A stretch of DNA of 64,000 nucleotides, from IMG/VR virus record IMGVR_UViG_3300012931_000759, positions 62,001-126,000 of that record; one strand, 5' to 3'. A model generated the notes under the pieces. It made no database searches and was not told where the DNA came from. It saw only the letters and a program-made list of their open reading frames with translations. The position numbers and the translations under genes are program-made. This document shows, piece after piece, positions 1-64,000 of this stretch. This DNA is from a virus. The stretch's first letter is position 1. Each line of letters begins with the position of its first letter.

Positions 1-147
1 GAAAAACATACCTATGGAGAATCAACTGAAGAGCGCGAACGAATTGATAGAGTGAACAGAGAAGCAGAAAAGATTAACGAAGAACGCGAAAACCTGAATC
101 GCGAAGATCGTTTCAATAATGGCTACCATTGGCCAGACTTAGATTAA
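1..147 (+). CDS. Hypothetical protein, 3' end only
   Basis: The gene enters from the left edge and ends at TAA 145-147, so only the last 48 codons are visible. The residues are strongly charged, rich in Glu, Arg and Asn, with a heptad-like pattern that suggests a helix or coiled coil, followed by a short NNGYHWPDLD tail. No family is recognised. A tRNA-like gene follows 29 bases later. Confidence 0.55.
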   Translation, partial: EKHTYGESTEERERIDRVNREAEKINEERENLNREDRFNNGYHWPDLD

Positions 148-176
148 AAATGTAAGAAGCAGAAAACAAAACGGTC

Positions 177-246
177 GCGCGATAGCTCAATTGGTAGAGC
201 AAGCCCTTGACCGGGCGGGATCCGGGTTTCGAGGCTCGGTCGCGCA
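177..246 (+). tRNA. tRNA-like gene, probably tRNA-Val(GAC), irregular
   Basis: The 5' GCGCGAT pairs with 3' GTCGCGC to give a 7-bp acceptor stem containing one G-U. The D arm is GCTC/GAGC. The region GAGCA..CTTGAC matches the layout of bacterial tRNA-Val(GAC). Three departures from the norm are seen: only one base lies between acceptor and D stem, the anticodon loop has 6 bases (GCCC/GGGC stem), and the T loop has 8 bases (TTTCGAGG between CCGGG and CTCGG). Each is a one-base length change, so this is either a decayed gene or a gene with indel errors. The anticodon assignment is tentative. No CCA is encoded. Confidence 0.55.
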
Positions 247-260
247 CTAGGAGAAAGACA

Positions 261-1241
261 ATGGGTTGGCAGGACCTGCTCGCATCGGACGACGACAAGA
301 AGACGCTTCCGTGGACGGGCGGCAGGCAGATCCACGATAGGGAGCGCACCTGGACGATCGAGGGGAGGCTCCCGGACGAGCACGGCTGGTACTCGTTCCG
401 CGTGTCTGGCGGTCGCAAGGCCGAGCTGGAGGGTCCTATGGACCCCGATTCCGATTTCGAGAACGGCCACAAGCTCGCCAAGGGGTACCTGGTGGGAGAC
501 CGGCTGATCCAGGACGACGCGAGGGTCGATCCCGACCCGGTCAGGCTGGTCGACCAGACGACGCCCGTGTTTCTGGTGGAGCCGGGTCTAGATCGGTTCG
601 TGAGGGCGGTGGTAGCTAGGACAAGAGGCGGTCTAGTGTATATCAGACAGGAGTTCCCGCAGGGTTCCGAGGCGGCCGTTCAGATGGCCTACCAGGACCG
701 CAAGGACTCGGTGGTACACGTGGCCGGGGTCACCCCGGCGCTCGACTTGGCGTTCCGCTGGCTCTCCGGCCAGAGGCTGGCGGCCGAGGAGCGCGAACGC
801 GAGATGGCGCGTATCAGGGCCGAGGAGGAGCGCAAGTGGGCGGAAGCTGAGCGATTTAAGCAGGCGATGAAGGATTCTGGAACCGGAGCAGGCAGAAGGG
901 CGCTGGCACAGCGCGATTTCAACACAGCTGCCAAGGCGGCTTTGAAACTCACTGGAGCGGAATTACTGGATGCTAGACCGTCATACAACCGACGTGAAAT
1001 GGTAGTTCAGTATCGGTTTCAGAACAGGCGACTTGAGTGTGTGGTTGATAAAGACACACTACGCGTGGTTGACTCTGGTATCTGTTTGACCGACCACCAC
1101 ACTGGCGTGAAAGGTGATATGCGTTTTACGCTTGAATCGCTTCCCACCGTTGTTGGTCAGGCGATACGGGAAAACAAACTTGTGGTGTACCGGCATGTTG
1201 ACGGAGATCGGGATTATGCCGACGACAATTGGGACGATTGA
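261..1241 (+). CDS. Hypothetical phage protein with central coiled coil
   Basis: The protein is 326 aa. The ATG at 261 has AGGAGA 8 bases upstream and lies just after the tRNA-like gene. An earlier in-frame ATG at 207 would lie inside that tRNA and is rejected. The N-terminal ~180 residues look globular. A highly charged helical stretch rich in Glu, Arg and Ala follows at about residues 185-225, then a C-terminal domain of about 100 residues ending in an acidic tail (DYADDNWDD). GC content falls in the 3' third, from about base 860, in line with the AT-richer HNH gene that overlaps its stop codon (TGATG at 1239-1243). No family is recognised. Confidence 0.8.
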   Translation: MGWQDLLASDDDKKTLPWTGGRQIHDRERTWTIEGRLPDEHGWYSFRVSGGRKAELEGPMDPDSDFENGHKLAKGYLVGDRLIQDDARVDPDPVRLVDQTTPVFLVEPGLDRFVRAVVARTRGGLVYIRQEFPQGSEAAVQMAYQDRKDSVVHVAGVTPALDLAFRWLSGQRLAAEEREREMARIRAEEERKWAEAERFKQAMKDSGTGAGRRALAQRDFNTAAKAALKLTGAELLDARPSYNRREMVVQYRFQNRRLECVVDKDTLRVVDSGICLTDHHTGVKGDMRFTLESLPTVVGQAIRENKLVVYRHVDGDRDYADDNWDD

Positions 1242-2050
1242 TGTCATTTGTGCGAAAAACTGCCGCCAGAAACAGGCGCACCAATCATATGGTGACGGCG
1301 TTTGGGCGGACTCAATGTATTGCCGCCTGGGTCGAAGAGAGCGGTTTGCCTTATCATACTGTCCGTGTTCGTTTGAAACTAGGCTGGAATACGGAAGATG
1401 CGGTATCATTGCCCGTTGGTGCCAACAGGTTTGGACGCACTGTAATTTTGCCTCTTACTTTTGCGGATCTGGTGTCGGATCCAACAGTATTGAAACAATT
1501 TAGGGCCAGAGAACGAGTACCGCTGTTATGTTCAACTTGTGGGATACCTTTCGATAAGTTGAGAGAAGCGCTGACACCCAGTGATCTGAAGAGAAGCGGC
1601 GTTTTCTGTTCCCGTAGTTGTGCAGGTAAGTTCGGTCGGCAGTCACAACTAGAAACAGTGGACTCGGTCGTTGGTCGACATTGTATTAATTGTGGCATTT
1701 GGAAACCTCTTATTAAATTTGGTGAGAGCCGAGTATGCTATACATGTCGCAACAGCATGCCGAAGGTTCGATATCACGAATATATAAGGCACGATAAACA
1801 TGGTTTTGGTTTAACATTTGATGAATTTATGAAATTCTGGCAACAGCCTTGTTGGTATTGTGGTTGTTCGATTACAACCATTGGCATCGATCGTATAGAT
1901 AATGCCCAAGGCCATGTGATGGGAAACTGTGTTTCCTGCTGTGCTCGATGTAACCGTATGAAAAGTAAATTCTCTCAGGAGGATTTTTTAGATCAATGTC
2001 GTCGCATTGTGGCGCAACATTCAAACACGGAGAATATACGTGATGCTTGA
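1241..2050 (+). CDS. HNH homing endonuclease
   Basis: The protein is 269 aa and starts at the ATG that overlaps the previous stop. It has CxxC pairs characteristic of zinc ribbons (CSTCG, CSRSC, CINCG, CYTC) and then a C-terminal HNH-type domain: WYCGCS, IDRIDN, MGNCVSCCARCNRMKS. The same IDR(I/V)(D/N)N and GNCVxCC pattern occurs in the minus-strand HNH gene at 24846-25400, so the two nucleases are related. It is AT-richer than its neighbours, as expected of a horizontally acquired free-standing homing gene. It sits between a hypothetical gene and the JAMM protease gene, whose ATG overlaps its last codons. Confidence 0.88.
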   Translation: MSFVRKTAARNRRTNHMVTAFGRTQCIAAWVEESGLPYHTVRVRLKLGWNTEDAVSLPVGANRFGRTVILPLTFADLVSDPTVLKQFRARERVPLLCSTCGIPFDKLREALTPSDLKRSGVFCSRSCAGKFGRQSQLETVDSVVGRHCINCGIWKPLIKFGESRVCYTCRNSMPKVRYHEYIRHDKHGFGLTFDEFMKFWQQPCWYCGCSITTIGIDRIDNAQGHVMGNCVSCCARCNRMKSKFSQEDFLDQCRRIVAQHSNTENIRDA

Positions 2051-2417
2051 AACGGCATTTGTTTTTACATGTGACGGATCGGTGTTGTATTGGCATTGTC
2101 CAATCGGACGCACTGGCGGTGCTTTGCCAGATTCCCGCAATCTTTGGGACATCCTTTGGGAGAACAGGGAACGGTTGGGTGGTATTGCTCACACACATCC
2201 TTGGTTTGGCGAACCTGTTCCCTCTGGAACAGATGTGACGACATTTGCCGCTGTTGAAGCGGGGCTGGGAAAACGGCTGGTGTGGCCAATCGTGACCATG
2301 AACCAGGTGAAAACATTTATGTGGGTGGGACCCGGCAAGCACGATTATCGGGCGGTTCCTTTCCTCAAAAGCGATGACATCTTTGACCTTCGAAGACTGT
2401 CGGAAAAAGGAGAATGA
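2043..2417 (+). CDS. JAMM/JAB (MPN) metalloprotease, ubiquitin-like cassette
   Basis: The protein is 124 aa. The JAMM zinc motif is clear: HTHPWFGEPVPSGTD, that is HxH, eight residues, then SxxD, with an upstream Glu in WDILWENRERLGG that could be the catalytic acid. JAB/MPN enzymes cleave ubiquitin-like proteins from their targets or mature their C termini. The phage tail JAB/NlpC protein is much larger, so this is not that type. The gene overlaps the next small ORF by ATGA and is followed by an E1/ThiF enzyme. This gene order implies a ubiquitin-like conjugation or sulfur-carrier role. The start is the ATG at 2043, with GGAG 11 bases upstream. Confidence 0.85.
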   Translation: MLETAFVFTCDGSVLYWHCPIGRTGGALPDSRNLWDILWENRERLGGIAHTHPWFGEPVPSGTDVTTFAAVEAGLGKRLVWPIVTMNQVKTFMWVGPGKHDYRAVPFLKSDDIFDLRRLSEKGE

Positions 2418-2419
2418 CA

Positions 2420-2683
2420 ATGGACGAGATCCAGGCTGGAATGGCGAGACTGAACATCACATGGCAAGGTAGCAATGGCGATCTACAAGACCCTGTGGCC
2501 TACGACTCTACCGATGTCGCTATCAAGCAGATGGCTGTCGAGGCGGTTCGCACTGGGTATGTTGCTGGTATTCAGGCTGATCCGAATGTCGATTTCACGG
2601 ACTTTGTGGTGGATCGGTTTGCGGCTACTGCCGAATTGCCCAACCGATTGTTTTTGAGAAGTAAGACGCCATTCGGGGCGTAG
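2420..2683 (+). CDS. Candidate ubiquitin-like (beta-grasp) small protein
   Basis: The protein is 87 aa. AGGAGA lies 6 bases before the ATG at 2420. The ATG at 2414 directly abuts this site and is less likely. Predicted order is two strands (LNITWQGSNG and a second), a helix (DVAIKQMAVEAVR), then strands around DFTDFVVDRFA and NRLFLRSKTPFG, which fits a beta-grasp fold. The C terminus is PFGA rather than GG, so trimming by the neighbouring JAMM protease to expose a C-terminal Gly would be needed. The call rests on position between JAMM and E1 genes and on the predicted strand pattern, not on a recognised motif. Confidence 0.55.
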   Translation: MDEIQAGMARLNITWQGSNGDLQDPVAYDSTDVAIKQMAVEAVRTGYVAGIQADPNVDFTDFVVDRFAATAELPNRLFLRSKTPFGA

Positions 2684-2695
2684 GACGAAGCGGAA

Positions 2696-2721
2696 CCCGA
2701 GGGGCAAATAAGTCCCTCGGG
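2696..2721 (+). other. 8-bp RNA hairpin between ubiquitin-like and E1 genes
   Basis: CCCGAGGG pairs perfectly with CCCTCGGG around a 10-nt loop. No U-run follows, so it is not a standard intrinsic terminator. It may set the relative expression of the two flanking genes or stabilise the upstream mRNA end. Confidence 0.5.
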
Positions 2722-2739
2722 TCGCTGAAAGGCTGAACG

Positions 2740-3321
2740 ATGGAAAAGACAGTCGTGATCGTTGGCGTTGGCGCGCTCGGCTCCCATGTGGTGCTTCTGG
2801 CGCGCAACTGGAAAAACCCCTTGCGTATTGCGGATTTCGACAGAATCGAGACCAAAAATATCCAGTCTCAGTTCCATAGCAAGATGGGACTCGGCAAAAA
2901 CAAAGCGCAGGCGCTCCAGCAAGCCCTACAAGGGCTGTTTGGAGTCAAGGTTGAGGCGATCTCGCACAAGTTGGCGGACGATAACGCCGAGAATTTACTC
3001 AAGTCGGCAACTCTTGTGATCGACTGTACGGATAACATTGCCGCTAGGCGCGTTATTCAGAAGTATGTCAGGAAGCACGACATCCCATGTCTCCACGGGG
3101 CGCTTTCGGCCGATGGGGCTTTCGGGCGCGTCGTCTGGGACGAGCACTTCACCGCCGACGAGGAGGGCAAGGAGGGGCAGGCGACCTGCGAGGACGGCGA
3201 GCAGCTCCCGATGTTTGCGCTCGCGGCGGCCCAGGTGGCGGTCGTCGCCCAGCGGTTCCTGAAGGATGGCACCAGGCAGAGTTTCCAAGTGATGCCTGTG
3301 GGCATAGTGAGGCTGGCATGA
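2740..3321 (+). CDS. E1/ThiF-like adenylyltransferase
   Basis: The protein is 193 aa. The N terminus has the Rossmann ATP site VIVGVGALGSH (GxGxxG), then DFDRIETKNI and a Gly-x-x-Lys region (GLGKNKAQ), matching the DxDxVxxxN..GxxK pattern of ThiF/MoeB/E1 enzymes that adenylate a C-terminal Gly. IDCTDN follows, as in the family. There is no CxxC zinc pair. Possible catalytic cysteines lie in IPCLHG and ATCEDG. It is shorter than MoeB (about 250 aa), so it is a minimal E1. It lies downstream of the JAMM and candidate ubiquitin-like genes and overlaps the next gene (ATGA). No E2 gene is visible. Confidence 0.88.
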   Translation: MEKTVVIVGVGALGSHVVLLARNWKNPLRIADFDRIETKNIQSQFHSKMGLGKNKAQALQQALQGLFGVKVEAISHKLADDNAENLLKSATLVIDCTDNIAARRVIQKYVRKHDIPCLHGALSADGAFGRVVWDEHFTADEEGKEGQATCEDGEQLPMFALAAAQVAVVAQRFLKDGTRQSFQVMPVGIVRLA

Positions 3322-3539
3322 AGATCTTCTACGAGACCCTGCGTGAGTGCCTCGATTCATACCATTGGCCGCAGGAACTGTACGACGAGTTGTGCGATTG
3401 GCTGGAGCGGCACCACTACGCGTCGGACAGGGCCGAACTGGTTCTGAGGCTGGTGCGCGGCATCAAGGACGAGGATGGGAAGGCCTTCGGCGCATTGGCC
3501 AAGGAACTCGAGCAGCTTCTCCATGCCCCCGTGGCATGA
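3318..3539 (+). CDS. Small helical protein, fourth gene of the E1/JAMM cassette
   Basis: The protein is 73 aa, with its ATG overlapping the E1 stop (ATGA), so it is translationally coupled. It is mostly helical and acidic (ECLDSYHWPQELYDELCDW, then a second amphipathic helix). It has two Cys but no E2-like active-site context. It is not recognised. Its coupling suggests a partner or target of the cassette. Confidence 0.65.
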   Translation: MKIFYETLRECLDSYHWPQELYDELCDWLERHHYASDRAELVLRLVRGIKDEDGKAFGALAKELEQLLHAPVA

Positions 3540-3640
3540 GGCCTCGCCGCCGGGCTGAAAGGGGCGGACAGAACGAAGGCGGTCCCCGCCAGCCGCCGGA
3601 ACCATGTCCGCCGCGCGCATGGGAAAACAAGCGCGGCTTC

Positions 3641-3714
3641 GCTCCCATCGTCCAGGGGCAGGACGCCGGTCTTTCAAGCCGGAAACGCGGGTTCAATTCC
3701 CGCTGGGAGCACCA
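3641..3714 (+). tRNA. tRNA-Glu(TTC)
   Basis: A complete cloverleaf: acceptor GCTCCCA/TGGGAGC, anticodon arm CCGGT-CTTTCAA-GCCGG giving anticodon TTC, T arm GCGGG-TTCAATT-CCCGC, discriminator A and an encoded CCA (3712-3714). The minus-strand HNH gene ends inside it. Confidence 0.95.
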
Positions 3715-4315
3715 ACAAACCATGGTCGAGTTCCCAATGGTGGTTGCGGCAGAGTCCGATTAGGTTGTCGGGACTGTTTACTGTAACTACGAGGGTGCTC
3801 ATCGGGAAACTCGTGATCGGTTTGATGTGGCAGCATTCTACATGTGTGGAGTAACCGCAGGTAGCGCATCGTTTGAGTTTCCCAAGACTCTTGGCCACAT
3901 TGCGGGCATGTTCCCCCACAATGGATTTGTAGGAGTTGCGCGAACCGCTTGCTGTTGCGACATCCGCCAAGGTGGCATGACCGATCTTTATGAATCGGTC
4001 TTTGCGGCAGTTGTCACAGAATTTCCTTCTCAACGGAATCGATGTTCCGCAGACGGTACAGGCGTTGGTCCGTTCTTTCTTGGGTTTCTCTGCGTTGATG
4101 TACGAGGATGAACAGGATCGACTACAGAATCTGTCGTTTTTCGTGTCTCGTCCACAATTTAGGCACTTGATGGTTGGTTTGTCGCGTGCTGCTCGGAAAC
4201 ACGCCACCGAACAAAAGAGACGCTTGATGCCGCGTTTCATGTTTTTTGCGTACCAGCATTGGGGTCGCGTGAATTCATGGTGGCAATGGTCGCAGATCAA
4301 GGTAACATCGCTCAC
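3674..4315 (-). CDS. HNH endonuclease, antisense, running into tRNA-Glu
   Basis: The protein is 213 aa from a GTG at 4315 with AAGGAG 7 bases upstream on the minus strand. It has several zinc CxxC knuckles (CDHCHHEF, CLNCG, CTVCG, CDNC) and then a C-terminal HNH domain: CATCG, VECCHIKPI, NSPDNLIGLCRNHHWELDHG. The last 13 residues (LVLPAGIEPAFPA) are the antisense translation of tRNA-Glu, so the original stop was probably lost and the frame now ends inside the tRNA. It is one of three minus-strand genes in the window, two of which are HNH genes. Confidence 0.85.
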   Translation of the reverse strand: MSDVTLICDHCHHEFTRPQCWYAKNMKRGIKRLFCSVACFRAARDKPTIKCLNCGRDTKNDRFCSRSCSSSYINAEKPKKERTNACTVCGTSIPLRRKFCDNCRKDRFIKIGHATLADVATASGSRNSYKSIVGEHARNVAKSLGKLKRCATCGYSTHVECCHIKPITSFPMSTLVVTVNSPDNLIGLCRNHHWELDHGLLVLPAGIEPAFPA

Positions 4316-4329
4316 GGATTATCTCCTTT

Positions 4330-4405
4330 AGGCCCATAGCTCATCAGGAAGAGCGCCTGTCTTACAAGCAGGAGGTGGTCGGTTCGAGTCCGACTGGGCC
4401 TACCA
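4330..4405 (+). tRNA. tRNA-Val(TAC)
   Basis: Acceptor AGGCCCA/TGGGCCT, D arm GCTC/GAGC, anticodon arm CCTGT-CTTACAA-GCAGG with anticodon TAC, T arm TCGG-TTCGAGT-CCGA, discriminator A and encoded CCA. It diverges from the HNH gene, whose ribosome site is 1-2 bases from its 5' end. Confidence 0.94.
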
Positions 4406-4467
4406 CTAATGGAAAAAGATTGATAGAAGGGCGGATTCCATTTCCGCTTCGCCCATGGAGGAACAAG

Positions 4468-4659
4468 ATGTTCGGAGAACCGGAGGATGTCGAGGGCGAA
4501 TGCAACGCCCGCCTGTACATAGCCGACAATTTCGGGGACAACCACGCCACGATGCGGTGCCAGCTTTCCAAGGGCCATGATGGATCGCACCAGGAGGTGT
4601 TCCATCGCGACGGCGGCGAGGTGCGCGTGACCTGGGAAGGCGACGAACGCGAAGACTAG
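4468..4659 (+). CDS. Small acidic hypothetical protein
   Basis: The protein is 63 aa with GGAGG 7 bases before the ATG. It contains a C..HxxxHxE pattern (MRCQLSKGHDGSHQEVFH) that resembles small phage and actinobacterial proteins with a CxLxxGHxGxH motif, which may bind a metal. The last base of its TAG stop is the first base of the next tRNA. Function is unknown. Confidence 0.75.
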   Translation: MFGEPEDVEGECNARLYIADNFGDNHATMRCQLSKGHDGSHQEVFHRDGGEVRVTWEGDERED

Positions 4660-4748
4660 CCCCCGTAGCTCAATGGTGGAGCGACAGCCTTATAAGCTGG
4701 GAGCGTCTGATAAACGCAAGGTTGCAGGTTCGACTCCTGCCGGGGGCA
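4659..4748 (+). tRNA. tRNA with anticodon TAT (Ile) and an 18-nt extra hairpin arm
   Basis: Acceptor GCCCCCG/CGGGGGC, short class-I D arm GCTC-AATGGTG-GAGC, anticodon stem ACAGC/GCTGG (outer A-G mismatch) with loop CTTATAA giving TAT, T arm GCAGG-TTCGACT-CCTGC. Between the anticodon and T arms lie 23 bases that contain GCGT-CTGATAA-ACGC, so the variable region looks class II while the D arm looks like Ile. Removing that hairpin leaves an ordinary Ile-type variable loop. No CCA is encoded. The first base is shared with the upstream stop codon. Confidence 0.8.
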
Positions 4749-4764
4749 CGAGAGGCGGAAAAAA

Positions 4765-5487
4765 ATGGGAAGCACCATCTTCAGCCTGTGGATAGGCAGG
4801 AGGCTGTCGCTCCTCGAGCGGCTCTGCGCCAAGTCGTTCCTGGCCAATGGACACGACCTGGAGGTCTACGCGTATGGCCCGATCGAGGGAATGCCGGACG
4901 GCGTCAGCATTCTCCCGGCGGCAGACATCCTGCCGGAGAGCCTGATTGGGAGCTACACCTTGCGCGACGGCGAGTTCATGGGCATGGTGTCGCCGTTCTC
5001 CGATCTGTTCCGGCTCAAGGCTCTCCTGGAGCGCGGCGGCACATGGGTGGACCTGGACATCGTCTGCCTTGCCCCGTTCGACTTCCCCGGAACGCACACG
5101 CTCTCGTCCGAGCGCCAGAAGGACGGCCGCACCAAGGTCACCAACTCGGTGATGAGGACTCCCGCCGGGGACGCCTTCGTGGCGAAGTTCCTGGAACGGG
5201 CGATGCGGATCGATCCGCAAACCATCTGGCACCAGGAGCTTGGTTCGAACCTGATCCCGCCGCTTCTGGAGGCCTTCGCTTTGGAGGGGAGCGTCGAGTC
5301 GCCGAACAGGTTCTGCCCGATTGACTGGTGGGAATGGTCGAGGCCGCTCACCGAGCGGTTCGAGTTGCCGTCCGCGGCGCGCGGCCTTCACCTGTGGAAC
5401 TCCTTCTGGGTCGCCAACGGGGCCGACAAGGATCAGCTGTATCCCGAGACGACCCTGTACGGCACACTCCAGAGGAGGTACCTGTGA
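4765..5487 (+). CDS. Glycosyltransferase, GT-A fold (DXD sugar-binding type)
   Basis: The protein is 240 aa. FRLKALLERGGTWVDLDIVC matches the core of GT32-like glycosyltransferases, where RxxxLxxxGGxYxDxD carries the metal and UDP-sugar binding DXD. The N terminus (IFSLWIG..LSLLERLCAKSF) is typical of this family's first strand. There is no signal peptide or membrane helix, so it is cytosolic. It may glycosylate phage DNA bases, virion proteins or host envelope sugars. It forms a two-gene unit with the next gene, with its stop overlapping that gene's GTG. Confidence 0.85.
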   Translation: MGSTIFSLWIGRRLSLLERLCAKSFLANGHDLEVYAYGPIEGMPDGVSILPAADILPESLIGSYTLRDGEFMGMVSPFSDLFRLKALLERGGTWVDLDIVCLAPFDFPGTHTLSSERQKDGRTKVTNSVMRTPAGDAFVAKFLERAMRIDPQTIWHQELGSNLIPPLLEAFALEGSVESPNRFCPIDWWEWSRPLTERFELPSAARGLHLWNSFWVANGADKDQLYPETTLYGTLQRRYL

Positions 5488-6251
5488 GGCGCATCGTCCT
5501 GTTCCGGTTCCATGAGAGGTTCGATGTCTGCCGTGATCGGATCGCGCTGATCAGGAGGCTGAATCCTGGCGTGCCGGTGTACGGGCTCTACGGCGGCAAG
5601 GAAGGCTTCGAGAACGAGTTGACCGACCTGATCCCGGTGTACGCGCCGTCCCTCTCCAACCAGTTCACCCCTAGCCGGACGAGCTGGATGTGGAAGCACA
5701 ACGATCTCGGGATCAGGGCCTGGTTCGCGATGTTCGGGCGCGACCTGGAGTTCGACATGCTCCATGTGATCGAATGGGACCTGCTGATCCTGGAGCCTCT
5801 GGAGAAGGCCTTCGCGGCCGTGCGCGGGGACGAAGTCGGGTTGACAGGCCTGAGGCCGCTTTCGGCCGCTCCTCCGAGCTGGCCGTGGATGAGGACCGAG
5901 CCCCCTGTCAGCGAATGGAAAGGCCTGCTGGCCGCCGTGAGGGCCGAGTTCGGGTACAGCCAGACCCCGCTCGCCTGCCAAGGGCCGGGGATGTGCTTTC
6001 CGAAGGCGTTCCTGGAGCGGTATACGGACGCTCATGTGCTCCAGCTCTGCCACGAGGAGTTGCGACTCCCGCTGTACGCGCAATGTTTCGGATTCAGAGT
6101 GGTGGACACCGGGATCACCAGGGATTGGGTGACTCCGTTCTTCAACTGCCAGAAGCGCGGAGTCCATCGCCGGACGGTGGACGGGGAACTGGCCAAGCCG
6201 GATGGGTGCCGCGTGTTCCATCCGTTTTTCGAGGTGTTTGGGGGACCATGA
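5484..6251 (+). CDS. Glycosyltransferase-like protein
   Basis: The protein is 255 aa from a GTG at 5484 overlapping the previous TGA. AGGAGG ends 5 bases before the GTG. It has a GT-A-like layout: RRIVLFRFHERFDVCRDRI at the N terminus and a central acidic segment HVIEWDLLIL that may serve as the metal site, then PGMCFPKAFLERY, reminiscent of acceptor domains. Coupling with the upstream glycosyltransferase supports a shared sugar pathway. It is less certain than its neighbour, because no exact DXD is present. Confidence 0.6.
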   Translation: MRRIVLFRFHERFDVCRDRIALIRRLNPGVPVYGLYGGKEGFENELTDLIPVYAPSLSNQFTPSRTSWMWKHNDLGIRAWFAMFGRDLEFDMLHVIEWDLLILEPLEKAFAAVRGDEVGLTGLRPLSAAPPSWPWMRTEPPVSEWKGLLAAVRAEFGYSQTPLACQGPGMCFPKAFLERYTDAHVLQLCHEELRLPLYAQCFGFRVVDTGITRDWVTPFFNCQKRGVHRRTVDGELAKPDGCRVFHPFFEVFGGP

Positions 6252-6769
6252 ACATCTTCGCTGTCGATCCCGATCCCATTGTCTCGGCAAAGTCGCTGGT
6301 CGACAGGCACGTCGTCAAGATGATCCTGGAGTCGGTCCAGCTGATGTGCGTCGCGCACGCGGTCCATGGGCCGGTTCCCGAAGGCGTTTGGGACAGCCTC
6401 GGATGGCGGCACCACCCGTGCGCCAAGTGGACTGCGGCTTCTCTGTCCAACTACCGATGGCTGCTCGCGCACGCGGAAGGCCTGTGCGCCGAGTACCGGC
6501 ACCGGTACGGCAGGACGCACAAGCTGGAATCGGACGGGATGCTGGAAAGGCTGGCCGCAGCACCGCCGATATCGGATATCGGCCCGACGCCGTTCGCCGA
6601 GGCCACCGGAGACATCCACGATGGCGAGCCGGTGGCGACCTACAGGCGGTACTACATCGAGCACAAGAGTCACCTGATGGTCTGGACGCGGCGAGAGCCC
6701 CCGGACTGGATCAGGGCGGCCATGGCCGTCTCCAGGCAGGGGGACAGGTGGCTGGCCAAGCGGAGATGA
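6248..6769 (+). CDS. Conserved phage protein (MNIFAVDPDP / DRHVVKMILES family)
   Basis: The protein is 173 aa with its ATG overlapping the previous stop. The N terminus carries a pattern shared by a widespread uncharacterised phage family: MNIFxxDxDPxxxA, DxHVVKMILE, HPCAKW, LSNYRWL, YRHRYGRTHK and a C-terminal PPDWIR. Conserved His, Asp and Arg residues suggest an enzyme or nucleic-acid binding protein, but I know of no established activity. Confidence 0.75.
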   Translation: MNIFAVDPDPIVSAKSLVDRHVVKMILESVQLMCVAHAVHGPVPEGVWDSLGWRHHPCAKWTAASLSNYRWLLAHAEGLCAEYRHRYGRTHKLESDGMLERLAAAPPISDIGPTPFAEATGDIHDGEPVATYRRYYIEHKSHLMVWTRREPPDWIRAAMAVSRQGDRWLAKRR

Positions 6770-6770
6770 C

Positions 6771-7172
6771 ATGGACAAGGAACTCGACAAGCAGCTGTGC
6801 CTGGAATGCCCGAACCTGTACGCCGACCGGAACCTCTCCATCATGCAGACGTGTATGGCGTGGGGGTTCGACTGCATGGACGGGTGGTTCCCCATCATCC
6901 GCGACCTGTCGCTGAAGCTGGAGGCGATCATCGCCGCGATGCCGGAAGGTGAGCGCGGGGGATACAAAGCCGCCCAGGTCAAGGAGAAGTTCGGCACGCT
7001 GCGGTTCTACATGACCGCCGAGACCGACGAGATGGAGCGGCTCATCGGCGAGGCCGAGAGCGCTAGCGCCAGGACCTGCGAGTACTGCGGGCAGCCGGGA
7101 AAGCTGCGGACCAAGGGCTGGTTGTTCACCCTGTGCGACAAGTGTGACGAGGAGCGGCCATGGCGGAAGTGA
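6771..7172 (+). CDS. Conserved phage protein with C-terminal zinc knuckle
   Basis: The protein is 133 aa. It shows the phage-family signature QVKEKFGTLRFYM followed by a zinc-binding CEYCGQPG..TLCDKC pair near the C terminus. The N-terminal region has a CLECPNLY segment and a GWFPIIRDLSLKLEAI helix. The function of this common family is unknown. Its end overlaps the nucleoside hydrolase gene by 13 bases. Confidence 0.75.
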   Translation: MDKELDKQLCLECPNLYADRNLSIMQTCMAWGFDCMDGWFPIIRDLSLKLEAIIAAMPEGERGGYKAAQVKEKFGTLRFYMTAETDEMERLIGEAESASARTCEYCGQPGKLRTKGWLFTLCDKCDEERPWRK

Positions 7173-8041
7173 TGGACATCGTCCTCGACATGGAGACCGG
7201 CGATCCCGACGACTTCATGACCCTGCTGCTCCTGTTGGGGCACCCGAGGTCGAACCTGAAGGCCGTCACGGTGACGCCCGGCACGAGGGAGCAGATCGGC
7301 CTGGTCAGGTGGGCATGCGCCCAACTCGCGCCGGGCCGGTACATCCCGGTCGGCGCGTTCGACCCCACGCGGGACAAAAAGTGCGTCTCCTCCTGGCACT
7401 ACGAGGTCTACGGGCAGATCCCACCCAAGGATCCGGACGACCGGGGCGGTTTCGTCCTCAAGCGGTGCTGCGACGAGAACACGACGCTCGTCACCGGCGC
7501 GCCTCTGCGGAACATCGGCGTGGCGATGGACCTGGACTTCAGGGTCGGCCGATGGGTAGCGCAGGGCGGATTCGCGGGCGAGGGCGTGGTGCCGCCGGAG
7601 CGGCAGCTGGAGAAGTTCCGGGGCATGGTCGTCTGTCCGACCTACAACCTGAACGGCGACCCGAAGGCGGTCCTGCGAGCCCTGGAGTATGGTGGGATAG
7701 GACACAGGCGGTTCGTCTCCAAGAACGTCTGCCACGGAGTGGTGGCCGACCGCGCGCTGGTCGACAGGGTCGGGGCGGCGAAGACTCCGCATCTGGAACT
7801 GATCCACAGGGGCATGGAGGCCTACCTGTCCAAGGGACCGGTCGGCAAGAAGGCCGGAAAGAAGCTCCACGATCCGCTGGCGGCCTGCTGCGCGCTGACA
7901 CCGGAGATAGGGGAATGGGCCGAGGTCAAGCTGTTCCGGGAGAAGGGCCAGTGGGGCAGCGCTTTGAAGCCAGGCACGAACACCTGGATTATCACAGGTT
8001 TTGACAAAGAACGGTTCGTTTCAGTCCTAACTGAAGTTTGA
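7160..8041 (+). CDS. Nucleoside hydrolase-like protein (IUNH family)
   Basis: The protein is 293 aa. The N terminus MDIVLDMETGDPDDFMTLLL resembles the calcium-binding DxDxGxDD cluster of inosine-uridine preferring nucleoside hydrolases, which split nucleosides into base and ribose. An NxTLVTGAPLRN-type segment and HDPLAACCAL near residue 240 match the family's second metal Asp (HDPLA). The cluster here reads DMETGDPDD, two residues longer than usual, so activity should not be assumed. A role in nucleoside salvage or removal of a host signal is plausible. It is cytosolic. Confidence 0.82.
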   Translation: MAEVMDIVLDMETGDPDDFMTLLLLLGHPRSNLKAVTVTPGTREQIGLVRWACAQLAPGRYIPVGAFDPTRDKKCVSSWHYEVYGQIPPKDPDDRGGFVLKRCCDENTTLVTGAPLRNIGVAMDLDFRVGRWVAQGGFAGEGVVPPERQLEKFRGMVVCPTYNLNGDPKAVLRALEYGGIGHRRFVSKNVCHGVVADRALVDRVGAAKTPHLELIHRGMEAYLSKGPVGKKAGKKLHDPLAACCALTPEIGEWAEVKLFREKGQWGSALKPGTNTWIITGFDKERFVSVLTEV

Positions 8042-8116
8042 GGTTTCAACACTTGGGAATCTATCATTATTCTGACATTAGTACTAGGAACATCTTAATA
8101 GTATTAGGAGGAATGT

Positions 8117-8803
8117 ATGAGACGGTTCACAGACAAGGAACTCAGCCAAGCGGTTAAGGACAGCCTATTCCTATTCCAGGTGATCCATAAGTTGGATCTG
8201 AACCCGAGCAAAACAACCTACTCGCGCATCAGGCACCTGATTCTCAAACTCGGTCTGGACACTTCGCATTGGACAGACGCCAGGACGATTCGGATCCTGC
8301 CTGACGAGCAAATTTTCGTCAAAGGATGCCGTGTTCCGCCTTCAACCGTGCGAAGGCGTTATGCGCAATTGGGACAGCCGTACCAATGTGCCGAATGCGG
8401 AATTTTCGAATGGCGCGGAGTTCAGTTGATTCTGGAATTGGATCACAAGAATGGAGATCGCAAGGACAACAGACTAGACAATCTGCGATGGCTGTGTCCA
8501 AATTGCCATAGCCTGACTTCGACATATTGCGGCAAAAATAAACCCCTACTGAAAAAGATCACTCATTGTGTCGAATGTGGAACGGCGGTTTCTAGGTATG
8601 CGACCAGGTGTCGACGATGCGCTGGCAATCTGATCGGCGCCACACGGATGAAGATCGAATGGCCTTCTGTTGACGATCTGATTCTGATGCTACAGAGAGA
8701 TTCATTGGCTACTGTGGCCGCACAGTTGGGCGTTTCATCTGCCGCTGTGAGAAAACATTTACTACATCGTCGCGGAGGGAAGAAAAATCCCAATGTGGCG
8801 TAA
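8117..8803 (+). CDS. HNH endonuclease with C-terminal helix-turn-helix
   Basis: The protein is 228 aa with AGGAGG upstream of the ATG. Its HNH core is in the middle: CAECGIFEW, LILELDHKNGDRKDNR, NLRWLCPNCHS. A CxxC pair (CVECG, CRRCAG) and a C-terminal helix-turn-helix (LATVAAQLGVSSAAVRKHL) follow, which would add sequence recognition. It lies directly before tRNA-Arg and tRNA-Asn, a common niche for homing genes. GC is lower than in the nucleoside hydrolase gene. Confidence 0.9.
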   Translation: MRRFTDKELSQAVKDSLFLFQVIHKLDLNPSKTTYSRIRHLILKLGLDTSHWTDARTIRILPDEQIFVKGCRVPPSTVRRRYAQLGQPYQCAECGIFEWRGVQLILELDHKNGDRKDNRLDNLRWLCPNCHSLTSTYCGKNKPLLKKITHCVECGTAVSRYATRCRRCAGNLIGATRMKIEWPSVDDLILMLQRDSLATVAAQLGVSSAAVRKHLLHRRGGKKNPNVA

Positions 8804-8807
8804 GCAT

Positions 8808-8880
8808 GCCCCCGTAGTCTACTGGATGAGGCGCTCGGCTACGGACCGAGTTTAAGCAGGTTCGATTCCTGCCGGGGGTA
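8808..8880 (+). tRNA. tRNA-Arg(ACG)
   Basis: Acceptor GCCCCCG/CGGGGGT with one G-U pair, anticodon arm CTCGG-CTACGGA-CCGAG giving ACG, T arm GCAGG-TTCGATT-CCTGC, discriminator A. No CCA. The acceptor is almost identical to those of the TAT and TAA tRNAs in this window. Confidence 0.93.
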
Positions 8881-8884
8881 CAAT

Positions 8885-9007
8885 TCAGGGATAGTTCAAG
8901 GGTAGAACGGACGGCTGTGGGCGTTCCTGCGGCCAGGGTTGTGGTGGGTCGGCACCGCCGATGCCCCTAACCGTCAAATGGGGGTTCGAATCCCTCTCCC
9001 TGAGCCA
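8885..9007 (+). tRNA. tRNA-Asn(GTT) interrupted by a 49-nt insertion in the anticodon
   Basis: Removing bases 8919-8967 leaves a normal 74-nt tRNA: acceptor TCAGGGA/TCCCTGA, D arm GTTC/GAAC, anticodon arm GACGG-CTGTTAA-CCGTC (anticodon GTT), T arm GGGGG-TTCGAAT-CCCTC, discriminator G and encoded CCA. T1-A72 and G73 agree with bacterial tRNA-Asn. The insertion falls between anticodon positions 35 and 36. It is GC-rich, its ends can pair (GGGC with GCCC), and it holds further hairpin potential (GGTG..CACC). It is far too short for a group I intron. Confidence 0.85.
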
Positions 9008-9020
9008 GAAAGGAGTCGGC

Positions 9021-9404
9021 ATGACACCAGGATCCGTTGTCGAACTCGAGCTGGACCAGCCTCGGAACCAATGGCTTGCCAGGCCGGGCGCCCGCGCCGT
9101 GATCGTCGATGGCAGGAAGCGGTTTCCGGATCTCTACGACCGGCTGGAGGAGTACCTTCGCAATTTCGGGCAGCCCGATGAGGACATCAAAGAGTTCATC
9201 TGGGTGGTGTGGGAACGGGCGGACAAGCGGTGGAACGGCCAGGCCGACGGGGCGTACACGAGGTACAGGTTCAGGGAGGTCCCGAAGGGACCTGAACCCA
9301 AGAACAACGATGGACGGACGGTCTGCTTCTGGTGCAAGGGATCGACGGAGACCAAGCAGGGCTTCACCTCGTCCTACAACATCTGCCCGAAGTGCGGGAA
9401 GTGA
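9021..9404 (+). CDS. Hypothetical protein with C-terminal zinc ribbon
   Basis: The protein is 127 aa with AAAGGAG 7 bases before the ATG. An N-terminal domain of about 90 residues is followed by a C-terminal zinc ribbon CFWCKG...ICPKCGK. Short zinc-ribbon proteins of this kind are frequent in phages and often act as nucleic-acid or protein-interaction modules. It is not otherwise recognised. Confidence 0.75.
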   Translation: MTPGSVVELELDQPRNQWLARPGARAVIVDGRKRFPDLYDRLEEYLRNFGQPDEDIKEFIWVVWERADKRWNGQADGAYTRYRFREVPKGPEPKNNDGRTVCFWCKGSTETKQGFTSSYNICPKCGK

Positions 9405-9407
9405 CGG

Positions 9408-9683
9408 ATGAGGAAGGTTGAGGACTCCAGATTCTACGAGATGTTCCAGGAGATCGACCGGTTCGTCGCCGAGCTCCGCAAAAGGTATGGCGGCGGGCAG
9501 GACTCGATCGCCGACTCGTTGATGGCCCTGTGCCTGATGGTCGCGAAGGTGCTCTCGCACGAGGGGCTTCCGGCCAGCGTGGCCGAGGAGTACATTGCGA
9601 GCTTCACGCGGTTCATCGACTCGGTTTCCGGCAAGGAGGGCGCGAGTCCGCTGGACAAGCTGATCGGGAAGGGAAGCAACTGA
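9408..9683 (+). CDS. Small hypothetical helical protein
   Basis: The protein is 91 aa, beginning 4 bases after the previous stop. It appears helical, with a hydrophobic segment (LMALCLMVAKVLS) too short and polar-flanked to be a confident membrane helix. No family is recognised. Confidence 0.65.
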   Translation: MRKVEDSRFYEMFQEIDRFVAELRKRYGGGQDSIADSLMALCLMVAKVLSHEGLPASVAEEYIASFTRFIDSVSGKEGASPLDKLIGKGSN

Positions 9684-9763
9684 CGCGAGGGTGGTGTAAT
9701 GGCAGCCACGCCACGCCAGGTCGAGAGCCTGGACAGGTGCCGATTCGAATCCGGCCGGGAGCA
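9684..9763 (+). tRNA. Degenerate tRNA-like gene, possibly Leu(GAG)
   Basis: A perfect anticodon stem CCAGG/CCTGG holds the loop TCGAGAG (GAG if read at 34-36, with C at position 33). The T arm is GCCGA-TTCGAAT-CCGGC with one mismatch. A D-arm-like GTGG/CCAC is present, but the 3' acceptor strand CGGGAGC has no good 5' partner. It may be a relic or carry sequence errors. Confidence 0.4.
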
Positions 9764-9777
9764 CAAGGAGAAGTCGC

Positions 9778-10110
9778 ATGGCCGAGCAGGAGAGGCATTT
9801 CGTCCAGCTGATGGAGCTGTTCGCGAAGCAAGGCATTCCCGCCATCCCCATGGATCAGGTCAGGCAGACTGGGGACAGTTGGAACTTCGAGGTTTTCGGC
9901 GAGCGCGGATCAATCATCACCTACCGGCTGTGGGGTCTTGGGATCGTGAATGTCTGGATGGGCAAGGCCGATTTGGACTCCGGCGGCCTGGCGATGCAGG
10001 GCCAGGTCCCGAACGGGGTCGAGCACATCCTCAGGCTCCACAAGCGTTTTGCGACCTCCGGCCGCCGCAAAGTGCTTCGCAGGGCTGAGCGCGCTCCGTA
10101 CGGATTGTAG
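9778..10110 (+). CDS. Hypothetical protein
   Basis: The protein is 110 aa, following a tRNA-like element with AAGGAG before the ATG. The predicted structure is mixed alpha/beta, with a basic C-terminal tail (HKRFATSGRRKVLRRAERAP) that could bind nucleic acid. No family is recognised. Confidence 0.7.
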   Translation: MAEQERHFVQLMELFAKQGIPAIPMDQVRQTGDSWNFEVFGERGSIITYRLWGLGIVNVWMGKADLDSGGLAMQGQVPNGVEHILRLHKRFATSGRRKVLRRAERAPYGL

Positions 10111-10115
10111 TTTGC

Positions 10116-10190
10116 GCCCCCGTAGCGCAAATGGCAGGAGGCACCGGTTTTAAAAACCGGACAGTGCCGGTTCAAATCCGGCCGGGGGCA
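10116..10190 (+). tRNA. tRNA with anticodon TAA (Leu), class-I shape
   Basis: Acceptor GCCCCCG/CGGGGGC, anticodon arm CCGGT-TTTAAAA-ACCGG giving TAA, T arm GCCGG-TTCAAAT-CCGGC, discriminator A, no CCA. The variable loop has only five bases, although bacterial tRNA-Leu normally has a long arm, so the amino acid identity is not certain from structure. Confidence 0.88.
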
Positions 10191-10203
10191 TGAGGAGACG
10201 GCG

Positions 10204-10674
10204 ATGATCAGCGCGAACTGGAAAAACGGGCAGGGCCACGAGCTGGTCCTATGTTACGAGGAGAAGACGACGGGCGGCGGAATCTGCAAAGGCCAAGAGC
10301 ACCAGCTCTGGCCGGACTATGAGCCGCTCTACTACGAGGTGGCGCTCTTGTCCCTTCACAGGCCGGATTTGAAGCAGCTTTCGTGGAACTGTGAAACGGT
10401 CTACGCCCAGTTCAATCCGACCAAGGCCAAGCGCGCACATCTAGTGGTTGTCAAATATCAAGACGGCGACACCTTCGGGACATCCCATGGGAATGTCTAT
10501 ATCGAGGGAGCATATCGGACAAAAAAGGAAGCCGATAGGATTGCCAAGAGCATCGAGGACGATATCTACAAGGGAGGCTACAAGGCCTGGAGTAGATATT
10601 TCAAGAGCCTAGAAGAGTGTCGAGGTTGTCTCCTTCGACATAGAAAAGTGAGGTTGTCGGCTGTAGAGGAATAG
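10204..10674 (+). CDS. Hypothetical protein
   Basis: The protein is 156 aa with GGAGACGGCG upstream of the ATG. It is mixed alpha/beta, with a helix rich in Lys and Asp (KKEADRIAKSIEDDIYKGG) and a C-terminal CRGCLLRHRK. Its final 19 bases overlap a tRNA-like sequence. No family is recognised. Confidence 0.7.
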   Translation: MISANWKNGQGHELVLCYEEKTTGGGICKGQEHQLWPDYEPLYYEVALLSLHRPDLKQLSWNCETVYAQFNPTKAKRAHLVVVKYQDGDTFGTSHGNVYIEGAYRTKKEADRIAKSIEDDIYKGGYKAWSRYFKSLEECRGCLLRHRKVRLSAVEE

Positions 10675-10727
10675 CTCCCTAGCGCCCTAGTACAGCGTCC
10701 ACAGCGGTTTGATTCCGCCAGCCGACT
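10656..10727 (+). tRNA. tRNA-like sequence overlapping a gene end
   Basis: GTCGGCT and AGCCGAC form a perfect 7-bp acceptor stem, and GCGG-TTTGATT-CCGC a T-like arm. A GCGC/GCGT anticodon stem encloses CCTAGTACA. The anticodon is unclear (AGT if the closing C-A is counted), and the D arm is only GAG/CTC. It overlaps the last 19 bases of the upstream coding sequence, which argues for a decayed or unusual gene. Confidence 0.45.
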
Positions 10728-10739
10728 CAGGAGGTCAAG

Positions 10740-11057
10740 ATGAACGATTGGTTCGCGGAGGCGCTCGAGGCATGCGCATTAGGCAACCAGGACAAGGCGC
10801 TTGACATCGTCTACGACATCGTGGATAATATGTTGTTGTCGGCAAGATTTGACGACGCCGACCAGGCATTGCGAGAGATTGACGTGCCCAACACGCCAAT
10901 AGTGATCCTGGTTGGATTGCTGACGATCACCTTGTTGGCCAATGATCGCCTGCCGTCGCGCTCAGCGTTTTTCGAGGCTGTCCGGGCCGAATGTATTGCG
11001 CGCGGACGGACGGGTACCGACCAGTTGCTTAAAGGGCTTGACATGGAAATGCGATGA
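10740..11057 (+). CDS. Hypothetical protein
   Basis: The protein is 105 aa with AGGAGG 5 bases before the ATG. It is acidic and helical. A hydrophobic stretch (PIVILVGLLTITLLA) near the middle could be buried or a single membrane-associated helix. It overlaps the methyltransferase gene by ATGA, suggesting coupled translation. No family is recognised. Confidence 0.65.
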   Translation: MNDWFAEALEACALGNQDKALDIVYDIVDNMLLSARFDDADQALREIDVPNTPIVILVGLLTITLLANDRLPSRSAFFEAVRAECIARGRTGTDQLLKGLDMEMR

Positions 11058-11665
11058 TCGAGGCTCTTTCGATACCTGGATGGATGAGTTGCGACGAGTG
11101 CCAGGAGTTGTACGGCCTGGCTATGTCCGCCAACGGACCAATCCTGGAGATCGGGCATTTTCTAGGCCGATCCACTGCCTGTATCTGCGCGGGCATCCGG
11201 GACTCTGGGCGCGGAAACTCTTTTCGGTCGTACGATCTCGGATTCCGTACGGACGCAGAGTTTCGGGAGTTTTACGACAGGATCCACCAGCGGCCAACGC
11301 CGGTGCCCGACCTTCACCAGCAGGTGTTCCAGAGCGGCCGCATCTCAACAGACATCGCAAGGGAGAACTTGGAACGATATGGTCTGGTAGGGTTCGTAGA
11401 ACTTGTTAGCGGGAATTTCATCGAATTGGACAGGGACCGGTACGCCTTCGTGTTCTGTGATGCCGTCCATGAGACAAACGAGATCCGGCACAACCTGCCA
11501 CATATCATGGAGCGTAGCGCGTCGTCAGCTGTCTGGGCATTCCATGACATGTACGGCATAAATGCGACGCTAGTCGAAGAGTTGTCGGGGGCGCGGCTGG
11601 TTGAGCGGGTGGGAAGTTTAGGCATTTTTAACTACATTGGACAGCACTCTGACGAGGCCTTTTGA
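11054..11665 (+). CDS. Class I SAM-dependent methyltransferase-like protein
   Basis: The protein is 203 aa. ILEIGHFLGRSTACICAGI matches motif I of the Methyltransf_24/CmcI-like family (vlEiGxfxGrSTxxLA). YAFVFCDAVHETNEI fits the strand and Asp-His region that follows in this group, and SAVWAFHDMYG the later motif. The substrate is unknown. Neighbouring glycosyltransferases could mean a sugar or small-molecule acceptor. It is cytosolic and coupled to the upstream small gene. Confidence 0.72.
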   Translation: MIEALSIPGWMSCDECQELYGLAMSANGPILEIGHFLGRSTACICAGIRDSGRGNSFRSYDLGFRTDAEFREFYDRIHQRPTPVPDLHQQVFQSGRISTDIARENLERYGLVGFVELVSGNFIELDRDRYAFVFCDAVHETNEIRHNLPHIMERSASSAVWAFHDMYGINATLVEELSGARLVERVGSLGIFNYIGQHSDEAF

Positions 11666-11709
11666 CTGTTAATCTGGTGAGGTGGTTCGATTCCCGTTGG
11701 GTTACACGT

Positions 11710-11774
11710 GGTTCCATCGTTCAGCCTGGCCTAGGATATCGGCTTGTTACGCCGAAGACAGGTCCATGGGACCG
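11710..11774 (+). tRNA. tRNA-like element lacking a T arm
   Basis: GGTTCCA pairs with TGGGACC (7 pairs with one G-U), and GTTC/GGAT forms a weak D arm with a GG-containing loop. TCGGC-TTGTTAC-GCCGA is a perfect anticodon arm (GTT at 34-36), and the discriminator is G. Only 11 bases lie where the T arm should be. An isolated TTCGATT T-loop-like sequence occurs at 11687-11693. It is probably a deleted tRNA relic. Confidence 0.35.
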
Positions 11775-11824
11775 CAAGAAATGTACAATGGGGATTGTTG
11801 TCCAATACCACAAGGAGGATAATG

Positions 11825-11944
11825 ATGCTGGAGTTTTTCGCCAATCTATGGCAAAGTAATACTGGCAACAAGGTCATGCTGATTGTCGGCGCCCTGATTT
11901 TCCTAGTGGCCATTGTCGGGGTTGTCTACGGCATCTGTTCTTGA
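11825..11944 (+). CDS. Small single-pass membrane protein
   Basis: The protein is 39 aa. AAGGAGG lies 6 bases before the ATG at 11825; an adjacent ATG at 11822 is too close to it. The protein is one long hydrophobic helix (VMLIVGALIFLVAIVGVVYG) after a short polar N terminus. Its size resembles small phage membrane proteins of unknown role. A lysis function is possible but unsupported. Confidence 0.7.
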   Translation: MLEFFANLWQSNTGNKVMLIVGALIFLVAIVGVVYGICS

Positions 11945-11954
11945 ACAATGATCG

Positions 11955-12000
11955 TTGCGGGATAACCAATAGGTAAGGCAACGGACTTCATAATCCGGAA
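11955..12000 (+). tRNA. Partial tRNA-Met-like sequence (CAT), 5' half
   Basis: The stretch from GCGGGATAACC through ACGGACTTCATAATCCGG resembles the D and anticodon arms of a tRNA-Met, with CGGA/TCCG enclosing CTTCATAA (CAT). The loop has eight bases instead of seven, and no matching T arm or 3' acceptor follows before tRNA-Ser at 12017. Confidence 0.3.
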
Positions 12001-12016
12001 ACAATGGTTTTATAAT

Positions 12017-12106
12017 GGAAGGCCCGTCAGGCATTGGTGCCCTGTGCGCGCCCGCTAAGCGCGTGGGGATTAACCTCCCCTAGCAGTTCGATTCTGCTGC
12101 CTTCCG
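12017..12106 (+). tRNA. tRNA-Ser(GCT)
   Basis: Acceptor GGAAGGC/GCCTTCC, anticodon arm CGCGC-CCGCTAA-GCGCG giving GCT, long class-II variable arm GGGG-ATTAACCT-CCCC, T arm AGCAG-TTCGATT-CTGCT, discriminator G, no CCA. Position 33 is C rather than the nearly invariant U. Confidence 0.9.
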
Positions 12107-12221
12107 ATGGATTTTGGTGGGTACATTTTGTGTTGGTTTTAGGTGTGCGGCTCGAATTTGCGTGGGTCTGAAATATGGTTCCGTCTATTCAACTTATACA
12201 CCCACCACCAAGGAGAAAAAC

Positions 12222-12407
12222 ATGAGTGGCGTATTCATCCACAAGAAGACCGGCAACAAGTATGTGGTCATTGGCGAGTGTCTGAATTGTACGAACGCCC
12301 AGGATGGCCAGGAGATGGTGGTCTATTCTAGGGGCGGAAAAGTGTTCGTCCGGGAGAAATCGGAATTCCTGAAGAAGTTTGTCCCGGAGAAGGTCGATGG
12401 GGAATAG
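12222..12407 (+). CDS. DUF1653-like small protein
   Basis: The protein is 61 aa with AAGGAG before the ATG. GVFIHKKTGNKYVVIGECLN..QEMVVYSR..KVFVREKSEFLKKF resembles the DUF1653 fold of small phage and bacterial proteins (Y.H.KGn.Y.v..A..te..e.vVY......wvRp...F). The function of the family is unknown. The next ATG begins 4 bases after its TAG stop. Confidence 0.7.
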   Translation: MSGVFIHKKTGNKYVVIGECLNCTNAQDGQEMVVYSRGGKVFVREKSEFLKKFVPEKVDGE

Positions 12408-12410
12408 TCG

Positions 12411-12623
12411 ATGTGGATCAACAGGAAGGAATTCAGGGAGCTGGCCGCAAGGGTCGACGAGCTTGTCGCCACGGCGACTGAAACAGGCAGTTGGGCTCTT
12501 GTAAACCCCGGCCAGGACAACGAGGCCAATAGGTTCTACAAGCTTTTGTGGGCCCACATGGATCTACGGATAGCGTTGTCGGCTCTGGCCGGCAAGCTGG
12601 AAGCTATAGCTACGAGGTGGTAG
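12411..12623 (+). CDS. Small hypothetical protein
   Basis: The protein is 70 aa, helical, starting 4 bases after the previous TAG. Its own TAG stop abuts the next ATG (TAGATG), indicating coupled translation in a short operon. No family is recognised. Confidence 0.65.
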   Translation: MWINRKEFRELAARVDELVATATETGSWALVNPGQDNEANRFYKLLWAHMDLRIALSALAGKLEAIATRW

Positions 12624-12962
12624 ATGACCGAAGAACAGAGGGAACTCAAGATTTCGGAACTCGACAGCACGCTGTTCAAGCCGTACTGGGGGATCATCAT
12701 CGCTATTTCGAAAACGGTGATTCGCAGGGTACAGGCCCTGCTCGGGATGCCCGAGATGGAGGCAGTTTTATTTGTAGCTAGGCGGTACGCGGAGGTGGAT
12801 CTGCCGGAATCCATCGACGGCATGACGGATGACCTGTATGTGTCCAGAAGCATTGATTTCGAGTCCCAGATGGTGCTGCTCAGCATTACCTCGATAACGG
12901 AGAGGAAGGGCATGTATGCCATCACGCCGGGCTTTAAATATCCGCAGAAACAAGTGTATTGA
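12624..12962 (+). CDS. Hypothetical protein
   Basis: The protein is 112 aa, directly joined to the previous gene. A central helical and hydrophobic region (YWGIIIAISKTVIRRVQALLG) is present, with no clear signal or membrane anchor. No family is recognised. Confidence 0.65.
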   Translation: MTEEQRELKISELDSTLFKPYWGIIIAISKTVIRRVQALLGMPEMEAVLFVARRYAEVDLPESIDGMTDDLYVSRSIDFESQMVLLSITSITERKGMYAITPGFKYPQKQVY

Positions 12963-12963
12963 C

Positions 12964-13089
12964 ATGGACGCCTTTGCCATCGCATGGGCGATGGCTAAAG
13001 AGGATCTCAAGATCCTGCTGAGGGTGATGGCCGAAAGATGCCGAGAAAGACCAGCGAGGAAATCAGGAAAAACTACCGGAAAAGGTTGA
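12964..13089 (+). CDS. Very small possible protein
   Basis: A 41-codon frame begins one base after the previous stop and ends inside the next gene in another frame. The first half is helical (AFAIAWAMAKEDLKILLRVM) and the end is basic. Overlap of 52 bases with the next gene lowers confidence. It may instead be leader sequence carrying that gene's ribosome site. Confidence 0.35.
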   Translation: MDAFAIAWAMAKEDLKILLRVMAERCRERPARKSGKTTGKG

Positions 13090-13445
13090 ACTTGCCGGAG
13101 TTTCCGCCGGATGGCGAGCTGGTCAGGTTCATGACGAAATCCGGCACCCTCATTGCCGTCGGCTACGAGCGCGTCGTTATTGGCGACCGTGGGCCGTACA
13201 TCGAGTTCGCGCCTGGCCGCATCATGAAGGTTGGCTGGAACATTCCGGCCCACCAAAAGTGGCGCATCAAAGGCCAATGCTACTATGTCGAAGGGCGCAC
13301 TTTGGACGAGGCCAACGTCAAGATGTACTACCAGAAGGCGACGGTTGGATACGCTGACTACAGGGTTGGGATGTGGTACATCTCGCCGTTCGACCTGACG
13401 ACCGACCAATGGCCGATGCTGGTCGCCCCGCTGGAGGGGCGGTAA
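13038..13445 (+). CDS. Hypothetical protein
   Basis: The protein is 135 aa. A basic N terminus (PRKTSEEIRKNYRKRL) precedes a beta-rich body with repeated Tyr and Gly. No motif is recognised. The upstream bases (GGCCGAAAG) give a weak ribosome site. Confidence 0.65.
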   Translation: MPRKTSEEIRKNYRKRLNLPEFPPDGELVRFMTKSGTLIAVGYERVVIGDRGPYIEFAPGRIMKVGWNIPAHQKWRIKGQCYYVEGRTLDEANVKMYYQKATVGYADYRVGMWYISPFDLTTDQWPMLVAPLEGR

Positions 13446-13449
13446 TGTC

Positions 13450-13668
13450 ATGTATTTCGACGACGACTGCCCCAGCCACGACTACAATGAGTGCGACGAC
13501 AACGGGAAATGCGCCCTACAGGCGAAGGCGGCCAGGTTCGTCAAGTAGCTTGACCTGCTCTGGGCGGATGCTGAACTCGAGGACATTCCGCTGTTTGAGT
13601 CGCTGGTGCTTAGGGAAATCCTATGGACGTTCGCGAAGCGGTGTCCGCATTTCAAGGGGAAAGACTAA
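13450..13668 (+). pseudogene. Small protein gene with in-frame TAG
   Basis: The frame from ATG 13450 is acidic (YFDDDCPSHDYNECDDNG) and reaches TAG at 13546-13548. It then continues in the same frame with protein-like sequence (LDLLWADAELEDIPLFESLV) to TAA at 13666-13668. A Gln codon (CAG) in place of TAG would give one 72-aa protein. This may be a nonsense mutation, a sequencing error or amber read-through; neighbouring genes use TAG as a normal stop. Confidence 0.55.
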
Positions 13669-13741
13669 GGGTATGGCCGTCCTACATTGGCGCCAGCGTG
13701 TGGAATAACGTCCCTGGGGATTCGAGTCCCTCCATCCGTAC
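13669..13741 (+). tRNA. Degenerate tRNA-like sequence
   Basis: A T-arm-like GGGGA-TTCGAGT-CCCTC with one mismatch sits at 13716-13732. GTATGG upstream partly matches CCATCC downstream as an acceptor. The anticodon region (GCGT..ACGT enclosing GTGGAATA) is irregular. It is supported mainly by the T arm and by its intergenic position like the other tRNAs. Confidence 0.3.
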
Positions 13742-13752
13742 CGAGGTGAACT

Positions 13753-14058
13753 ATGGGCTGGGCAAACAACGCCATCAAGGAGCTCTTGGCTGGCAACACC
13801 GTCCAGATCCGCCCCAAGGGCAATTCTATGAGGGGGCGGATCGAGAGCGGCCAGCTAGTGACCATCGCGCCATGCGTTCCCGGCGACATCGAGATTGGCG
13901 ATGTAGTGCTTGCCAAGGTCAAGGGGCGCGTGTTTCTACATCTGGTCGGGGCTGTCGCGGACGCCAAGCGGAAACGCATGTTCTTGATCAAGAACAACCG
14001 GGGCCGGACCAATGGATGGACCGGCACGGTCTACGGCAAAGTCGTTAAGGTTGAGTAG
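13753..14058 (+). CDS. S24/LexA-like peptidase-fold protein
   Basis: The protein is 101 aa. VQIRPKGNSMRGRIESGQLV resembles the catalytic-Ser strand of S24/S26 peptidases (GxSMxPxxxxGdxv), followed by EIGDVVLAKVKGRVFLHLV, which parallels the strand carrying the catalytic Lys. There is no N-terminal DNA-binding domain, so it is not a classical repressor. It may be a stand-alone self-cleaving or inactive derivative. The start is the ATG at 13753 (GAGGTGAACT upstream). Confidence 0.7.
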   Translation: MGWANNAIKELLAGNTVQIRPKGNSMRGRIESGQLVTIAPCVPGDIEIGDVVLAKVKGRVFLHLVGAVADAKRKRMFLIKNNRGRTNGWTGTVYGKVVKVE

Positions 14059-14070
14059 AAAGGGAAAGCT

Positions 14071-14662
14071 ATGGACTCCGCTATTTACGGGAAAAGCAAG
14101 GCCAAGACCGGTATCACGCCAGCGATCATCCTAGTCAACCCTAAATTTCCCCACAATGTAGGCGCGGCCCTCCGGGCAGCATCCTGTTTCGGGGTCGGCC
14201 AAGTGTGGTACACGGGTGATCGGGTGGCAATGGAGTTGGAGAAGAAACGTCGGTTGCCGCGAGAAGAACGTATGCGTGGTTACAAAGATGTGGCTTTGCG
14301 CCAGTTCGACTATCCTTTCGAAGTTTTCGAAAACGATGTCACGCCTGTGGCCGTAGAATTGCGACCGAATTCGGAATTGCTTCCACAGTTTGTCCATCCT
14401 GAAAAAGCCGTGTATGTGTTCGGGTAGCATCCCGCAGGTTTGCCTGCGCCATTGCCACCGCTTTATCGTTATCCCGACGCACCACTGTGTCAACCTGTCG
14501 GCGGCCGTGTACCTGATCTTATACGACAGACTGGTGAAGCGCCAGGCTGCCGGGTTGGAGCCGGTCCTGCCGATGGACGATGTCCTGAGGGAGCAGCGCG
14601 GACCAGTCGTCGGCGGAGGCAAGTTGTACGGCCACGGCGGCGAGTCCGACGTGGAGATCTGA
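14071..14662 (+). pseudogene. SPOUT (TrmH/SpoU-like) RNA methyltransferase, frameshifted
   Basis: The first frame (14071-14427) has the SpoU N-terminal motif ILVNPKFPHNVGAALRAASC and a following strand GVGQVWYTGD, ending EKAVYVFG-stop. The next frame resumes with SIPQVCLRHCHRFIVIPT and SAAVYLILYDRLVKR, which are SpoU motifs 2 and 3. The GPEDG segment that should join VFG to SIP is missing, so a deletion of about 10 bases (not a multiple of three) at about 14423 is likely. SpoU enzymes 2'-O-methylate tRNA or rRNA, fitting the tRNA-rich context, but this copy should be inactive as read. Confidence 0.78.
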
Positions 14663-14673
14663 AAGGGAAAACG

Positions 14674-15086
14674 ATGCGACTCACAGCCATCCTGTTCGTC
14701 ATGCTGCTGGCGTCCTGCGCGGCGCCATCGCCAACACGCCGCCTCCGGCGGCTGCCGAGCAGCCCAAGCCGAAGCCGTCGTGCGTGGAGCAGGTGCGCGA
14801 CATCCTGAAGCACGAGGCGGACATCCGGTTCGGGGACAGCATCGCCGACACGGTGGCGGAGCAGAACGATCTTGGGAACTGGCGCATCGTGGTGACGGAC
14901 GATTGTCTGGCCCTTCGTTCCACGGATGGGCATATCCTGATGAAGGACGGCATTTTGTACGATGCTTTTGGAGGATCGCCCGTGTTGACCAGCCGCAGGG
15001 CCAAGGAGCGGCTTGCCAGGGTTTTCGCCTGCCGCGTGGCGCATCTGCAGAGCATGGCGGCCGGAACCCCGGATTGCTCGAAATGA
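14674..15086 (+). pseudogene. Lipoprotein gene with frameshift
   Basis: ATG 14674 opens a signal peptide with a lipobox (LFVMLLASCA). After about 16 codons the frame must change to continue as a Pro/Ala-rich linker (NTPPPAAAEQPKPKPS) and a roughly 100-residue domain (VEQVRDILKHEADIRFGD onward) ending at TGA 15086. The shift lies near 14720-14735. With correction it would encode a roughly 137-aa envelope lipoprotein of unknown role. Confidence 0.65.
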
Positions 15087-15093
15087 GGTCGCG

Positions 15094-15198
15094 ATGAGGA
15101 TTTTGCTGGTTCTGTTCGCCCTGCTGGCCGGTTGTGTCGGACAGGGCGTGAAGTCGGTTCCGAAAGATGCCCGGCCTGCGGCCGGATGCCCGAGATAG
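15094..15198 (+). CDS. Very small lipoprotein
   Basis: The protein is 34 aa with a signal peptide and lipobox (LLVLFALLAGC) and a short mature part. It resembles entericidin-size or Rz1-size lipoproteins, but no Rz partner is evident, so a spanin role is not supported. Confidence 0.55.
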   Translation: MRILLVLFALLAGCVGQGVKSVPKDARPAAGCPR

Positions 15199-15202
15199 GG
15201 GC

Positions 15203-15231
15203 TTGACAAGCGGTTGCGCCTCGGGTAGATT
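15203..15231 (+). promoter_or_regulatory. Sigma70-like promoter
   Basis: TTGACA at 15203-15208 and TAGATT at 15226-15231 are separated by 17 bases, a near-consensus vegetative promoter, 52 bases before the next gene's ATG. It is the best such match noticed in the window and would let the host polymerase transcribe from 15.2 kb onward. Confidence 0.65.
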
Positions 15232-15282
15232 GTTACTGGATCGGCAACGGTCCGCCCAAAACGGCAACCGCCGGAGGAGAAC

Positions 15283-16071
15283 ATGGACAACGACTCGATC
15301 TCGAAGCAGTTCGCCCGCATGGGCGCCCGGGCCAAGGTCCGGGAGATCACACGCGACGGCGGGCCAGACTACGTGCTGGACGTCAGGCGCGACAAGCAGG
15401 GGGAGTTCTACGACATCGGCCTTCGGGACGGCGAGTGCGACCTACAGGTCATCAACGTCGACCTCGACGACAGGCATATGGTGGTGCTGTTCAAGGACGA
15501 CAGTGGCAACAAGGACCGGTACCTCTGCGGGCACGACGAGCGCAGCTGGTTCGTGGCGGCAGTGCCCAACGGGGCCAACACGGTCTTTGAGGCCAAGGAG
15601 GCGCTCAAGCCCGCCCAGGCCCGCGAGAGCCAGGAGAGGAAGCGTGTCCGGAAGAACAAGCGGAATAAGCGCCACAATGCCGGTTATCTACGCCAAGGAG
15701 AGTGGTTTCTGATTCCCGCACCTGATCTGGTGGTGGATGAGAAGCTGATCATCCGGAACGAACCAATCCGGCGTGGCCGGGGTAAGGCGCACATGGTGGA
15801 GGAGGTTTTCCGGCGCAACGGCAAGACGGTGTACGTCAACCGTGAGCATCCCAACGGGATTGGAGAGAAGGCATACCGTAAACTGCTTGCTGATGATCCC
15901 AGCCAGGCCTCCAAGGGCTGGCGGCAGATGGTGCGGAATGCCGAGGTCTACGGACGCGGAAAGATGAGCCATCCGGACCATGCCACTATCGAACTGCCTG
16001 GTTGGCACAGAATCGTGCCCAATACCGAGAGCAGCGCAAGCTGGTCGACCAGCATGACTTTCCTGGATTGA
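15283..16071 (+). CDS. Conserved hypothetical protein with central basic linker
   Basis: The protein is 262 aa with GGAGGA before the ATG and a promoter upstream. The N-terminal domain (about 1-105) contains FYDIGLRDGECDLQVINVDL. A very basic linker (QERKRVRKNKRNKRHN) follows, and then a second domain starting with LRQGEWFLIPAPDL. The RQGEWFxIP phrase recurs in conserved hypothetical proteins of bacteria and phages, but I know of no function. A nucleic-acid role is possible from the basic linker. Confidence 0.75.
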   Translation: MDNDSISKQFARMGARAKVREITRDGGPDYVLDVRRDKQGEFYDIGLRDGECDLQVINVDLDDRHMVVLFKDDSGNKDRYLCGHDERSWFVAAVPNGANTVFEAKEALKPAQARESQERKRVRKNKRNKRHNAGYLRQGEWFLIPAPDLVVDEKLIIRNEPIRRGRGKAHMVEEVFRRNGKTVYVNREHPNGIGEKAYRKLLADDPSQASKGWRQMVRNAEVYGRGKMSHPDHATIELPGWHRIVPNTESSASWSTSMTFLD

Positions 16072-16141
16072 CAGACGTTCCCGCCGTGTTTTTTCATCCC
16101 ATTGTTTTGCGTCCCGTATTCGGGACGCCGGGACGGGGTTT

Positions 16142-16215
16142 CGGGCAGAGGGCTTGATGGAAAGCCGCTGGTCCTGGGCATCAGAGTTGTGCGGGTTCGA
16201 CTCCCGCCTGCCCGA
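16142..16215 (+). tRNA. tRNA-Pro(TGG)
   Basis: Acceptor CGGGCAG/CTGCCCG with the C1-G72 pair typical of tRNA-Pro, D arm GGCT/AGCC, anticodon arm CTGGT-CCTGGGC-ATCAG giving TGG, T arm GCGGG-TTCGACT-CCCGC, discriminator A. Position 33 is C. No full CCA. The 150 bases around it up to the next gene at 16292 show no other feature. Confidence 0.88.
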
Positions 16216-16291
16216 CCGATTTTCTTGGCATTTTTGTGGGCGTGTCCGACAACGTGGTACGTAAACACCTGCGAGTAAAGGAATCACAGCA

Positions 16292-16537
16292 ATGAAATCT
16301 CGCTGTTGGCAAATGTGGGAACGAGTCGCATATTCCATTCCAAACCTAAACTATGGTGAAGCTTTTTCGTGTGAGGAGGCTGAGACCATGGTGCGCACCG
16401 GAACTCACAGATGGAAATTCGGGCAAGGCGGCGTGCTGGCATGTGTCCCGGCGGATTCAAAATTATTGATGTGGGAATCGTGGCTACAAGAAACCTCGCC
16501 AGGCCGGTTTGAGGTTGTCGAAACGAGGCTGTCATGA
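16292..16537 (+). CDS. Hypothetical protein
   Basis: The protein is 81 aa, AT-richer than its neighbours. GTHRWKFGQGGVLACVP and a pair of Trp-rich segments suggest a small beta fold. It overlaps the next gene (ATGA). No family is recognised. Confidence 0.6.
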   Translation: MKSRCWQMWERVAYSIPNLNYGEAFSCEEAETMVRTGTHRWKFGQGGVLACVPADSKLLMWESWLQETSPGRFEVVETRLS

Positions 16538-16881
16538 CCTACGCCTGCGCGCACCGCCTGCGGCGGGGCAACGACATCATTGGGGCCTCCGGCGGCCAGG
16601 AATGGGCGCTCAAGGAGCCAGAGTCCGGTGTCCCACTTCCGCCTTTGGAGTGTTTCTTCCCGGCACGGAACGAGGGCCAACTCAACGGGACGCTCGATGT
16701 GTGGTTGTTCCGCACCAAAGAGATCCAGGAGCTGCCGCGCGAGGAGTGGATCGGGACGATCACATTCTCGTCGGACATGCCGCGCCATCGCGACTGCTGG
16801 ATCGACGGGCAGGAGCACATCATGATGCGCATCTGCCTGGATGGGCACGAACCGGGCGAAGAGGAGCTGCGCCGTGAGTAA
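16534..16881 (+). CDS. Hypothetical protein
   Basis: The protein is 115 aa, coupled to the previous gene. It is beta-rich with several His (CAHRLRRGND, MPRHRDCWIDGQEHIMMR) that could bind metal. The last bases overlap a tRNA-like sequence. No family is recognised. Confidence 0.65.
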   Translation: MTYACAHRLRRGNDIIGASGGQEWALKEPESGVPLPPLECFFPARNEGQLNGTLDVWLFRTKEIQELPREEWIGTITFSSDMPRHRDCWIDGQEHIMMRICLDGHEPGEEELRRE

Positions 16882-16932
16882 ATGTCCTCTCTTGTAAAGA
16901 AATTGAATATGGTGCGAATCCGTACGGTGGCT
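16871..16932 (+). tRNA. tRNA-like element lacking a D arm
   Basis: The T arm is good (TATGG-TGCGAAT-CCGTA), followed by CGGTGGC, which pairs partly with GCCGTGA at 16871-16877. Between them an anticodon-like TCT-CTTGTAA-AGA (TGT) is found with only three strong pairs. There is no room for a D arm. It is likely a relic. Confidence 0.3.
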
Positions 16933-16946
16933 TCATGAGGTGATCC

Positions 16947-17198
16947 ATGGTCAAGAAAAAGGAAAAGTTCTACTGCCAATGCGAGCTTGCCCGTCCCACT
17001 GAACTGGGTCGTCAGCTTATGACTTCCTGGATTCCTGAGGAGATTGCCAAGGTCGGACTTACAGTTAGACTCAAGGGCGAGGATGAGGAGTGGACGGATG
17101 GTTGGCTCGTGCTGGCTGTGTATAATAGGCTGCCATTTTCGTATCTGAAGAAGCGCGACCGGGACCACATCAACCAGAGGAAAGTAAGCGATGTCTAG
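16947..17198 (+). CDS. Hypothetical protein
   Basis: The protein is 83 aa with GAGGTGATCC upstream. Its N terminus is basic (MVKKKEKFYCQCELARP) and the rest mixed alpha/beta, resembling small phage proteins with an FYCQCxxxR start that recur in other phages. It overlaps the next, broken gene by 8 bases. Confidence 0.65.
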   Translation: MVKKKEKFYCQCELARPTELGRQLMTSWIPEEIAKVGLTVRLKGEDEEWTDGWLVLAVYNRLPFSYLKKRDRDHINQRKVSDV

Positions 17199-17555
17199 GA
17201 CTCTTCGCGAGGAACTGGTGGACCTCGTCAGTCTATGGAGGATGCCGAGGTAACCGGAACCTATTACTTTTGATTCGATACGCGACGACATCGAGCGGGA
17301 GCTGCGGCTGAGGGCGGATGCTCGACATGGTCGTTTCATCTCTCGACCGATTCGCTCGGCGGGGGAATCGGATGCCTCGGCACAACGGGTGATCCGGACA
17401 CGGACGAGGCGATTGTGCGCCGGGTCGCCGCATGGCTGGAAAACCAAGGGTTGATCGTGGAAGTGTCGAGGCACGACGAGCCCGCATGCGTCAACTGGTA
17501 CGGCGACGAGGAGCCGGGCTATTCGTCGACCCACATCGAAATGCGCTGGAGATGA
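17191..17555 (+). pseudogene. Broken hypothetical gene (stop and frameshift)
   Basis: From ATG 17191 the frame reads SRTLREELVDLVSLW and hits TAA at 17251. It continues in frame with FDSIRDDIERELRLRADA, and the coding pattern then moves to another frame (DEAIVRRVAAWLENQGLIVE, then CVNWYGDEEPGYSSTHIEM) ending at TGA 17555. At least one nonsense change and one indel are needed. The original product is not recognised. Confidence 0.6.
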
Positions 17556-17558
17556 GCG

Positions 17559-18125
17559 ATGTCAGAACTCCTGGACCGATACGACATGCTGAAGCGGGAA
17601 CTGATCCGCGTGCGCGACGAGTACCGCCTACACGGGCACGCGGCGCAGAACCACGAATGCCGCGAGGAGGATGCGGTCCTCGACGAGATGGACGCCGTGT
17701 GGCATAAAATGTCGGATGAGGAGCACAAGGAACTCGACGGTGGCTGGGATTGTTGTTGCGGCTCGTTGAACTACATGGCGCGCCAGATTGCCAAGTGGAG
17801 TGCGTCCAAAGGCTGGGAGACTAATTGGCACAATGTGCCTGAGAAGCTGATGTTAGTAGTTACCGAACTCGCTGAGGCGATGGAGTGGTACCGTAACCTT
17901 TCCCAGGAGGACATTCAGGTCTTGGATGCCAGCAAGGGGAAGGTTGATTTCCCGACTGATAGACCGACTGATTCATTCCATGGTTTTCGTGTCGAGATCG
18001 CCGACGCTGTCATTCGGCTCCTGAACATGTCGGCTTCGCTGGGAATCGACATCGAGGCGGAGATCGTCCGCAAAATGGAGATCAACGAGAAGCGTCCGTT
18101 CAAGCATGGCGGGAAGAACTGTTGA
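17559..18125 (+). CDS. MazG-like nucleotide pyrophosphohydrolase
   Basis: The protein is 188 aa. The C-terminal ~110 residues match the all-alpha MazG fold: KLMLVVTELAEAMEWYR (the ExxE metal pair of helix 1), then GFRVEIADAVIRLLNMSA (the ExxD pair) and EIVRKMEINEKRPFKHG, the typical MazG end (kmexNkxRpxkHG). Such enzymes hydrolyse (d)NTPs or ppGpp to monophosphates. An N-terminal helical extension of about 65 residues with CCCGSLNY after it is unusual. It may clean up nucleotides or counter host ppGpp signalling. It is cytosolic. Confidence 0.87.
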   Translation: MSELLDRYDMLKRELIRVRDEYRLHGHAAQNHECREEDAVLDEMDAVWHKMSDEEHKELDGGWDCCCGSLNYMARQIAKWSASKGWETNWHNVPEKLMLVVTELAEAMEWYRNLSQEDIQVLDASKGKVDFPTDRPTDSFHGFRVEIADAVIRLLNMSASLGIDIEAEIVRKMEINEKRPFKHGGKNC

Positions 18126-18532
18126 ACGACCAGAAATGGGCAAGCATAAAGGTGTTGTACGCCGACCTACAGACCTGGAAGGACGCCTGTAGGGTCAACC
18201 GATACGACGGAGCGAATCCGGTCGAGATGGCGCATGTCGTAAGAACGCTGCCGTTTGCCGTGAGGCTGCGCTGTCGCATGATCCTTGCCGACATCGACAC
18301 ACAGCTCAAGTCAGGCGGGCTTGTCATCCTGAACATCATCACGTCGTTCATGGACGACTACCTGCGCTGGTCCCTGATCATCGGCAAAGTGGGGCAGAAA
18401 GGCGAGCCCAGCTTTCGGGTGGTGAATTTCGATCGCCGGGCCCACAATTTGCCTGGTCTCGTCGAGGATGATCAGGAAAGGCGTGCGAAAGATGGAAGGG
18501 TACAGTACGCCTTGTTCCCGAGGAAGAGGTAG
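18122..18532 (+). CDS. Hypothetical protein with TTG start
   Basis: The protein is 136 aa. The likely start is TTG 18122, overlapping the MazG stop (TTGA). It is helical, and a segment ILNIITSFMDDYLRWSLII is hydrophobic but amphipathic. The C terminus is basic. No family is recognised. Confidence 0.65.
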   Translation: MNDQKWASIKVLYADLQTWKDACRVNRYDGANPVEMAHVVRTLPFAVRLRCRMILADIDTQLKSGGLVILNIITSFMDDYLRWSLIIGKVGQKGEPSFRVVNFDRRAHNLPGLVEDDQERRAKDGRVQYALFPRKR

Positions 18533-18538
18533 TGGACC

Positions 18539-18925
18539 ATGCTTGATGGTAAGCATACAATAGAATGTAAAATGCGGTGTTCAGAAAAAGGAATCCATTT
18601 TATCAATAAAGTTGCATTGATGTTGAAACAAATGATCCTCAAGGCTTGCTTTGTGTGTATATTCGTTGTAGGAATGTTTTTTATGTCTTTTAGATTTTCA
18701 TATGCTGAACAACCTATTGTCACAAATATTGTAGTAAATAATACATTTAATATAGGTACAGAACTGGAAATCAAATGTGACTACAACTACAGAACAAATA
18801 CATACGCATATTTTAAGAGGATTATTATACCAAAAAAAACAAATCGAACTTTAACTGTGCCGGGTGGGCGCAAGCAATGTGAAATTTGGGTGATTCGAAT
18901 ATTTCTTTTTGGAGGAAAAGTGTAA
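18539..18925 (+). CDS. AT-rich hypothetical membrane or secreted protein
   Basis: The protein is 128 aa in a sharply AT-rich island (18540-19080). A hydrophobic helix ILKACFVCIFVVGMFFMSF lies at about residues 33-51, after a basic N terminus. A shorter form from an internal ATG would have a normal signal peptide. The rest is beta-like with many Asn and Tyr. Base composition points to recent transfer together with the neighbouring GIY-YIG remnant. Confidence 0.6.
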   Translation: MLDGKHTIECKMRCSEKGIHFINKVALMLKQMILKACFVCIFVVGMFFMSFRFSYAEQPIVTNIVVNNTFNIGTELEIKCDYNYRTNTYAYFKRIIIPKKTNRTLTVPGGRKQCEIWVIRIFLFGGKV

Positions 18926-19081
18926 TGGTTGTAGGAGTTTTACTACATTAAGAACACAACTGGTAAGATCTATATAGGTAGTAGTCTTGATGTAGAAAAA
19001 CGTTTTGGAGAACATAAACGCCTGTTGCGTTCTGATAAACATCATTCAGTTCGACTTCAGCGCGCATGGAATAAATGCTGA
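18925..19081 (+). pseudogene. GIY-YIG homing endonuclease remnant
   Basis: After ATG 18925 (VVG) the frame must shift by one base in GTTTTAC to give YYIKNTTGKIYIGSS, the GIY-YIG motif, then DVEKRFGEHKRLLRSDKHHS and LQRAWNKC before TGA 19079-19081. This is only the N-terminal nuclease core, without the C-terminal DNA-binding part. It is AT-rich like its upstream neighbour. Bases 19082-19202 hold nothing clear. Confidence 0.75.
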
Positions 19082-19202
19082 GCCCTCGATGGCGCGTCGC
19101 AATGCGACGAGGATAAGCCGCATGGAAAGTGCCTATTCATCAGGGGCGGTGGACTGGTTAAGAAACTATAGGGATACAATTCGAAATGAAAGGAAAAAGA
19201 TT

Positions 19203-19613
19203 ATGACACAGACCACGAACACATCTACTGCCCGCGAAGTTGCGGAGGCCATTGGCTGTTCGATCCAGACCGTGATGAACAAGGTCAAGGATCTGGGTAT
19301 CAAGTTCAAGGGGCGCTCGGCGGCGGAACACGACATTCTTCTTGGTGGGTTGGGCGCGGTGCGCCCTAGACCGCGCCGCGTGACAGCCAAGAAATATTCC
19401 GGCGCCTTGCTGCGCGACAGGATCGTTAAACATCTGAATGCTGGCAAGCGGTTGATTGATGAGACGGCAGCTGCGATCAGGAATCTCAACAGTGAGATTA
19501 AAAATCTCGAAGGCAAACGTGCTGGTTTAGTGGCATATTCTTCTCTTTTGGATGGGGAACAACGGGTTCTTGCGCCGGAGGATGAGGCTACATGCCGCGA
19601 CAGATCCGAGTGA
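19203..19613 (+). CDS. Small DNA-binding-like protein with coiled coil
   Basis: The protein is 136 aa. The N terminus (TAREVAEAIGCSIQTVMNKV) reads as a helix-turn-helix. The C-terminal half is a helix with heptads (LIDETAAAIRNLNSEIKNLE) that may dimerise. The ATG at 19203 follows a weak AAAGGAAAAAG site. It may be a regulator; no family is assigned. Confidence 0.68.
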   Translation: MTQTTNTSTAREVAEAIGCSIQTVMNKVKDLGIKFKGRSAAEHDILLGGLGAVRPRPRRVTAKKYSGALLRDRIVKHLNAGKRLIDETAAAIRNLNSEIKNLEGKRAGLVAYSSLLDGEQRVLAPEDEATCRDRSE

Positions 19614-19849
19614 CGAAGGGTGACATTCCCCTGATCTAGGAGATTTTTGACGCCTTGGCAAAGGCCTTGGAGAACCTGCCCGAGAAACTCATGAAGAATG
19701 AGAAATTCGGCCTCCTGGCGATGACGGCTATCTTCAATATCGCCTGCCGCGTTGCCCAGAAATCCGGAGTTCCAAGGGAGGAGTTCATGGCGAGCATCGG
19801 GAAGATCTGGGACGATAAGGTCGCAGCGGCCCAGAAGGTCTGGAACTGA
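19592..19849 (+). pseudogene. Small protein gene with in-frame TAG
   Basis: ATG 19592 reads PRQIRVTKGDIPLI, then TAG at 19637-19639. The same frame continues as EIFDALAKALENLPEKL and on to a good protein-like end (VAAAQKVWN) at TGA 19849. A Gln in place of TAG would give an 85-aa protein. If TAG stops translation, a shorter protein might start at an internal site, but no ribosome site is evident. Confidence 0.6.
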
Positions 19850-19860
19850 AAGGAGTAGCT

Positions 19861-20115
19861 ATGAAGGTGGATTTTCCGGGCAAACTACAGATGATGATCG
19901 TACACGACACGCGTCCGAATATGCGGACGGCCGTTTTTGTGAATGGCACGCTCATGTGTCCCGACCAGCCCGGAGATCCGGGCGACTACCACATGGACCG
20001 ATCAGGGATCGAGTTTCACAGCGAAAGCATAGGTCTGGGGGACTTGGTGACTGTGACTGATTTTGGCACATTCCGGTGGGTCTACCAGCATAGGCGCTGG
20101 CACGACGTGAAGTAA
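19861..20115 (+). CDS. Hypothetical protein
   Basis: The protein is 84 aa with AAAGGAG before the ATG. It is beta-rich (LQMMIVHDTR, MRTAVFVNGTLMCP, LVTVTDFGTFRWVY). No family is recognised. Confidence 0.68.
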   Translation: MKVDFPGKLQMMIVHDTRPNMRTAVFVNGTLMCPDQPGDPGDYHMDRSGIEFHSESIGLGDLVTVTDFGTFRWVYQHRRWHDVK

Positions 20116-20144
20116 CATGTATGGCATACAAGGGAATAAAAATT

Positions 20145-20525
20145 ATGGACAAGTCCAAACCGCAACTCGACCCATATGAGATTGCGCGGCGGCTTGGAGG
20201 TAAGCTCTGTAATCCACCGCCGCAGTTCGCGCAGTTGGCGGCACCTTACTTGGATCCAGTACCTTGCGAATATGTTAATGAGAATCCGGGGATGTGTAAG
20301 TGTACTACAAACTGTGCCTGCTGTAAATGCGGCTTGTGGTCCTTTGACGAAGTTGAGTTTAGACAATGGTGCCTCAAGCATATGATGGAACTGGAATGGC
20401 TAGATCGTAGGCATTTACAGGCTTTATATCTGCTGTGGTTGCTGACCAGGAGGGCGACCACTTTCGATTATCTGGCCATGTCTGTCGGCAAAGCTTATGT
20501 GTGGTTGAAAGGAATGTGGAAATGA
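20145..20525 (+). CDS. Hypothetical Cys-rich protein
   Basis: The protein is 126 aa. AAGGGA lies 9 bases before the ATG at 20145; an upstream ATG at 20121 lacks a site. A Cys cluster (MCKCTTNCACCKCG) in the middle suggests metal binding. The C-terminal half is helical. It overlaps the next gene by ATGA. Confidence 0.62.
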   Translation: MDKSKPQLDPYEIARRLGGKLCNPPPQFAQLAAPYLDPVPCEYVNENPGMCKCTTNCACCKCGLWSFDEVEFRQWCLKHMMELEWLDRRHLQALYLLWLLTRRATTFDYLAMSVGKAYVWLKGMWK

Positions 20526-20736
20526 AGGGAAGAATGATCTGGAGAATCCTATTGGCGCTGTTTGCCATCCTGTCCGTCGTCTGCTGTGTCTATATGGCGA
20601 GCACAGGCTTCCAGGGGAAGCTGTCCGCTTTCATGGCCGGTTTTGGGTGTGCTTAGCTTTCGGTATTTTATGTTCTGCGATCGTGGATGTTTTGAAGGCG
20701 CTCGGGGCAATTGTAGAGGCAATGGATGCACAATAG
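20522..20736 (+). pseudogene. Small membrane protein gene with one-base frameshift
   Basis: The first frame (IWRILLALFAILSVVCCVYM..FMAGFG) stops at TAG 20654-20656. Another frame continues as LAFGILCSAIVDVLKALGAI to TAG 20736. One extra base near GGTTTTGGG (20639-20647) would join them into a roughly 70-aa protein with two hydrophobic helices. Confidence 0.6.
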
Positions 20737-21135
20737 TGGGCAAGATATCAGCAACTACATGCTAGATTCTTATTACAGATGGTGGGTTTCCCGCCTTGTG
20801 CGGCGAGTTCGAGCTTTAGGCGGGGAATTCTGTAAGGATTTCGAATGCCAAGAGGGTTTTTCGACGGAGATGACAAGCAGTATCCGTTGTTCGATCTGGT
20901 GATGGATTGTATAAGACACCGGTTGACCTTGAGATGGATCGACAGGGTACCAGAAGTACTCAATATATTTATTGAGCCGATTTTGGAGAGCAGGTTTTGC
21001 GAACTGATGACGGAGAATGTCCAGTTGTTGTCGATACGCGAAGAGATCATTAGGGATCTGTTCCGCATGTGCGCCAAGAACGAATTTGTGTGGAACAAGT
21101 ATTGTAGTCGCTGGGAACTCCATTTCACTGAGTAG
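20726..21135 (+). pseudogene. Hypothetical gene with one-base frameshift
   Basis: ATG 20726 (HNSGQDISNYMLDSYYRWWV, GGEFCKDFECQEG) runs in one frame up to the T-run at about 20855-20859. The reading frame of the rest (FFDGDDKQYPLFDLVMD to WELHFTE) differs by one base. One extra T in that run would give a continuous 136-aa protein. The downstream part alone could start at ATG 20845. The product is not recognised. Confidence 0.6.
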
Positions 21136-21142
21136 GGGAAAA

Positions 21143-21442
21143 ATGGATAACAGAAGCAAGAAAATCATCGAATTGCTTAATAAACTCCAGGAGGCGATCG
21201 GTCAGGGCGACACCTGCGGATCCTACCCGGTGTCACCCGGAACGGAACCGAACGTGGAACTGACGATCGAAGCGAAAGCTACTGGACAAATTGTCAGGTT
21301 TAACCTGTGGCGGGCCGAGATTGAACAGTGGCGGGACATAGATCCTCTGACCAAGACGCCGGTGGCCGGTCCGGCGCACTTGAAAATCGTCGGCGATATT
21401 GCCAGGTCGGAGCAGCTGTCCCCGCCCCAAGAAGAAAAGTAG
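21143..21442 (+). CDS. Hypothetical protein
   Basis: The protein is 99 aa with AGGGGAAAA upstream of the ATG. An N-terminal helix (SKKIIELLNKLQEAI) precedes a beta region. No family is recognised. The aminopeptidase gene starts 8 bases after its stop. Confidence 0.65.
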   Translation: MDNRSKKIIELLNKLQEAIGQGDTCGSYPVSPGTEPNVELTIEAKATGQIVRFNLWRAEIEQWRDIDPLTKTPVAGPAHLKIVGDIARSEQLSPPQEEK

Positions 21443-21450
21443 TAGTGAAC

Positions 21451-22509
21451 ATGGCCAAGAAGAAGATTGAGCTCGTTCCGCGCGCCCCATCCGATTTCCT
21501 CCGAGAGCTGGCGCTCGCCCCCGGCCCCTCCGGGTTCGAGGACTCGGCGGCCGCCTGTTGGCGGCGGGAGCTGGAGGCGGCCGGTATCCAGCCGGTGGTC
21601 GACACCTACGGCAACTCCATCGCCACGATTAACCCCGCCGCCGCGACCAGCATCATGCTCCTGGCCCACATCGACACGGTCGGCCTGATGGCCAAGCGCA
21701 TCGACGAGAGCGCACTCATCTGCCTCTCGGAGATAGGCGGCCTGGATCCCCTGGCCATGGTTGGCCAGCATGTCACCGTGCTGTCGGATCCGCCCATCCA
21801 TGGAGTCATCGGCCGAAGGCCGGTTCACCTGGAGGACGACGACGACAAGGCCCCGCGACTCCACGAGTTGCGCGTCGACGTGGGCGCATCCGATCCGGAG
21901 GCGCTGGAGCGCATCGTCCCGATCGGGACGCCCATCGTCTGCCAGCCAAGGCTGGAAACCCTCATGGACAACAGGGTCTGCGGAACGGGCCTGGATGACC
22001 GCATCGGCGCGTGGTGCGTGGCCGAGGCCATGAAGCGCCTGGCAAAGTCCGACAGGCTGAGAGTCAGGGTCCACGCCGTGGCCAGCGTCCAGGAGGAGAC
22101 CGGGCTCCATGGGGCGCACATGGCGGCGGAGCAGCTACGCCCCAATTTGGCGATCGGGGTCGATGTGACCTTTTCGATCGACACGCCGGATCTCGACAAG
22201 GACCGGTACGGTGGTATGGCGCTTGGGAAAGGCCCGGTCGTGGCCATCGGCGGTGCCTCGCATCCGACGGTCGTGCGCGGGCTGATCCATGCGGCCGCCG
22301 ACGCTAAGATTCAGATCCAGCGCGAGGCCGTGCCGAATTCGGATGGATGTATCGAGATCGACGCCATTTTCCGCACCTGCGGCGGCGTTTTGGCCGGATC
22401 CCTTGGGATCCCGGTCCGCTACATGCACACTCCCGTGGAGGTGATTCAGCTGGACGACGCTGAGGCGGCTGTCGACCTAATGGTTGCTTGGTGCGAAGGG
22501 GTGGTCTGA
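21451..22509 (+). CDS. M42 family metallo-aminopeptidase
   Basis: The protein is 352 aa, the usual M42 length. Family landmarks are APGPSGFED at the N terminus, MLLAHIDTVG (first zinc His and Asp), VGQHVTVLS, RLETLMDNRVCGTGLDDRIG (bridging Asp), VQEETGLHGAHMAA (catalytic Glu and metal Glu), IGVDVTFSID (Asp) and a C-terminal MHTPVEVIQLDDAE. All metal ligands appear present, so it should be active on small peptides. M42 enzymes are cytosolic dodecamers. It is rare in phages, where it might recycle peptides or disarm a host peptide toxin. Confidence 0.92.
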   Translation: MAKKKIELVPRAPSDFLRELALAPGPSGFEDSAAACWRRELEAAGIQPVVDTYGNSIATINPAAATSIMLLAHIDTVGLMAKRIDESALICLSEIGGLDPLAMVGQHVTVLSDPPIHGVIGRRPVHLEDDDDKAPRLHELRVDVGASDPEALERIVPIGTPIVCQPRLETLMDNRVCGTGLDDRIGAWCVAEAMKRLAKSDRLRVRVHAVASVQEETGLHGAHMAAEQLRPNLAIGVDVTFSIDTPDLDKDRYGGMALGKGPVVAIGGASHPTVVRGLIHAAADAKIQIQREAVPNSDGCIEIDAIFRTCGGVLAGSLGIPVRYMHTPVEVIQLDDAEAAVDLMVAWCEGVV

Positions 22510-22603
22510 CGATTTTCCGTTGACAAACCTGTTGCTGGTGGTTGCCACTATAGGTTCAAGAGCAATTCCAATATGTTAGAATAGATGTCTTGGCGGTGTG
22601 GTT

Positions 22604-23275
22604 ATGCCCAGACCAAAACTCAACATCTCCAAAAAGTTCTTGTTCGACGCATATGTTGTACGGAGGAAATCTGGAGTGGAGATTGCCGAGGAACTTGGAT
22701 GTGATCACAAGGTTGTGTATAGGTATTTGCGGAAATACGGTTTTTCTACTCGGAGTTTGAGTGAAGCTCATACGGTTTATTCTCCGGCGAAAGCATTTCT
22801 CATCCAGGAGTATGTAACGAGCGGCAAGACCATCTATCAGATGGCGGACGAAATGGGATGTTCAGCCAGTTCAATGTATCGACTTCTGATGGATGTGGAC
22901 ATAGAAATCAGGGTTACGGATCGAAGCGGCGGCAATAATCCAATGTACGGTAAAAAAGGACAGTTGGCTCCAGCATATAAGAACCCCAAAGACCGCATCG
23001 GAACATTACATAGGCTCGTGAGGGACTGTCTTGAATACAAGAATTGGAGAAAGGCCGTTTTCGAAAGGGATAGATACATTTGTACCAATTGTGGTTTTGA
23101 CAGAGGTGGCATCCTACAGGCGCACCATCTCATGCCCTTCGCTAAAATAATCAAAAACAATAATATTAAGTCCTTGGAAGAGGCGTTACAGTGCGTAGAA
23201 TTGTGGAATGTCGCCAATGGCGTGACACTATGCGAACCGTGTCACAAGCAGAAAAGTGAACGGAAGAAACAATGA
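22604..23275 (+). CDS. HNH endonuclease with N-terminal helix-turn-helix repeats
   Basis: The protein is 223 aa. Two helix-turn-helix-like segments (SGVEIAEELGCDHKVVYRYL and TIYQMADEMGCSASSMYRLL) are followed by GNNPMYGKKG, a NUMOD3-type motif common in homing enzymes, and an HNH core (FERDRYICTNCG, LQAHHLMPF, GVTLCEPCHKQKSE). It is AT-richer than flanking genes. The ATG at 22604 is chosen over GTG 22598. The 94 bases upstream carry a TTGACA but no well-spaced -10 box. Confidence 0.9.
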   Translation: MPRPKLNISKKFLFDAYVVRRKSGVEIAEELGCDHKVVYRYLRKYGFSTRSLSEAHTVYSPAKAFLIQEYVTSGKTIYQMADEMGCSASSMYRLLMDVDIEIRVTDRSGGNNPMYGKKGQLAPAYKNPKDRIGTLHRLVRDCLEYKNWRKAVFERDRYICTNCGFDRGGILQAHHLMPFAKIIKNNNIKSLEEALQCVELWNVANGVTLCEPCHKQKSERKKQ

Positions 23276-23881
23276 GGATAGTGGTTTTCTCCGATACCGA
23301 AGGCAAACACGATCAGGTTGTAGTTCCGGATGGGGATGTGCTGATATTTGCCGGTGATATGAGTCGCACCGGTAGTGCGGTTGCCATAGAAGTATTTGAT
23401 CGTTGGTTGGGAACTTTACCACATGCGACAAAGTTGGCTATAGTCGACAATCACGACACGCTGCCTGAGCGCAATCCTGGCGTGGGTCGCCTACTGCTGA
23501 AGAATTGTCACTACCTACAGGATGAAGCCATCGAGGTGGGCGTATTGAAGTTCTGGGGAAGTCCATATTCCCCCCCGTTTTTTCAACTGGGCTTTCAACC
23601 TGCCTAGGGGCGCGAAACTGACTGAGAAATGGGCAAAGATCCCCGAGGATACCGAGATCCTGATTACACACGGGCCGCCGTTCGGGATCGGGGACGATGT
23701 AGGCGGCGGCGGTCATGTCGGCTGCGACGACCTACTCAAGCAGGTGCTCCAACTTCCCAAGTTGAAGCTCTACATTTTCGGGCACATACACGAATCGCCC
23801 GGCGTGTTCCGAGAGGGTGGTGTCGTGTTCGCGAATGTCTCCTGGCGGCCGGGACGCCAGGTGCTGGAGCTGGAGATCTGA
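23272..23881 (+). pseudogene. Calcineurin-like metallophosphoesterase, frameshifted
   Basis: The first frame has RIVVFSDTEGKHDQV (family: SDTHG), DVLIFAGDMSRTG and VDNHDTLPE (family: GNHD), then LKFWGSPYSPPFF. At a CCCCCCC-G-TTTTTT run (23573-23586) the frame shifts by one base and resumes NWAFNLPRG, TEILITHGPPFG, LYIFGHIHESPGV. All motifs of the class are present across the two frames, so one T too many in the T-run would explain the break. The family hydrolyses phosphoesters. Confidence 0.82.
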
Positions 23882-23896
23882 AAGGCGGAGGGTAAG

Positions 23897-24658
23897 ATGA
23901 GAATCGCCTTGTGTTTTTTGACATTAGCTGTGTTTTCCTCGTCGCACGCTTGGGCTGGCGACATCCTGACTGGCAGGGATCTCAAATTAGACGAGCTTGG
24001 GAAATGCCGGAGGGACTTTTCTGTGCGGCTGTGCCGCGAGCGTCCAGACTTGTACAAGTGCGTCATGTTCCACAAGGGGAATAAGCCCTACCTGACATGG
24101 GAGGAGCTTTTCGGCAACGGCTCGGCAAAGACCGAGCTACAGAGACTCAACCGGCGCAATACCATCGTCTGGCGGAACCACTGTCTTGCGATGCCATTCA
24201 GATTCGATAGGGCGGTTCCACCTTTCCTGTTCACCGATTCCCGCTACCAGGAACGCACGGTCGTCGTCGACCTGAAGGGGCTCGCCTGGGCAGCCTACGA
24301 GCGTGGCTCGCTTGTGAGATGGGGGGCAGCCAACGGCGGTTCCAAGATCTGCCACGAGACCGGAAGGCCGGAGTGTAAGACGCCAGTTGGAACTTGGCGG
24401 GTGTACGAAATCAAAAAAGGCTTTGCCCGCTCCTCATTGTATCCTGTCGACTGTTCTGATAAAAAGAAATGTGGGCATCCGTACTACAATGTGATGAAGT
24501 TCGGGCCGCACTTCGAGGCTCTCCACGGCGAACGGGTCGGGCATGTGCCTGGAGCGAATGTCTCGCACGGCTGTGTGAGGATGTTCCGAGAGGACTCGGA
24601 CTTCCTGGTAAACCGTTTCGTGGGAATCGGGACGACGGTGGTTGTGCTGGAATACTAG
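23897..24658 (+). CDS. Exported L,D-transpeptidase (YkuD family)
   Basis: The protein is 253 aa with a cleavable signal peptide (IALCFLTLAVFSSSHAWAG). The catalytic core is C-terminal: RTVVVDLKGLAWAAYERG (strand 1), CKTPVGTWRVYEIKKG, HFEALHGE and VSHGCVRMFREDSD, which holds the catalytic Cys. It would act in the periplasm on peptidoglycan cross-links or hydrolyse them, perhaps altering the host wall during lysis or superinfection exclusion. An additional Cys-rich segment (DCSDKKKCGH) lies between strands. Confidence 0.9.
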   Translation: MRIALCFLTLAVFSSSHAWAGDILTGRDLKLDELGKCRRDFSVRLCRERPDLYKCVMFHKGNKPYLTWEELFGNGSAKTELQRLNRRNTIVWRNHCLAMPFRFDRAVPPFLFTDSRYQERTVVVDLKGLAWAAYERGSLVRWGAANGGSKICHETGRPECKTPVGTWRVYEIKKGFARSSLYPVDCSDKKKCGHPYYNVMKFGPHFEALHGERVGHVPGANVSHGCVRMFREDSDFLVNRFVGIGTTVVVLEY

Positions 24659-24661
24659 GCG

Positions 24662-24823
24662 ATGTTCCTCCAGGCTGAGAACGATTGGCGCGCGGCCTGG
24701 AATTCCGTGCGCCGCACTGCTACAGAGCCCCTGATCGGGCCTTTGAGTCCGTTCGTGCCGGGCGGCGATGTGGAGCAGGTAATGATGGAGTTTGTTCGTC
24801 TCTGGAAGAGATTTCAGTTCTGA
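24662..24823 (+). CDS. Small hypothetical protein
   Basis: A 53-codon frame directly after the transpeptidase stop (TAGGCGATG), ending at TGA 24821-24823. The sequence is protein-like, with an N-terminal Trp-rich helix (AENDWRAAWNSVRR) and a C-terminal helix (MEFVRLWKRF). No family is recognised. Confidence 0.5.
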   Translation: MFLQAENDWRAAWNSVRRTATEPLIGPLSPFVPGGDVEQVMMEFVRLWKRFQF

Positions 24824-24845
24824 TGGGCAGATAACGATTTCGATA

Positions 24846-25400
24846 TCAATGTCTTGAAGGGTTCCACAACTGGTTCAATCTGTTGACCATCTTGGACAGG
24901 CGTAGTGCCGTCCCCTCAAGTTCAGTGATTGACTTGCTGCCTTTGGCTTTGTTGCATTCCCAGCAGCAAGGGACGCAGTTGCCCATCGTGTAGCCAAACT
25001 CGTTATTCACCCGGTCAATGCCTCCTAACGCCGGATCGTCGCAGTAGAAACACGGTTTGTCCCAGAACAGTTCCCTGAACTGTTCCAAGGACAGTTCGAA
25101 CGCCTGGTGCTTCTTCTTCGCCGATGTCCTGACCTGGTGATACTTGTATCTGTCCGGGTTTTCCAGTTGCCATTGCCTGAGTCGTGCGTCTCTCTTCTCC
25201 TTCATCGAGGCATTGGATGCGAATCTCTCTCTGGTTCGTTGACTGATCTTTTCCTTGTGCGAGGCTCTGTATGCCGCCCCTTGTAGCCCGGCGCATTCCT
25301 TACATAGGTTGACTCTTCCATCTCTGCTTTTCTTGTTCTTGTGGAACTGTGTGAGGGGCAGGTCGTGTCTACACACGCGGCAAATTTTCGTTGGTTCCAT
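24846..25400 (-). CDS. HNH endonuclease, minus strand
   Basis: The protein is 184 aa from the ATG at 25400, with AGGAG upstream on the minus strand. CRVCRHDLPLTQFHKNKKSR and CKECAG form the N-terminal zinc module seen in phage HNH proteins. The nuclease core is CFYCDDPALGGIDRVNNEFG then MGNCVPCCWECNKAKG. It shares the IDRxxN..GNCVxCC arrangement with the gene at 1241-2050. It lies head to head with the nucleotidyltransferase, with 73 bases between their starts. Confidence 0.9.
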   Translation of the reverse strand: MEPTKICRVCRHDLPLTQFHKNKKSRDGRVNLCKECAGLQGAAYRASHKEKISQRTRERFASNASMKEKRDARLRQWQLENPDRYKYHQVRTSAKKKHQAFELSLEQFRELFWDKPCFYCDDPALGGIDRVNNEFGYTMGNCVPCCWECNKAKGSKSITELEGTALRLSKMVNRLNQLWNPSRH

Positions 25401-25473
25401 ATTCTCCTCCTTGCGAACAGGCATTTCTTCACCATCCCTATGCCTGTTTATTGATAGAAGTCGGAGGTTTCGC

Positions 25474-26058
25474 GTGATTTTGGGTATTTTTCCATATGGA
25501 TCACAGGTCTATGGCACGACTGACGAAAACAGCGACACAGATTTGATTCAAGTGGTGGATAAGGCTCCTCGGTCGGAAACCCAGTTCCATCTGCCCGGAA
25601 TCGACATCACGGTCTGGACAGCCGATGAGTTTCAGCGGTTGCTGCAGGAACACGACCCGAGTGCTCTCGAATGTTGGTTTCTACCAAACGACAAGGTGAT
25701 CCGGACAGATGAATTCGAGTTCCAGTTTGATCTTGATCTGGGCAGACTCCGCCGGTCATTTTCAGCCAAGGCAAGCAATTCCTGGGTCAAGGCCAAGAAG
25801 AAAATGGAAATTCACGGCAAATTCCGCATTGGCATAAAGTCCCTTTTCCATTCGCTGCGCTTGCTGAGGTTCGGCATCCAGATCGCCAAGTTCGGTAAGC
25901 TCCTTCACTACAACGAGGAGAACTTGGTCTGGAAGACAATCGTGGAGCAGGGCTTCACCTCATGGCAGCCGTACAAGGACCACTGGCAGGAGTACTACAA
26001 CCGCCTACACAGCGAATTCAAGGCTGTCGCGCCCTTGGCAAAGGGAGAACAGGAATGA
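25474..26058 (+). CDS. Nucleotidyltransferase-domain protein
   Basis: The protein is 194 aa from GTG 25474, with GGAGG 6 bases upstream. FPYGSQVYGTTDENSDTDLI is the GS(x)YG..SDxD signature of the pol-beta-like nucleotidyltransferase superfamily (YcgL type), and LPGIDITVWT provides the third carboxylate. The C-terminal half is helical. Close relatives in phages are uncharacterised. A role in nucleotidyl transfer to tRNA, protein or antibiotic-like molecules cannot be chosen. The minus-strand HNH gene sits just upstream and may have displaced the original leader. Confidence 0.8.
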   Translation: MILGIFPYGSQVYGTTDENSDTDLIQVVDKAPRSETQFHLPGIDITVWTADEFQRLLQEHDPSALECWFLPNDKVIRTDEFEFQFDLDLGRLRRSFSAKASNSWVKAKKKMEIHGKFRIGIKSLFHSLRLLRFGIQIAKFGKLLHYNEENLVWKTIVEQGFTSWQPYKDHWQEYYNRLHSEFKAVAPLAKGEQE

Positions 26059-26417
26059 GCGCGAACGGACAGACGAGTTGCCGAAAATGCGGCAGCGGAA
26101 GGATTGCGGGCATCGGCGCGAAATGCAGTGATCTCTGCTCCTATTCCCTTGTGAACAATGGGGAAAAGTGCGGCAACGGATACGTCCCAGGCGACATGGG
26201 CATTGGTGGCGGCGACTATGTGGAGTTCTCCTTCTGCCTCGATTGCGGGCAGATACAGGCGGAATTCCCGGTGCCGGAAACCGAGCTGGAGCGGTTTGTT
26301 CCCGTCGAAATACCCAGTTGCCCGGAATGCGGAAGCGATGAGGTTTTCGAATACGCGCGCGGCAAACAGCTTTGCCACCGCTGTGGCAGAGTCTCCAACG
26401 GGAAGGGACAATCATGA
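26055..26417 (+). CDS. Zinc-ribbon protein
   Basis: The protein is 120 aa, coupled to the previous gene. An N-terminal CRKCGSGR..CSDLC, a central CLDCGQ and a C-terminal CPECGSDE..CHRCGR indicate two zinc ribbons. Likely roles are nucleic-acid or protein binding. It overlaps the next gene by ATGA. Confidence 0.72.
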   Translation: MSANGQTSCRKCGSGRIAGIGAKCSDLCSYSLVNNGEKCGNGYVPGDMGIGGGDYVEFSFCLDCGQIQAEFPVPETELERFVPVEIPSCPECGSDEVFEYARGKQLCHRCGRVSNGKGQS

Positions 26418-26893
26418 GCACCAGAGGCTGTGTCGCGGTCGGCGTCCCGCTGAAATGGAAGGGCGTCTACAACCATTGCGACTCGTACCCAACCGGCTTG
26501 GGCAAGGAGGTCTGGGACATCGCCTCCGACGAGGCGAACCTGAATCTCCTCTGCGAGTCGATCCTGCTCGCCGGGCGCTGGGAGGCTTTCCTCGGGCAAA
26601 GGGACCCGGTGGAGGATCATGTCACCAGCGGGAGCCCCGACCCGCTTTTCATCGAGTGGGTGTACATCATCGATCCCGACCGGAACATGCTCCATGTCAT
26701 GAGGCACGAGGGCGTTGGCGGCCTTGACTTCTCCAGGAAGCGCCCCGTCAGGCCGGCCATGCTTCCCGGCAGGGTCGTCGACTACGGCCATTGCGCCTAC
26801 AAGCATGTGCTCGTGGCATCGCTTGACCTGGACGGCTCCGAGCTGGACTGGGCCAAGCTGGAGATGGACGGCCGGGAGGACAAGGAGGACTGA
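26414..26893 (+). CDS. Conserved phage protein
   Basis: The protein is 159 aa. The N terminus STRGCVAVGVPLKWKGVYNH with HCDSYPTGLGKEVW resembles a family found in diverse phages and actinobacteria (sRgxvavg....w.gvynH.DsYPtgLG), whose function is unknown to me. The C-terminal part has YGHCAYKHVLVASLDLDG. It lies in a run of overlapping genes. Confidence 0.7.
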   Translation: MSTRGCVAVGVPLKWKGVYNHCDSYPTGLGKEVWDIASDEANLNLLCESILLAGRWEAFLGQRDPVEDHVTSGSPDPLFIEWVYIIDPDRNMLHVMRHEGVGGLDFSRKRPVRPAMLPGRVVDYGHCAYKHVLVASLDLDGSELDWAKLEMDGREDKED

Positions 26894-27232
26894 ATGGAGC
26901 GCGACACGGAGTATCTGGAGTGCAGCTGTACATCGGCCGAGCATCTCCTGCGGTTCACTTTCGACCACGGATGGAAGGGCGAGTGCCCCGAGATTTTCGT
27001 CGATGTCCAGCTCAACCATTTCCATGGCTTCTGGAAACGGCTATGGCAGGGCCTCAAGTACATTTTCGGCTACAAGTGCCGCTACGGGCATTGGGATGAG
27101 AGCCTCCTGCTGGGCGACCAGGTCAGGCAACTCCGAGCCATGTGCGACAAGCATCTGGCTATGTGGGACGAATGGGAAAAGGTCAATGGACCCTTGAGGA
27201 ACGCCAAGAAACCAACCTATCGGAAGACCTGA
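26894..27232 (+). CDS. Conserved phage protein
   Basis: The protein is 112 aa. HGFWKRLWQGLKYIFGYKCRYGHWDE is a signature of a very widespread small phage family, with an N-terminal beta domain (CSCTSAEHLLRF). The function is unknown. Bases 27233-27399 after it hold no convincing gene or tRNA. Confidence 0.75.
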   Translation: MERDTEYLECSCTSAEHLLRFTFDHGWKGECPEIFVDVQLNHFHGFWKRLWQGLKYIFGYKCRYGHWDESLLLGDQVRQLRAMCDKHLAMWDEWEKVNGPLRNAKKPTYRKT

Positions 27233-27399
27233 AGGCGCCTAAAAGGCGATCGTTGTAGCCTCGGCCATCGGTGTCGCCAACGTGGCCATTGAAAGCATTA
27301 TGGATATGGTGGTAATCAGAAAGGCGGCTCCGTTGGCGCCGATGAGTATGTGATTGACGCCTGGTAGATGCCGGGATAAGTTCGATGAGGAGTAAACGC

Positions 27400-28050
27400 A
27401 TGGGCAACAAGATAGCTACGGATATGGTGAAAGATCTTCGTGGCAGGACCGGCGCGGGCGTCATGGATTGCTATGCCGCCCTCGTAAGCTGCGGAGGTGA
27501 CCGTGTGGCCGCTGAGGAGCTAATCCGGAAGTGTCGAGGGGCTAATCCGGTCGAGTATCCAATCGACGGGAGTCCCAAGGCAGGAGCCCTCCATTCGTAC
27601 ATCCACATTGGTGACCGCATCGGTGTCCTCGTCGAGGTGGAGTGTGGGACGGACTTCGCGGCTAGGACCGTGGAGTTTAAGACCTTCGTCCATGATCTGG
27701 CGATACATATCGCTGCGCTGAAACCCTCGTTGGTCTCGCCGGAGAATGTCCCGTGGGAGGGTCAGGACAAAGCGCGCTATCTGCTCCTACAGTCGTTCGT
27801 CAAGGACGCTAGTCGCACCGTCGGGGACCTCCTGGCCGAGCTGTCGGACAGGATCGGAGAGCCGGTTGTCATCAAGCGTTTCGTGCGCTGGGAGGTCGGT
27901 GAGGATGTCCAGGCCGAGTCTCAGCCGCAGCTAGAGAAGGTCAGGCTGGCCGACTTCGTGATCGACAACTCCGGCACACCAGAGGAGACCAGGACGCAGG
28001 TCGCCAAGGTCTGGGAGAAACTCGATGCTGAAATGGAAAAGAGTCAGTAG
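27400..28050 (+). CDS. tsf: Elongation factor Ts-like protein with odd C terminus
   Basis: The protein is 216 aa from ATG 27400 (AGGAG 7 bases upstream). The N-terminal UBA-like domain (VKDLRGRTGAGVMDCYAAL) and the EF-Ts core (GALHSYIHIGDRIGVLVEVE, CGTDFAART, FVHDLAIHIAA) are unmistakable; EF-Ts recharges EF-Tu with GTP. The C terminus instead reads VRLADFVIDNSGTPEETRTQ, like the end of dephospho-CoA kinase. It may be a fusion scar or a novel tail. It may keep translation running or recruit EF-Tu, as Q-beta phage does with the host factor. Confidence 0.88.
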   Translation: MGNKIATDMVKDLRGRTGAGVMDCYAALVSCGGDRVAAEELIRKCRGANPVEYPIDGSPKAGALHSYIHIGDRIGVLVEVECGTDFAARTVEFKTFVHDLAIHIAALKPSLVSPENVPWEGQDKARYLLLQSFVKDASRTVGDLLAELSDRIGEPVVIKRFVRWEVGEDVQAESQPQLEKVRLADFVIDNSGTPEETRTQVAKVWEKLDAEMEKSQ

Positions 28051-28284
28051 GGAAGTCGACGAGGTCGAGGACGCGGTCTGTAACAGGTGCGGAGGCACAT
28101 GTTTGTCCAAGTGCGGCGACCAGTATGGCTTGTCAGCAGCGGCGGATACGACTCCACACACTTGTCCGACATGGTGATCTACCGTTTCGACCTGTGCGAA
28201 AAGTGCCTCTCGGAACTGTTTACTGAGTTCAAGATCCCGCCAGTCAAGGAGGGTCTATACTTGCTCGCCGAGGAAGACAAATGA
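28025..28284 (+). pseudogene. Small zinc-binding protein gene with one-base frameshift
   Basis: ATG 28025 reads KWKRVSREVDEVEDAVCNRCGG and CLSKCGDQYGL. The frame then changes by one base near TATGGCTTG (28129-28137) to SSGGYDSTHLSDMVIYRFDL, CEKCLSELFTEFKIPPV ending at TGA 28284. One extra G would restore an 86-aa protein with two CxxC pairs, a layout common in phage proteins with a YRFDLCExC motif. The stop overlaps the next ATG. Confidence 0.65.
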
Positions 28285-28511
28285 ATGAGATTACCATCAC
28301 CGTGTGCGGAATCTCCGGCAGCGGCAAGACGACGCTGGCCCACCTGGTCCACACGATGCTCCGCGAGCACGGTTTCGAGAGCGAGCTGGAGGATATCGAC
28401 CAGCCAATCAGCCCCGAGCGGCTCCTATTGTGTCTTGAGGCCTTGCCGCAACGCACGCGCGTAAAGGTGGTTGCGCGCATGGCGTCCAGGGCATCAAAGC
28501 GTGACAAGTGA
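28281..28511 (+). CDS. Small P-loop protein
   Basis: The protein is 76 aa. VCGISGSGKTTLAHLVHTML is a clear Walker A motif (GxSGSGKTT) of kinase type, but the chain ends before any Walker B or lid, so it is either a truncated kinase or a minimal nucleotide-binding protein seen in many phages. It overlaps the genes on both sides. Confidence 0.72.
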   Translation: MNEITITVCGISGSGKTTLAHLVHTMLREHGFESELEDIDQPISPERLLLCLEALPQRTRVKVVARMASRASKRDK

Positions 28512-29578
28512 CAGTCGCCCTGAAGCGCGGCCAGATCGGCAAGGTGAGGGGTGATCGCCTCCTTGACGTGACGGTGAAGTCTGCCACCGGTTGGGCAGCG
28601 GCGTTCGCGCCGACATGGGAGATGGTGTCCGGACACAAGGACGGTACAATGGGGGATGCCGAATACAGGGAACGTTACGAGGCTATCCTCGACGCGTCCG
28701 GCGATGCGTTTGACAGGCTCCGGCAGCTCGGGGCTGAGGGCCCCGTCAAGCTCCTGTGCTACTGCCCCGATGGGCGCTTTTGTCACACGCACCTCATGAT
28801 CGATTACGCGATCAAGAAGCATCCGCAGTGGTTTTCGGATGGCAGGGTGCGCCAGACAACATCCAAGAAGAGGATTGGAGGACGGATGAAATACCTGCTT
28901 GCTGTCGATCTGGAGACGACTGGGTTGAAGCCCGGTTATCATGAGATTACCCAAATTGCGGGCATTATGCTGAACAAGAGTTTGGATGAACTAGGATCAT
29001 TCGAGACTTTTGTCCGAATTGATTGTCCTGAACGTGGATTAGAGAATGATTTCAATGTGTTCGAGTACACCGGTATCAAGGTTGAGGATCTCAAGAAGGC
29101 CCCGCTGCTGCGTGATGCCCTGCGGTCGCTCGAGACTTTCGTGCGGTCGAAGATCGGCAGCACCGACCTGAGACAGGTTATAGTGTTCGGCCAGAATCCG
29201 GCGTTTGACAAGGGGTTCTTGGAGGAAGGATTTGAGCGCCAGGGGTGGAAGTTTCCATTCGACTTCCATGTGCTTGCCTTGGAGAGTATGTTCATCCACC
29301 ACCACCTGCTCAGGACGGGCGAGCTGCCAGCCGACATCGGGCTGAAGGACATCTGTAAGGTTGCCGGCGTCGAGAACAGGCAGAAGCACAACGCGATGTC
29401 GGACATCAGGGCAACCGTGGACTCGCTCCACAAGCTGTGCCCAGCAAAGCAGCCGAAAGCGGCCAAGCTGGCGGCCGGACTGACAGACGATCTTCGCGAC
29501 GCCCTCGATTTCGATGCGGGTGAACCGCCAGCCAAGCCGGTTCCAAGGAGGCGCAATGTCAGAGGCAAACAAGGTTGA
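28508..29578 (+). CDS. DUF488-like domain fused to DEDDh 3'-5' exonuclease
   Basis: The protein is 356 aa from GTG 28508. Residues 1-125 resemble DUF488 (LLDVTVKSATGWAAAFAP, LLCYCPDGRFCHTHLM). Residues ~127-310 are a DnaQ/RNase T-type exonuclease: AVDLETTGLKPGYHEITQIA (ExoI DxE), VIVFGQNPAFDKGFLEE (ExoII) and RQKHNAMSDIRATVD (ExoIII, H and D). An internal ATG at 28887 has its own GGAGG site 5 bases upstream, so a 230-aa exonuclease alone could also be made. It may act in proofreading or RNA trimming. Confidence 0.85.
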   Translation: MTVALKRGQIGKVRGDRLLDVTVKSATGWAAAFAPTWEMVSGHKDGTMGDAEYRERYEAILDASGDAFDRLRQLGAEGPVKLLCYCPDGRFCHTHLMIDYAIKKHPQWFSDGRVRQTTSKKRIGGRMKYLLAVDLETTGLKPGYHEITQIAGIMLNKSLDELGSFETFVRIDCPERGLENDFNVFEYTGIKVEDLKKAPLLRDALRSLETFVRSKIGSTDLRQVIVFGQNPAFDKGFLEEGFERQGWKFPFDFHVLALESMFIHHHLLRTGELPADIGLKDICKVAGVENRQKHNAMSDIRATVDSLHKLCPAKQPKAAKLAAGLTDDLRDALDFDAGEPPAKPVPRRRNVRGKQG

Positions 29579-29777
29579 AGGATGGGTTGCTCCTATTGGC
29601 AAGGAGGCCCAGGCCTCCGTGTCCGAAGCTGCCGCAAGGCTAGATGAGGTGGCCACGCTGTTGGCCAAATGGGGTCGGCAGCCAGAGATGCTGAACGAGG
29701 TTCAGATTCTAAAGGGTAGGCTTGATAGGCTTCTGGCTACGATGAGGGACTATAGGCAGGAGGACAATGATGGCTGA
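29556..29777 (+). CDS. Small helical protein
   Basis: The protein is 73 aa with AAGGAGG before the ATG, overlapping the exonuclease end. It is mostly helix with heptads (EAAARLDEVATLLAKWG, VQILKGRLDRLLATM), probably a coiled-coil dimer. No family is recognised. Confidence 0.65.
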   Translation: MSEANKVEGWVAPIGKEAQASVSEAAARLDEVATLLAKWGRQPEMLNEVQILKGRLDRLLATMRDYRQEDNDG

Positions 29778-30381
29778 CAACTCTTATTGCGCACGGTGCC
29801 AGCTCGCGATCCGCGACAATCAACCGTGTATCGAGTTTTTTCGGGGTAAGGAGCGCGTCAGGGTGCTTTGCGGACCGTGTGATGTGGACGAACTCCTCGA
29901 GAAGTACGACCGATCCGGGCGCATTTGTAACAGACTTGCCACCGAGGTTCAGTGGGCAAATATCTGCGGGACGGGGCTTCGTCCAGATTTTGCCCCAATC
30001 CAGCGCGACCTGGAGCGCGTGTATGCGGCGGTCATGGATTTCTCGCCTCTTTGGCCGCAGGTGGTTGCTGCCTCCGATGCCGAACCGAAACTGCGCGGCC
30101 TGTCGCTTGAACTGGAGCCTGGAACAAAGGTGATGACTTGGACCATGTGCGGACGCATCATGCTAACGATCAATTCGCCGGGGCATTCCATCACGGTGAT
30201 GGGAAATGATCATCTCAGCAACAGCGAACTTGAGCTTAGCCACAACGGCTGTGGTTTTCGCGGCATCGATGCCACAGCGGACGAGGCTGTTCGACTGCTT
30301 GGGCTCACCGTCAAAGCTGGTCTGGAAGAACACCTCAAGGATCTCAAGGCCGACAAGGGCGTTAGCTACTGCGGTCTATGA
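29770..30381 (+). CDS. Hypothetical protein with N-terminal zinc knuckle
   Basis: The protein is 203 aa. CARCQLAIRDNQPC and LCGPCDVDELL form a likely zinc site near the N terminus, followed by helical and beta segments. An ATG three bases earlier is closer to the AGGAGG. No family is recognised. Confidence 0.65.
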   Translation: MADNSYCARCQLAIRDNQPCIEFFRGKERVRVLCGPCDVDELLEKYDRSGRICNRLATEVQWANICGTGLRPDFAPIQRDLERVYAAVMDFSPLWPQVVAASDAEPKLRGLSLELEPGTKVMTWTMCGRIMLTINSPGHSITVMGNDHLSNSELELSHNGCGFRGIDATADEAVRLLGLTVKAGLEEHLKDLKADKGVSYCGL

Positions 30382-30397
30382 CATTTGGAGGAAACGC

Positions 30398-30610
30398 ATG
30401 ATCTTTGAGGTCGAAGTGTACATGATTGTCGGAAACGGCAACTGTGAGACGATCGTCGTGGACATGGAAGGCAAGGATGAGGTTGACATCAAGGCGCGGA
30501 TACTTGCGGAATTGAACTCCAAGGAAAACTATGTCGCGATAGGGACTGGCGTGTTCCAGAGGGAAAATGTGCGCGGAACCTGCGTCAACCGGGAGAAAGG
30601 GGGAAAATGA
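30398..30610 (+). CDS. Small hypothetical protein
   Basis: The protein is 70 aa with GGAGG before the ATG. It has a beta-alpha-beta look (FEVEVYMIVGNGNCETIVVD, VDIKARILAELN). It overlaps the next gene. No family is recognised. Confidence 0.62.
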   Translation: MIFEVEVYMIVGNGNCETIVVDMEGKDEVDIKARILAELNSKENYVAIGTGVFQRENVRGTCVNREKGGK

Positions 30611-30798
30611 TGTCTTACTACGACCAGCAGGCCAAGGCGGAGCAGCTGGAGGCCATGCGCGAGAGAGTCAAGAAGGAAATCGACGCCATGGCGCAATGCA
30701 GCGCATGCGTCGACACTGCGGTGGCAAAGGCGAAGGCGTCCCTCGAGGTGTTGAGGACGACCCTCGCAAAGGTGAGGGCCCCGGCCTTTTCATGGTAA
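30607..30798 (+). CDS. Small helical protein
   Basis: The protein is 63 aa, with an ATGATG start overlapping the previous stop. It is a charged helix with a central CSACVDTA. It overlaps the methyltransferase start. No family is recognised. Confidence 0.55.
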   Translation: MMSYYDQQAKAEQLEAMRERVKKEIDAMAQCSACVDTAVAKAKASLEVLRTTLAKVRAPAFSW

Positions 30799-31754
30799 TC
30801 CGGATGGTAAAACGGACTGATTTTACGGTGTTCGAAATCTGCGCAGGCGCCGGGGGGCAGGCAATCGGTCTGGAGCAAGCTGGTTTTCTACACATGGGCG
30901 CGCTGGATAATGATCCGAACGCCTGTGCCACATTGCGCGCCAATCGCGAAAAAGAATGGCCGGTACTTGAGACCGACGTGCGGCTTTTTGACGGTAAGCC
31001 GCTTTGTGGCACAATTGATCTTTTGGCTGGCGGTGTACCATGTCCTCCTTTCTCGGTTGCTGGACGTCAGTTGGGACGTGACGACGAACGGGATCTGTTT
31101 CCGCAAGCGCTTCGTTTGGTGGAGGAGATCAAACCAAAAGCCGTCATGTTGGAGAATGTACGCGGCTTCAAGAGCGCCAAGTTTGACAGCTATCGGACTG
31201 AATTGTGGGTTCAACTCCACGCTCTCGGATATAATGTGGTGGCGGACATTTTCGATGCGGCTGAGTTCGGTGTGCCGCAATATCGAAAACGTTTTGTACT
31301 GGTGGCGTTGCGACCGCAATACGCCTGCCATTTCGAATGGCCGAAACCATGCGGAACGTTTAGAACCGTCGGGGAAACGCTTGGTGCCGAAATGCAATCA
31401 CGTGGTTGGAGGGGCGCCGATCCGTGGCGCGTGCGGGCCAGTCGTCCTGGGCCTACCATCGTCGGCGGATCCAAGAAACATGGAGGAGCAGATCTCGGAC
31501 CAACACGCGCGAAAGAAGCATGGGCCAAACTTGGTATTGATGGAATGGCCATTGCGCTACAACCGCCGGATGACATGTTTCCTATGGATGGCTTGCCGCA
31601 GCTCACGAACGGCATGGTGGCAATTATTCAGGGATTTCCCCGTGCTTGGCGATTTTCCGGAAAGAAAACCGCTGTCTACAGGCAGATCGGAAATGCTTTC
31701 CCACCTCCGATGGCCAAGGCAATCGGTCTTTCGATCATCAAGGCGCTCAGGTAG
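30792..31754 (+). CDS. C5-cytosine DNA methyltransferase
   Basis: The protein is 320 aa. Motif I is FEICAGAGGQAIGLEQAGF, motif IV GGVPCPPFSVAG with the catalytic Cys, motif VI ENVRG, motif VIII PQYRKRFVLVAL and motif X IGNAFPPPMAKAIG, with a variable target region between. It should transfer methyl from SAM to cytosine C5. Directly downstream is a NaeI-like endonuclease gene, so it is likely the protective partner. The start is uncertain (ATG 30792 or 30804). Confidence 0.93.
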   Translation: MVIRMVKRTDFTVFEICAGAGGQAIGLEQAGFLHMGALDNDPNACATLRANREKEWPVLETDVRLFDGKPLCGTIDLLAGGVPCPPFSVAGRQLGRDDERDLFPQALRLVEEIKPKAVMLENVRGFKSAKFDSYRTELWVQLHALGYNVVADIFDAAEFGVPQYRKRFVLVALRPQYACHFEWPKPCGTFRTVGETLGAEMQSRGWRGADPWRVRASRPGPTIVGGSKKHGGADLGPTRAKEAWAKLGIDGMAIALQPPDDMFPMDGLPQLTNGMVAIIQGFPRAWRFSGKKTAVYRQIGNAFPPPMAKAIGLSIIKALR

Positions 31755-31759
31755 GGTCA

Positions 31760-32734
31760 ATGATATCAACATTCGATGCTGAACTGGACGAATTATATAC
31801 CGCCATCACACGGTGGCCCAAGATGAGAAAACGTTTCGGCCAAGCTATCCGGAGAGGAATGTGTGTCGTGATCGGACTAGAGCGCACACTCGCCGAACTG
31901 TGCCCGCCTGAAAAGACCTCCATAGGTATTCAAGTGGAGCTTGCCATCAAGAAGGAATTTAGTCTGGAAGAAGGGCTAGTGCTAGATTGCCTCATTTGTG
32001 CGCACGAGGTAGACATCAAGTTCAGTATTAGTGGCAAGTGGATGGTGCCACAAGAGGCGATTGGCAAACCCTGCTTGGGTGTGTGGGCACCTGATGTCGA
32101 TGCGCCATTCCATCTTGGTCTGTTCAGGGCTGATCCCCAGCATCTTGGTGCGGTGAATCGCGACAAAAAGCGGGGAGTGCTCAAAAGTATGCCGATACGC
32201 TGGCTGATTGAGAATGGCGCACTCATCGAAGACAAAAATGCTTGGCTTAATAAAATTATTACCCCTCGTGTCGGGGCTGTTGCGGTCGTGGAATCGCCTG
32301 ACAGGCGGCAACTCCTACTCATCAGGCGCAAGTTTCCACCCTTGGGCTTGGCATTTCCCGGAGGTTTTGTGAAGGTCGGCGAGACGGTGGCCCAGGCCGC
32401 CGCACGCGAGGCGTTGGAGGAGACCGGAGTAGCTGCTGAAGAGGTCGGTCTGCTTGCAGTCAGGTCGGATCCACGCATGGATGCGCGGGCACATTTTGTA
32501 GTGATAGCGTCCGTCTTCAAGGCTGTCGACGACCGCCAACCGGTGGCTGGGGACGACGCCAGTGAGGCATTCTGGATCAAATGGGAGACTTTGGAGGCCA
32601 TGCTTCGGAACGGATTCCCAGCTGGACAGGAGATGATCGAGCAATCCCGTGTAGAACTGTGTGAATATATCCGGTGGCGGCGCATTGGGAATGGTCGGCA
32701 TGGTGTCCTGTGGACACTGCCGAAACTGGCGTAG
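31760..32734 (+). CDS. NaeI-like restriction endonuclease fused to Nudix hydrolase domain
   Basis: The protein is 324 aa. Residues 1-165 resemble the NaeI catalytic domain: ERTLAELCPPEKTSIGIQVE, LDCLICAHEVDIKFS, GKWMVPQEAIGKPCLGVW and RDKKRGVLKSMPIRWL, where the D..DxK carboxylates match the endonuclease core. Residues ~185-320 form a Nudix domain with LAFPGGFVKVGETVAQAAAR and EALEETG (GX5EX7REUXEEXGU). The C-terminal Topo-like DNA-binding domain of NaeI is replaced by Nudix. It sits 6 bases after the methyltransferase. The similarity is from memory of the family and needs a profile search. Confidence 0.75.
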   Translation: MISTFDAELDELYTAITRWPKMRKRFGQAIRRGMCVVIGLERTLAELCPPEKTSIGIQVELAIKKEFSLEEGLVLDCLICAHEVDIKFSISGKWMVPQEAIGKPCLGVWAPDVDAPFHLGLFRADPQHLGAVNRDKKRGVLKSMPIRWLIENGALIEDKNAWLNKIITPRVGAVAVVESPDRRQLLLIRRKFPPLGLAFPGGFVKVGETVAQAAAREALEETGVAAEEVGLLAVRSDPRMDARAHFVVIASVFKAVDDRQPVAGDDASEAFWIKWETLEAMLRNGFPAGQEMIEQSRVELCEYIRWRRIGNGRHGVLWTLPKLA

Positions 32735-32740
32735 ATATCA

Positions 32741-33439
32741 ATGGAAACAACAGCTCTAATAGAAATTCGCGCAGCCGAAGGCGGAATGGACTCTAAGCTT
32801 CTCGTTGGGGAACTATTTCAGATCTATTGCCGGTGGTGTCAGCGTAAAGGATTTGAAATCGAAATTCTGGATTCAGCGCCAGTCAGTAACGGATTCTCCA
32901 GATTGGGGTTTTTAGCCAAAGGAGAAAACGCATATGAGATGTTCTTGTTTGAAGCCGGGGGACACCGAGTACAGAGAGTCCCTCCAACCGAGAAGCGGGG
33001 GCGCAGACAAACGTCAACTGTGACGGTTGCCGTCCTGCCGATGGTTGGCGAGGAGGAACTTGCGATTCTCGAGAGCGATCTGGACTGGGAGACCACAAAG
33101 GGTAGCGGGGCAGGTGGACAGAACAGGCAGAAGAACGAGACGGCTGTGCGCGTGCGCCATATTCCGACCGGAACCGTAGCATATTGTTGTGATGAGAGGT
33201 CGCAACATAGGAACAAGGCAAAAGCGCTCGAAGTGTTGCGTGCGCGGCTATATGCCAAGATGATGCGAGAATCGCAAGATATCGAAAACGCCGCAAGGAA
33301 GACGCAGGTGGGTTCCGGGCAGCGCGGTGACAAAGTGCGGACCTACCGGTTCCAGGATGACCGGGTGGTAGATCACAGGATCGGAAAGAAGATCAGGCTG
33401 GCCGATGTTCTTGATGGGGATTTGGACGCTCTGCGTTAA
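32741..33439 (+). CDS. Short RF1-type peptide chain release factor
   Basis: The protein is 232 aa versus about 360 for RF1. It begins at domain 2 (EIRAAEGGMDSKLLVGELF), has HRVQRVPPTEKRGRRQTS with a PxT stop-decoding tripeptide (PPT) as in RF1, and the GGQ loop KGSGAGGQNRQKNETAVRVR. DERSQHRNKAKALEVLRARL and RTYRFQDDRVVDHRI follow as in the family. The N-terminal domain 1 is absent. PxT predicts UAA/UAG reading and GGQ predicts peptidyl-tRNA hydrolysis. Its stop overlaps the convergent gene by a few bases. Confidence 0.92.
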   Translation: METTALIEIRAAEGGMDSKLLVGELFQIYCRWCQRKGFEIEILDSAPVSNGFSRLGFLAKGENAYEMFLFEAGGHRVQRVPPTEKRGRRQTSTVTVAVLPMVGEEELAILESDLDWETTKGSGAGGQNRQKNETAVRVRHIPTGTVAYCCDERSQHRNKAKALEVLRARLYAKMMRESQDIENAARKTQVGSGQRGDKVRTYRFQDDRVVDHRIGKKIRLADVLDGDLDALR

Positions 33440-34515
33440 CTTAGGGCTAGAATCCTGGCAAGGCGCATGTCGGAGGAGGTTTTCTTTTCCATTTCTGCCG
33501 TCTCGCGTTCGGCGACCAGTTTCTGTAGACGTTCCATGTCCGATTCGAGGGCTTGCTTTCTTTCGGCAATAAGGGCTCGGATAGCGATAAGTTCCTTGTC
33601 CTTTTCGCGCAGTTTCTGCATGGCTGGCCATTTCACTGGGGGCTGGTTTAGCATTTCAATGGCGCGCATGAGGCGTTGTTCGGTCTCCTCAAGGCGCTCA
33701 AGCTCCTTCCTGAGTCGCCAAGGCCCCTGTAGAACCTCGACGTCCTCGGCTCGCCAAGCTATCTGCTCCGGCCTGTCTCCGAATGCCTTGACCGGTTTGA
33801 TGCCTGCGGACGCGGCGAAGTCCATGAAATTCTTGACGCCAGCTGTGCCGAGGGCTACCGACGCCTCGAGTGAACTGAGTATTTTACCTGGCTCGGCCTC
33901 GGTGAGACTCCGTGCCGCGTGCTCGGCCGTGAATTCATGGAACAGTTTGAGCACATCTTTCGCATCCCAGGCCGCGAAGAGGTTTTCCCAGTCGGCCGAC
34001 ATCAAAGGTTTTACGCCGTGGTCGATGGCGAAGGTGACAAACTCCCTCTTGCTGATCGGCTTCGTGCCGCCGAATTCGGTGAAGAACAAAGTTGCGGCTT
34101 TCGTGCTGTGGACCTTGCGCCCGGCCTCCTGCATGCGATCCATGAAAAATTGGAGGCGATTCTCGAAGCTTGGGCGGGCCACAATTAGCTGCTCGGGCAA
34201 TGGGAACGGTGCTTTCTCCAGGAACTCCAGATCCTTGGGTGTGATGGGCCGCTCAAGTAGTTTCTGGTTGTGCTCGAGAAAATCCTGCTCGTTCTTGGGG
34301 ATTTCCTCCCCGGATTTCTGACGTTTGGAGATTTCGTGCGCCTTTACGATTCGTTCGATGAACCGCGCCTTTCTGGCACAATATCGGCACTGGACATCGT
34401 ATCTTGAGCTGGCGCCCTGGCAGATCGGACATACTTTGAGAAGGATGTTGGATTCCCCTTGCGGCTTCTGGACGGGCTTAGGGCTGCCTACGGGTTTCCC
34501 GGGCCATTCTGGCAT
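33436..34515 (-). CDS. Hypothetical coiled-coil protein with zinc ribbon
   Basis: The protein is 359 aa and the only non-HNH minus-strand gene. CPICQGASSRYDVQCRYC near residue 30 is a zinc ribbon. The middle is globular (EFGGTKPISKREFVTFAIDH). The C-terminal 110 residues form a long coiled coil (WRLRKELERLEETEQRLMRA, AERKQALESDMERLQKLVAE). It diverges from the next gene across an 80-base gap that should hold promoters for both directions. No family is recognised. Confidence 0.78.
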   Translation of the reverse strand: MPEWPGKPVGSPKPVQKPQGESNILLKVCPICQGASSRYDVQCRYCARKARFIERIVKAHEISKRQKSGEEIPKNEQDFLEHNQKLLERPITPKDLEFLEKAPFPLPEQLIVARPSFENRLQFFMDRMQEAGRKVHSTKAATLFFTEFGGTKPISKREFVTFAIDHGVKPLMSADWENLFAAWDAKDVLKLFHEFTAEHAARSLTEAEPGKILSSLEASVALGTAGVKNFMDFAASAGIKPVKAFGDRPEQIAWRAEDVEVLQGPWRLRKELERLEETEQRLMRAIEMLNQPPVKWPAMQKLREKDKELIAIRALIAERKQALESDMERLQKLVAERETAEMEKKTSSDMRLARILALS

Positions 34516-34595
34516 ATTTTTCCTCCACGGTTGGCAATACTGTCATATTTATTCTGGATTATTGATAGACTGATACAAGCAAGGAGGCTTGAAAC

Positions 34596-35126
34596 GTGGC
34601 TGTTCATTGGATTGTTCTCCTCGTGGCCATTTTCCCGTTCTGGCTCCTACAAAATGTCATCCACGAGTTGGCGCACGGCCTCGCTCTGCGTGTCGGATGG
34701 GGTTGGTGGTTTAGCATATGGCCGTTCCCCTCGACGAAGTTGGGCCGTTTCACGTTCGCGCACGTGGTTTACGAGCCCACGCCGACATCGTCTGTGCCTG
34801 ATAACCGGGGCTGGGCCTTGGTGTCTATCATGCCACGTTTAGTGAACGGCGCCCTCATCCTGGTTGCCGCGCTGCTTTCGGTCCTCCTGACTTCCTGGTC
34901 CATGGATGTGGCTGTCCTGCTAACATTGCTTGCTTTCTACAACCTGATCGATTTCATAGTAGGTATGGTCGGCATTTTCCGTAGTGAGCCCAACCAGGCT
35001 GACATTTGGCGGTATCAATCTTACATGAACGCTGATGTGGGTAAGATGCGCTGGGTTGCGGCCGCGACTATCTTGCTGGCCGTTGCCTGCGTGGCTGTGC
35101 CCATTCTGCGTCTTCTTGGGGTGTGA
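34596..35126 (+). CDS. Integral membrane protein with HExxH motif
   Basis: The protein is 176 aa from GTG 34596 with AAGGAGG upstream. The first helix leads into LLQNVIHELAHGLALRVG, an HExxH zinc motif placed as in site-2-type (M50) proteases. Two further hydrophobic helices (ILVAALLSVLLTSWSM, VLLTLLAFYNLIDFIVGMVG) and a C-terminal one follow. An Asn-Leu-Ile-Asp sequence (YNLIDF) could supply the third ligand. It is probably an inner-membrane metalloprotease of unknown target. Confidence 0.7.
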   Translation: MAVHWIVLLVAIFPFWLLQNVIHELAHGLALRVGWGWWFSIWPFPSTKLGRFTFAHVVYEPTPTSSVPDNRGWALVSIMPRLVNGALILVAALLSVLLTSWSMDVAVLLTLLAFYNLIDFIVGMVGIFRSEPNQADIWRYQSYMNADVGKMRWVAAATILLAVACVAVPILRLLGV

Positions 35127-35128
35127 TT

Positions 35129-36223
35129 ATGGTTGATGTAAAGACGAGATCAAAGGCGCGTGGCGCCATTGTGGGTACGGCAATCGGGGACGCATTTGGT
35201 ATGCCGCTGGAGGGGTTGAGCCCAGCAACCATAGCCGGGAAGTTCGGCGCACCGCGTTCCATGGTTGCGCCGATAGAAGGGACCTGGGCACACAAGACCC
35301 ACAAGCTGCGCCGTGGACAGTGGACCGACGACACCCAACTCATGTTGGCGATTGGCGAGTCCGTGGTGGCCAAGGGCTTCCTGGATTTCGACGACATCGC
35401 CAGACGCCACGTGCTGTGCCTGGACGATCCCCGTGGATGGGGTAGATCCACCCTGACTGGCATCGGTAGGATCAAGACCGGCGTCGACTGGTGGAACTCG
35501 GCCGCGCCGGATGGCGCAGGTAACGGTACTCCGATGAAGATCGCGCCTATTGGAATCCTGCTGGCGCTCGGAAGGATCAAGCGGTTCGAGGCCGTGACAG
35601 CCATCGTCAACATTTCGCGCATGACGCATGGTGATCCGCGTCCGGCGGTCGCCGGAGTCATTCAGGCGGACGCGATCGCCAAGGCGATCATTCACGGGAC
35701 GGACGGCCTCTACTCAGCCATCATGGCCGCCCAGGCCCTCGCTGAAATCATGGAGTTGTCGATGGACGAGCCACACGACGCTTTCCACATCTCGCTATCC
35801 TGGGCTATTAGTAAAGCTGTCGGCATGGTTAAGGAAGGTAGGACGTTGTCGGAGATCAGGGCTGATGTTGGTGCCCAGAGTTTTGTGGTACAATCTTTCC
35901 CCTTTATGTTGGCGGCTGTTCTGAAGTATAGAGACGACCCCGAGGCTTGCCTGATCGAGTTGGCTGCGCAGGGCGGGGACGCCGACACAACCTGCGCCAT
36001 GGCAGGAGCGTTGCTTGGTGCGGCCCACGGGCTGTCCTCGTTTCCGGAGCGCTGGCGCAGGCCACTGGAGGGCTACGGCAGGCTTCTCGCCATGGCCGAT
36101 GGCCTCTGCGAGCTCCTGAAGAGCCCTTCCCTGAATGATGCTACACAGACCGGATCCCATCAGCGTCCCCGCATCATGTTCAAACGGACATCGACCGCCA
36201 CTTCTCCTGGAGTGCCGAAATGA
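35129..36223 (+). CDS. ADP-ribosylglycohydrolase family protein
   Basis: The protein is 364 aa. The family motifs are in order: RGAIVGTAIGDAFGMPLEGL, RGQWTDDTQLMLAIGESVV (TDDT metal site), GNGTPMKIAPIGI, DAIAKAI and the late metal site QGGDADTTCAMAGALLGA. Such enzymes remove ADP-ribose from proteins (Arg), DNA or small molecules. In a phage this could undo host ADP-ribosylation defences or balance a viral ADP-ribosyltransferase. The C-terminal 30 residues are low-complexity. The start is ATG 35129 or GTG 35123. Confidence 0.92.
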   Translation: MVDVKTRSKARGAIVGTAIGDAFGMPLEGLSPATIAGKFGAPRSMVAPIEGTWAHKTHKLRRGQWTDDTQLMLAIGESVVAKGFLDFDDIARRHVLCLDDPRGWGRSTLTGIGRIKTGVDWWNSAAPDGAGNGTPMKIAPIGILLALGRIKRFEAVTAIVNISRMTHGDPRPAVAGVIQADAIAKAIIHGTDGLYSAIMAAQALAEIMELSMDEPHDAFHISLSWAISKAVGMVKEGRTLSEIRADVGAQSFVVQSFPFMLAAVLKYRDDPEACLIELAAQGGDADTTCAMAGALLGAAHGLSSFPERWRRPLEGYGRLLAMADGLCELLKSPSLNDATQTGSHQRPRIMFKRTSTATSPGVPK

Positions 36224-36993
36224 TCCTACACCACACACTACAGCTCCGGTCTAAAGGGGAACTTGTTCGCATGGGATTGGACCAGGCCCTCGGGCGCCAT
36301 GTTGAACGTGTTGTCGCCGACGACGAACTTGTCGATTTCTTACACGACTCGATTTGTTTCGCTGAGGGTACGACCCTGCGGGATCTGATGTTGTTGATCC
36401 TCAGGAATAAGAATCTGTTCGAGATTATCACTGCGTGCGATTGCCTAGGCGATTTGGCCTATGAGCTTGGCAAGAAGCCCGAGCTGGTAGATGAGATTGC
36501 GGCGTTGGAAATGTCGTGGAGTGCGACGGTTTCTGCCCTAGGCCAGGTGACTGTCATAGATGACTCGGTGGAGTTCTGCGGGCGCGGCGACGAAGGGCCG
36601 GTAGCGATTGAATTTATAGCCGTGAACTGCCTTGCTGACCTGCCGATTCTGCTAAATGAGGTGTTTAACGTCCGTAATGTTGAGGGGAAGGAGCTGTTTA
36701 CCGCTACCAAGCGGTTCTCGCTGCTAGCGGTAGTACGTGGGGTGCTCAATGAATTGACGTTCCTTGGAACGCCGACCGAACGGGATGAGGTGATGTCGGA
36801 GTTACGTTCGCGGGTCGAGAATTCCGACGCGGAGTGGTGTCTTACGCTTGAGGAGGTGATGGAGGAGTTGGAGCGCCGCTCGGAGTGGCGTATATTTCCT
36901 TGTCGTGTGTGTGGAGCTGATAGCCGGTGTGCCTGCTTTGGAAAGCCCTCCGATCTCTGCCATGACTGCTTTAACCAAATGAGGGAAAACTAA
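36220..36993 (+). CDS. Hypothetical protein with C-terminal Cys cluster
   Basis: The protein is 257 aa, overlapping the previous stop by ATGA. It is acidic and helical (VERVVADDELVDFLHDSICF, LADLPILLNEVFNVRN), with a C-terminal CRVCGADSRCACFG..CHDCF zinc-like cluster. No family is recognised. Confidence 0.72.
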   Translation: MILHHTLQLRSKGELVRMGLDQALGRHVERVVADDELVDFLHDSICFAEGTTLRDLMLLILRNKNLFEIITACDCLGDLAYELGKKPELVDEIAALEMSWSATVSALGQVTVIDDSVEFCGRGDEGPVAIEFIAVNCLADLPILLNEVFNVRNVEGKELFTATKRFSLLAVVRGVLNELTFLGTPTERDEVMSELRSRVENSDAEWCLTLEEVMEELERRSEWRIFPCRVCGADSRCACFGKPSDLCHDCFNQMREN

Positions 36994-36994
36994 C

Positions 36995-37459
36995 ATGTCT
37001 ATACGTAGCCAACTGTCCAACATGCTGAAAGAGGCAATTAGGGCGAACGACGTTCCACGCAAGAACGTAGTCCGCTGTATCCGAGCAAAGGCCGAGGAGT
37101 ATTTATGCGCCAAGAACATTCCGCGCGACACAGACGACGACGCGATCTACACAAAGGTGGTCGAGACGTACAGGAAGGCCATCGCGAATGCGCTGACCGT
37201 CATGGAGAAGAACATCAAGGCGAGAGAGTCAGAACTGGCGGACTCGTATCGATACGAGATCGCGTTTTGCGACGGCCTGTTGCCGAAAGGCAAGGACGAA
37301 TCCGAAGTCCTTCCAATTGTTCAGGCAAAGATCGCGGAGCTGTCGGCCGGCTCGGGGCAGATCGGCAAGGTTGTCGGAGCTGTGATGAAGGAGGGGCACC
37401 AGGGTGTGTCTGCCTCCATGGTGAAGCGCCTTGCGACACAGCTCCTTGCGAAGAAATGA
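36995..37459 (+). CDS. YqeY/GatB-tail-like protein
   Basis: The protein is 154 aa, the usual YqeY length. The pattern SIRSQLSNMLKEAIRANDVP..NVVRCIRAKAEE and the C-terminal GQIGKVVGAVMKEGHQGVSAS matches the YqeY family (related to the tail of GatB, which helps tRNA-dependent amidation). Its exact role is unclear but it points to tRNA metabolism, fitting the other translation genes. Confidence 0.85.
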   Translation: MSIRSQLSNMLKEAIRANDVPRKNVVRCIRAKAEEYLCAKNIPRDTDDDAIYTKVVETYRKAIANALTVMEKNIKARESELADSYRYEIAFCDGLLPKGKDESEVLPIVQAKIAELSAGSGQIGKVVGAVMKEGHQGVSASMVKRLATQLLAKK

Positions 37460-37860
37460 AACTAACATCTGAAGAGAGAAGGGCCAAGAAGGTCTTCGAT
37501 AAGGCGGTGCGGCACTGGTACCGCACACTTTTGATCGATCCAGTCTGGACCGTCGGCGTAGTGGTTGATGAGGACGCCGAGATGGAGATGGGAGATGCCT
37601 ATGTGGACATTGGCACGTCGGAATACTACATTGCCGACATTCATGTCGCACGCTCCCTTCTGTCCCTGTCCGGAAAGGAGCTGGAGAAGATCGCTTCGAA
37701 CGTCGCCTGCCACGAGCTCCTACATATTGCCACGGCTGACTTCCAGAGGTCGGCGTTGGTTGCGACCGTCGATAACGAGAAGATGCAAGAGGATATGAGG
37801 TACCGATACGAGCAGGTTGTGTCGAAGCTTACAATGGTCCTCGTGGACCTGACCGAGTAG
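37456..37860 (+). CDS. HExxH zinc metallopeptidase-like protein
   Basis: The protein is 134 aa, coupled to yqeY by ATGA. KIASNVACHELLHIATADFQ provides an HExxH zinc motif after a predicted helix, with beta segments before it (VWTVGVVVDEDAEMEMGDAY). There is no signal peptide. A similar small HExxH protein lies at 62109-62555. Possibly a SprT-like or archaemetzincin-like peptidase. The third ligand is not identified. Confidence 0.7.
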   Translation: MKLTSEERRAKKVFDKAVRHWYRTLLIDPVWTVGVVVDEDAEMEMGDAYVDIGTSEYYIADIHVARSLLSLSGKELEKIASNVACHELLHIATADFQRSALVATVDNEKMQEDMRYRYEQVVSKLTMVLVDLTE

Positions 37861-37871
37861 GGGAAAAGACC

Positions 37872-38489
37872 ATGGGCGATCTGAGGGAAAGGATCCTGGA
37901 TCTACAGAGGAAATGCTACGAGTGCCGGAAGTGCCAGCTGGGGACGAGGATGGTCGAAGGTCTTGATCCGCACGTGTTCGCATCCGGAAAACCCGATGCG
38001 GACGTGATGTTTGTCGGAGAATCGCCCGGCAAGACTGAAACCGAGCGGCACGCGCCGCTAGTCGGGGCGGCAGGGCAGTTTTTCGAGGCGAACATATTGG
38101 TTCCAGCCGGACTGTCCAGGCAGAGCGTATACATTACCAACTCGGTGCTGTGTCGTCCCAATGAGAAGAATAGGACGCCTTTCTTCGGGGAGATTGAGGA
38201 GTGTCGCGAGCATCTGGACGCGCAGGTCCTGCTGGTGTCGCCCAAGCTCATCGTGGTTCTTGGGAACGCCCCGTTGTTCGGAGTGTGCGACGAGCAGGGG
38301 ATTACAAAGAAACGCGGGGAGCTGCGCTGGTCTCGTACATGGTCCGACGGGCGAAAGTTTCCCGTGCTGCCGATGTTCCATCCGGCCTATTGCCTGCGCG
38401 GATCCGGCCTTGCCGAAATGAGGCAGGATGTACAATTGCTTGCTGATCTGGCTGCGGATATCGCGGCAGGGAAAGAGATCATGGCATGA
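37872..38489 (+). CDS. Uracil-DNA glycosylase, family 4-like (iron-sulfur)
   Basis: The protein is 205 aa. CYECRKCQLGTRMV at the N terminus and SVLCRPNEKNRT supply cysteines like the Fe-S site of family 4 UDGs. VMFVGESPGKTETERHAPLV is the catalytic GExPG motif, and VLPMFHPAYCLRG is the HPAYxL motif that holds the DNA base. It should excise uracil from DNA. A dCMP deaminase nearby generates dUMP, so uracil control seems relevant. Confidence 0.9.
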   Translation: MGDLRERILDLQRKCYECRKCQLGTRMVEGLDPHVFASGKPDADVMFVGESPGKTETERHAPLVGAAGQFFEANILVPAGLSRQSVYITNSVLCRPNEKNRTPFFGEIEECREHLDAQVLLVSPKLIVVLGNAPLFGVCDEQGITKKRGELRWSRTWSDGRKFPVLPMFHPAYCLRGSGLAEMRQDVQLLADLAADIAAGKEIMA

Positions 38490-39196
38490 CGAGAGTATTG
38501 GCCGTAGGTGACCTCCATGGACGTCTTGGGATGCTGGAGACCTTGATCCTGGAGCATCAGGATGTCGATTTTGTGCTCCAGGTGGGGGATTTTGGGGCAT
38601 ACCGGGACGATGGTGTATGTTGCGGCATTCCTCCTGGGCGGAGGTATCGCAGCGAGTTTCCGGCCTACGCGGATGGGGTGCTCGGCTTTGCGAGACCCGT
38701 CTTTTTCGTAAAGGGAAATCACGAGCATTTTGGGTTGCTCGATGATGCGACTGCCAAGGCGGCTGACAGGACCGGTCCCGTGCCAATCGCTGACAACCTG
38801 TATTATGTTCCTAATGGACGCGTGGTAATGATATACGGCGTGACGGTAGCTGGGCTTGGAGGGAACTACTCGGCGGTGTGCCACAGGAAGCCGCGTGGCG
38901 GCCTGCGGCGCAGACATTTCAGCGAGGCCGAGATTCAAGCCATCCTTCGCCATCCGGGCAAGGTCGATATCCTACTCACGCACGATGTGGGCGAGGGTAT
39001 GATTCCGGGTTTTAGGAGTTTGAGCCAAGAACTACTTGACCTCGGCAGGAGACTACGTCCAACATGGTGGATCCATGGGCATTTCCATTGCCACCACGAG
39101 GCCGATCTGGGGTTCACAAGGGTTGTCGGCCTGGACGCGGTCCATGGACAGGAAATTTCTTCAAAAATCATTGACATTGAGCCTTCCGGAAGATAA
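38486..39196 (+). CDS. Calcineurin-like metallophosphoesterase
   Basis: The protein is 236 aa, overlapping the previous stop. Motifs: VLAVGDLHGRLG, VLQVGDFGAYRDD, FVKGNHEHFG, ILLTHDVGEG and WWIHGHFHCHHE, all metal ligands present. It is intact, unlike the copy at 23272-23881. The substrate is unknown; phage relatives act on phosphoproteins, RNA 2'-3' cyclic phosphates or nucleotides. Confidence 0.9.
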   Translation: MTRVLAVGDLHGRLGMLETLILEHQDVDFVLQVGDFGAYRDDGVCCGIPPGRRYRSEFPAYADGVLGFARPVFFVKGNHEHFGLLDDATAKAADRTGPVPIADNLYYVPNGRVVMIYGVTVAGLGGNYSAVCHRKPRGGLRRRHFSEAEIQAILRHPGKVDILLTHDVGEGMIPGFRSLSQELLDLGRRLRPTWWIHGHFHCHHEADLGFTRVVGLDAVHGQEISSKIIDIEPSGR

Positions 39197-39221
39197 GTGG
39201 AAACTAGGGGAGGTGCCGCTT

Positions 39222-40076
39222 ATGGTTCGAACCACAATGTGTGGACATGTACCACACTATTCCGGAGGCATGTGCCGCAATTGTTACGAACGTGATCTGC
39301 GGCGGCGTAACCCCGAGTTCGCTGAACGGCAAAGAGAGAACTGCCGAGGCTGGTCCGAAGAGAATCGCGAAAGGAAACGGCGTGTCGACAACGAGTATCA
39401 CAAGAATATACCATATGAGCAGAGGCGCGCATACGCCTTGATGTCTCGTTTCGGGATCACTTTGGATGATTACAGCGCGATGCTGACCAAACAGGGTGAA
39501 CGATGCGCTATCTGCGGAGTGCCTCAAAGCGAACTGAAACATCCCCTGTATGTGGATCATTGCCATCTCACGGGCCGAATCAGGGGTTTGCTTTGTAGAG
39601 CATGTAATCTGGGAGTTGGTTTCTGGGATAAAGTTTATCCGGTTACAATTAACAGAGCAGAAACCTATCTGGCTGATCAGGATGGATACGGTCTGCTGGA
39701 ACCTCACTATCAGAAAGGTTGTGCGACCGGCTGTAAAAAAGGTTCTTACGCAAACCGCCGCGTTCGGAATCTTCGGTACTGTTTCGGCATTGATGCCCAA
39801 GATTATGATCTGATGGCAACAAAACAAAATAACTGTTGCGCTATTTGTGGCAAATCACAAACTGACGAAGGCCGTCCTTTGTGTGTTGATCATGATCATC
39901 TAACGGGCGCAATTAGGGGTCTATTATGCCAGAAATGTAATATTGGCATAGTTTTTTTGGAACGAGAGCCGAATTGCCTAGCGAAGGTAGTTGCCTATCT
40001 GGGTGATCAATGTGGTTTTGGAATGCCAGTGATTGTGTATAAGAACCGAAAAGAATTCTTTCGCTGGGGAAAATAG
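39222..40076 (+). CDS. Tandem endonuclease VII-like protein
   Basis: The protein is 284 aa from ATG 39222 (GGGGAGG upstream). Two copies of the endonuclease VII (His-Me) core occur: CAICGVPQSE..LYVDHCHLTGRIRGLLCRAC and CAICGKSQTD..LCVDHDHLTGAIRGLLCQKC, each with the zinc CxxC pairs and the catalytic DH. Phage T4 gp49 with one such domain resolves branched DNA during packaging. Here the two domains lie about 120 residues apart in one chain. The 3' half is AT-rich, suggesting a later addition. Confidence 0.9.
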   Translation: MVRTTMCGHVPHYSGGMCRNCYERDLRRRNPEFAERQRENCRGWSEENRERKRRVDNEYHKNIPYEQRRAYALMSRFGITLDDYSAMLTKQGERCAICGVPQSELKHPLYVDHCHLTGRIRGLLCRACNLGVGFWDKVYPVTINRAETYLADQDGYGLLEPHYQKGCATGCKKGSYANRRVRNLRYCFGIDAQDYDLMATKQNNCCAICGKSQTDEGRPLCVDHDHLTGAIRGLLCQKCNIGIVFLEREPNCLAKVVAYLGDQCGFGMPVIVYKNRKEFFRWGK

Positions 40077-40090
40077 GAAAGGCGATTGTG

Positions 40091-40474
40091 ATGGACTATG
40101 AGACCAAAGAAACTGTCGAAAAAGAGAAGTTTGCGACCGGAGCGCAAAGAAATGACCCTAACGGAAAAGGCAGATATGTGCTTGTGAGCCCAATGGCGCT
40201 GAGAAGACTCGCTGGCGTGTACGAGCGCGGAAGTTTGACACATGGGATCCGGAATTGGGAACGCGGACTTCCCATCAGCCGCTGTCTTGACAGCGCAATC
40301 AGGCATATCTACCAGTATATCGAGGGCATGCGCGACGAGGACCACCTAGCCCAAGCAGCCTGGAATCTGTGTGCCGCCATCCACATGGAGGAGATGGTCG
40401 AACGGGGTCGGCTGCCGCAGGAACTCAACGACATGCCGAACTATCTGCCAGAAGAGTCGGAGAAGCACGAATGA
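40091..40474 (+). CDS. DUF5664-like dATP/dGTP diphosphohydrolase N-terminal domain protein
   Basis: The protein is 127 aa. KFATGAQRNDPNGKGRYVLV, ALRRLAGVYERGSLTHGIRN and RCLDSAIRHIYQYIEGMRDE followed by HLAQAAWNLCAAIHMEE are typical of the phage family annotated as dGTP diphosphohydrolase or MazG-like (PF18909). Glu/Asp pairs in the helices fit an all-alpha NTP pyrophosphohydrolase. It likely shapes dNTP pools. ATG 40091 is preferred to GTG 40088. Confidence 0.83.
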   Translation: MDYETKETVEKEKFATGAQRNDPNGKGRYVLVSPMALRRLAGVYERGSLTHGIRNWERGLPISRCLDSAIRHIYQYIEGMRDEDHLAQAAWNLCAAIHMEEMVERGRLPQELNDMPNYLPEESEKHE

Positions 40475-40713
40475 TCCACTCGTCTTCCCTCAACATCCAG
40501 GCACTCAAAAAGAAACTGGCGGCAGGCAGCTCCGTTTTTCATGTGCCACGGCAACGGGCCGCCACCATCGTCTCCATAGCCCAAATGGGCACTGGTTTTC
40601 AGATGGTTACTTTCGCCATCGGCGGCGAGCAATCGCAAGTGCTGCTTGATCCGGGGGGCCGAGCCACCGATGGTGGCGACTTCCCGTTCTGGGAAGTGGA
40701 CAACGGATTGTAG
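40471..40713 (+). CDS. Small hypothetical protein
   Basis: The protein is 80 aa, overlapping the previous stop by ATGA. It is beta-like with a basic N-terminal half. No family is recognised. Confidence 0.6.
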   Translation: MIHSSSLNIQALKKKLAAGSSVFHVPRQRAATIVSIAQMGTGFQMVTFAIGGEQSQVLLDPGGRATDGGDFPFWEVDNGL

Positions 40714-40720
40714 GTGCCAC

Positions 40721-41122
40721 ATGAAGTATGTCCAGTACATCATTGTCCGGAAGGACTTGGTGCCCATCATGGGTGTCGGCAAGACGGCCGCGCAGGTGGC
40801 GCACGCGTCCCTTGGGGCCGTCCTGGACAGGGGCCAGCTGCTCGACACGCCCGAGGTCAGGGGCTGGCTGGCCGGGCCCTTCACCAAGCTCGTGGTGTAC
40901 GTGAAAACTAAGCAAAAACTTCTCAACCTGGTCGATAAGTTGACCGAGTTGGGCATACGCACCAAGCCGATCTACGACGCGTGTCGGACCAAACTGGATC
41001 CGGAGGAGCTGGATGGATCGACCTTGACATGCGTGGGCGTTGCGCCCATACTTGCCGATGAGACGCCGAAGTGCCTCAGGACGCTTCGGCTGTTGGAGGG
41101 TGACGATGGCGGAGACGACTAG
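40721..41122 (+). CDS. Peptidyl-tRNA hydrolase 2 (Pth2)-like protein
   Basis: The protein is 133 aa. MKYVQYIIVRKDLVPIMGVG, KTAAQVAHASLGAVL, FTKLVVYVKTKQKLLNLVDK, TKPIYDACRT and TCVGVAPI map onto the Pth2 fold (K(x)aaQvaHA, K.v..k...eL, G.p...i.DaG.T....gt.Tvlgi.P). Pth2 frees tRNA from stalled peptidyl-tRNA. It is mainly archaeal and eukaryotic, but phage and bacterial copies exist. It fits the phage translation toolkit. Confidence 0.87.
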   Translation: MKYVQYIIVRKDLVPIMGVGKTAAQVAHASLGAVLDRGQLLDTPEVRGWLAGPFTKLVVYVKTKQKLLNLVDKLTELGIRTKPIYDACRTKLDPEELDGSTLTCVGVAPILADETPKCLRTLRLLEGDDGGDD

Positions 41123-41765
41123 ACCTACATGGGATCAGACTTTCTTGACTTTGGCGAAGGAGACGGCCAAGAGATCCAAGGATCCGTCGACAAAGGTGGG
41201 CGCCGTGATCGTCGGCCCCGACAATGAAGTGAGGTCGTTGGGATACAACTGCTTCCCGCGCGGCGTGGATGACGACGCGCCTGGAAGGCTCGATAGACCT
41301 CTCAAGTATAAGTGGTTGGAGCACGCCGAGCGTAATGCCGTCTACAACGCGGCTCGCGTCGGCATCCCTCTCAAGGGATGTTCGATATATGTGTCGTGGC
41401 TGCCGTGCTCGGACTGCTCTAGGGCCATCATTCAGTCGGGCCTAACGGAGTTGGTGGTGGAGGATCTGTCAGTTCCAGAACGTTGGCGCGCCGATTTCCT
41501 GGTGTCGATGACCATGCTGCGCGAAGCTAAGATACATCTCCGCCAGCCGGATTCGAAAACTGAGATAGCGCCGTTCGATGTGTTGTGGAAGGGGAGGTTT
41601 GTACGACTACCGGACGGGATGGTTTCGGTGGTCGAGTGGGTGAATTTCTACGACGCGCGCCATCTAAACGTCGCAGTGAAGGATAGCGGGGAGAAGTATG
41701 GTTTGCGCACCTATTCAATGACCATCGAGGAGATGGAAACCTCGTTGGTGAAAAGCGATGGATAG
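41106..41765 (+). CDS. dCMP deaminase-family protein
   Basis: The protein is 219 aa. The zinc site is HAERNAVYN (HAE) and WLPCSDCSRAII (PCxxC), with AKRSKDPSTKVGAVIV at the N terminus as in deoxycytidylate deaminases. A C-terminal extension of about 65 residues follows the deaminase core. dCMP deamination provides dUMP for dTTP synthesis. It overlaps the Pth2 gene by 17 bases. Confidence 0.9.
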   Translation: MAETTRPTWDQTFLTLAKETAKRSKDPSTKVGAVIVGPDNEVRSLGYNCFPRGVDDDAPGRLDRPLKYKWLEHAERNAVYNAARVGIPLKGCSIYVSWLPCSDCSRAIIQSGLTELVVEDLSVPERWRADFLVSMTMLREAKIHLRQPDSKTEIAPFDVLWKGRFVRLPDGMVSVVEWVNFYDARHLNVAVKDSGEKYGLRTYSMTIEEMETSLVKSDG

Positions 41766-41770
41766 GATCT

Positions 41771-42097
41771 ATGAGGGTAATCCTTGTTCTCGGATGCTGG
41801 GGGCGGAAACACGGAGAGTTCCAGATGTGCCGCAGTGTTGAGAACGAAATCCTCGACCTGACCGATGGAGGCGAGATGCGGGTCGCCGTTGTGAACCATC
41901 TGGATAGTGTATACCATCTGTTCGACAAACCACTGTACAGTAATGTCCACACGGCGCTTTACAGTCTTCAGGATAAGCTGGCTAAGGACGGAAGAACGGT
42001 TTTCCAGGCGGACCAATACCGGCTTCTGGAGGCCTTCTGTATCATACATGCGAAGTGCGGACTATTCCTGCGCCTGAAACTCGAGGAGGGAAAATGA
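41771..42097 (+). CDS. Hypothetical protein
   Basis: The protein is 108 aa. It begins with a hydrophobic strand (VILVLGCWGRKHG) and includes Asp- and His-rich segments (VNHLDSVYHLFDKPL). No family is recognised. It overlaps the next gene by ATGA. Confidence 0.65.
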   Translation: MRVILVLGCWGRKHGEFQMCRSVENEILDLTDGGEMRVAVVNHLDSVYHLFDKPLYSNVHTALYSLQDKLAKDGRTVFQADQYRLLEAFCIIHAKCGLFLRLKLEEGK

Positions 42098-42585
42098 CGC
42101 GCCGAAAAAAGAGAATAGCCTATCTGGCCGGCGCTATAGACCGGGTTGCTGATCGAGGAATCGTATGGCGCAAAGCCTATGCCGTAGCCTTGGCTAAGAT
42201 CGGCGTGGACACGGTCATCCCGAACGATTTTGAGGAACAGAGGCTGACGCCCATGCGGATCAATGAGCTGAAGGCCCAGGAGGACCTCGGCGAGTTCAAG
42301 CGGGTGTTCAGGAAATACATTATCATGCCGGACCTCGTGGCCGTAGAGGCCTGCGACATGATTGTGGTAAGGTGGGACGGGGAGTCGATCGCCGGCACGG
42401 CGCATGAGTGCGGGGATGCTTTCCTACGTGGCCAGCAGGTCCTGCTCGTGACGCCACGGCCGTTTATTGAGGTTCCGCACTGGATCTTGGCGTGCGTCAA
42501 CAAGGAATTCCACACCCTGGAGGAGTTGGTCGAATACCTGTCTAAGGCCCGATGCCCCAGGAGATCGAGAAAGGTGAAGGAATGA
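42094..42585 (+). CDS. Nucleoside 2-deoxyribosyltransferase-like protein
   Basis: The protein is 163 aa. IAYLAGAIDRVADRGIVWRK, a conserved Asp/Glu pair (LVAVEACDMIVVRWDGESIA) and GTAHECGDAFLRGQQVLLVT fit the family (yLAgp.....W.......D....G...E.G.A...gkpv). These enzymes swap or hydrolyse the base of deoxynucleosides. Coupled to its neighbours, it is part of the nucleotide-salvage block. Confidence 0.8.
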   Translation: MTRRKKRIAYLAGAIDRVADRGIVWRKAYAVALAKIGVDTVIPNDFEEQRLTPMRINELKAQEDLGEFKRVFRKYIIMPDLVAVEACDMIVVRWDGESIAGTAHECGDAFLRGQQVLLVTPRPFIEVPHWILACVNKEFHTLEELVEYLSKARCPRRSRKVKE

Positions 42586-43103
42586 AACCTCTTTTCATCG
42601 TGGATATCGACGGGACAGTGTGCGATAGCGTTGGTTTCGTCGGGAGGTTGAGTATCAGGTTCCGCACGCACGTCGATTATTGGGACGACCGCCAGGTCAG
42701 GATCTTCATGGAAGAGGTGTCCAAGCGGCGCGTGCTTCCTGGGGCAGAAGTGTTGAGGGTACTGATGATACAGGGGATTTGCGACGTGATCTTTCTGACC
42801 GGCCGGTCCGAGAGGATTGGCAAGGCGCAGAAGCTGGGTCGCAGGCTTACGACGTCGTGGCTTCACAGCAAATTTGGCATGCCGAGGGACATCCCGCTCA
42901 TCATGCGTCCTCCCGGCGACATGAGGGCTCCAAGCGTCATCAAGTGTGACGTATTCGAGCACCAGGTGCTACCATACCACAGAGATAGATCGTTTGTCTT
43001 CCTGGATGACGACACGAAGGCTCTGGCCTTGTATTCGAAGCATGGGCTGACACTGAAATCCCCGGAATGCTGGGCAGCCCTGTCGCATTTCCTTCCAGAA
43101 TGA
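42582..43103 (+). CDS. HAD-family phosphatase
   Basis: The protein is 173 aa, coupled to the previous gene. KPLFIVDIDGTVCDSVG is the HAD nucleophile motif (DxDGT), IFLTGRSERIG is motif II with Thr, and FVFLDDDTKALAL is the acidic metal motif. Similar phage proteins are 3'-phosphatase domains of polynucleotide kinase or 5'-nucleotidases, but no kinase domain is attached. Confidence 0.87.
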   Translation: MKPLFIVDIDGTVCDSVGFVGRLSIRFRTHVDYWDDRQVRIFMEEVSKRRVLPGAEVLRVLMIQGICDVIFLTGRSERIGKAQKLGRRLTTSWLHSKFGMPRDIPLIMRPPGDMRAPSVIKCDVFEHQVLPYHRDRSFVFLDDDTKALALYSKHGLTLKSPECWAALSHFLPE

Positions 43104-43143
43104 TACCAATATTCTGGCATATGGGAAGGCCCGGAGGTGCGCG

Positions 43144-43374
43144 ATGCGGAAACATGCCGAATTTCTGGTTGCTCTCGCCGACCAGTTGGACCTGGAGGAC
43201 AAGCGCGAGCTTGCCGATGTCGTTGACAAGGATTTCGAGGAATTCCTGGAGCTTCTTGAGAATGGCGAACTGGATTTCGATCCGTTCCTATCAGGCGGTC
43301 AGCGCGACCCGCGCTTGCCATACAACGGCCGTGGAACCGAGGTGTTTACCTTCGGGGTGCCGGGTCCACAGTAA
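43144..43374 (+). CDS. Small acidic hypothetical protein
   Basis: The protein is 76 aa with GGAGG before the ATG. An N-terminal helix rich in Glu and Leu (DKRELADVVDKDFEEFLELL) precedes a Pro/Gly tail. No family is recognised. Confidence 0.65.
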   Translation: MRKHAEFLVALADQLDLEDKRELADVVDKDFEEFLELLENGELDFDPFLSGGQRDPRLPYNGRGTEVFTFGVPGPQ

Positions 43375-43389
43375 GTTCCGAAAGAACCC

Positions 43390-44130
43390 ATGAAAATATG
43401 CGGAGTTGACGAAGTTGGCTGTTCGGCTATCGCCGGACCGGTCGTGGCGTGCGCAGCCCTGATCGACACGTCCGTTTCCTACATTGATGGTGTGGACGAC
43501 TCGAAGAAGTTGGATCGCCCTGAGCGCGAGAGGCTGGCCCCACTGATCGGCGAGAGGGCCGCCTTCGCCTTCGGGGCTGCCGGTCCGCGGCGGATCGAGA
43601 CGGCCAACATCTACTGGTCGCGCTACATGGCAATGTCGATCGCGGTCCGGAAGCTTCTGCGGCGCGGACTGCGCATCGACTTAGTCCTGGTCGACGGCCT
43701 GCGTGTTGTTCCTGATCTGCCGGACGGCATCAGGCAGGAAGCCAAACCGAAAGCCGACGCCAACTTCTGGGAGGTTGCTTGCGCCTCAATCCTGGCCAAG
43801 GTGTTGCGCGACAACCTGATGTCCTCACTTGCCGACAGACATCCGCATTACGGCTGGTCAACGAACGCCGGATATTACACCCCGGAACACAGGTGGGGAA
43901 TAGCCCTCCATGGTCCGACGCCGCACCATCGGAGGACCTTCAAGCTGTTCCAGTACAGCGAAGCCTCCCACAAACGGTACAGGGGATTCATCGCGAACGG
44001 CGGCACGCCAGAGGAGTTCATTCCGTGGGAGAAGGCGCGGTTGCCGCTCGCAACGGACACGGAGTGCGCCGAGATGCGCCGCGAACTGATCCGCGCTGGC
44101 AGGATCATGCCTGCCAAGGAGCACAAATGA
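43390..44130 (+). CDS. rnhB: Ribonuclease HII
   Basis: The protein is 246 aa. CGVDEVGCSAIAGPVVACAA is motif I (DE carboxylates; the usual Arg-Gly after VG is Cys-Ser), DSKKLDRPERERL motif II, LVLVDGLRVVP carries the third Asp, and KADANFWEVACASILAKVLRD with YGWSTNAGYYTPEHRWGI completes the family. The RNase H fold cleaves RNA in RNA-DNA hybrids and could remove primers. The C-terminal 40 residues are extra. It overlaps the YacG-like gene. Confidence 0.93.
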   Translation: MKICGVDEVGCSAIAGPVVACAALIDTSVSYIDGVDDSKKLDRPERERLAPLIGERAAFAFGAAGPRRIETANIYWSRYMAMSIAVRKLLRRGLRIDLVLVDGLRVVPDLPDGIRQEAKPKADANFWEVACASILAKVLRDNLMSSLADRHPHYGWSTNAGYYTPEHRWGIALHGPTPHHRRTFKLFQYSEASHKRYRGFIANGGTPEEFIPWEKARLPLATDTECAEMRRELIRAGRIMPAKEHK

Positions 44131-44312
44131 GCGAAGGCGGATGTCCAATATGCGGAGGGAAGCGCGGTCCGCTTGGCGAGAACAAGTTCTTCCCCTTCTG
44201 CTGTGACCGCTGTAAACTGGTCGACCTCGGCCGCTGGCTCGGCGAGGAGTATTTCATCCCGGAGGACGAGACTCCTTCGGTTCCCGACGACGAAAAGGTA
44301 GCGGACGCATGA
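44127..44312 (+). CDS. YacG-like zinc protein, DNA gyrase inhibitor family
   Basis: The protein is 61 aa. CPICGGK..FFPFCCDRCKLVDLGRWL and GEEYFIP match YacG (CPxCgk...f.PFCsxrCklIDLGxWlxexyxiP), which binds GyrB and blocks DNA binding by gyrase in E. coli. All four zinc Cys are present. A phage gyrB gene lies 2.8 kb downstream, so this may tune host or phage gyrase. It overlaps the next methyltransferase gene by ATGA. Confidence 0.85.
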   Translation: MSEGGCPICGGKRGPLGENKFFPFCCDRCKLVDLGRWLGEEYFIPEDETPSVPDDEKVADA

Positions 44313-45496
44313 AGAAGCTTTTTGTCAGCCTGTTTTCCGGAGCTGGGGGACTGGATCAGGGGTTTGTCGACGCTGGGTGGGAGCACGCCTTTATGGTGGA
44401 CAACTGGCAGCCAGCCATCGACACCCTGTCGGCCAACTGGCACGACGCGCCAGTGTATGGATGGGATCTGTCGGATCCTGCGGATTCGTTCCTCGGTTTC
44501 GCACTGGACAATGTGCACCGGATCCACAGGGACGCAGAGATCATGTGCGTCGTCGGCGGTCCGCCCTGCCAGCCGCTATCGCGCCTCAACAACAACCAGC
44601 TGTTCGATGGAAACCGCGAGACCGAACGCAATATGAATGATCCGCGCCGCAGCCTTTTTATGTCGTTTCTGCGCATCGTGCGCAGGATCTCGCCGCCGCT
44701 GGTGGTGATGGAGAATGTGGCTGATCTGAAAACCAGGAAACTTGGTGGGACAGGACCGGACCGGAACCGCCTGATTCTCGACGTCATCCTGGAGGAGTTC
44801 GACAAGACCGGATACGCCGTTATAGCAGATGTGCTGCGGGCGCAGAAATACAATGTGCCACAGATGCGTAGGCGTATCATCTTTGTCGGTGTGCGCAAGG
44901 ACATAGGCATCGCGCCATCACTGCCTATACCAACCGGATTGGCCACCTCGGTGGCCGCTGAGTTCGCCAGAATACGCCCCGAACATCCGAATCAGGACAT
45001 GAAGGCGCACACGGCGGTCTGGGTGGATAAGATCAGACACATCCCGCCTGGTGGGTACTACAATGACCTACCACTTGAGTACAAGGTGTTGAAGTCGGTC
45101 GATAAGGTTATGCTGTCACGCGCCGATCCCGTTGGCAAGACTGTATGGGTTTCCAATGGCTACTGTCTACGGACTACGGGTGGGAAACTCATGGACGGCG
45201 AAGTCTGCGCGAAGGCGATAGTTTCCGGGGCCACGTTCTACAAGGTCATGCCGCGTATGGGTACGTACCTAAGGCGCATCCGCGAGACCGTGTCGCACAC
45301 GGTCACGCGCAATCCGCTCATCCACCCGATCGAGAATAGGGAGATAACCGTCCGCGAGAAAGCGGCGGTTCAGACGTTTCCTCCGGAGTACTGTTTTGTC
45401 GGCACTATCCAAGATCAGCATATCTTGGTCGGGAACGCCGTTCCCTGTAATCTTGGTCGCGCAGTCGCGGAACACCTACAGAGGATGATGATGTAG
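44309..45496 (+). CDS. C5-cytosine DNA methyltransferase
   Basis: The protein is 395 aa. Motif I SLFSGAGGLDQGFVDAGW, motif IV GGPPCQPLSRLNNN with catalytic Cys, motif VI MENVADL, motif VIII PQMRRRIIFVG, a target region in the second half and motif X GNAVPCNLGRAVAEHL. It differs from the 30792 copy and has no adjacent nuclease, so it is likely a solitary protector against restriction. Confidence 0.95.
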   Translation: MKKLFVSLFSGAGGLDQGFVDAGWEHAFMVDNWQPAIDTLSANWHDAPVYGWDLSDPADSFLGFALDNVHRIHRDAEIMCVVGGPPCQPLSRLNNNQLFDGNRETERNMNDPRRSLFMSFLRIVRRISPPLVVMENVADLKTRKLGGTGPDRNRLILDVILEEFDKTGYAVIADVLRAQKYNVPQMRRRIIFVGVRKDIGIAPSLPIPTGLATSVAAEFARIRPEHPNQDMKAHTAVWVDKIRHIPPGGYYNDLPLEYKVLKSVDKVMLSRADPVGKTVWVSNGYCLRTTGGKLMDGEVCAKAIVSGATFYKVMPRMGTYLRRIRETVSHTVTRNPLIHPIENREITVREKAAVQTFPPEYCFVGTIQDQHILVGNAVPCNLGRAVAEHLQRMMM

Positions 45497-45518
45497 GTCA
45501 TCCAGAAAGGTGTCTTGA

Positions 45519-46080
45519 ATGTATGAATCTTCAAATCTTCTGGTGCCATTGAGCAACATTGTTGATGATCTTATTGGTGGGCGATGCTACCACTCGTGCC
45601 CACACATTGGTGGCCTTCGAATTTCCGGAGCCACGAAAACTGTGAAGACCTTGTACAATGCGATTTGGGACCTCTGGTATCCCAAGAACCTGGCAGTTCT
45701 GGCGCTGCCCAGCAACAAGATGAATCCGAACCTTGTGGTCCCCAATCACGAGTATTTCGAAAGCACATACTCGCCTCACTACATGTTACGAAACATAGTA
45801 CGTGGATGGTTTGAGTCTTCGTTCACCATCCAGGTTGGGACAAGGTATGCGCCAATCCATCTGTAGGCTAACAAGATTGTCTGGACTGCCGAGGATAAGT
45901 TCGAGTTCGATGCGGCAAGCGAAAAGCCGTACAGGCGGCTTTCGGTCCGAGAGTGCGCCCGGATCCAGACTTTCCCCCGATGAGTTTTGGTTCATCTACG
46001 CGAATGTCGGCAACGGCAACGCCGTCCTCGTCAAGTTCGCCGAAGCCCTAGCAAGGAAGATTAACGTTGATTTTGAGTAG
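45519..46080 (+). pseudogene. C-terminal C5 methyltransferase fragment, interrupted
   Basis: Only the target-recognition end and motifs IX-X of a third C5 methyltransferase are present: PNHEYFESTYSPHYM, GWFESSFTIQVGTRYAPIHL, then in-frame TAG at 45864-45866, KPYRRLSVRECARIQTFP, a one-base shift in CCCCC at about 45973, DEFWFIYANVGNGNAVLVKF ending at TAG 46080. The catalytic half is absent, so it may be a relic, or the specificity half of a split enzyme working with the 44309 gene. Confidence 0.78.
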
Positions 46081-46083
46081 GAC

Positions 46084-47142
46084 ATGAGTAGAAAAGCAAC
46101 CATCAGCGAGTTCGTACATAGAGCTGCTGCCATACACGGTTCGACATACGATTATAATTTGGTTGAATATGTAAACAATAAGATCAAGGTGACAATTATC
46201 TGTCCACAGCATGGAAAATTTGCCCAGACGCCGAACGACCATCTAAATGGTCACGGATGCCCTGCCTGTAAGGATCGTAGCCAAAAACGATTAGGGATTG
46301 TTCTGTCTAACACTTGTTCAAAATGTGGCGGTTCCCCTCTAGTAGTGCGCGAACCGCCCATTTGTGGGAAGTGCTATGTACGCCCAACTGGCATCTGCTT
46401 GATTTGTGGGGAGACCGGGCGCGTCGAAAAACGCCTAGAAGATAGCACAATCATATGTAGTAAATGCTATAAAGTTCCGTCGGAACTATGCTCTGGTTGC
46501 GGCAAAATCGTACCAGTTTTTAAACGCGAAACGGATGGACGGGCAGTTTGTGTTCTATGCTATCAAAAAAACTATTCTATACCTGAAACTGTGTGCGCTT
46601 TGTGCGGTGAAACAAAACCAGCATACCAGCGAAGGTCTGACGGATCCGCAATCTGTCGGCTGTGTTACAATAGGAATTATCAGTTGCCTGTAGAGGAATG
46701 CTCTAGGTGCCATAAACAGAAAAAGGTGTTCAAAAGGCTCGTATCGGAGTTGCCGCTTTGTAAAATGTGTGTATATGTAGTAAGATGCCAAAACGACGAG
46801 GGCTTCCGTGTTCGTGAGTTGATACGAAAACGTATTTCCAGCGCGTTCCGCAAATATTCAACAATAGGTAAGATTCAACCTTCTAGGAAATACGGTATAG
46901 ATTATCAGGCGATTTTTACACATATCGGTCCTTGTCCAGGAGATAGGGGCGCATTTCATATTGATCATATCATACCTTTGGTGCTTTTTGATTTTGATGA
47001 TCCTAGACAAGTGGCAGCAGCTTTCGCTCCAGAGAACCACCAATGGTTGCTAGTCGATGACAATTTGTCCAAGAACGCCAAATGCGACCCGCAAAAAGCA
47101 TCGGACTATTTTGAATCGCACGGCATCCACAGAAAAAGGTGA
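46084..47142 (+). CDS. HNH-type endonuclease with zinc repeats
   Basis: The protein is 352 aa. The N-terminal domain (FVHRAAAIHGSTYDYNLVEY, VTIICPQHGKFAQTPNDHL, GCPACKDRS) is a zinc module seen in many phage proteins. Four CxxC-CxxC pairs follow at about 35-residue spacing (CSKCG/CGKC, CLICG/CSKC, CSGCG/CVLC, CALCG/CRLC). The C-terminal nuclease region has AFHIDHIIPLVLFDFDDPRQ and NHQWLLVDDNLSKNAK. It is AT-rich with sharp edges, a likely mobile insertion just before gyrB. Confidence 0.85.
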   Translation: MSRKATISEFVHRAAAIHGSTYDYNLVEYVNNKIKVTIICPQHGKFAQTPNDHLNGHGCPACKDRSQKRLGIVLSNTCSKCGGSPLVVREPPICGKCYVRPTGICLICGETGRVEKRLEDSTIICSKCYKVPSELCSGCGKIVPVFKRETDGRAVCVLCYQKNYSIPETVCALCGETKPAYQRRSDGSAICRLCYNRNYQLPVEECSRCHKQKKVFKRLVSELPLCKMCVYVVRCQNDEGFRVRELIRKRISSAFRKYSTIGKIQPSRKYGIDYQAIFTHIGPCPGDRGAFHIDHIIPLVLFDFDDPRQVAAAFAPENHQWLLVDDNLSKNAKCDPQKASDYFESHGIHRKR

Positions 47143-51243
<4,101 letters not shown>

Positions 51244-51252
51244 GGAGGAGTC

Positions 51253-52935
51253 ATGGCCTCGGCCGCCATAGTCATCAGCCAATCAGGGAAGCCGCAGGCC
51301 ATTCCCGGTATGAGTAGGAGTGATCTGTCTGCCAACACTGTAGTGATGTTGACCAACCATGACAACACCGATGTCGGGTCGTGGACTTGGGAGCTCAAGT
51401 CGCCCAAGGGATCGAAAACGATTCTTCAAGGTGCCATCAATCCCGTCGCTACGTTCAAACCGGACATTCCGGGATCGTATATGGTCAAGCTATCCGTGGG
51501 GACGCCTGATGGTGCGCTCACGGACACTAGGATTGCGGCAGTAGGCACACCGGCCCTAGGGCTCAGAAAACCAGCCGCCGGGGAGAAGGGCGAGTTCGAC
51601 AATGCTCTAGGACCGTGGTCTGCGGTTCACGAGGCCTTCGACCGTATTGACGCGGTCTTGGGCTGCGGTTTGCGGAACGATGGTTCGAACGCTCCGGTTG
51701 CGGATATTCCTTGGGGCGGGCACAGGATCACGGATCTCGGCGGTATCGAAGTCGAGGGTGCTCTGCGGCTTGGTCGGACGGAGGATCCTGAGCCCATCGA
51801 TGGCAAGGCTTTCCTGTACCTTAAGGAAGTGCGCGGCAGCCTGGATCTATTCTACTGCTCTCCGGACGGTTCCACCGTCAGGATCACGAGGGATGGGCGA
51901 CTGAATGTTCCGGCCTCGTTCGACGATAGGATTAAGCTCTATCCGGACGACAGCAAACCGGGCTACTTGCTGTCCAAGGTCTCTGTTGGGATCGGTTTGA
52001 AGACTACGGAGATCAACGGGGCACTGTGGGTCGAGCCCGTCTGTGGCTCGGAACATGGCACTTTGTGTGCTGGAGACGACCCGCGTCTGGACAGAGAGAT
52101 CGTTGTTCCTGTCGCCCCAGCTCCGGTGGGAGTTGCCCAACCGGCTCCAAACTCCCTTCCGCTGTCCGACGTCTCCGGGACGTTGGATTCGTGGGTATCC
52201 AAGGCTGCGGACCGTAAGCCGGGTTTGATTGCGCTTGCCGGTGATCTATCGGGTTCGGCCGACGCCCCAAAGGTTGTCGGACTACATGGGAAACCAGTCC
52301 CACAGGCCGATGGTTTCTTACGATGGGGGGAGAGTGGTTCTAGGATCGAGATTGTGCCGTACGGAGCATCAGGCCAGTCGGTGTGCCGTGGCGACGACCC
52401 GCGCTTGTCGGACAGTCGGCCGCCGTGCGGAGAGGCTGGCGGGCAGGTGTCTGGTCCATTCTCAGAACTCCGCGTGTCTGGCGTCACGGAGGGCGGTGGC
52501 GTTTCCCTATCCATGGGGGAGATTCCCGATGGATGTGCGCTCGTGCGCCGTGGCGATGCCATTGTTGGCGTCGATCCCTCAGAGCGTCGGGCGATCGCCA
52601 TGGCTATCAATGAGGTGGCCGAATCCGAAAACAGCGAGACGGTTGGGTGTTTTATGCTGGATGGCAGCCAGGACGCCTCGCCGATGGTATTCCAGGGGAT
52701 TTGCCGCGTGACCCGGTCTGGACTTGTTGGGTTTGTGTCTCTGTACAATGCGACCAACGACAAGCCGGTGGTCGAGATCAGAGTTGGTGAGACTGCGTTT
52801 GCGGTGAAAAAGACTAACGCTTTCAAACCGTTGCCGGGAAAACGGCTCTACGAGGTGCGGATTAGGCTGGATGGAAAGTCGCTTCAGGTCGGCGACAAGC
52901 TGGTGTGTATGTGGGCGGGGCTGCTGACGGACTAG
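51253..52935 (+). CDS. Tail fibre/adhesin-like protein, PKD-like N terminus
   Basis: The protein is 560 aa with GAGGAGG before the ATG. The N-terminal ~110 residues (SWTWELKSPKGS, GSYMVKLSVGTPDG) form a PKD-type beta sandwich. This is followed by DNGLGPW-like WSAVHEAFDRIDAV, ADIPWGGHRITDLGGIEVEG and repeated beta modules with LSDSRPP phrases typical of phage tail fibres (FVYxKxxxGxxELFY). The C terminus ends in LYEVRIRLDG..VCMWAGLLTD, a domain shared with the paralogue at 54694-58830. Probably a virion-exposed host-binding or appendage protein. Confidence 0.75.
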   Translation: MASAAIVISQSGKPQAIPGMSRSDLSANTVVMLTNHDNTDVGSWTWELKSPKGSKTILQGAINPVATFKPDIPGSYMVKLSVGTPDGALTDTRIAAVGTPALGLRKPAAGEKGEFDNALGPWSAVHEAFDRIDAVLGCGLRNDGSNAPVADIPWGGHRITDLGGIEVEGALRLGRTEDPEPIDGKAFLYLKEVRGSLDLFYCSPDGSTVRITRDGRLNVPASFDDRIKLYPDDSKPGYLLSKVSVGIGLKTTEINGALWVEPVCGSEHGTLCAGDDPRLDREIVVPVAPAPVGVAQPAPNSLPLSDVSGTLDSWVSKAADRKPGLIALAGDLSGSADAPKVVGLHGKPVPQADGFLRWGESGSRIEIVPYGASGQSVCRGDDPRLSDSRPPCGEAGGQVSGPFSELRVSGVTEGGGVSLSMGEIPDGCALVRRGDAIVGVDPSERRAIAMAINEVAESENSETVGCFMLDGSQDASPMVFQGICRVTRSGLVGFVSLYNATNDKPVVEIRVGETAFAVKKTNAFKPLPGKRLYEVRIRLDGKSLQVGDKLVCMWAGLLTD

Positions 52936-52992
52936 AACTTGTAGTCCGTTGTGGTTTGGAAGCCGATTCTATCAATAATATGGCACAAATAT

Positions 52993-53388
52993 ATGGAGAA
53001 TCAGTTGATCTATCCAGCCTGTAGGCAGGTCTGGGACGGCGATAGTAAGTATCAAATCTCAAAGATATCCAAGGAAATCGGAAGCGGTCTGAACGACAGC
53101 AGACCGAAGCTGGAAACGCTTCTCCTCGATGCCGAGATTGGAACGATCGTCGTCGAGCACAAGGACAGGCTAGCCCGCTTCGGCTTCAACTACATCCAGA
53201 AGATGCTCGAACGAAACGGAAGATCGATCGAAGTCGTGAACGAGGCGGAGAACGAGGAAGTCGACCTCATGTCCGATTTCGTCGCCATCATAACGAGTTT
53301 CACTGTAAGGCTCTACGGTCAGCGGAGAAGTCGGCGGAAGACCGAGAAGATCATCGAGGAACTGAAGCGGGAAGACAAGGACAACTGA
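52993..53388 (+). pseudogene. IS607-type serine recombinase TnpA, N-terminally truncated
   Basis: The frame encodes the C-terminal half of an IS607 resolvase-type transposase: SKEIGSGLNDSRPKLETLLL, TIVVEHKDRLARFGFNYIQK, SIEVVNEAENEEVDLMSDFV and AIITSFTVRLYGQRRSRR. The N-terminal MerR-like helix-turn-helix and the YxRVS catalytic Ser segment are missing, so it cannot catalyse transposition. It overlaps tnpB by ATG. The 57 bases between the tail gene stop and this ORF show no feature. Confidence 0.85.
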
Positions 53389-54608
53389 TGTTCCGCTCCA
53401 CAAGGACGACGCTGAAATTCGCGAATGTGGGAAAGCGGGAAGCCATCAAAGGCTTCATCGCAGAGTACCGCTCCGTCGTCTCGAAGTTCATCAAGATCCT
53501 CTGGGGACAGGACAAGATTCCTTCGCTTCTCCCAAAGGACACCACATCGCAAATCAAAACTTGGCTCTCGGCGAGAGCCGTCCAATGCGCAGGCAAGCAG
53601 GCTTCGGGAATCGTCAGGGGAACGAGACGCAAGCAGGAGAAGCGTCTTTTCATCCTAGACAGATTGAAAACGCAAGGAAACCGCAAGCAGGCAAGGAGAC
53701 TTCAAGCCATAATCGACAGGTTGGAAGCCTCCAAGCCAAACATCTCCCGCATCGAACCAGAACTCGACGAGAGGTTCGTCAAGCAGGACTGGGACAATCT
53801 GACATTCTTCGACGGAGTCGTGACTTTATCTTCGCTAGGCAACAGGTTGAATATCTCGATTCCCGTGAAGAGGACGAAGCATTTCAACAGGATGTTGGAA
53901 CGGGGAACGCTTGGCAAAGGAATCAGACTGTCTGAAGATTCGATCTCCTTTAACTTCAAAATCGAAGGAAACCCCAAGAAAGAAACCGGGGAGACCATTG
54001 GTCTCGACATTGGCGTCACGAATGTCTTCACGATGTCGAACGGAGTCACTTCGCAGAAGAACAAACATGGTCACGACCTCGCTTCGATCAACTTCATCCT
54101 GTCCAGGAAGACAAAAGGCTCCAAGGCGTTCAAAAGAACGCAGGAGCACAGGAAGAACTACATCAACTGGTCGCTGAACCAAGTGAACCTCGACGGGATC
54201 AAGACCCTTCGGGTCGAGGGCATCAAGCATCTTCGGTTTGGCAAGAGATCGTCGAGATACTTGAGCCACTTCACATACACCGAGATCTTCGGGAAAATAG
54301 GGTCGTTGGCTTTCGACAACGGTGTCCGCTTGGAAAAAGTCAATCCGACCTACACATCCCAAAGGTGTAGCAGGTGTGGCTGGGTGCGCAGCACGAATCG
54401 GAAGGGAAAGCAGTTCAGGTGTGTCAAGTGCGGTTTCGCATTGGATGCCGACTTGAATGCTTCCCTAAACATTTGTGCCGATCTTCGTCCCATTGGAACG
54501 AAAGAACGGCTGTTTCACAAGAACAGGAAAGGTTTCTGTTGGAGCGAAGCAGGGAAGGAACCTATAGTTCCTTCTGCCCAAAAACCTGATGGCAATAAAC
54601 TGCCATAA
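53388..54608 (+). CDS. tnpB: TnpB RNA-guided nuclease (IS607-associated)
   Basis: The protein is 406 aa, full length for TnpB. RuvC residues are visible: GETIGLDIGVTNVFTMS (Asp), KTLRVEGIKHLRFG (Glu) and GFALDADLNASLNICADL (Asp), with the C-terminal zinc finger CSRCGWVRSTNR...CVKCGF. The N-terminal helical and basic region binds the guide RNA in known TnpBs. A guide (omega) RNA would overlap its 3' end and extend to about 54670. GC-rich codon use resembles the phage genes, so it may be long resident. Confidence 0.93.
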   Translation: MFRSTRTTLKFANVGKREAIKGFIAEYRSVVSKFIKILWGQDKIPSLLPKDTTSQIKTWLSARAVQCAGKQASGIVRGTRRKQEKRLFILDRLKTQGNRKQARRLQAIIDRLEASKPNISRIEPELDERFVKQDWDNLTFFDGVVTLSSLGNRLNISIPVKRTKHFNRMLERGTLGKGIRLSEDSISFNFKIEGNPKKETGETIGLDIGVTNVFTMSNGVTSQKNKHGHDLASINFILSRKTKGSKAFKRTQEHRKNYINWSLNQVNLDGIKTLRVEGIKHLRFGKRSSRYLSHFTYTEIFGKIGSLAFDNGVRLEKVNPTYTSQRCSRCGWVRSTNRKGKQFRCVKCGFALDADLNASLNICADLRPIGTKERLFHKNRKGFCWSEAGKEPIVPSAQKPDGNKLP

Positions 54609-54693
54609 AAAACAGGAACTATATTGGCCGCATGTCTTGGGATTCCACATAGATAGAATGTAAGGCAGACTAGACTTGGAGGTCCGCCGTCAC

Positions 54694-57600
54694 ATGGTCC
54701 TGGCCGCCATCGTTATCAATCAAGCTGGCAAGCCCCCAGGCCTGCCCAGCCAAAGCAGGGATGATCTGAACCTGGGGACATCCGTGTCCCTGACGAACAA
54801 TGACAATACGGGCATTGTCTCCTGGCTCTGGGAGTTTGTGTCTGTGCCGGTTGGATCGTCGGCCGTGATATCTGGGTTGGCGCTGCCCTCTGCGTCATTT
54901 GTGCCGGACGTGCGCGGATCCTATTTGATCCGGCTGACCGTGGACGGATCGCCGAGCAATCCGGCGATGGACACTAGGATCGCAGCTGTCAGGACCGCTT
55001 TCCTCGGTATACGTAAACCAGCAACATCCGAGCAGTTACAGTTTGACCCGGTGGACGGCTGGTCGGCCGCGCAGCAGGCGATGATCGACGCAATAGATAC
55101 CGACGCCGCGCTCAGCCTGAAGAGGACGGGGGCCAACTCCCCGACGGCAGACATCAACTGGGGCGGATACAGGATCACCGCTCTTGGAGGTTTACAGGAC
55201 GAGGGCTCCCTGAGGCTGGGTGAGACGGTCGACCCATCAACCATATCCGACAAGGGTTTTGTCTACGCCAAGGATGACAGCGGGGACACCGAGCTCTTCT
55301 ACATGGATGACGGCGGAGCAGTCGTTCAGATCACAAAGGACGGGCAGCTCGACGTCCTTAGTTTACAGGGCGACACCCTTCCTACCAAGGCGGCCGACGG
55401 GTTTCTGAAACGAAATGCGGCGAATTCCGCGTGGGAGGAGGTACCGTACGGTACTACATCCAACACAGTATGCCAAGGCGATGACAGTCGCCTGTCGGAT
55501 TCCAGACCGCCAACAGGAACTGCTAGCGGACAACTGGGTGGTACTTATCCTGGGCCAGACGTTCGTGGTTTGAGGGAAATTTCAGGGCCTACGCTACTAA
55601 CACTAGGGGCCATCTCGGATGGGCAGGCACTCGTTCGGAATGGTTCGACGATTGTCGGAGCTCCGCTGAGCACGGGCGGAATGGTCAAGATCCGCGTGGA
55701 CGATGTGGCTGACGGCTACCTACATGACAAGCTGCTTACCGGCCAAGGACTCAGTTTTGCCATCGGGAATCCCGGTGGGAATGAGACGTTAACTATTGAT
55801 GCATACGGTGAGACTAAGGTCAGCTCGGCCGATACGACTTTAGGATACCTGTTCGACAAGCTTCAGCCAGGTGTGGGCATCAACTTGTCGAAGCAGAATC
55901 CAGGTGGTAATGAGACTATCCTTGTCTCGAGTACTGCCAGCGGCACTGGCGGCTTGGTTAAAGTTCGGGTTGACGATGCGACCGACGGATATTTGTATGA
56001 GAAGTTGCTTACCGGTCCCGGCCTGAAATTTGCCATCGGGAACCCTGGCGGTAGCGAGACGCTGACTATCGATGCCTATGGTGAGGCCAAGGTTAGTTCG
56101 GATGACACGACATTCGGGTACCTGTCCGACAAAATTGTAGCCGGGGCAAACATAACACTGAATGTGTTGAGTCCCGGTAGCAACGAGACCATACAAATTG
56201 TGGGATCGCCAAGCAACACGCTAGGCCAATCCTACAACCAAGGCGGCCCAGGCGCCGGAAGGGTTATTTTGGTCGACGCTGGCCAGGTCGAGATGAACGC
56301 AGCTGGCGGCAGCGCTTTGAAGCTGGATGGTTATCTTGGGTTTACCGAGATTGCGATTCCCACTTCAGTGGCCAACCGAGGCTTCGTATATGTCGTGGAT
56401 GACTTGGGTACGGCCGAGCTGTGCTACCGGGACGACCAGAATCGCACGATCCAAATCACGAAGTCGGGTATGATCGACGCCTCCTTTGTGAACGCCGACA
56501 GCTATCAGGCCAAGGTCAGTTCGGTCGACACAACTTTTGGATACTTGTTCAACAAACTACAGCCAGGGGCGGGGATCTCATTGGCGAAGCAGAGTCCCGG
56601 CGGTAACGAGACTATCCTGATTTCGTCCACGGCCAGTGGTACTGGCGGAAAAGTCAAAGTTAGAGTGGACGACTTGTCGGATGGCTACTTACACGGGAAG
56701 CTCCTGACCGGTCCTGGCCTGAAGTTTGCCATCGGGAACCCCGGAGGCAACGAAACGCTCACCATCGACGCTTACGGCGAAACAAAGGTGAGTTCGGACG
56801 ACACAACGTTCGGGTACCTGTCTGACAAGATTGTAGCCGGGGCAAACATAACGCTAAATGTGCTGAGTTCCGGTAGCAACGAGACCCTCCAGGTCGTGGG
56901 CTTGCCAAGCAACACACTCGGCCAATCCTACAATCAGGGCGGCCCAGGTGCTGGGCGCGTAATCATGGTTGATGCCGGAGCAGTCGAGATGGATGCCGCT
57001 GGTGGCGATGCCCTGAATTTGGATGGCTATCTCAGTTTCGCAGAGATCCCGACACCGGTGTCGGTAGCAAGCCATGGTTTTGTGTATGTTACGAACGCCG
57101 AGGGCGTGGCCGAGTTGTGCTATCGGGACGATGACAGCCGCACGGTTCAGATTACGAAATCTGGGATGATCAACTCCTCCTTCGTGAATGCTGACAGTTA
57201 CCAGGCAAAAGTCAGTGCGACTGACACAACCCCAGGCTACCTACAGACAAAGATCTCGGCGGGTGCGCATCTCCTGGCCACCAAGTTAAACTCAGGCAGC
57301 AACGAGTTGCTCAACCTAGCGGTTGATGTAACGAATATCGACGGGTACAAGACTAAAGTAAGCGCGACTGACACCACGACGGACTATCTGTTCAATAAAC
57401 TTCAAGCCGGAAGCGGCATAGGACTTGTGAAACAGAATGGCGGCGGTAACGAGAATATTCTTATCTCGTCGACAGCTACAGGTACCGGTGGCAAGGTTAA
57501 GGTCCGAGTGGATGACGTGGCTGATGGATATCTCCACGCTAAGTTATTGACTGGCCTAGGATTGACGTTCGCCATCGGAAACCCAGGTGGCAACGAAACG

Positions 57601-58830
57601 CTCACCATCGACGCTTACGGCGAAGCAAAGGTGAGTTCTGGCGACACGACGTTCGGATACCTACAGGACAAGGTTTCTGCCGGGTCACACATTACGGCCA
57701 CCAAATTGAACTCTGGTGGGAATGAATTGCTTCAATTGGCTGTCAATGTAGCGGGTTTTGACGGCTATAATATGAAGGTAAGTGGAACTGATACTACACC
57801 TGCCTTCTTACAAAATAAGATCTCGGCAGGTGCGCACATTGTCGCCACAAAGTTAAACTCTGGCAGCAACGAGTTGCTCAGCCTGGCGGTCGATGTTACG
57901 AACATTGATGGGTACAAGACCAAGATCAGCGCCACTGACACGACGACTGACTATCTACAGGCGAAATTGGCTGCTGGTAACAACATTGTCCTGACCAAAA
58001 ATAACCCTGGTGGGAACGAGACACTTACGATCGCCACTGCCCAGATCCTGAAGCTTGACGAGCAGGTCGCCGATCCCGTACAGTTCCCGAACGATGGCTA
58101 TTTGTACACCAAGGATGACACCGGAAACACTGAACTATTCTATAGGGATAGCTACGGTAACATCATACAGATCTCCAAGGTTGGCAGGCTAGACCTTCCG
58201 GATGGCTATATTAGCTTCAGGTACGACGAGATGCCGCCTTCCTCGACGACGGGGAGTGAGACCGCCATGACGCTGGCGGCCGTACCGGTCGAGGTACACG
58301 CACTTCATGTTTTCCGGAATGGCGCCCTGATGCGTCCGGTTAATGTACTTGGTCCGAGCAGGCAGGAGTATACTCTGTCTGGGGACCAGGTGTTGTTCCA
58401 GTCGACAGGCAGTCCAGGAGACTGGTACTCTGCCATGTACATCGACGGATACATGCTAGTCGGGGCCGGAGGTAGCGTCAGACAGAACGTCGCCATGGCG
58501 AACAACCAGAGCACGGACTCGTCCTCCGATATCGTAGTTGGCACGTTTCCGATCGCCGCCGGAGACTACCCATCCAGGACCACCAAGTTCCTGGCCACGG
58601 CCTTCGTGACCGGCGCTGGCTTGACCGGATACGTGAAGCTGTACAATCTTACCGACAACGTGCTGGTGAGTTCGTTCACGTTTACCGGGGTGGCGACAGC
58701 CAAGCAGATCTCGTCAGCTCTGAACCTGCCGGTTGCGGAGAAGATATATGAGATCAGGATCAGCGTGACTGGGGGCACGGGTCCCAGCGATCGCGTTGTG
58801 TGTATGTGGGCCGGACTACAGATCGGCTGA
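54694..58830 (+). CDS. Giant repetitive tail fibre/adhesin-like protein
   Basis: The protein is 1378 aa from ATG 54694 (GGAGG about 12 bases upstream; a TTG at 54676 is possible). The N terminus mirrors the 51253 protein (AAIVINQAGKPPGLPS, NDNTGIVSWLWEF, GSYLIRLTVDG), then WGGYRITALGGLQDEGSLRL. From about residue 330 it is built of repeats of (V)KVRVDDxxDGYLHxKLLTG / FAIGNPGGNETLTIDAYGE / KVSSxDTTFGYLxDK, with two near-identical 232-residue super-repeats. The C-terminal ~180 residues hold a jelly-roll-like GDYPSRTTKFLATAFVTGAG and the shared VCMWAGLQIG end. It is probably a long fibre with a C-terminal receptor-binding or cap domain. Confidence 0.82.
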   Translation: MVLAAIVINQAGKPPGLPSQSRDDLNLGTSVSLTNNDNTGIVSWLWEFVSVPVGSSAVISGLALPSASFVPDVRGSYLIRLTVDGSPSNPAMDTRIAAVRTAFLGIRKPATSEQLQFDPVDGWSAAQQAMIDAIDTDAALSLKRTGANSPTADINWGGYRITALGGLQDEGSLRLGETVDPSTISDKGFVYAKDDSGDTELFYMDDGGAVVQITKDGQLDVLSLQGDTLPTKAADGFLKRNAANSAWEEVPYGTTSNTVCQGDDSRLSDSRPPTGTASGQLGGTYPGPDVRGLREISGPTLLTLGAISDGQALVRNGSTIVGAPLSTGGMVKIRVDDVADGYLHDKLLTGQGLSFAIGNPGGNETLTIDAYGETKVSSADTTLGYLFDKLQPGVGINLSKQNPGGNETILVSSTASGTGGLVKVRVDDATDGYLYEKLLTGPGLKFAIGNPGGSETLTIDAYGEAKVSSDDTTFGYLSDKIVAGANITLNVLSPGSNETIQIVGSPSNTLGQSYNQGGPGAGRVILVDAGQVEMNAAGGSALKLDGYLGFTEIAIPTSVANRGFVYVVDDLGTAELCYRDDQNRTIQITKSGMIDASFVNADSYQAKVSSVDTTFGYLFNKLQPGAGISLAKQSPGGNETILISSTASGTGGKVKVRVDDLSDGYLHGKLLTGPGLKFAIGNPGGNETLTIDAYGETKVSSDDTTFGYLSDKIVAGANITLNVLSSGSNETLQVVGLPSNTLGQSYNQGGPGAGRVIMVDAGAVEMDAAGGDALNLDGYLSFAEIPTPVSVASHGFVYVTNAEGVAELCYRDDDSRTVQITKSGMINSSFVNADSYQAKVSATDTTPGYLQTKISAGAHLLATKLNSGSNELLNLAVDVTNIDGYKTKVSATDTTTDYLFNKLQAGSGIGLVKQNGGGNENILISSTATGTGGKVKVRVDDVADGYLHAKLLTGLGLTFAIGNPGGNETLTIDAYGEAKVSSGDTTFGYLQDKVSAGSHITATKLNSGGNELLQLAVNVAGFDGYNMKVSGTDTTPAFLQNKISAGAHIVATKLNSGSNELLSLAVDVTNIDGYKTKISATDTTTDYLQAKLAAGNNIVLTKNNPGGNETLTIATAQILKLDEQVADPVQFPNDGYLYTKDDTGNTELFYRDSYGNIIQISKVGRLDLPDGYISFRYDEMPPSSTTGSETAMTLAAVPVEVHALHVFRNGALMRPVNVLGPSRQEYTLSGDQVLFQSTGSPGDWYSAMYIDGYMLVGAGGSVRQNVAMANNQSTDSSSDIVVGTFPIAAGDYPSRTTKFLATAFVTGAGLTGYVKLYNLTDNVLVSSFTFTGVATAKQISSALNLPVAEKIYEIRISVTGGTGPSDRVVCMWAGLQIG
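55816..56511 (+). repeat. Super-repeat copy 1 (696 bp)
   Basis: It starts at AAGGTCAGC (KVSSADTTLGYL) and ends before AAGGTCAGT at 56512. Its segment TTGTAGCCGGGGCAAACATAA recurs exactly 696 bases downstream. It codes for 232 residues with the same order of modules as copy 2. Confidence 0.85.
56512..57207 (+). repeat. Super-repeat copy 2 (696 bp)
   Basis: In-frame tandem copy of 55816-56511, with conserved phrases such as SYNQGGPGAGRV, ELCYRDD and TKSGMI. Differences are mainly at third codon positions, implying an old duplication under protein-level selection. A shorter series of related modules continues to about 58070. Confidence 0.85.
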
Positions 58831-58883
58831 TTCGTTAGAGTGGGTCCGCAAGCGGAAGATATCCCATTTGGAGGTTCCACAAG

Positions 58884-59498
58884 ATGACACTCAAATACGA
58901 CCAGTTGGCCGACGCATTGGCCAAACTTAAGTTCCCGGAGCAGGGGAGCGATCCTACGCCGTATGCGAACGACGGGTACATGTACTCGAAGGATGTGGCC
59001 GGGGTCACCGAGCTCCATTATATGGACGACAGCGGGGATATCACTAGGCTGACCGACGACGGCTATGTGGGTCCGCACCATAGGCTACTGTCGGTCCGGA
59101 CAAGGGTTGGTGATCCGGCGGCCGATCCCCCGAAAGGGTTCCTGTACACCAAGCTCAGCGGCGTAGGCCAGGTCGAATTGTTCTATATGAACGGTTCCGG
59201 CGGCGTGTCGCAGCTCACGGCGGATGGATATCTCGATGTGGGTAAAGCGCACGACGACAGCTTAGATGCAGTCGGAGGTGAGACCTATCTTGCTCTGACT
59301 GCTGCGCCGCAGTTTGCCTCTGGGAAAGCCTCGGGTCGTAAACTGGATGTGTACCGCAATGGCTTACTGCTGAAGTGGGCGGCCGCGCCTGTCGGCAACA
59401 GTCAATGGAAATACAACGCTGGAGCGCAGCAGGTTGAGTTTGGAGGATCGCTGGAAGCCACAGATTGGATCCGGGCGGTATACAAATCGTACTCCTAA
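58884..59498 (+). CDS. Tail-associated structural-like protein
   Basis: The protein is 204 aa with GGAGG before the ATG. The N terminus (KYDQLADALAKLKFPEQGSD, YANDGYMYSKDVAGVTELHY) shares the FVYxKxxxGxxELxY module found in both large tail-like proteins. The C terminus (RKLDVYRNGLLLKWAA) resembles LHVFRNGALM of the 54694 protein. Likely a short fibre or an adaptor of the same structure. Confidence 0.7.
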   Translation: MTLKYDQLADALAKLKFPEQGSDPTPYANDGYMYSKDVAGVTELHYMDDSGDITRLTDDGYVGPHHRLLSVRTRVGDPAADPPKGFLYTKLSGVGQVELFYMNGSGGVSQLTADGYLDVGKAHDDSLDAVGGETYLALTAAPQFASGKASGRKLDVYRNGLLLKWAAAPVGNSQWKYNAGAQQVEFGGSLEATDWIRAVYKSYS

Positions 59499-59568
59499 CT
59501 AGAGATGACAGCTTGGAAAGACCTGGAGGCGCCCTTGTTCAGAGTGCGCCATTGGAGGCCTTTGCCAA

Positions 59569-59865
59569 ATGACCCTGAAGTGCAACCAGTTGGCCGACGC
59601 TCTGGCCAAGTTGAAATTCCCAGAACAGGGAAGCGATCCTACGTCCTATCCGAACGATGGGTACCTGTATGCGAAGGATGTGGCTGGCAGAACCGAACTT
59701 CACTACATGGACGATTCTGGCGCCGTAACCCAGGTTACCACCGGCGGTCACCTAGATTTGGCAAGCGCGCCAGCCGGGGGCGATCTTTCGGGCACTTTCC
59801 CGTCTCCGACTGTCGGCAAGGTACAGGGCAAGGCGAATCTGCCGAGGTTGTGCCTGCACGCATGA
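59569..59865 (+). pseudogene. Truncated duplicate of the 58884 gene
   Basis: The first 60 residues (LADALAKLKFPEQGSDPT, GYLYAKDVAGRTELHYMDDS) are nearly identical to the upstream gene, and the next phrase GGDLSGTFPSPTVGKVQGKA is a common tail-fibre motif. The frame then ends at TGA 59863-59865 (RLCLHA) with no C-terminal domain. Bases 59866-60060 carry only decayed sequence. Confidence 0.7.
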
Positions 59866-60060
59866 TGTAAATCAACAAGAATGACGATTCCTTGGCAGTG
59901 GACGGAGGCGTGACTGAACCAAAATCGACATACCACCAACAAGACCGGGGGTACTACACAGGCCAACTTTGGCCTAATAAGCTTCGACATACACTACAGG
60001 GTGAACAAGATAGGCAGTCTCCCACAGATTCCATCATAGCGGAATTTCTGAAAGGCACAT

Positions 60061-61182
60061 ATGTTTCCAATATATTTAGACAACCACGCGACCACTAGGC
60101 CGGATCCGCGCGTCCTGGAGGCGATGGATCCTTGGTTGCGGACCGAGTACGGCAATCCTGCCAGCCGGTCTCATCAACATGGCTGGAGAGCCGAGGAGGC
60201 CGTCGAATTGGCCCGCGCGCAGGTCGCGGCCCTCGTGGGAGCGAAGTCCTCGGAGATTTTCTTTACAGCCGGAGCCACCGAATCCAACAACATTGTGCTG
60301 AAGGGCCTTGTCGGAGGGATTGTAGCCACAGCTGTAGAGCACAAGTCCGTCCTAGCTCCATGCACATGGATAGGGGTCCGGTTCCCTAGGCGCATTGTGT
60401 TCGTGGGTGTAGACCACACCGGTACAGTTGATCCGGAGGATATGGTCGACAAGGTAGATCCGCATATCGGCCTGGTGTCGACCATGCTCGCGAACAATGA
60501 GGTTGGGGCGATACAGCCGGTCGGTGAGGTGGTGCATCTCGTAGCTGGCTGCGGTACGCTTGTACATTCGGACATGGCGCAGGCCGTCGGAAGGATTCCG
60601 GTTGATCTTGAGGCCCTAGGCGTTCACTTTGCCTCTTTCTCGGCACACAAGATGTACGGCCCGAAGGGGATCGGCGCTCTGTATATCCGCGAGGAGGTGG
60701 AGCATCTGCTGACGCCGCTCGTCCATGGTGGCGGTCAGGAACGCGGCATGAGGAGCGGTACGCTGAATGTTCCTGCGATCGTGGGTTTCGGAAAGGCCTG
60801 CGAGATCGCGACGGCGGAGATGGCTGCGGAATCGATCCGGATCAGCAGGCTTCGCGATACTCTACAGGAGTCGATCATAGATGCTGTTCCTGGCGTGGTT
60901 ATCCATGGCGGTCACAATCGCTTGCCAGGCAACCTCAGTGTCTCGCTGCCCTGCCGCGACATGGATGCTTTCATGGCGTTCGTGGCCGACGAGGTGTCGC
61001 TATCGTTCGGAAGCGCCTGTATGTCGAATTCCGGGAAGTCGCACGTGTTGGAGGCGATGGGTGTAAGCGACGACGAGGCACGTCGCACTGTGAGGATCGG
61101 CCTCGGGCGCTTTAATACCGAGGATGAAATATCCAAGGCTGTGGATGCTATTGTCCGAGCCCTTGACACGGCTAACAGGTAA
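60061..61182 (+). CDS. Cysteine desulfurase (IscS/NifS family)
   Basis: The protein is 373 aa, full length. PIYLDNHATTRPDPRVLEAM, FTAGATESNNIVLKG, VEHKSVLAP, LANNEVGAIQPV, the PLP lysine in SFSAHKMYGPKGIGALY and the sulfur-carrying Cys in LSFGSACMSNSGKSHVLEA are all present. The enzyme takes sulfur from cysteine for Fe-S clusters, tRNA thiolation or DNA phosphorothioation. It stands alone here, without iscU, mnmA or dnd genes in the window. The Fe-S type UDG at 37872 could be a client. Confidence 0.94.
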   Translation: MFPIYLDNHATTRPDPRVLEAMDPWLRTEYGNPASRSHQHGWRAEEAVELARAQVAALVGAKSSEIFFTAGATESNNIVLKGLVGGIVATAVEHKSVLAPCTWIGVRFPRRIVFVGVDHTGTVDPEDMVDKVDPHIGLVSTMLANNEVGAIQPVGEVVHLVAGCGTLVHSDMAQAVGRIPVDLEALGVHFASFSAHKMYGPKGIGALYIREEVEHLLTPLVHGGGQERGMRSGTLNVPAIVGFGKACEIATAEMAAESIRISRLRDTLQESIIDAVPGVVIHGGHNRLPGNLSVSLPCRDMDAFMAFVADEVSLSFGSACMSNSGKSHVLEAMGVSDDEARRTVRIGLGRFNTEDEISKAVDAIVRALDTANR

Positions 61183-61258
61183 GGATAAGATGTTGGAGCA
61201 ATCTGCTGTTGGCCAAAAAGATTCCTAACCATAACTATTAATACCTTTGTATTACTAC

Positions 61259-61620
61259 ATGGAGAAACTAGTGACGACCCGAGAAGCGTGCGAAACATTG
61301 GGTGTTCATCCGAACACGCTTTGGCGATGGGAAACCAAAGGGAACCAAGATTATCTACGCCCGAGTGAGCACCAATGACCAACGCCCCGACCTTGAAAAT
61401 CAAATCCGATTTCTCAAGAGTCATTGACGTTTCTGAGGCATATACGAGTAAGACTTGTTCCTATTGTGGAAAAATATACAACATAGGAAGCAAGAAAGTC
61501 TTACGGTGCGGTTGCGGAGCAACCGTGGATCGAGATTTAAATGGCGCACGGGGAATTTATCTCCGTGCCTTGATGGCTATATCCGTTCCTGCGGATAGCG
61601 GGAATGTAACCGTCTGTTAG
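61259..61620 (+). mobile_element. IS607-family remnant (tnpA start fused to tnpB end)
   Basis: ATG 61259 gives the helix-turn-helix of an IS607 TnpA (TTREACETLGVHPNTLWRWE). After a shift, IIY ARVSTNDQRPDLENQI supplies the catalytic Ser segment. It then jumps to a TnpB C-terminal zinc finger and RuvC Asp (KTCSYCGKIYNIGS, GCGATVDRDLNGARGIYLRA). The middle of both genes is deleted. This copy keeps the TnpA part that the 52993 gene lacks. Confidence 0.85.
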
Positions 61621-61677
61621 GTTTGCCCAGCTATGGGTAAATCTAGATAGGCGGAAAGGTAGCAGGAGAATGGAACC

Positions 61678-62106
61678 ATGAGAAAGATTTTTCTGATCTT
61701 AGCAATCCTGGTCGCGTTTGCGGTCGGATCAGCGTGCTCGCGTAAAGTCACGCAAATCACTCCGACGAAACCCACTATACAGCAAAAGACCGAATTGTCG
61801 CAGGATGTCCCAGTTCTCAAGCCCCGATGGACAGTGTCTATCGTGGACCATTGGCTCGTTCGGCGCCCATCGGGCCAGGTCAAGGACCTGGTTGCTATCA
61901 CGTTCGTAGTCAAAAACACGGCTCCAAAGGACGTTAAGGTCCGGGTTATCTGTAATTTCGCCGATGACGGATCCCTGTTCGGCGAGAGTATTCCGCAGAG
62001 GATCGGCGCCAATTCCGATGCCAAGTTGATGGTGCGGGGATTTCGGCGTTGTCCGGATGAGCTCAGCCGGGAATCGTTCGACTGCCGCGTCGAGCCGGTG
62101 AGCTAA
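61678..62106 (+). CDS. Lipoprotein
   Basis: The protein is 142 aa. A signal peptide with lipobox (IFLILAILVAFAVGSAC) is followed by a Thr/Pro-rich linker (TQITPTKPTIQQKTELS) and a beta domain with LVAITFVVKNTAPKDVKVRV, typical of Ig-like FxxP or DUF-type envelope lipoproteins. It is probably anchored in the host envelope, perhaps blocking superinfection. Confidence 0.78.
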   Translation: MRKIFLILAILVAFAVGSACSRKVTQITPTKPTIQQKTELSQDVPVLKPRWTVSIVDHWLVRRPSGQVKDLVAITFVVKNTAPKDVKVRVICNFADDGSLFGESIPQRIGANSDAKLMVRGFRRCPDELSRESFDCRVEPVS

Positions 62107-62108
62107 CC

Positions 62109-62555
62109 ATGTGCTGGAGTAGCAAACTGAAGACATCATTAGGGTTGAAGGTAAATGCCAACAAAGTGCCCGGCCTTCCCACACTTGCCTCCTACGAGCG
62201 TGCGCTGGCAATTTTGATCGAAGAGTGCGCAAAGAGGCTTGACCCGTCCGCCGTGTCGAAAGCCGTGTCGTCTGTCACGGTCGAATGGTGGGATAAGATA
62301 GCTCCACGGCCGTCTACAGGTGTACTTGATACCGTGGTGGTGGATGGCGATGCGATCTACAGCGGCCTGACAATCGGGACGGTGTGTAAGGTTGCCTGGC
62401 GCGGAAAGTTCTACAGGAGCGCGTTCTGCCACGAGATTTTACACGTTGTCGGGGCGGTAGCCCTGAATGACGCCGATCCTGGACATGTCAACAATCTCCT
62501 ATGGAAAGAGCTGGAATCAGCGGCAAACGGTCGACTGGCGGCCGAGCAGCTCTAA
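62109..62555 (+). CDS. HExxH metallopeptidase-like protein
   Basis: The protein is 148 aa. KFYRSAFCHEILHVVGAVALND then DADPGHVN gives an HExxH zinc motif plus a downstream His (HEILHxxx..GH), consistent with a small zincin. There is no signal peptide. It starts 3 bases after the lipoprotein stop, so it may be co-expressed. Confidence 0.7.
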   Translation: MCWSSKLKTSLGLKVNANKVPGLPTLASYERALAILIEECAKRLDPSAVSKAVSSVTVEWWDKIAPRPSTGVLDTVVVDGDAIYSGLTIGTVCKVAWRGKFYRSAFCHEILHVVGAVALNDADPGHVNNLLWKELESAANGRLAAEQL

Positions 62556-62572
62556 CTCTGCTAGGAGGGCCG

Positions 62573-63136
62573 ATGGCAGGCAAGAAAAGGAAGGCGTCTT
62601 GGACCAAGGCGCAGCTGGACACTCTTCACGAATGTTGGAAGGCCTCACAGACTCGCCAGAAGTACTTAGAACTTGTCGCGCAGAGGATGCCGGAGATCCC
62701 GCCACCCACGGCGCTGTTGCTTGCCCGAAAGCTTTCACGATCCGACCGCGACTGGCAGATGACGGCCAGGCGGAAGGAGCGCGAGTGCGAGGAGCGCCAG
62801 CTGGCCAAGGAGCGGAACCGGCAGGACAGGTTGCGTCGTCACGACGAGCGGCAGCGTGCCAAGGAGTGGAAAGGGCAGCGGGAGGCGATACGTGAGGCGC
62901 TGTCCAAGAAGCACGCCGAACAGGTTGAGGAGGTTGTGGGCAGTGAGTTCTTCTTTTGCCCGGATACACGCCAGCACGTGTGTCACCTCTCCTGCGTGTT
63001 TAGAGTGTTCTCGAAGGACGACAAGTACGGTTTTGTACATGGTGGACCGTGCGATAAGTGCGAGCGCATGGATGAGCATATCCCAGCCTTGGAACGGATA
63101 ATTGGAGGTTTAGGCGATGAAGGACAAAAATCTTGA
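62573..63136 (+). CDS. Basic coiled-coil protein with Cys/His C terminus
   Basis: The protein is 187 aa from ATG 62573 with AGGAGG upstream; a longer frame from 62501 would overlap the previous gene. SWTKAQLDTLHECWKASQTR resembles a Myb/SANT-like helix-turn-helix. A Arg/Glu-rich coiled coil (residues ~65-120) follows, then FFCPDTRQHVCHLSCVF and CDKCERMDEH, a probable zinc site. It could be a DNA-binding architectural protein. Confidence 0.68.
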   Translation: MAGKKRKASWTKAQLDTLHECWKASQTRQKYLELVAQRMPEIPPPTALLLARKLSRSDRDWQMTARRKERECEERQLAKERNRQDRLRRHDERQRAKEWKGQREAIREALSKKHAEQVEEVVGSEFFFCPDTRQHVCHLSCVFRVFSKDDKYGFVHGGPCDKCERMDEHIPALERIIGGLGDEGQKS

Positions 63137-63614
63137 CGATATCAGACCGGCAAGGGGTGTGAAGCTGGGACACAAGGCTGCTCCTCAGCCGCAGCGGTCG
63201 GTAAGGGCGCAGGTAGTCAAGGATGTCCAGCAGCCCACCAGCGACATTTCTCCGCCTACCGAGGAGGCCGCCAAAATTGTCCTGGAGAACAATAGGGCCA
63301 AGGAGGTTCTGATCGAGGCGATCAAGGGCGTCAACCGCCTGATGAACAGGCGCATCCTACCCGAGAACCGGTCGGTCAGGGAAAACGACGAAGAGAAGGT
63401 GGCTATAACGGATCTGGTAAATGCTGCCATCGTCATGGAGGGCCTTAGCCCCGGCGAGGGACTGCTTGGAATGGCAACCTTGGCCGTACGGCAGGGACTG
63501 TCGCTGCGCGACGCTGGCAACCATCTGGCGTACGAACTGGAGCTGGCACGCCGCGAATTAGCCGAGCTGCGCAAGCGCCTGGATATCTGTGAGAAGACCA
63601 AGTCCGATGGCTGA
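63117..63614 (+). CDS. Hypothetical protein
   Basis: The protein is 165 aa. A low-complexity N terminus (PQPQRSVRAQVVKDVQQPTS) is followed by helices (EVLIEAIKGVNRLMNRR, AITDLVNAAIVMEGLSPGEG and a C-terminal coiled coil ELELARRELAELRKRL). It overlaps both neighbours. No family is recognised. Confidence 0.66.
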   Translation: MKDKNLDDIRPARGVKLGHKAAPQPQRSVRAQVVKDVQQPTSDISPPTEEAAKIVLENNRAKEVLIEAIKGVNRLMNRRILPENRSVRENDEEKVAITDLVNAAIVMEGLSPGEGLLGMATLAVRQGLSLRDAGNHLAYELELARRELAELRKRLDICEKTKSDG

Positions 63615-63780
63615 TGCTCACGGCGTGATATCCTCCGTACTAGAGGAGCTGGACACTGAATATACAGAGTACCAGGAACTCCACTGTAGGTACCATATAC
63701 GCGAGGACGATGTCGCAAAGATCGTCCACAAGCGGCTTGTTGAGCTGTGTAAGCGGCTCTTGAGGGAGATACCCAGATAA
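63607..63780 (+). CDS. Small helical protein
   Basis: The protein is 57 aa, overlapping the previous stop. It is rich in Glu/Leu/Tyr helices (SSVLEELDTEYTEYQELH). Its stop abuts the next ATG (TAATG). No family is recognised. Confidence 0.6.
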   Translation: MADAHGVISSVLEELDTEYTEYQELHCRYHIREDDVAKIVHKRLVELCKRLLREIPR

Positions 63781-64000
63781 TGACGGATCCGGGAATTGTC
63801 CTCGGCGACACGCTTCGCCAGTTTAAGATTAGGGCGAGGGTCAAGCAGTGCCGCCGTGAGGGGGCGTTCCTCGTCTGCGATATCATGCTGGAGCCAGGCG
63901 GCAAGGTCAGGCAGATAGAGCGGCACAGTATGGAGATTGCGCTTGCGATCCGTGCTACAGTCGAGCCGCTGGTGTATCCAGTGCCCTCCGAGGGTATTGT
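63780..64000 (+). CDS. Hypothetical protein, 5' end only
   Basis: ATG 63780 overlaps the upstream TAA and the frame runs to the window edge without a stop. Visible residues (GIVLGDTLRQFKIRARVKQC, GAFLVCDIMLEPGGKVRQIE) suggest a beta-rich protein. No family is recognised. Confidence 0.6.
   Translation, partial: MTDPGIVLGDTLRQFKIRARVKQCRREGAFLVCDIMLEPGGKVRQIERHSMEIALAIRATVEPLVYPVPSEGI

What the first reader, a model, noticed from the sequence alone, without database searches (positions are those of the whole stretch)
8885..9007. Phage tRNA-Asn split inside the anticodon by a 49-nt insertion
Without bases 8919-8967 the sequence is a textbook tRNA-Asn(GTT) with encoded CCA. The insertion breaks the anticodon itself (G-T | T). 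It is far shorter than group I introns known in bacterial and phage tRNAs, and its paired ends would extend the anticodon helix. Either a novel mini-intron spliced by an unknown route, a deleted group I remnant, or an insertion that kills the tRNA. Everything outside the insertion remains perfect, which argues against long-dead sequence.
Basis: partly seen in the sequence, partly recalled or inferred. Interest (0 to 1): 0.85.

Follow-up and report, generated by a model that had tools for sequence, protein, structure and literature searches.

The report
Phage tRNA with nested tRNA-like intron
A giant bacteriophage carries an asparagine tRNA gene whose anticodon is interrupted by what looks like a miniature tRNA, one case of a recurrent viral gene design that bacteria's own tRNA-trimming enzymes and a phage RNA ligase could plausibly splice out, which would be an undescribed way to remove an intron.

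Summary
Window 8885-9007 is a tRNA-Asn(GTT) with encoded CCA; 8919-8967 (49 nt) sits between U35 and U36, and its removal restores a standard tRNA-Asn. The window is part of a 340-kb phage record.

The insert is not random. It can be read as an anticodon-less mini-tRNA: 7-bp acceptor (GGGCGTT/GATGCCC), a 5-bp/7-nt T-arm-like hairpin stacked on it, and one 3' nucleotide. Its ends are exactly the exon borders (shuffled inserts: 7e-5).

It belongs to a recurrent viral class: 29 distinct interrupted phage tRNAs on 43 records in which cutting a tRNA-like element at its mature ends (N73, or N76, often CCA) leaves exactly a 7-nt anticodon loop. Seventeen are tRNA-Asn; two contain a whole tRNA-Phe. 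Inner stems covary strongly. Only 2 of 55 cellular hits look similar.

Best model: RNase P and tRNA 3' processing excise the inner element, and an Rnl1-type ligase, encoded by this phage, reseals the halves. Geometry is shown; cleavage and ligation are inferred. Introns in phage tRNAs, one tRNA-like, were reported for Lak megaphages (PMC6784885), mechanism unknown.

The parts
8885..8918 (+). outer tRNA-Asn, 5' exon (acceptor 5' strand, D arm, anticodon stem 5' strand, C32 U33 G34 U35)
   Evidence: Rfam RF00005; ARAGORN on joined exons gives Asn gtt
8919..8967 (+). 49-nt insert: anticodon-less tRNA-like element between nt 35 and 36
   Evidence: unique placement; tRNA-like geometry
8919..8925 (+). 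inner acceptor-like stem, 5' strand GGGCGTT (G1 = predicted RNase P site, U at -1)
   Evidence: pairs with 8960-8966, 7 bp including 2 G-U
8926..8937 (+). inner D-arm-like hairpin CCTG-CGGC-CAGG
   Evidence: appears in the ViennaRNA fold when the outer tRNA pairs are enforced
8943..8959 (+). inner T-arm-like hairpin GGTGG-GTCGGCA-CCGCC (diverged T loop)
   Evidence: same place and size as the T arms of the other nested elements; a register with a 6-bp stem and 6-nt loop is the alternative
8960..8967 (+). inner acceptor-like stem, 3' strand GATGCCC, plus 1-nt discriminator-like C (predicted 3' cut after it)
8968..9007 (+). outer tRNA-Asn, 3' exon (U36 A37 A38, anticodon stem 3' strand, T arm, acceptor 3' strand, G73, CCA)
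8808..8881 (+). intact tRNA-Arg(ACG), 3 nt upstream
   Evidence: ARAGORN; Rfam
8117..8803 (+). HNH endonuclease ORF immediately upstream of the tRNA pair (possible homing endonuclease; role not tested)
   Evidence: phrog_10822 E=3e-39; Pfam HNH_3

Best explanation
The gene is a tRNA-Asn(GUU) interrupted in its anticodon by a mini-tRNA (acceptor stem + T-arm-like hairpin, no anticodon arm), a member of a recurrent phage class of nested tRNA genes. SHOWN by sequence: the nested geometry, exact coincidence of the inner mature-tRNA ends with the exon borders, recurrence and covariation in other phages, and an Rnl1-type RNA ligase gene in this phage. INFERRED: host RNase P recognises the inner acceptor/T stack and cuts before inner G1 (leaving U35 with 3'-OH); RNase Z or other tRNA 3' processing cuts after inner N73 (after N76 in CCA-type members), leaving U36 with 5'-phosphate; the halves stay together through the outer stems; the phage Rnl1-like ligase joins U35 to U36, giving tRNA-Asn. 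These ends would suit Rnl1 without a healing kinase/phosphatase.
For: Window: 7-bp acceptor, 5-bp T stem, 7-nt loop and 1 nt bound the 49 nt exactly and leave CTGTTAA; 7e-5 of dinucleotide shuffles do as well. Enforcing the outer tRNA makes ViennaRNA fold the insert as acceptor + D-like + T-like hairpins. Class: 29 distinct loops on 43 records where removal from G1 to N73 (9) or N76 (20) leaves 7 nt; U at -1 in 26, G at +1 in 25; ARAGORN calls every spliced form a tRNA. Tails are literally NCCA in 8. In L154 (and L117) the insert is a full tRNA-Phe; in L154 it ends in CCA, inside tRNA-Arg(TCT). Homologous Lys genes L119 and L147 shift the junction by one base and both leave CTTTTAA. Covariation in seven nested tRNA-Asn: 10 of 11 inner pairs with double changes, score 0.90 vs 0.30 shuffled, collapses when slid. 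A scan that did not ask for an inner T arm still found the inner T arm in most interrupted viral tRNA-Asn. Same pattern in 84,980 cellular genomes: 55 hits; the interrupted ones are mostly archaeal introns or partial duplications; 2 similar. Ligase at genome 11099-12598: PF09511 E=1e-10, phrog_562 E=1e-32, T4 Rnl1 structures, KEDGS motif. RNase P measures along the T-stem/acceptor stack (PMC4810234); RNase P and tRNase Z recognise the top half of tRNA (PMC3978253); T4 Rnl1 joins tRNA halves in the anticodon loop (PMC3400036).
Against: No RNA data. The window's T loop (GTCGGCA) lacks U54 and A58, the most diverged of the class, so RNase P/Z recognition is less sure here. Without constraints ViennaRNA prefers another fold (-54.5 vs -51.0 with the outer tRNA enforced, -44.4 for the bare nested model). 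Given its T arm, an equally good acceptor pairing somewhere arises in 6% of shuffles. Some nested genes are off by one (genome 56024, L153) or have extra 5' intron sequence (L124, L168, Lak), and some phage tRNA inserts are not tRNA-like (G004 Arg, G006 Glu, L256), so one mechanism does not cover all. RNA ligases are about as common in large phages where I did not confirm nested tRNAs (PF09511 8/26 vs 5/10; PF09414 above cut-off 15/26 vs 5/10), so ligase presence is permissive, not diagnostic.
Confidence: 0.6

Rival explanations
1. The insert has killed this tRNA: it is a pseudogene carrying a recent tRNA-fragment insertion, and the phage uses host tRNA-Asn.
For: Some other tRNAs of this phage look degraded (genome 53731, 57872); the window T loop is diverged; host tRNA-Asn should suffice.
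Against: All outer stems, U33, A37, G73 and CCA intact; exact 7-nt remainder; class-wide exactness and double-sided covariation need selection on both inner and outer RNAs; conserved nested tRNA-Asn in L134 and Atu_ph07 (82.6% over 98%).
Confidence: 0.15
2. It is an intron removed by a protein endonuclease of the archaeal/eukaryal kind (or an anticodon nuclease) and sealed by RtcB or Pnkp plus ligase.
For: The position is in the anticodon; a relative, G006, with a non-tRNA-like insert does encode RtcB; this phage has RlaP and a P-loop kinase near its ligase.
Against: No RtcB found in this phage; no bulge-helix-bulge at the junctions: the anticodon stem is followed by a loop, then the inner stem; this model does not predict tRNA-like inserts ending in NCCA.
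Confidence: 0.1
3. The insert is retained: the mature product is a tRNA with a second tRNA-like head in its anticodon loop, acting as decoy for anticodon nucleases or as a non-decoding RNA.
For: Phage tRNAs are known to evade tRNA-targeting defences through anticodon-loop mutations (PMC10264068, listed); the insert hides the anticodon.
Against: Selection to keep a perfect 7-nt loop and a sensible anticodon after excision has no reason under retention; complete tRNA-Phe inserts, one with CCA (L154).
Confidence: 0.1
4. The inner mini-tRNA is the selected product (or a selfish tRNA-like element) and the outer tRNA is only its landing site; cleavage occurs but the halves are not rejoined.
For: Inner elements covary strongly; ligase association not shown.
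Against: Outer stems and anticodons remain intact and decodable in all 29 cases; most inner elements have no anticodon arm, so no decoding use.
Confidence: 0.05

Closest known systems
tRNA introns of Lak megaphages (Devoto et al. 2019, PMC6784885)
   Same: Short inserts in phage tRNAs; one described as possibly encoding a tRNA; I find a T arm and an 8-bp acceptor-like stem inside the Lak-A2 insert.
   Different: The Lak-A2 insert is 87 nt with about 30 extra nt on its 5' side, so not exact; in the passages I read the paper proposes no excision route; the host phages appear unrelated.
Archaeal/eukaryal tRNA introns (bulge-helix-bulge, EndA/TSEN)
   Same: Short introns in the anticodon loop needing cutting and ligation.
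   Different: Usual site is 3' of the anticodon (37/38); here 34-36 within it; no bulge-helix-bulge; a tRNA-like insert instead.
Circularly permuted tRNA genes (PMC3978253)
   Different: There the intervening sequence joins the termini of one tRNA; here a second tRNA-like unit lies inside the anticodon of another and a separate ligase is needed.
T4 Pnkp/Rnl1 tRNA repair (PMC3400036)
   Same: An Rnl1-type ligase reseals a break in a tRNA anticodon loop; an Rnl1 homologue is encoded here.
   Different: T4 repairs nuclease damage with healing of ends; here the break would be programmed and the ends ready for ligation.
Group I introns in bacterial and phage tRNAs
   Same: Interrupt the anticodon region.
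   Different: Much longer, with a conserved catalytic core; no such match here.

Membership tests
Nested tRNA-like intron class (defined in this work) | outer tRNA with paired anticodon stem and an insert of about 43-76 nt in the anticodon loop | tested here: met
Nested tRNA-like intron class (defined in this work) | insert contains acceptor-like 7-bp stem stacked on a 5-bp/7-nt T-arm-like hairpin | tested here: met
   shuffles 7e-5
Nested tRNA-like intron class (defined in this work) | removal at inner G1 and N73/N76 leaves exactly a 7-nt anticodon loop | tested here: met
   4+3 nt, CTGTTAA
Nested tRNA-like intron class (defined in this work) | inner T loop TTCRANN or TGCRANN (typical of the class; not used as a requirement for the window) | tested here: not met
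   GTCGGCA; this is the weakest point of membership
Nested tRNA-like intron class (defined in this work) | cleavage by RNase P and ligation in cells | not testable with these tools
   no RNA data
Lak-type phage tRNA introns | insert in a phage tRNA absent from intronless orthologues | tested here: inconclusive
   tRNA-Asn of G004 and G006 are intact, but no close orthologue or empty site of this gene was found in IMG/VR
Archaeal/eukaryal BHB tRNA intron | bulge-helix-bulge at the exon-intron junctions | tested here: not met
   folded with outer tRNA enforced and by inspection
Group I intron | catalytic core (P3-P8), matched by Rfam models | tested here: not met
   no such match in the window at gathering threshold; 49 nt is too short
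T4 Rnl1 RNA ligase family (phage protein) | nucleotidyltransferase domain with KxDG motif | tested here: met
   genome 11099-12598: PF09511, phrog_562, PDB T4 Rnl1, KEDGS

The most novel reading that the evidence does not exclude
Phages have evolved, repeatedly and mostly in tRNA-Asn, a 'tRNA-in-tRNA' intron spliced without a dedicated endonuclease: the tRNA end-maturation enzymes RNase P and RNase Z act as the splicing endonucleases on an inner tRNA mimic, and an Rnl1-type ligase joins the exons. This would be a class of RNA splicing distinct from group I/II, spliceosomal and BHB splicing.
Probability: 0.5. Interest if true: 0.93.

Novelty: new variant of a known kind. Interest (0 to 1): 0.8.

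Why it matters
Introns in phage tRNAs have been called 'enigmatic' since 2019. The nested geometry gives them a concrete, cheap-to-test splicing route that uses enzymes bacterial hosts have plus a ligase many large phages carry. It would add a biological role for phage RNA ligases beyond repair, explain why standard annotation misses these tRNAs, and show how a host-processing signal can be turned into an intron. A cultured phage, Agrobacterium phage Atu_ph07, carries two such genes, unannotated in its record, plus an annotated T4-like RNA ligase, so the question is testable now.

Tried and rejected
Group I remnant: no Rfam match. BHB intron: junction fold does not fit. RtcB-type ligation encoded by the phage: no RtcB. 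First family searches for RNA ligase in this genome were negative, but direct scanning of ORFs near the RlaP gene found the Rnl1 homologue, so the six-frame search missed it and the ligase tallies for other phages are lower bounds. Ligase enrichment as support: rejected after a control set showed a similar frequency. Relatives found by topoisomerase and terminase do not share the tRNA-Asn insert where tRNAs could be read. An ARAGORN tRNA-Asn at genome 221363 (minus) lies inside an ORF and is taken as a false positive. An ATP-dependent ligase at genome 30049-31467 turned out to be a DNA ligase. BLAST of the locus against annotated phages gave no relative. Most pattern hits outside the confirmed set are an intact tRNA with a second T arm nearby.

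Full report
OBSERVATION. The gene lies where stated. Rfam's tRNA model matches 8885-9004 with 51.7 bits and a jump in the anticodon loop. Only a 49-nt deletion, 8919-8967, restores GACGG-CTGTTAA-CCGTC, and the joined exons are tRNA-Asn(gtt). U1-A72, G73 and the GUU anticodon fit tRNA-Asn and are shared with the other nested tRNA-Asn genes. The window is G000:62001-126000, a 340,392-bp virus record. No other credible tRNA-Asn was found in the record.

NOT ALONE IN ITS GENOME. A second tRNA, at genome 56024-56139, has a 44-nt insert in its anticodon loop that contains a perfect T arm (GTTGG-TTCGATT-CCAAC) stacked on a 7-bp stem (GTTGATG/CATCAGC). Its excision at the same points leaves 8 nt, so it is off by one. 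This made me read the window insert the same way.

WHAT THE INSERT IS. GGGCGTT-CCTGCGGCCAGGGTTGT-GGTGG-GTCGGCA-CCGCC-GATGCCC-C: a 7-bp acceptor-like stem (two G-U), a 5-bp/7-nt T-arm-like hairpin directly stacked on it (12 bp in all), and one discriminator-like base. First base = first intron base; last base = last intron base. Of 200,000 dinucleotide shuffles 0.007% match both stems. With the outer tRNA pairs enforced, ViennaRNA folds the insert into acceptor + D-like hairpin + T-like hairpin at -51.0; the unconstrained optimum (-54.5) is a different fold that breaks the anticodon stem. The T loop is diverged.

A RECURRENT CLASS. A pattern asking only for D-stem letters, CT, an inner TTCRANT, AA and an outer T arm (outer acceptor and anticodon stems not asked for) gave 65 stretches in IMG/VR. 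42 of them hold an interrupted tRNA with paired acceptor and anticodon stems, 34 distinct loops. Adding a scan for tRNA-Asn(GTT) with any 28-58-nt insert, the pooled set holds 29 distinct loops on 43 records (window included) in which cutting from inner G1 to N73 or N76 leaves exactly 7 nt: 17 Asn, 4 Arg(TCT), 4 Lys(TTT), Ile, Val and others. One Atu_ph07 entry (Lys, read as Thr) is probably in the wrong register. Eight of 20 N76 tails are literally NCCA. The base before the cut is U in 26 and the base after is G in 25, which agrees with bacterial RNase P preferences as I know them. L154 and L117 contain a full tRNA-Phe in tRNA-Arg(TCT); the inner part is about 85% identical to a stretch of Burkholderia phage BcepSauron and about 79% to annotated tRNA-Phe of Caulobacter phages. 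L119 and L147 are homologous tRNA-Lys genes whose junctions differ by one base, yet both leave CTTTTAA.

CONTROLS. With the 3' part fixed and only the 5' part shuffled, 13% give the exact length and 1.2% are exact and equally well paired, against 26 of 26 in the set chosen for exactness; before that choice, 26 of 38 distinct viral loops tested were exact. In seven nested tRNA-Asn, 10 of 11 inner pairs show double changes, covariation 0.90 against 0.30 shuffled and at most 0.20 slid. The same pattern in 84,980 cellular genomes gave 55 stretches; the interrupted ones are mostly archaeal introns or partial tandem duplications, and two MAG contigs (L206, L240) look like the viral type. In the tRNA-Asn scan the inner T arm was not required, and most interrupted genes had it; exceptions are L252 and L256/L264. 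Caution: sequences are not independent events, and IMG/VR records are partly near-duplicates.

ENZYMES. The phage encodes an Rnl1 homologue (genome 11099-12598: PF09511, phrog_562, T4 Rnl1 structures, KEDGS) within about 10 kb of RlaP (1994-3190), a P-loop kinase of family AAA_33 (6714-7382) and a CYTH protein (8144-8671). RtcB was not found. Ligases occur about as often in large phages where nested tRNAs were not confirmed, so this is permissive evidence only.

MECHANISM. RNase P measures from the elbow along the T-stem/acceptor stack (PMC4810234); RNase P and tRNase Z recognise the top half of tRNA (PMC3978253). Their products carry 3'-OH and 5'-phosphate (general knowledge), which an ATP-dependent 5'-3' ligase joins directly; T4 Rnl1 does so in tRNA anticodon loops (PMC3400036). 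Shown: geometry, recurrence, covariation, ligase gene. Inferred: cleavage, ligation, decoding use.

KNOWN BEFORE. Lak megaphage tRNAs contain 'enigmatic introns', one possibly a tRNA (PMC6784885). Searches of the held library found no paper on nested tRNA introns or an RNase P route; that library omits most subscription journals. I therefore file this as a new variant of phage tRNA introns, and give the splicing route as the novel case.

Noticed in passing
outside the window: genome 53583-53699, about 53840-53961, 57872-57978, 57982-58117, 58988-59126 (L009): Five tRNA-like genes carry a different shared insert between the anticodon (or D) arm and the T arm: GCTTC-N4-TCGG-hairpin-CCA-N5-GAAGC-CNACAAGC. 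Two have 8-nt anticodon loops; two seem to lack an anticodon arm. Not explained.
   Followed up: partly
genome 56024-56139 (L009:6024-6139): Second nested tRNA of the same phage, with a canonical inner T arm; excision leaves 8 nt, not 7.
   Followed up: yes
L065:2597-2712 and L068:2230-2340: Two related phages have tRNA-Arg(TCT) and tRNA-Glu(CTC) with 39- and 37-nt inserts in the anticodon loop that are not tRNA-like; the first lies about 400 nt from an RNA ligase gene, the second phage encodes RtcB.
   Followed up: partly
L065:12253-12328 and L066:1867-1944: Related phages carry tRNAs with a CTA anticodon (ARAGORN 'Pyl'), likely amber suppressors.
   Followed up: no
Agrobacterium phage Atu_ph07 MF403008: 323905-324023 and 68159-68280, minus strand: Two nested tRNAs (Asn, Lys) not annotated as tRNA in the record.
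   Followed up: yes
window 9693-9767: tRNA-like stretch with T arm GCCGATTCGAATCCGGC and stem-loop CCAGG-TCGAGAG-CCTGG, not called by ARAGORN or by Rfam at gathering threshold; possible degraded tRNA.
   Followed up: no
window 53388-54608: TnpB/Cas12f-like transposase ORF.
   Followed up: no
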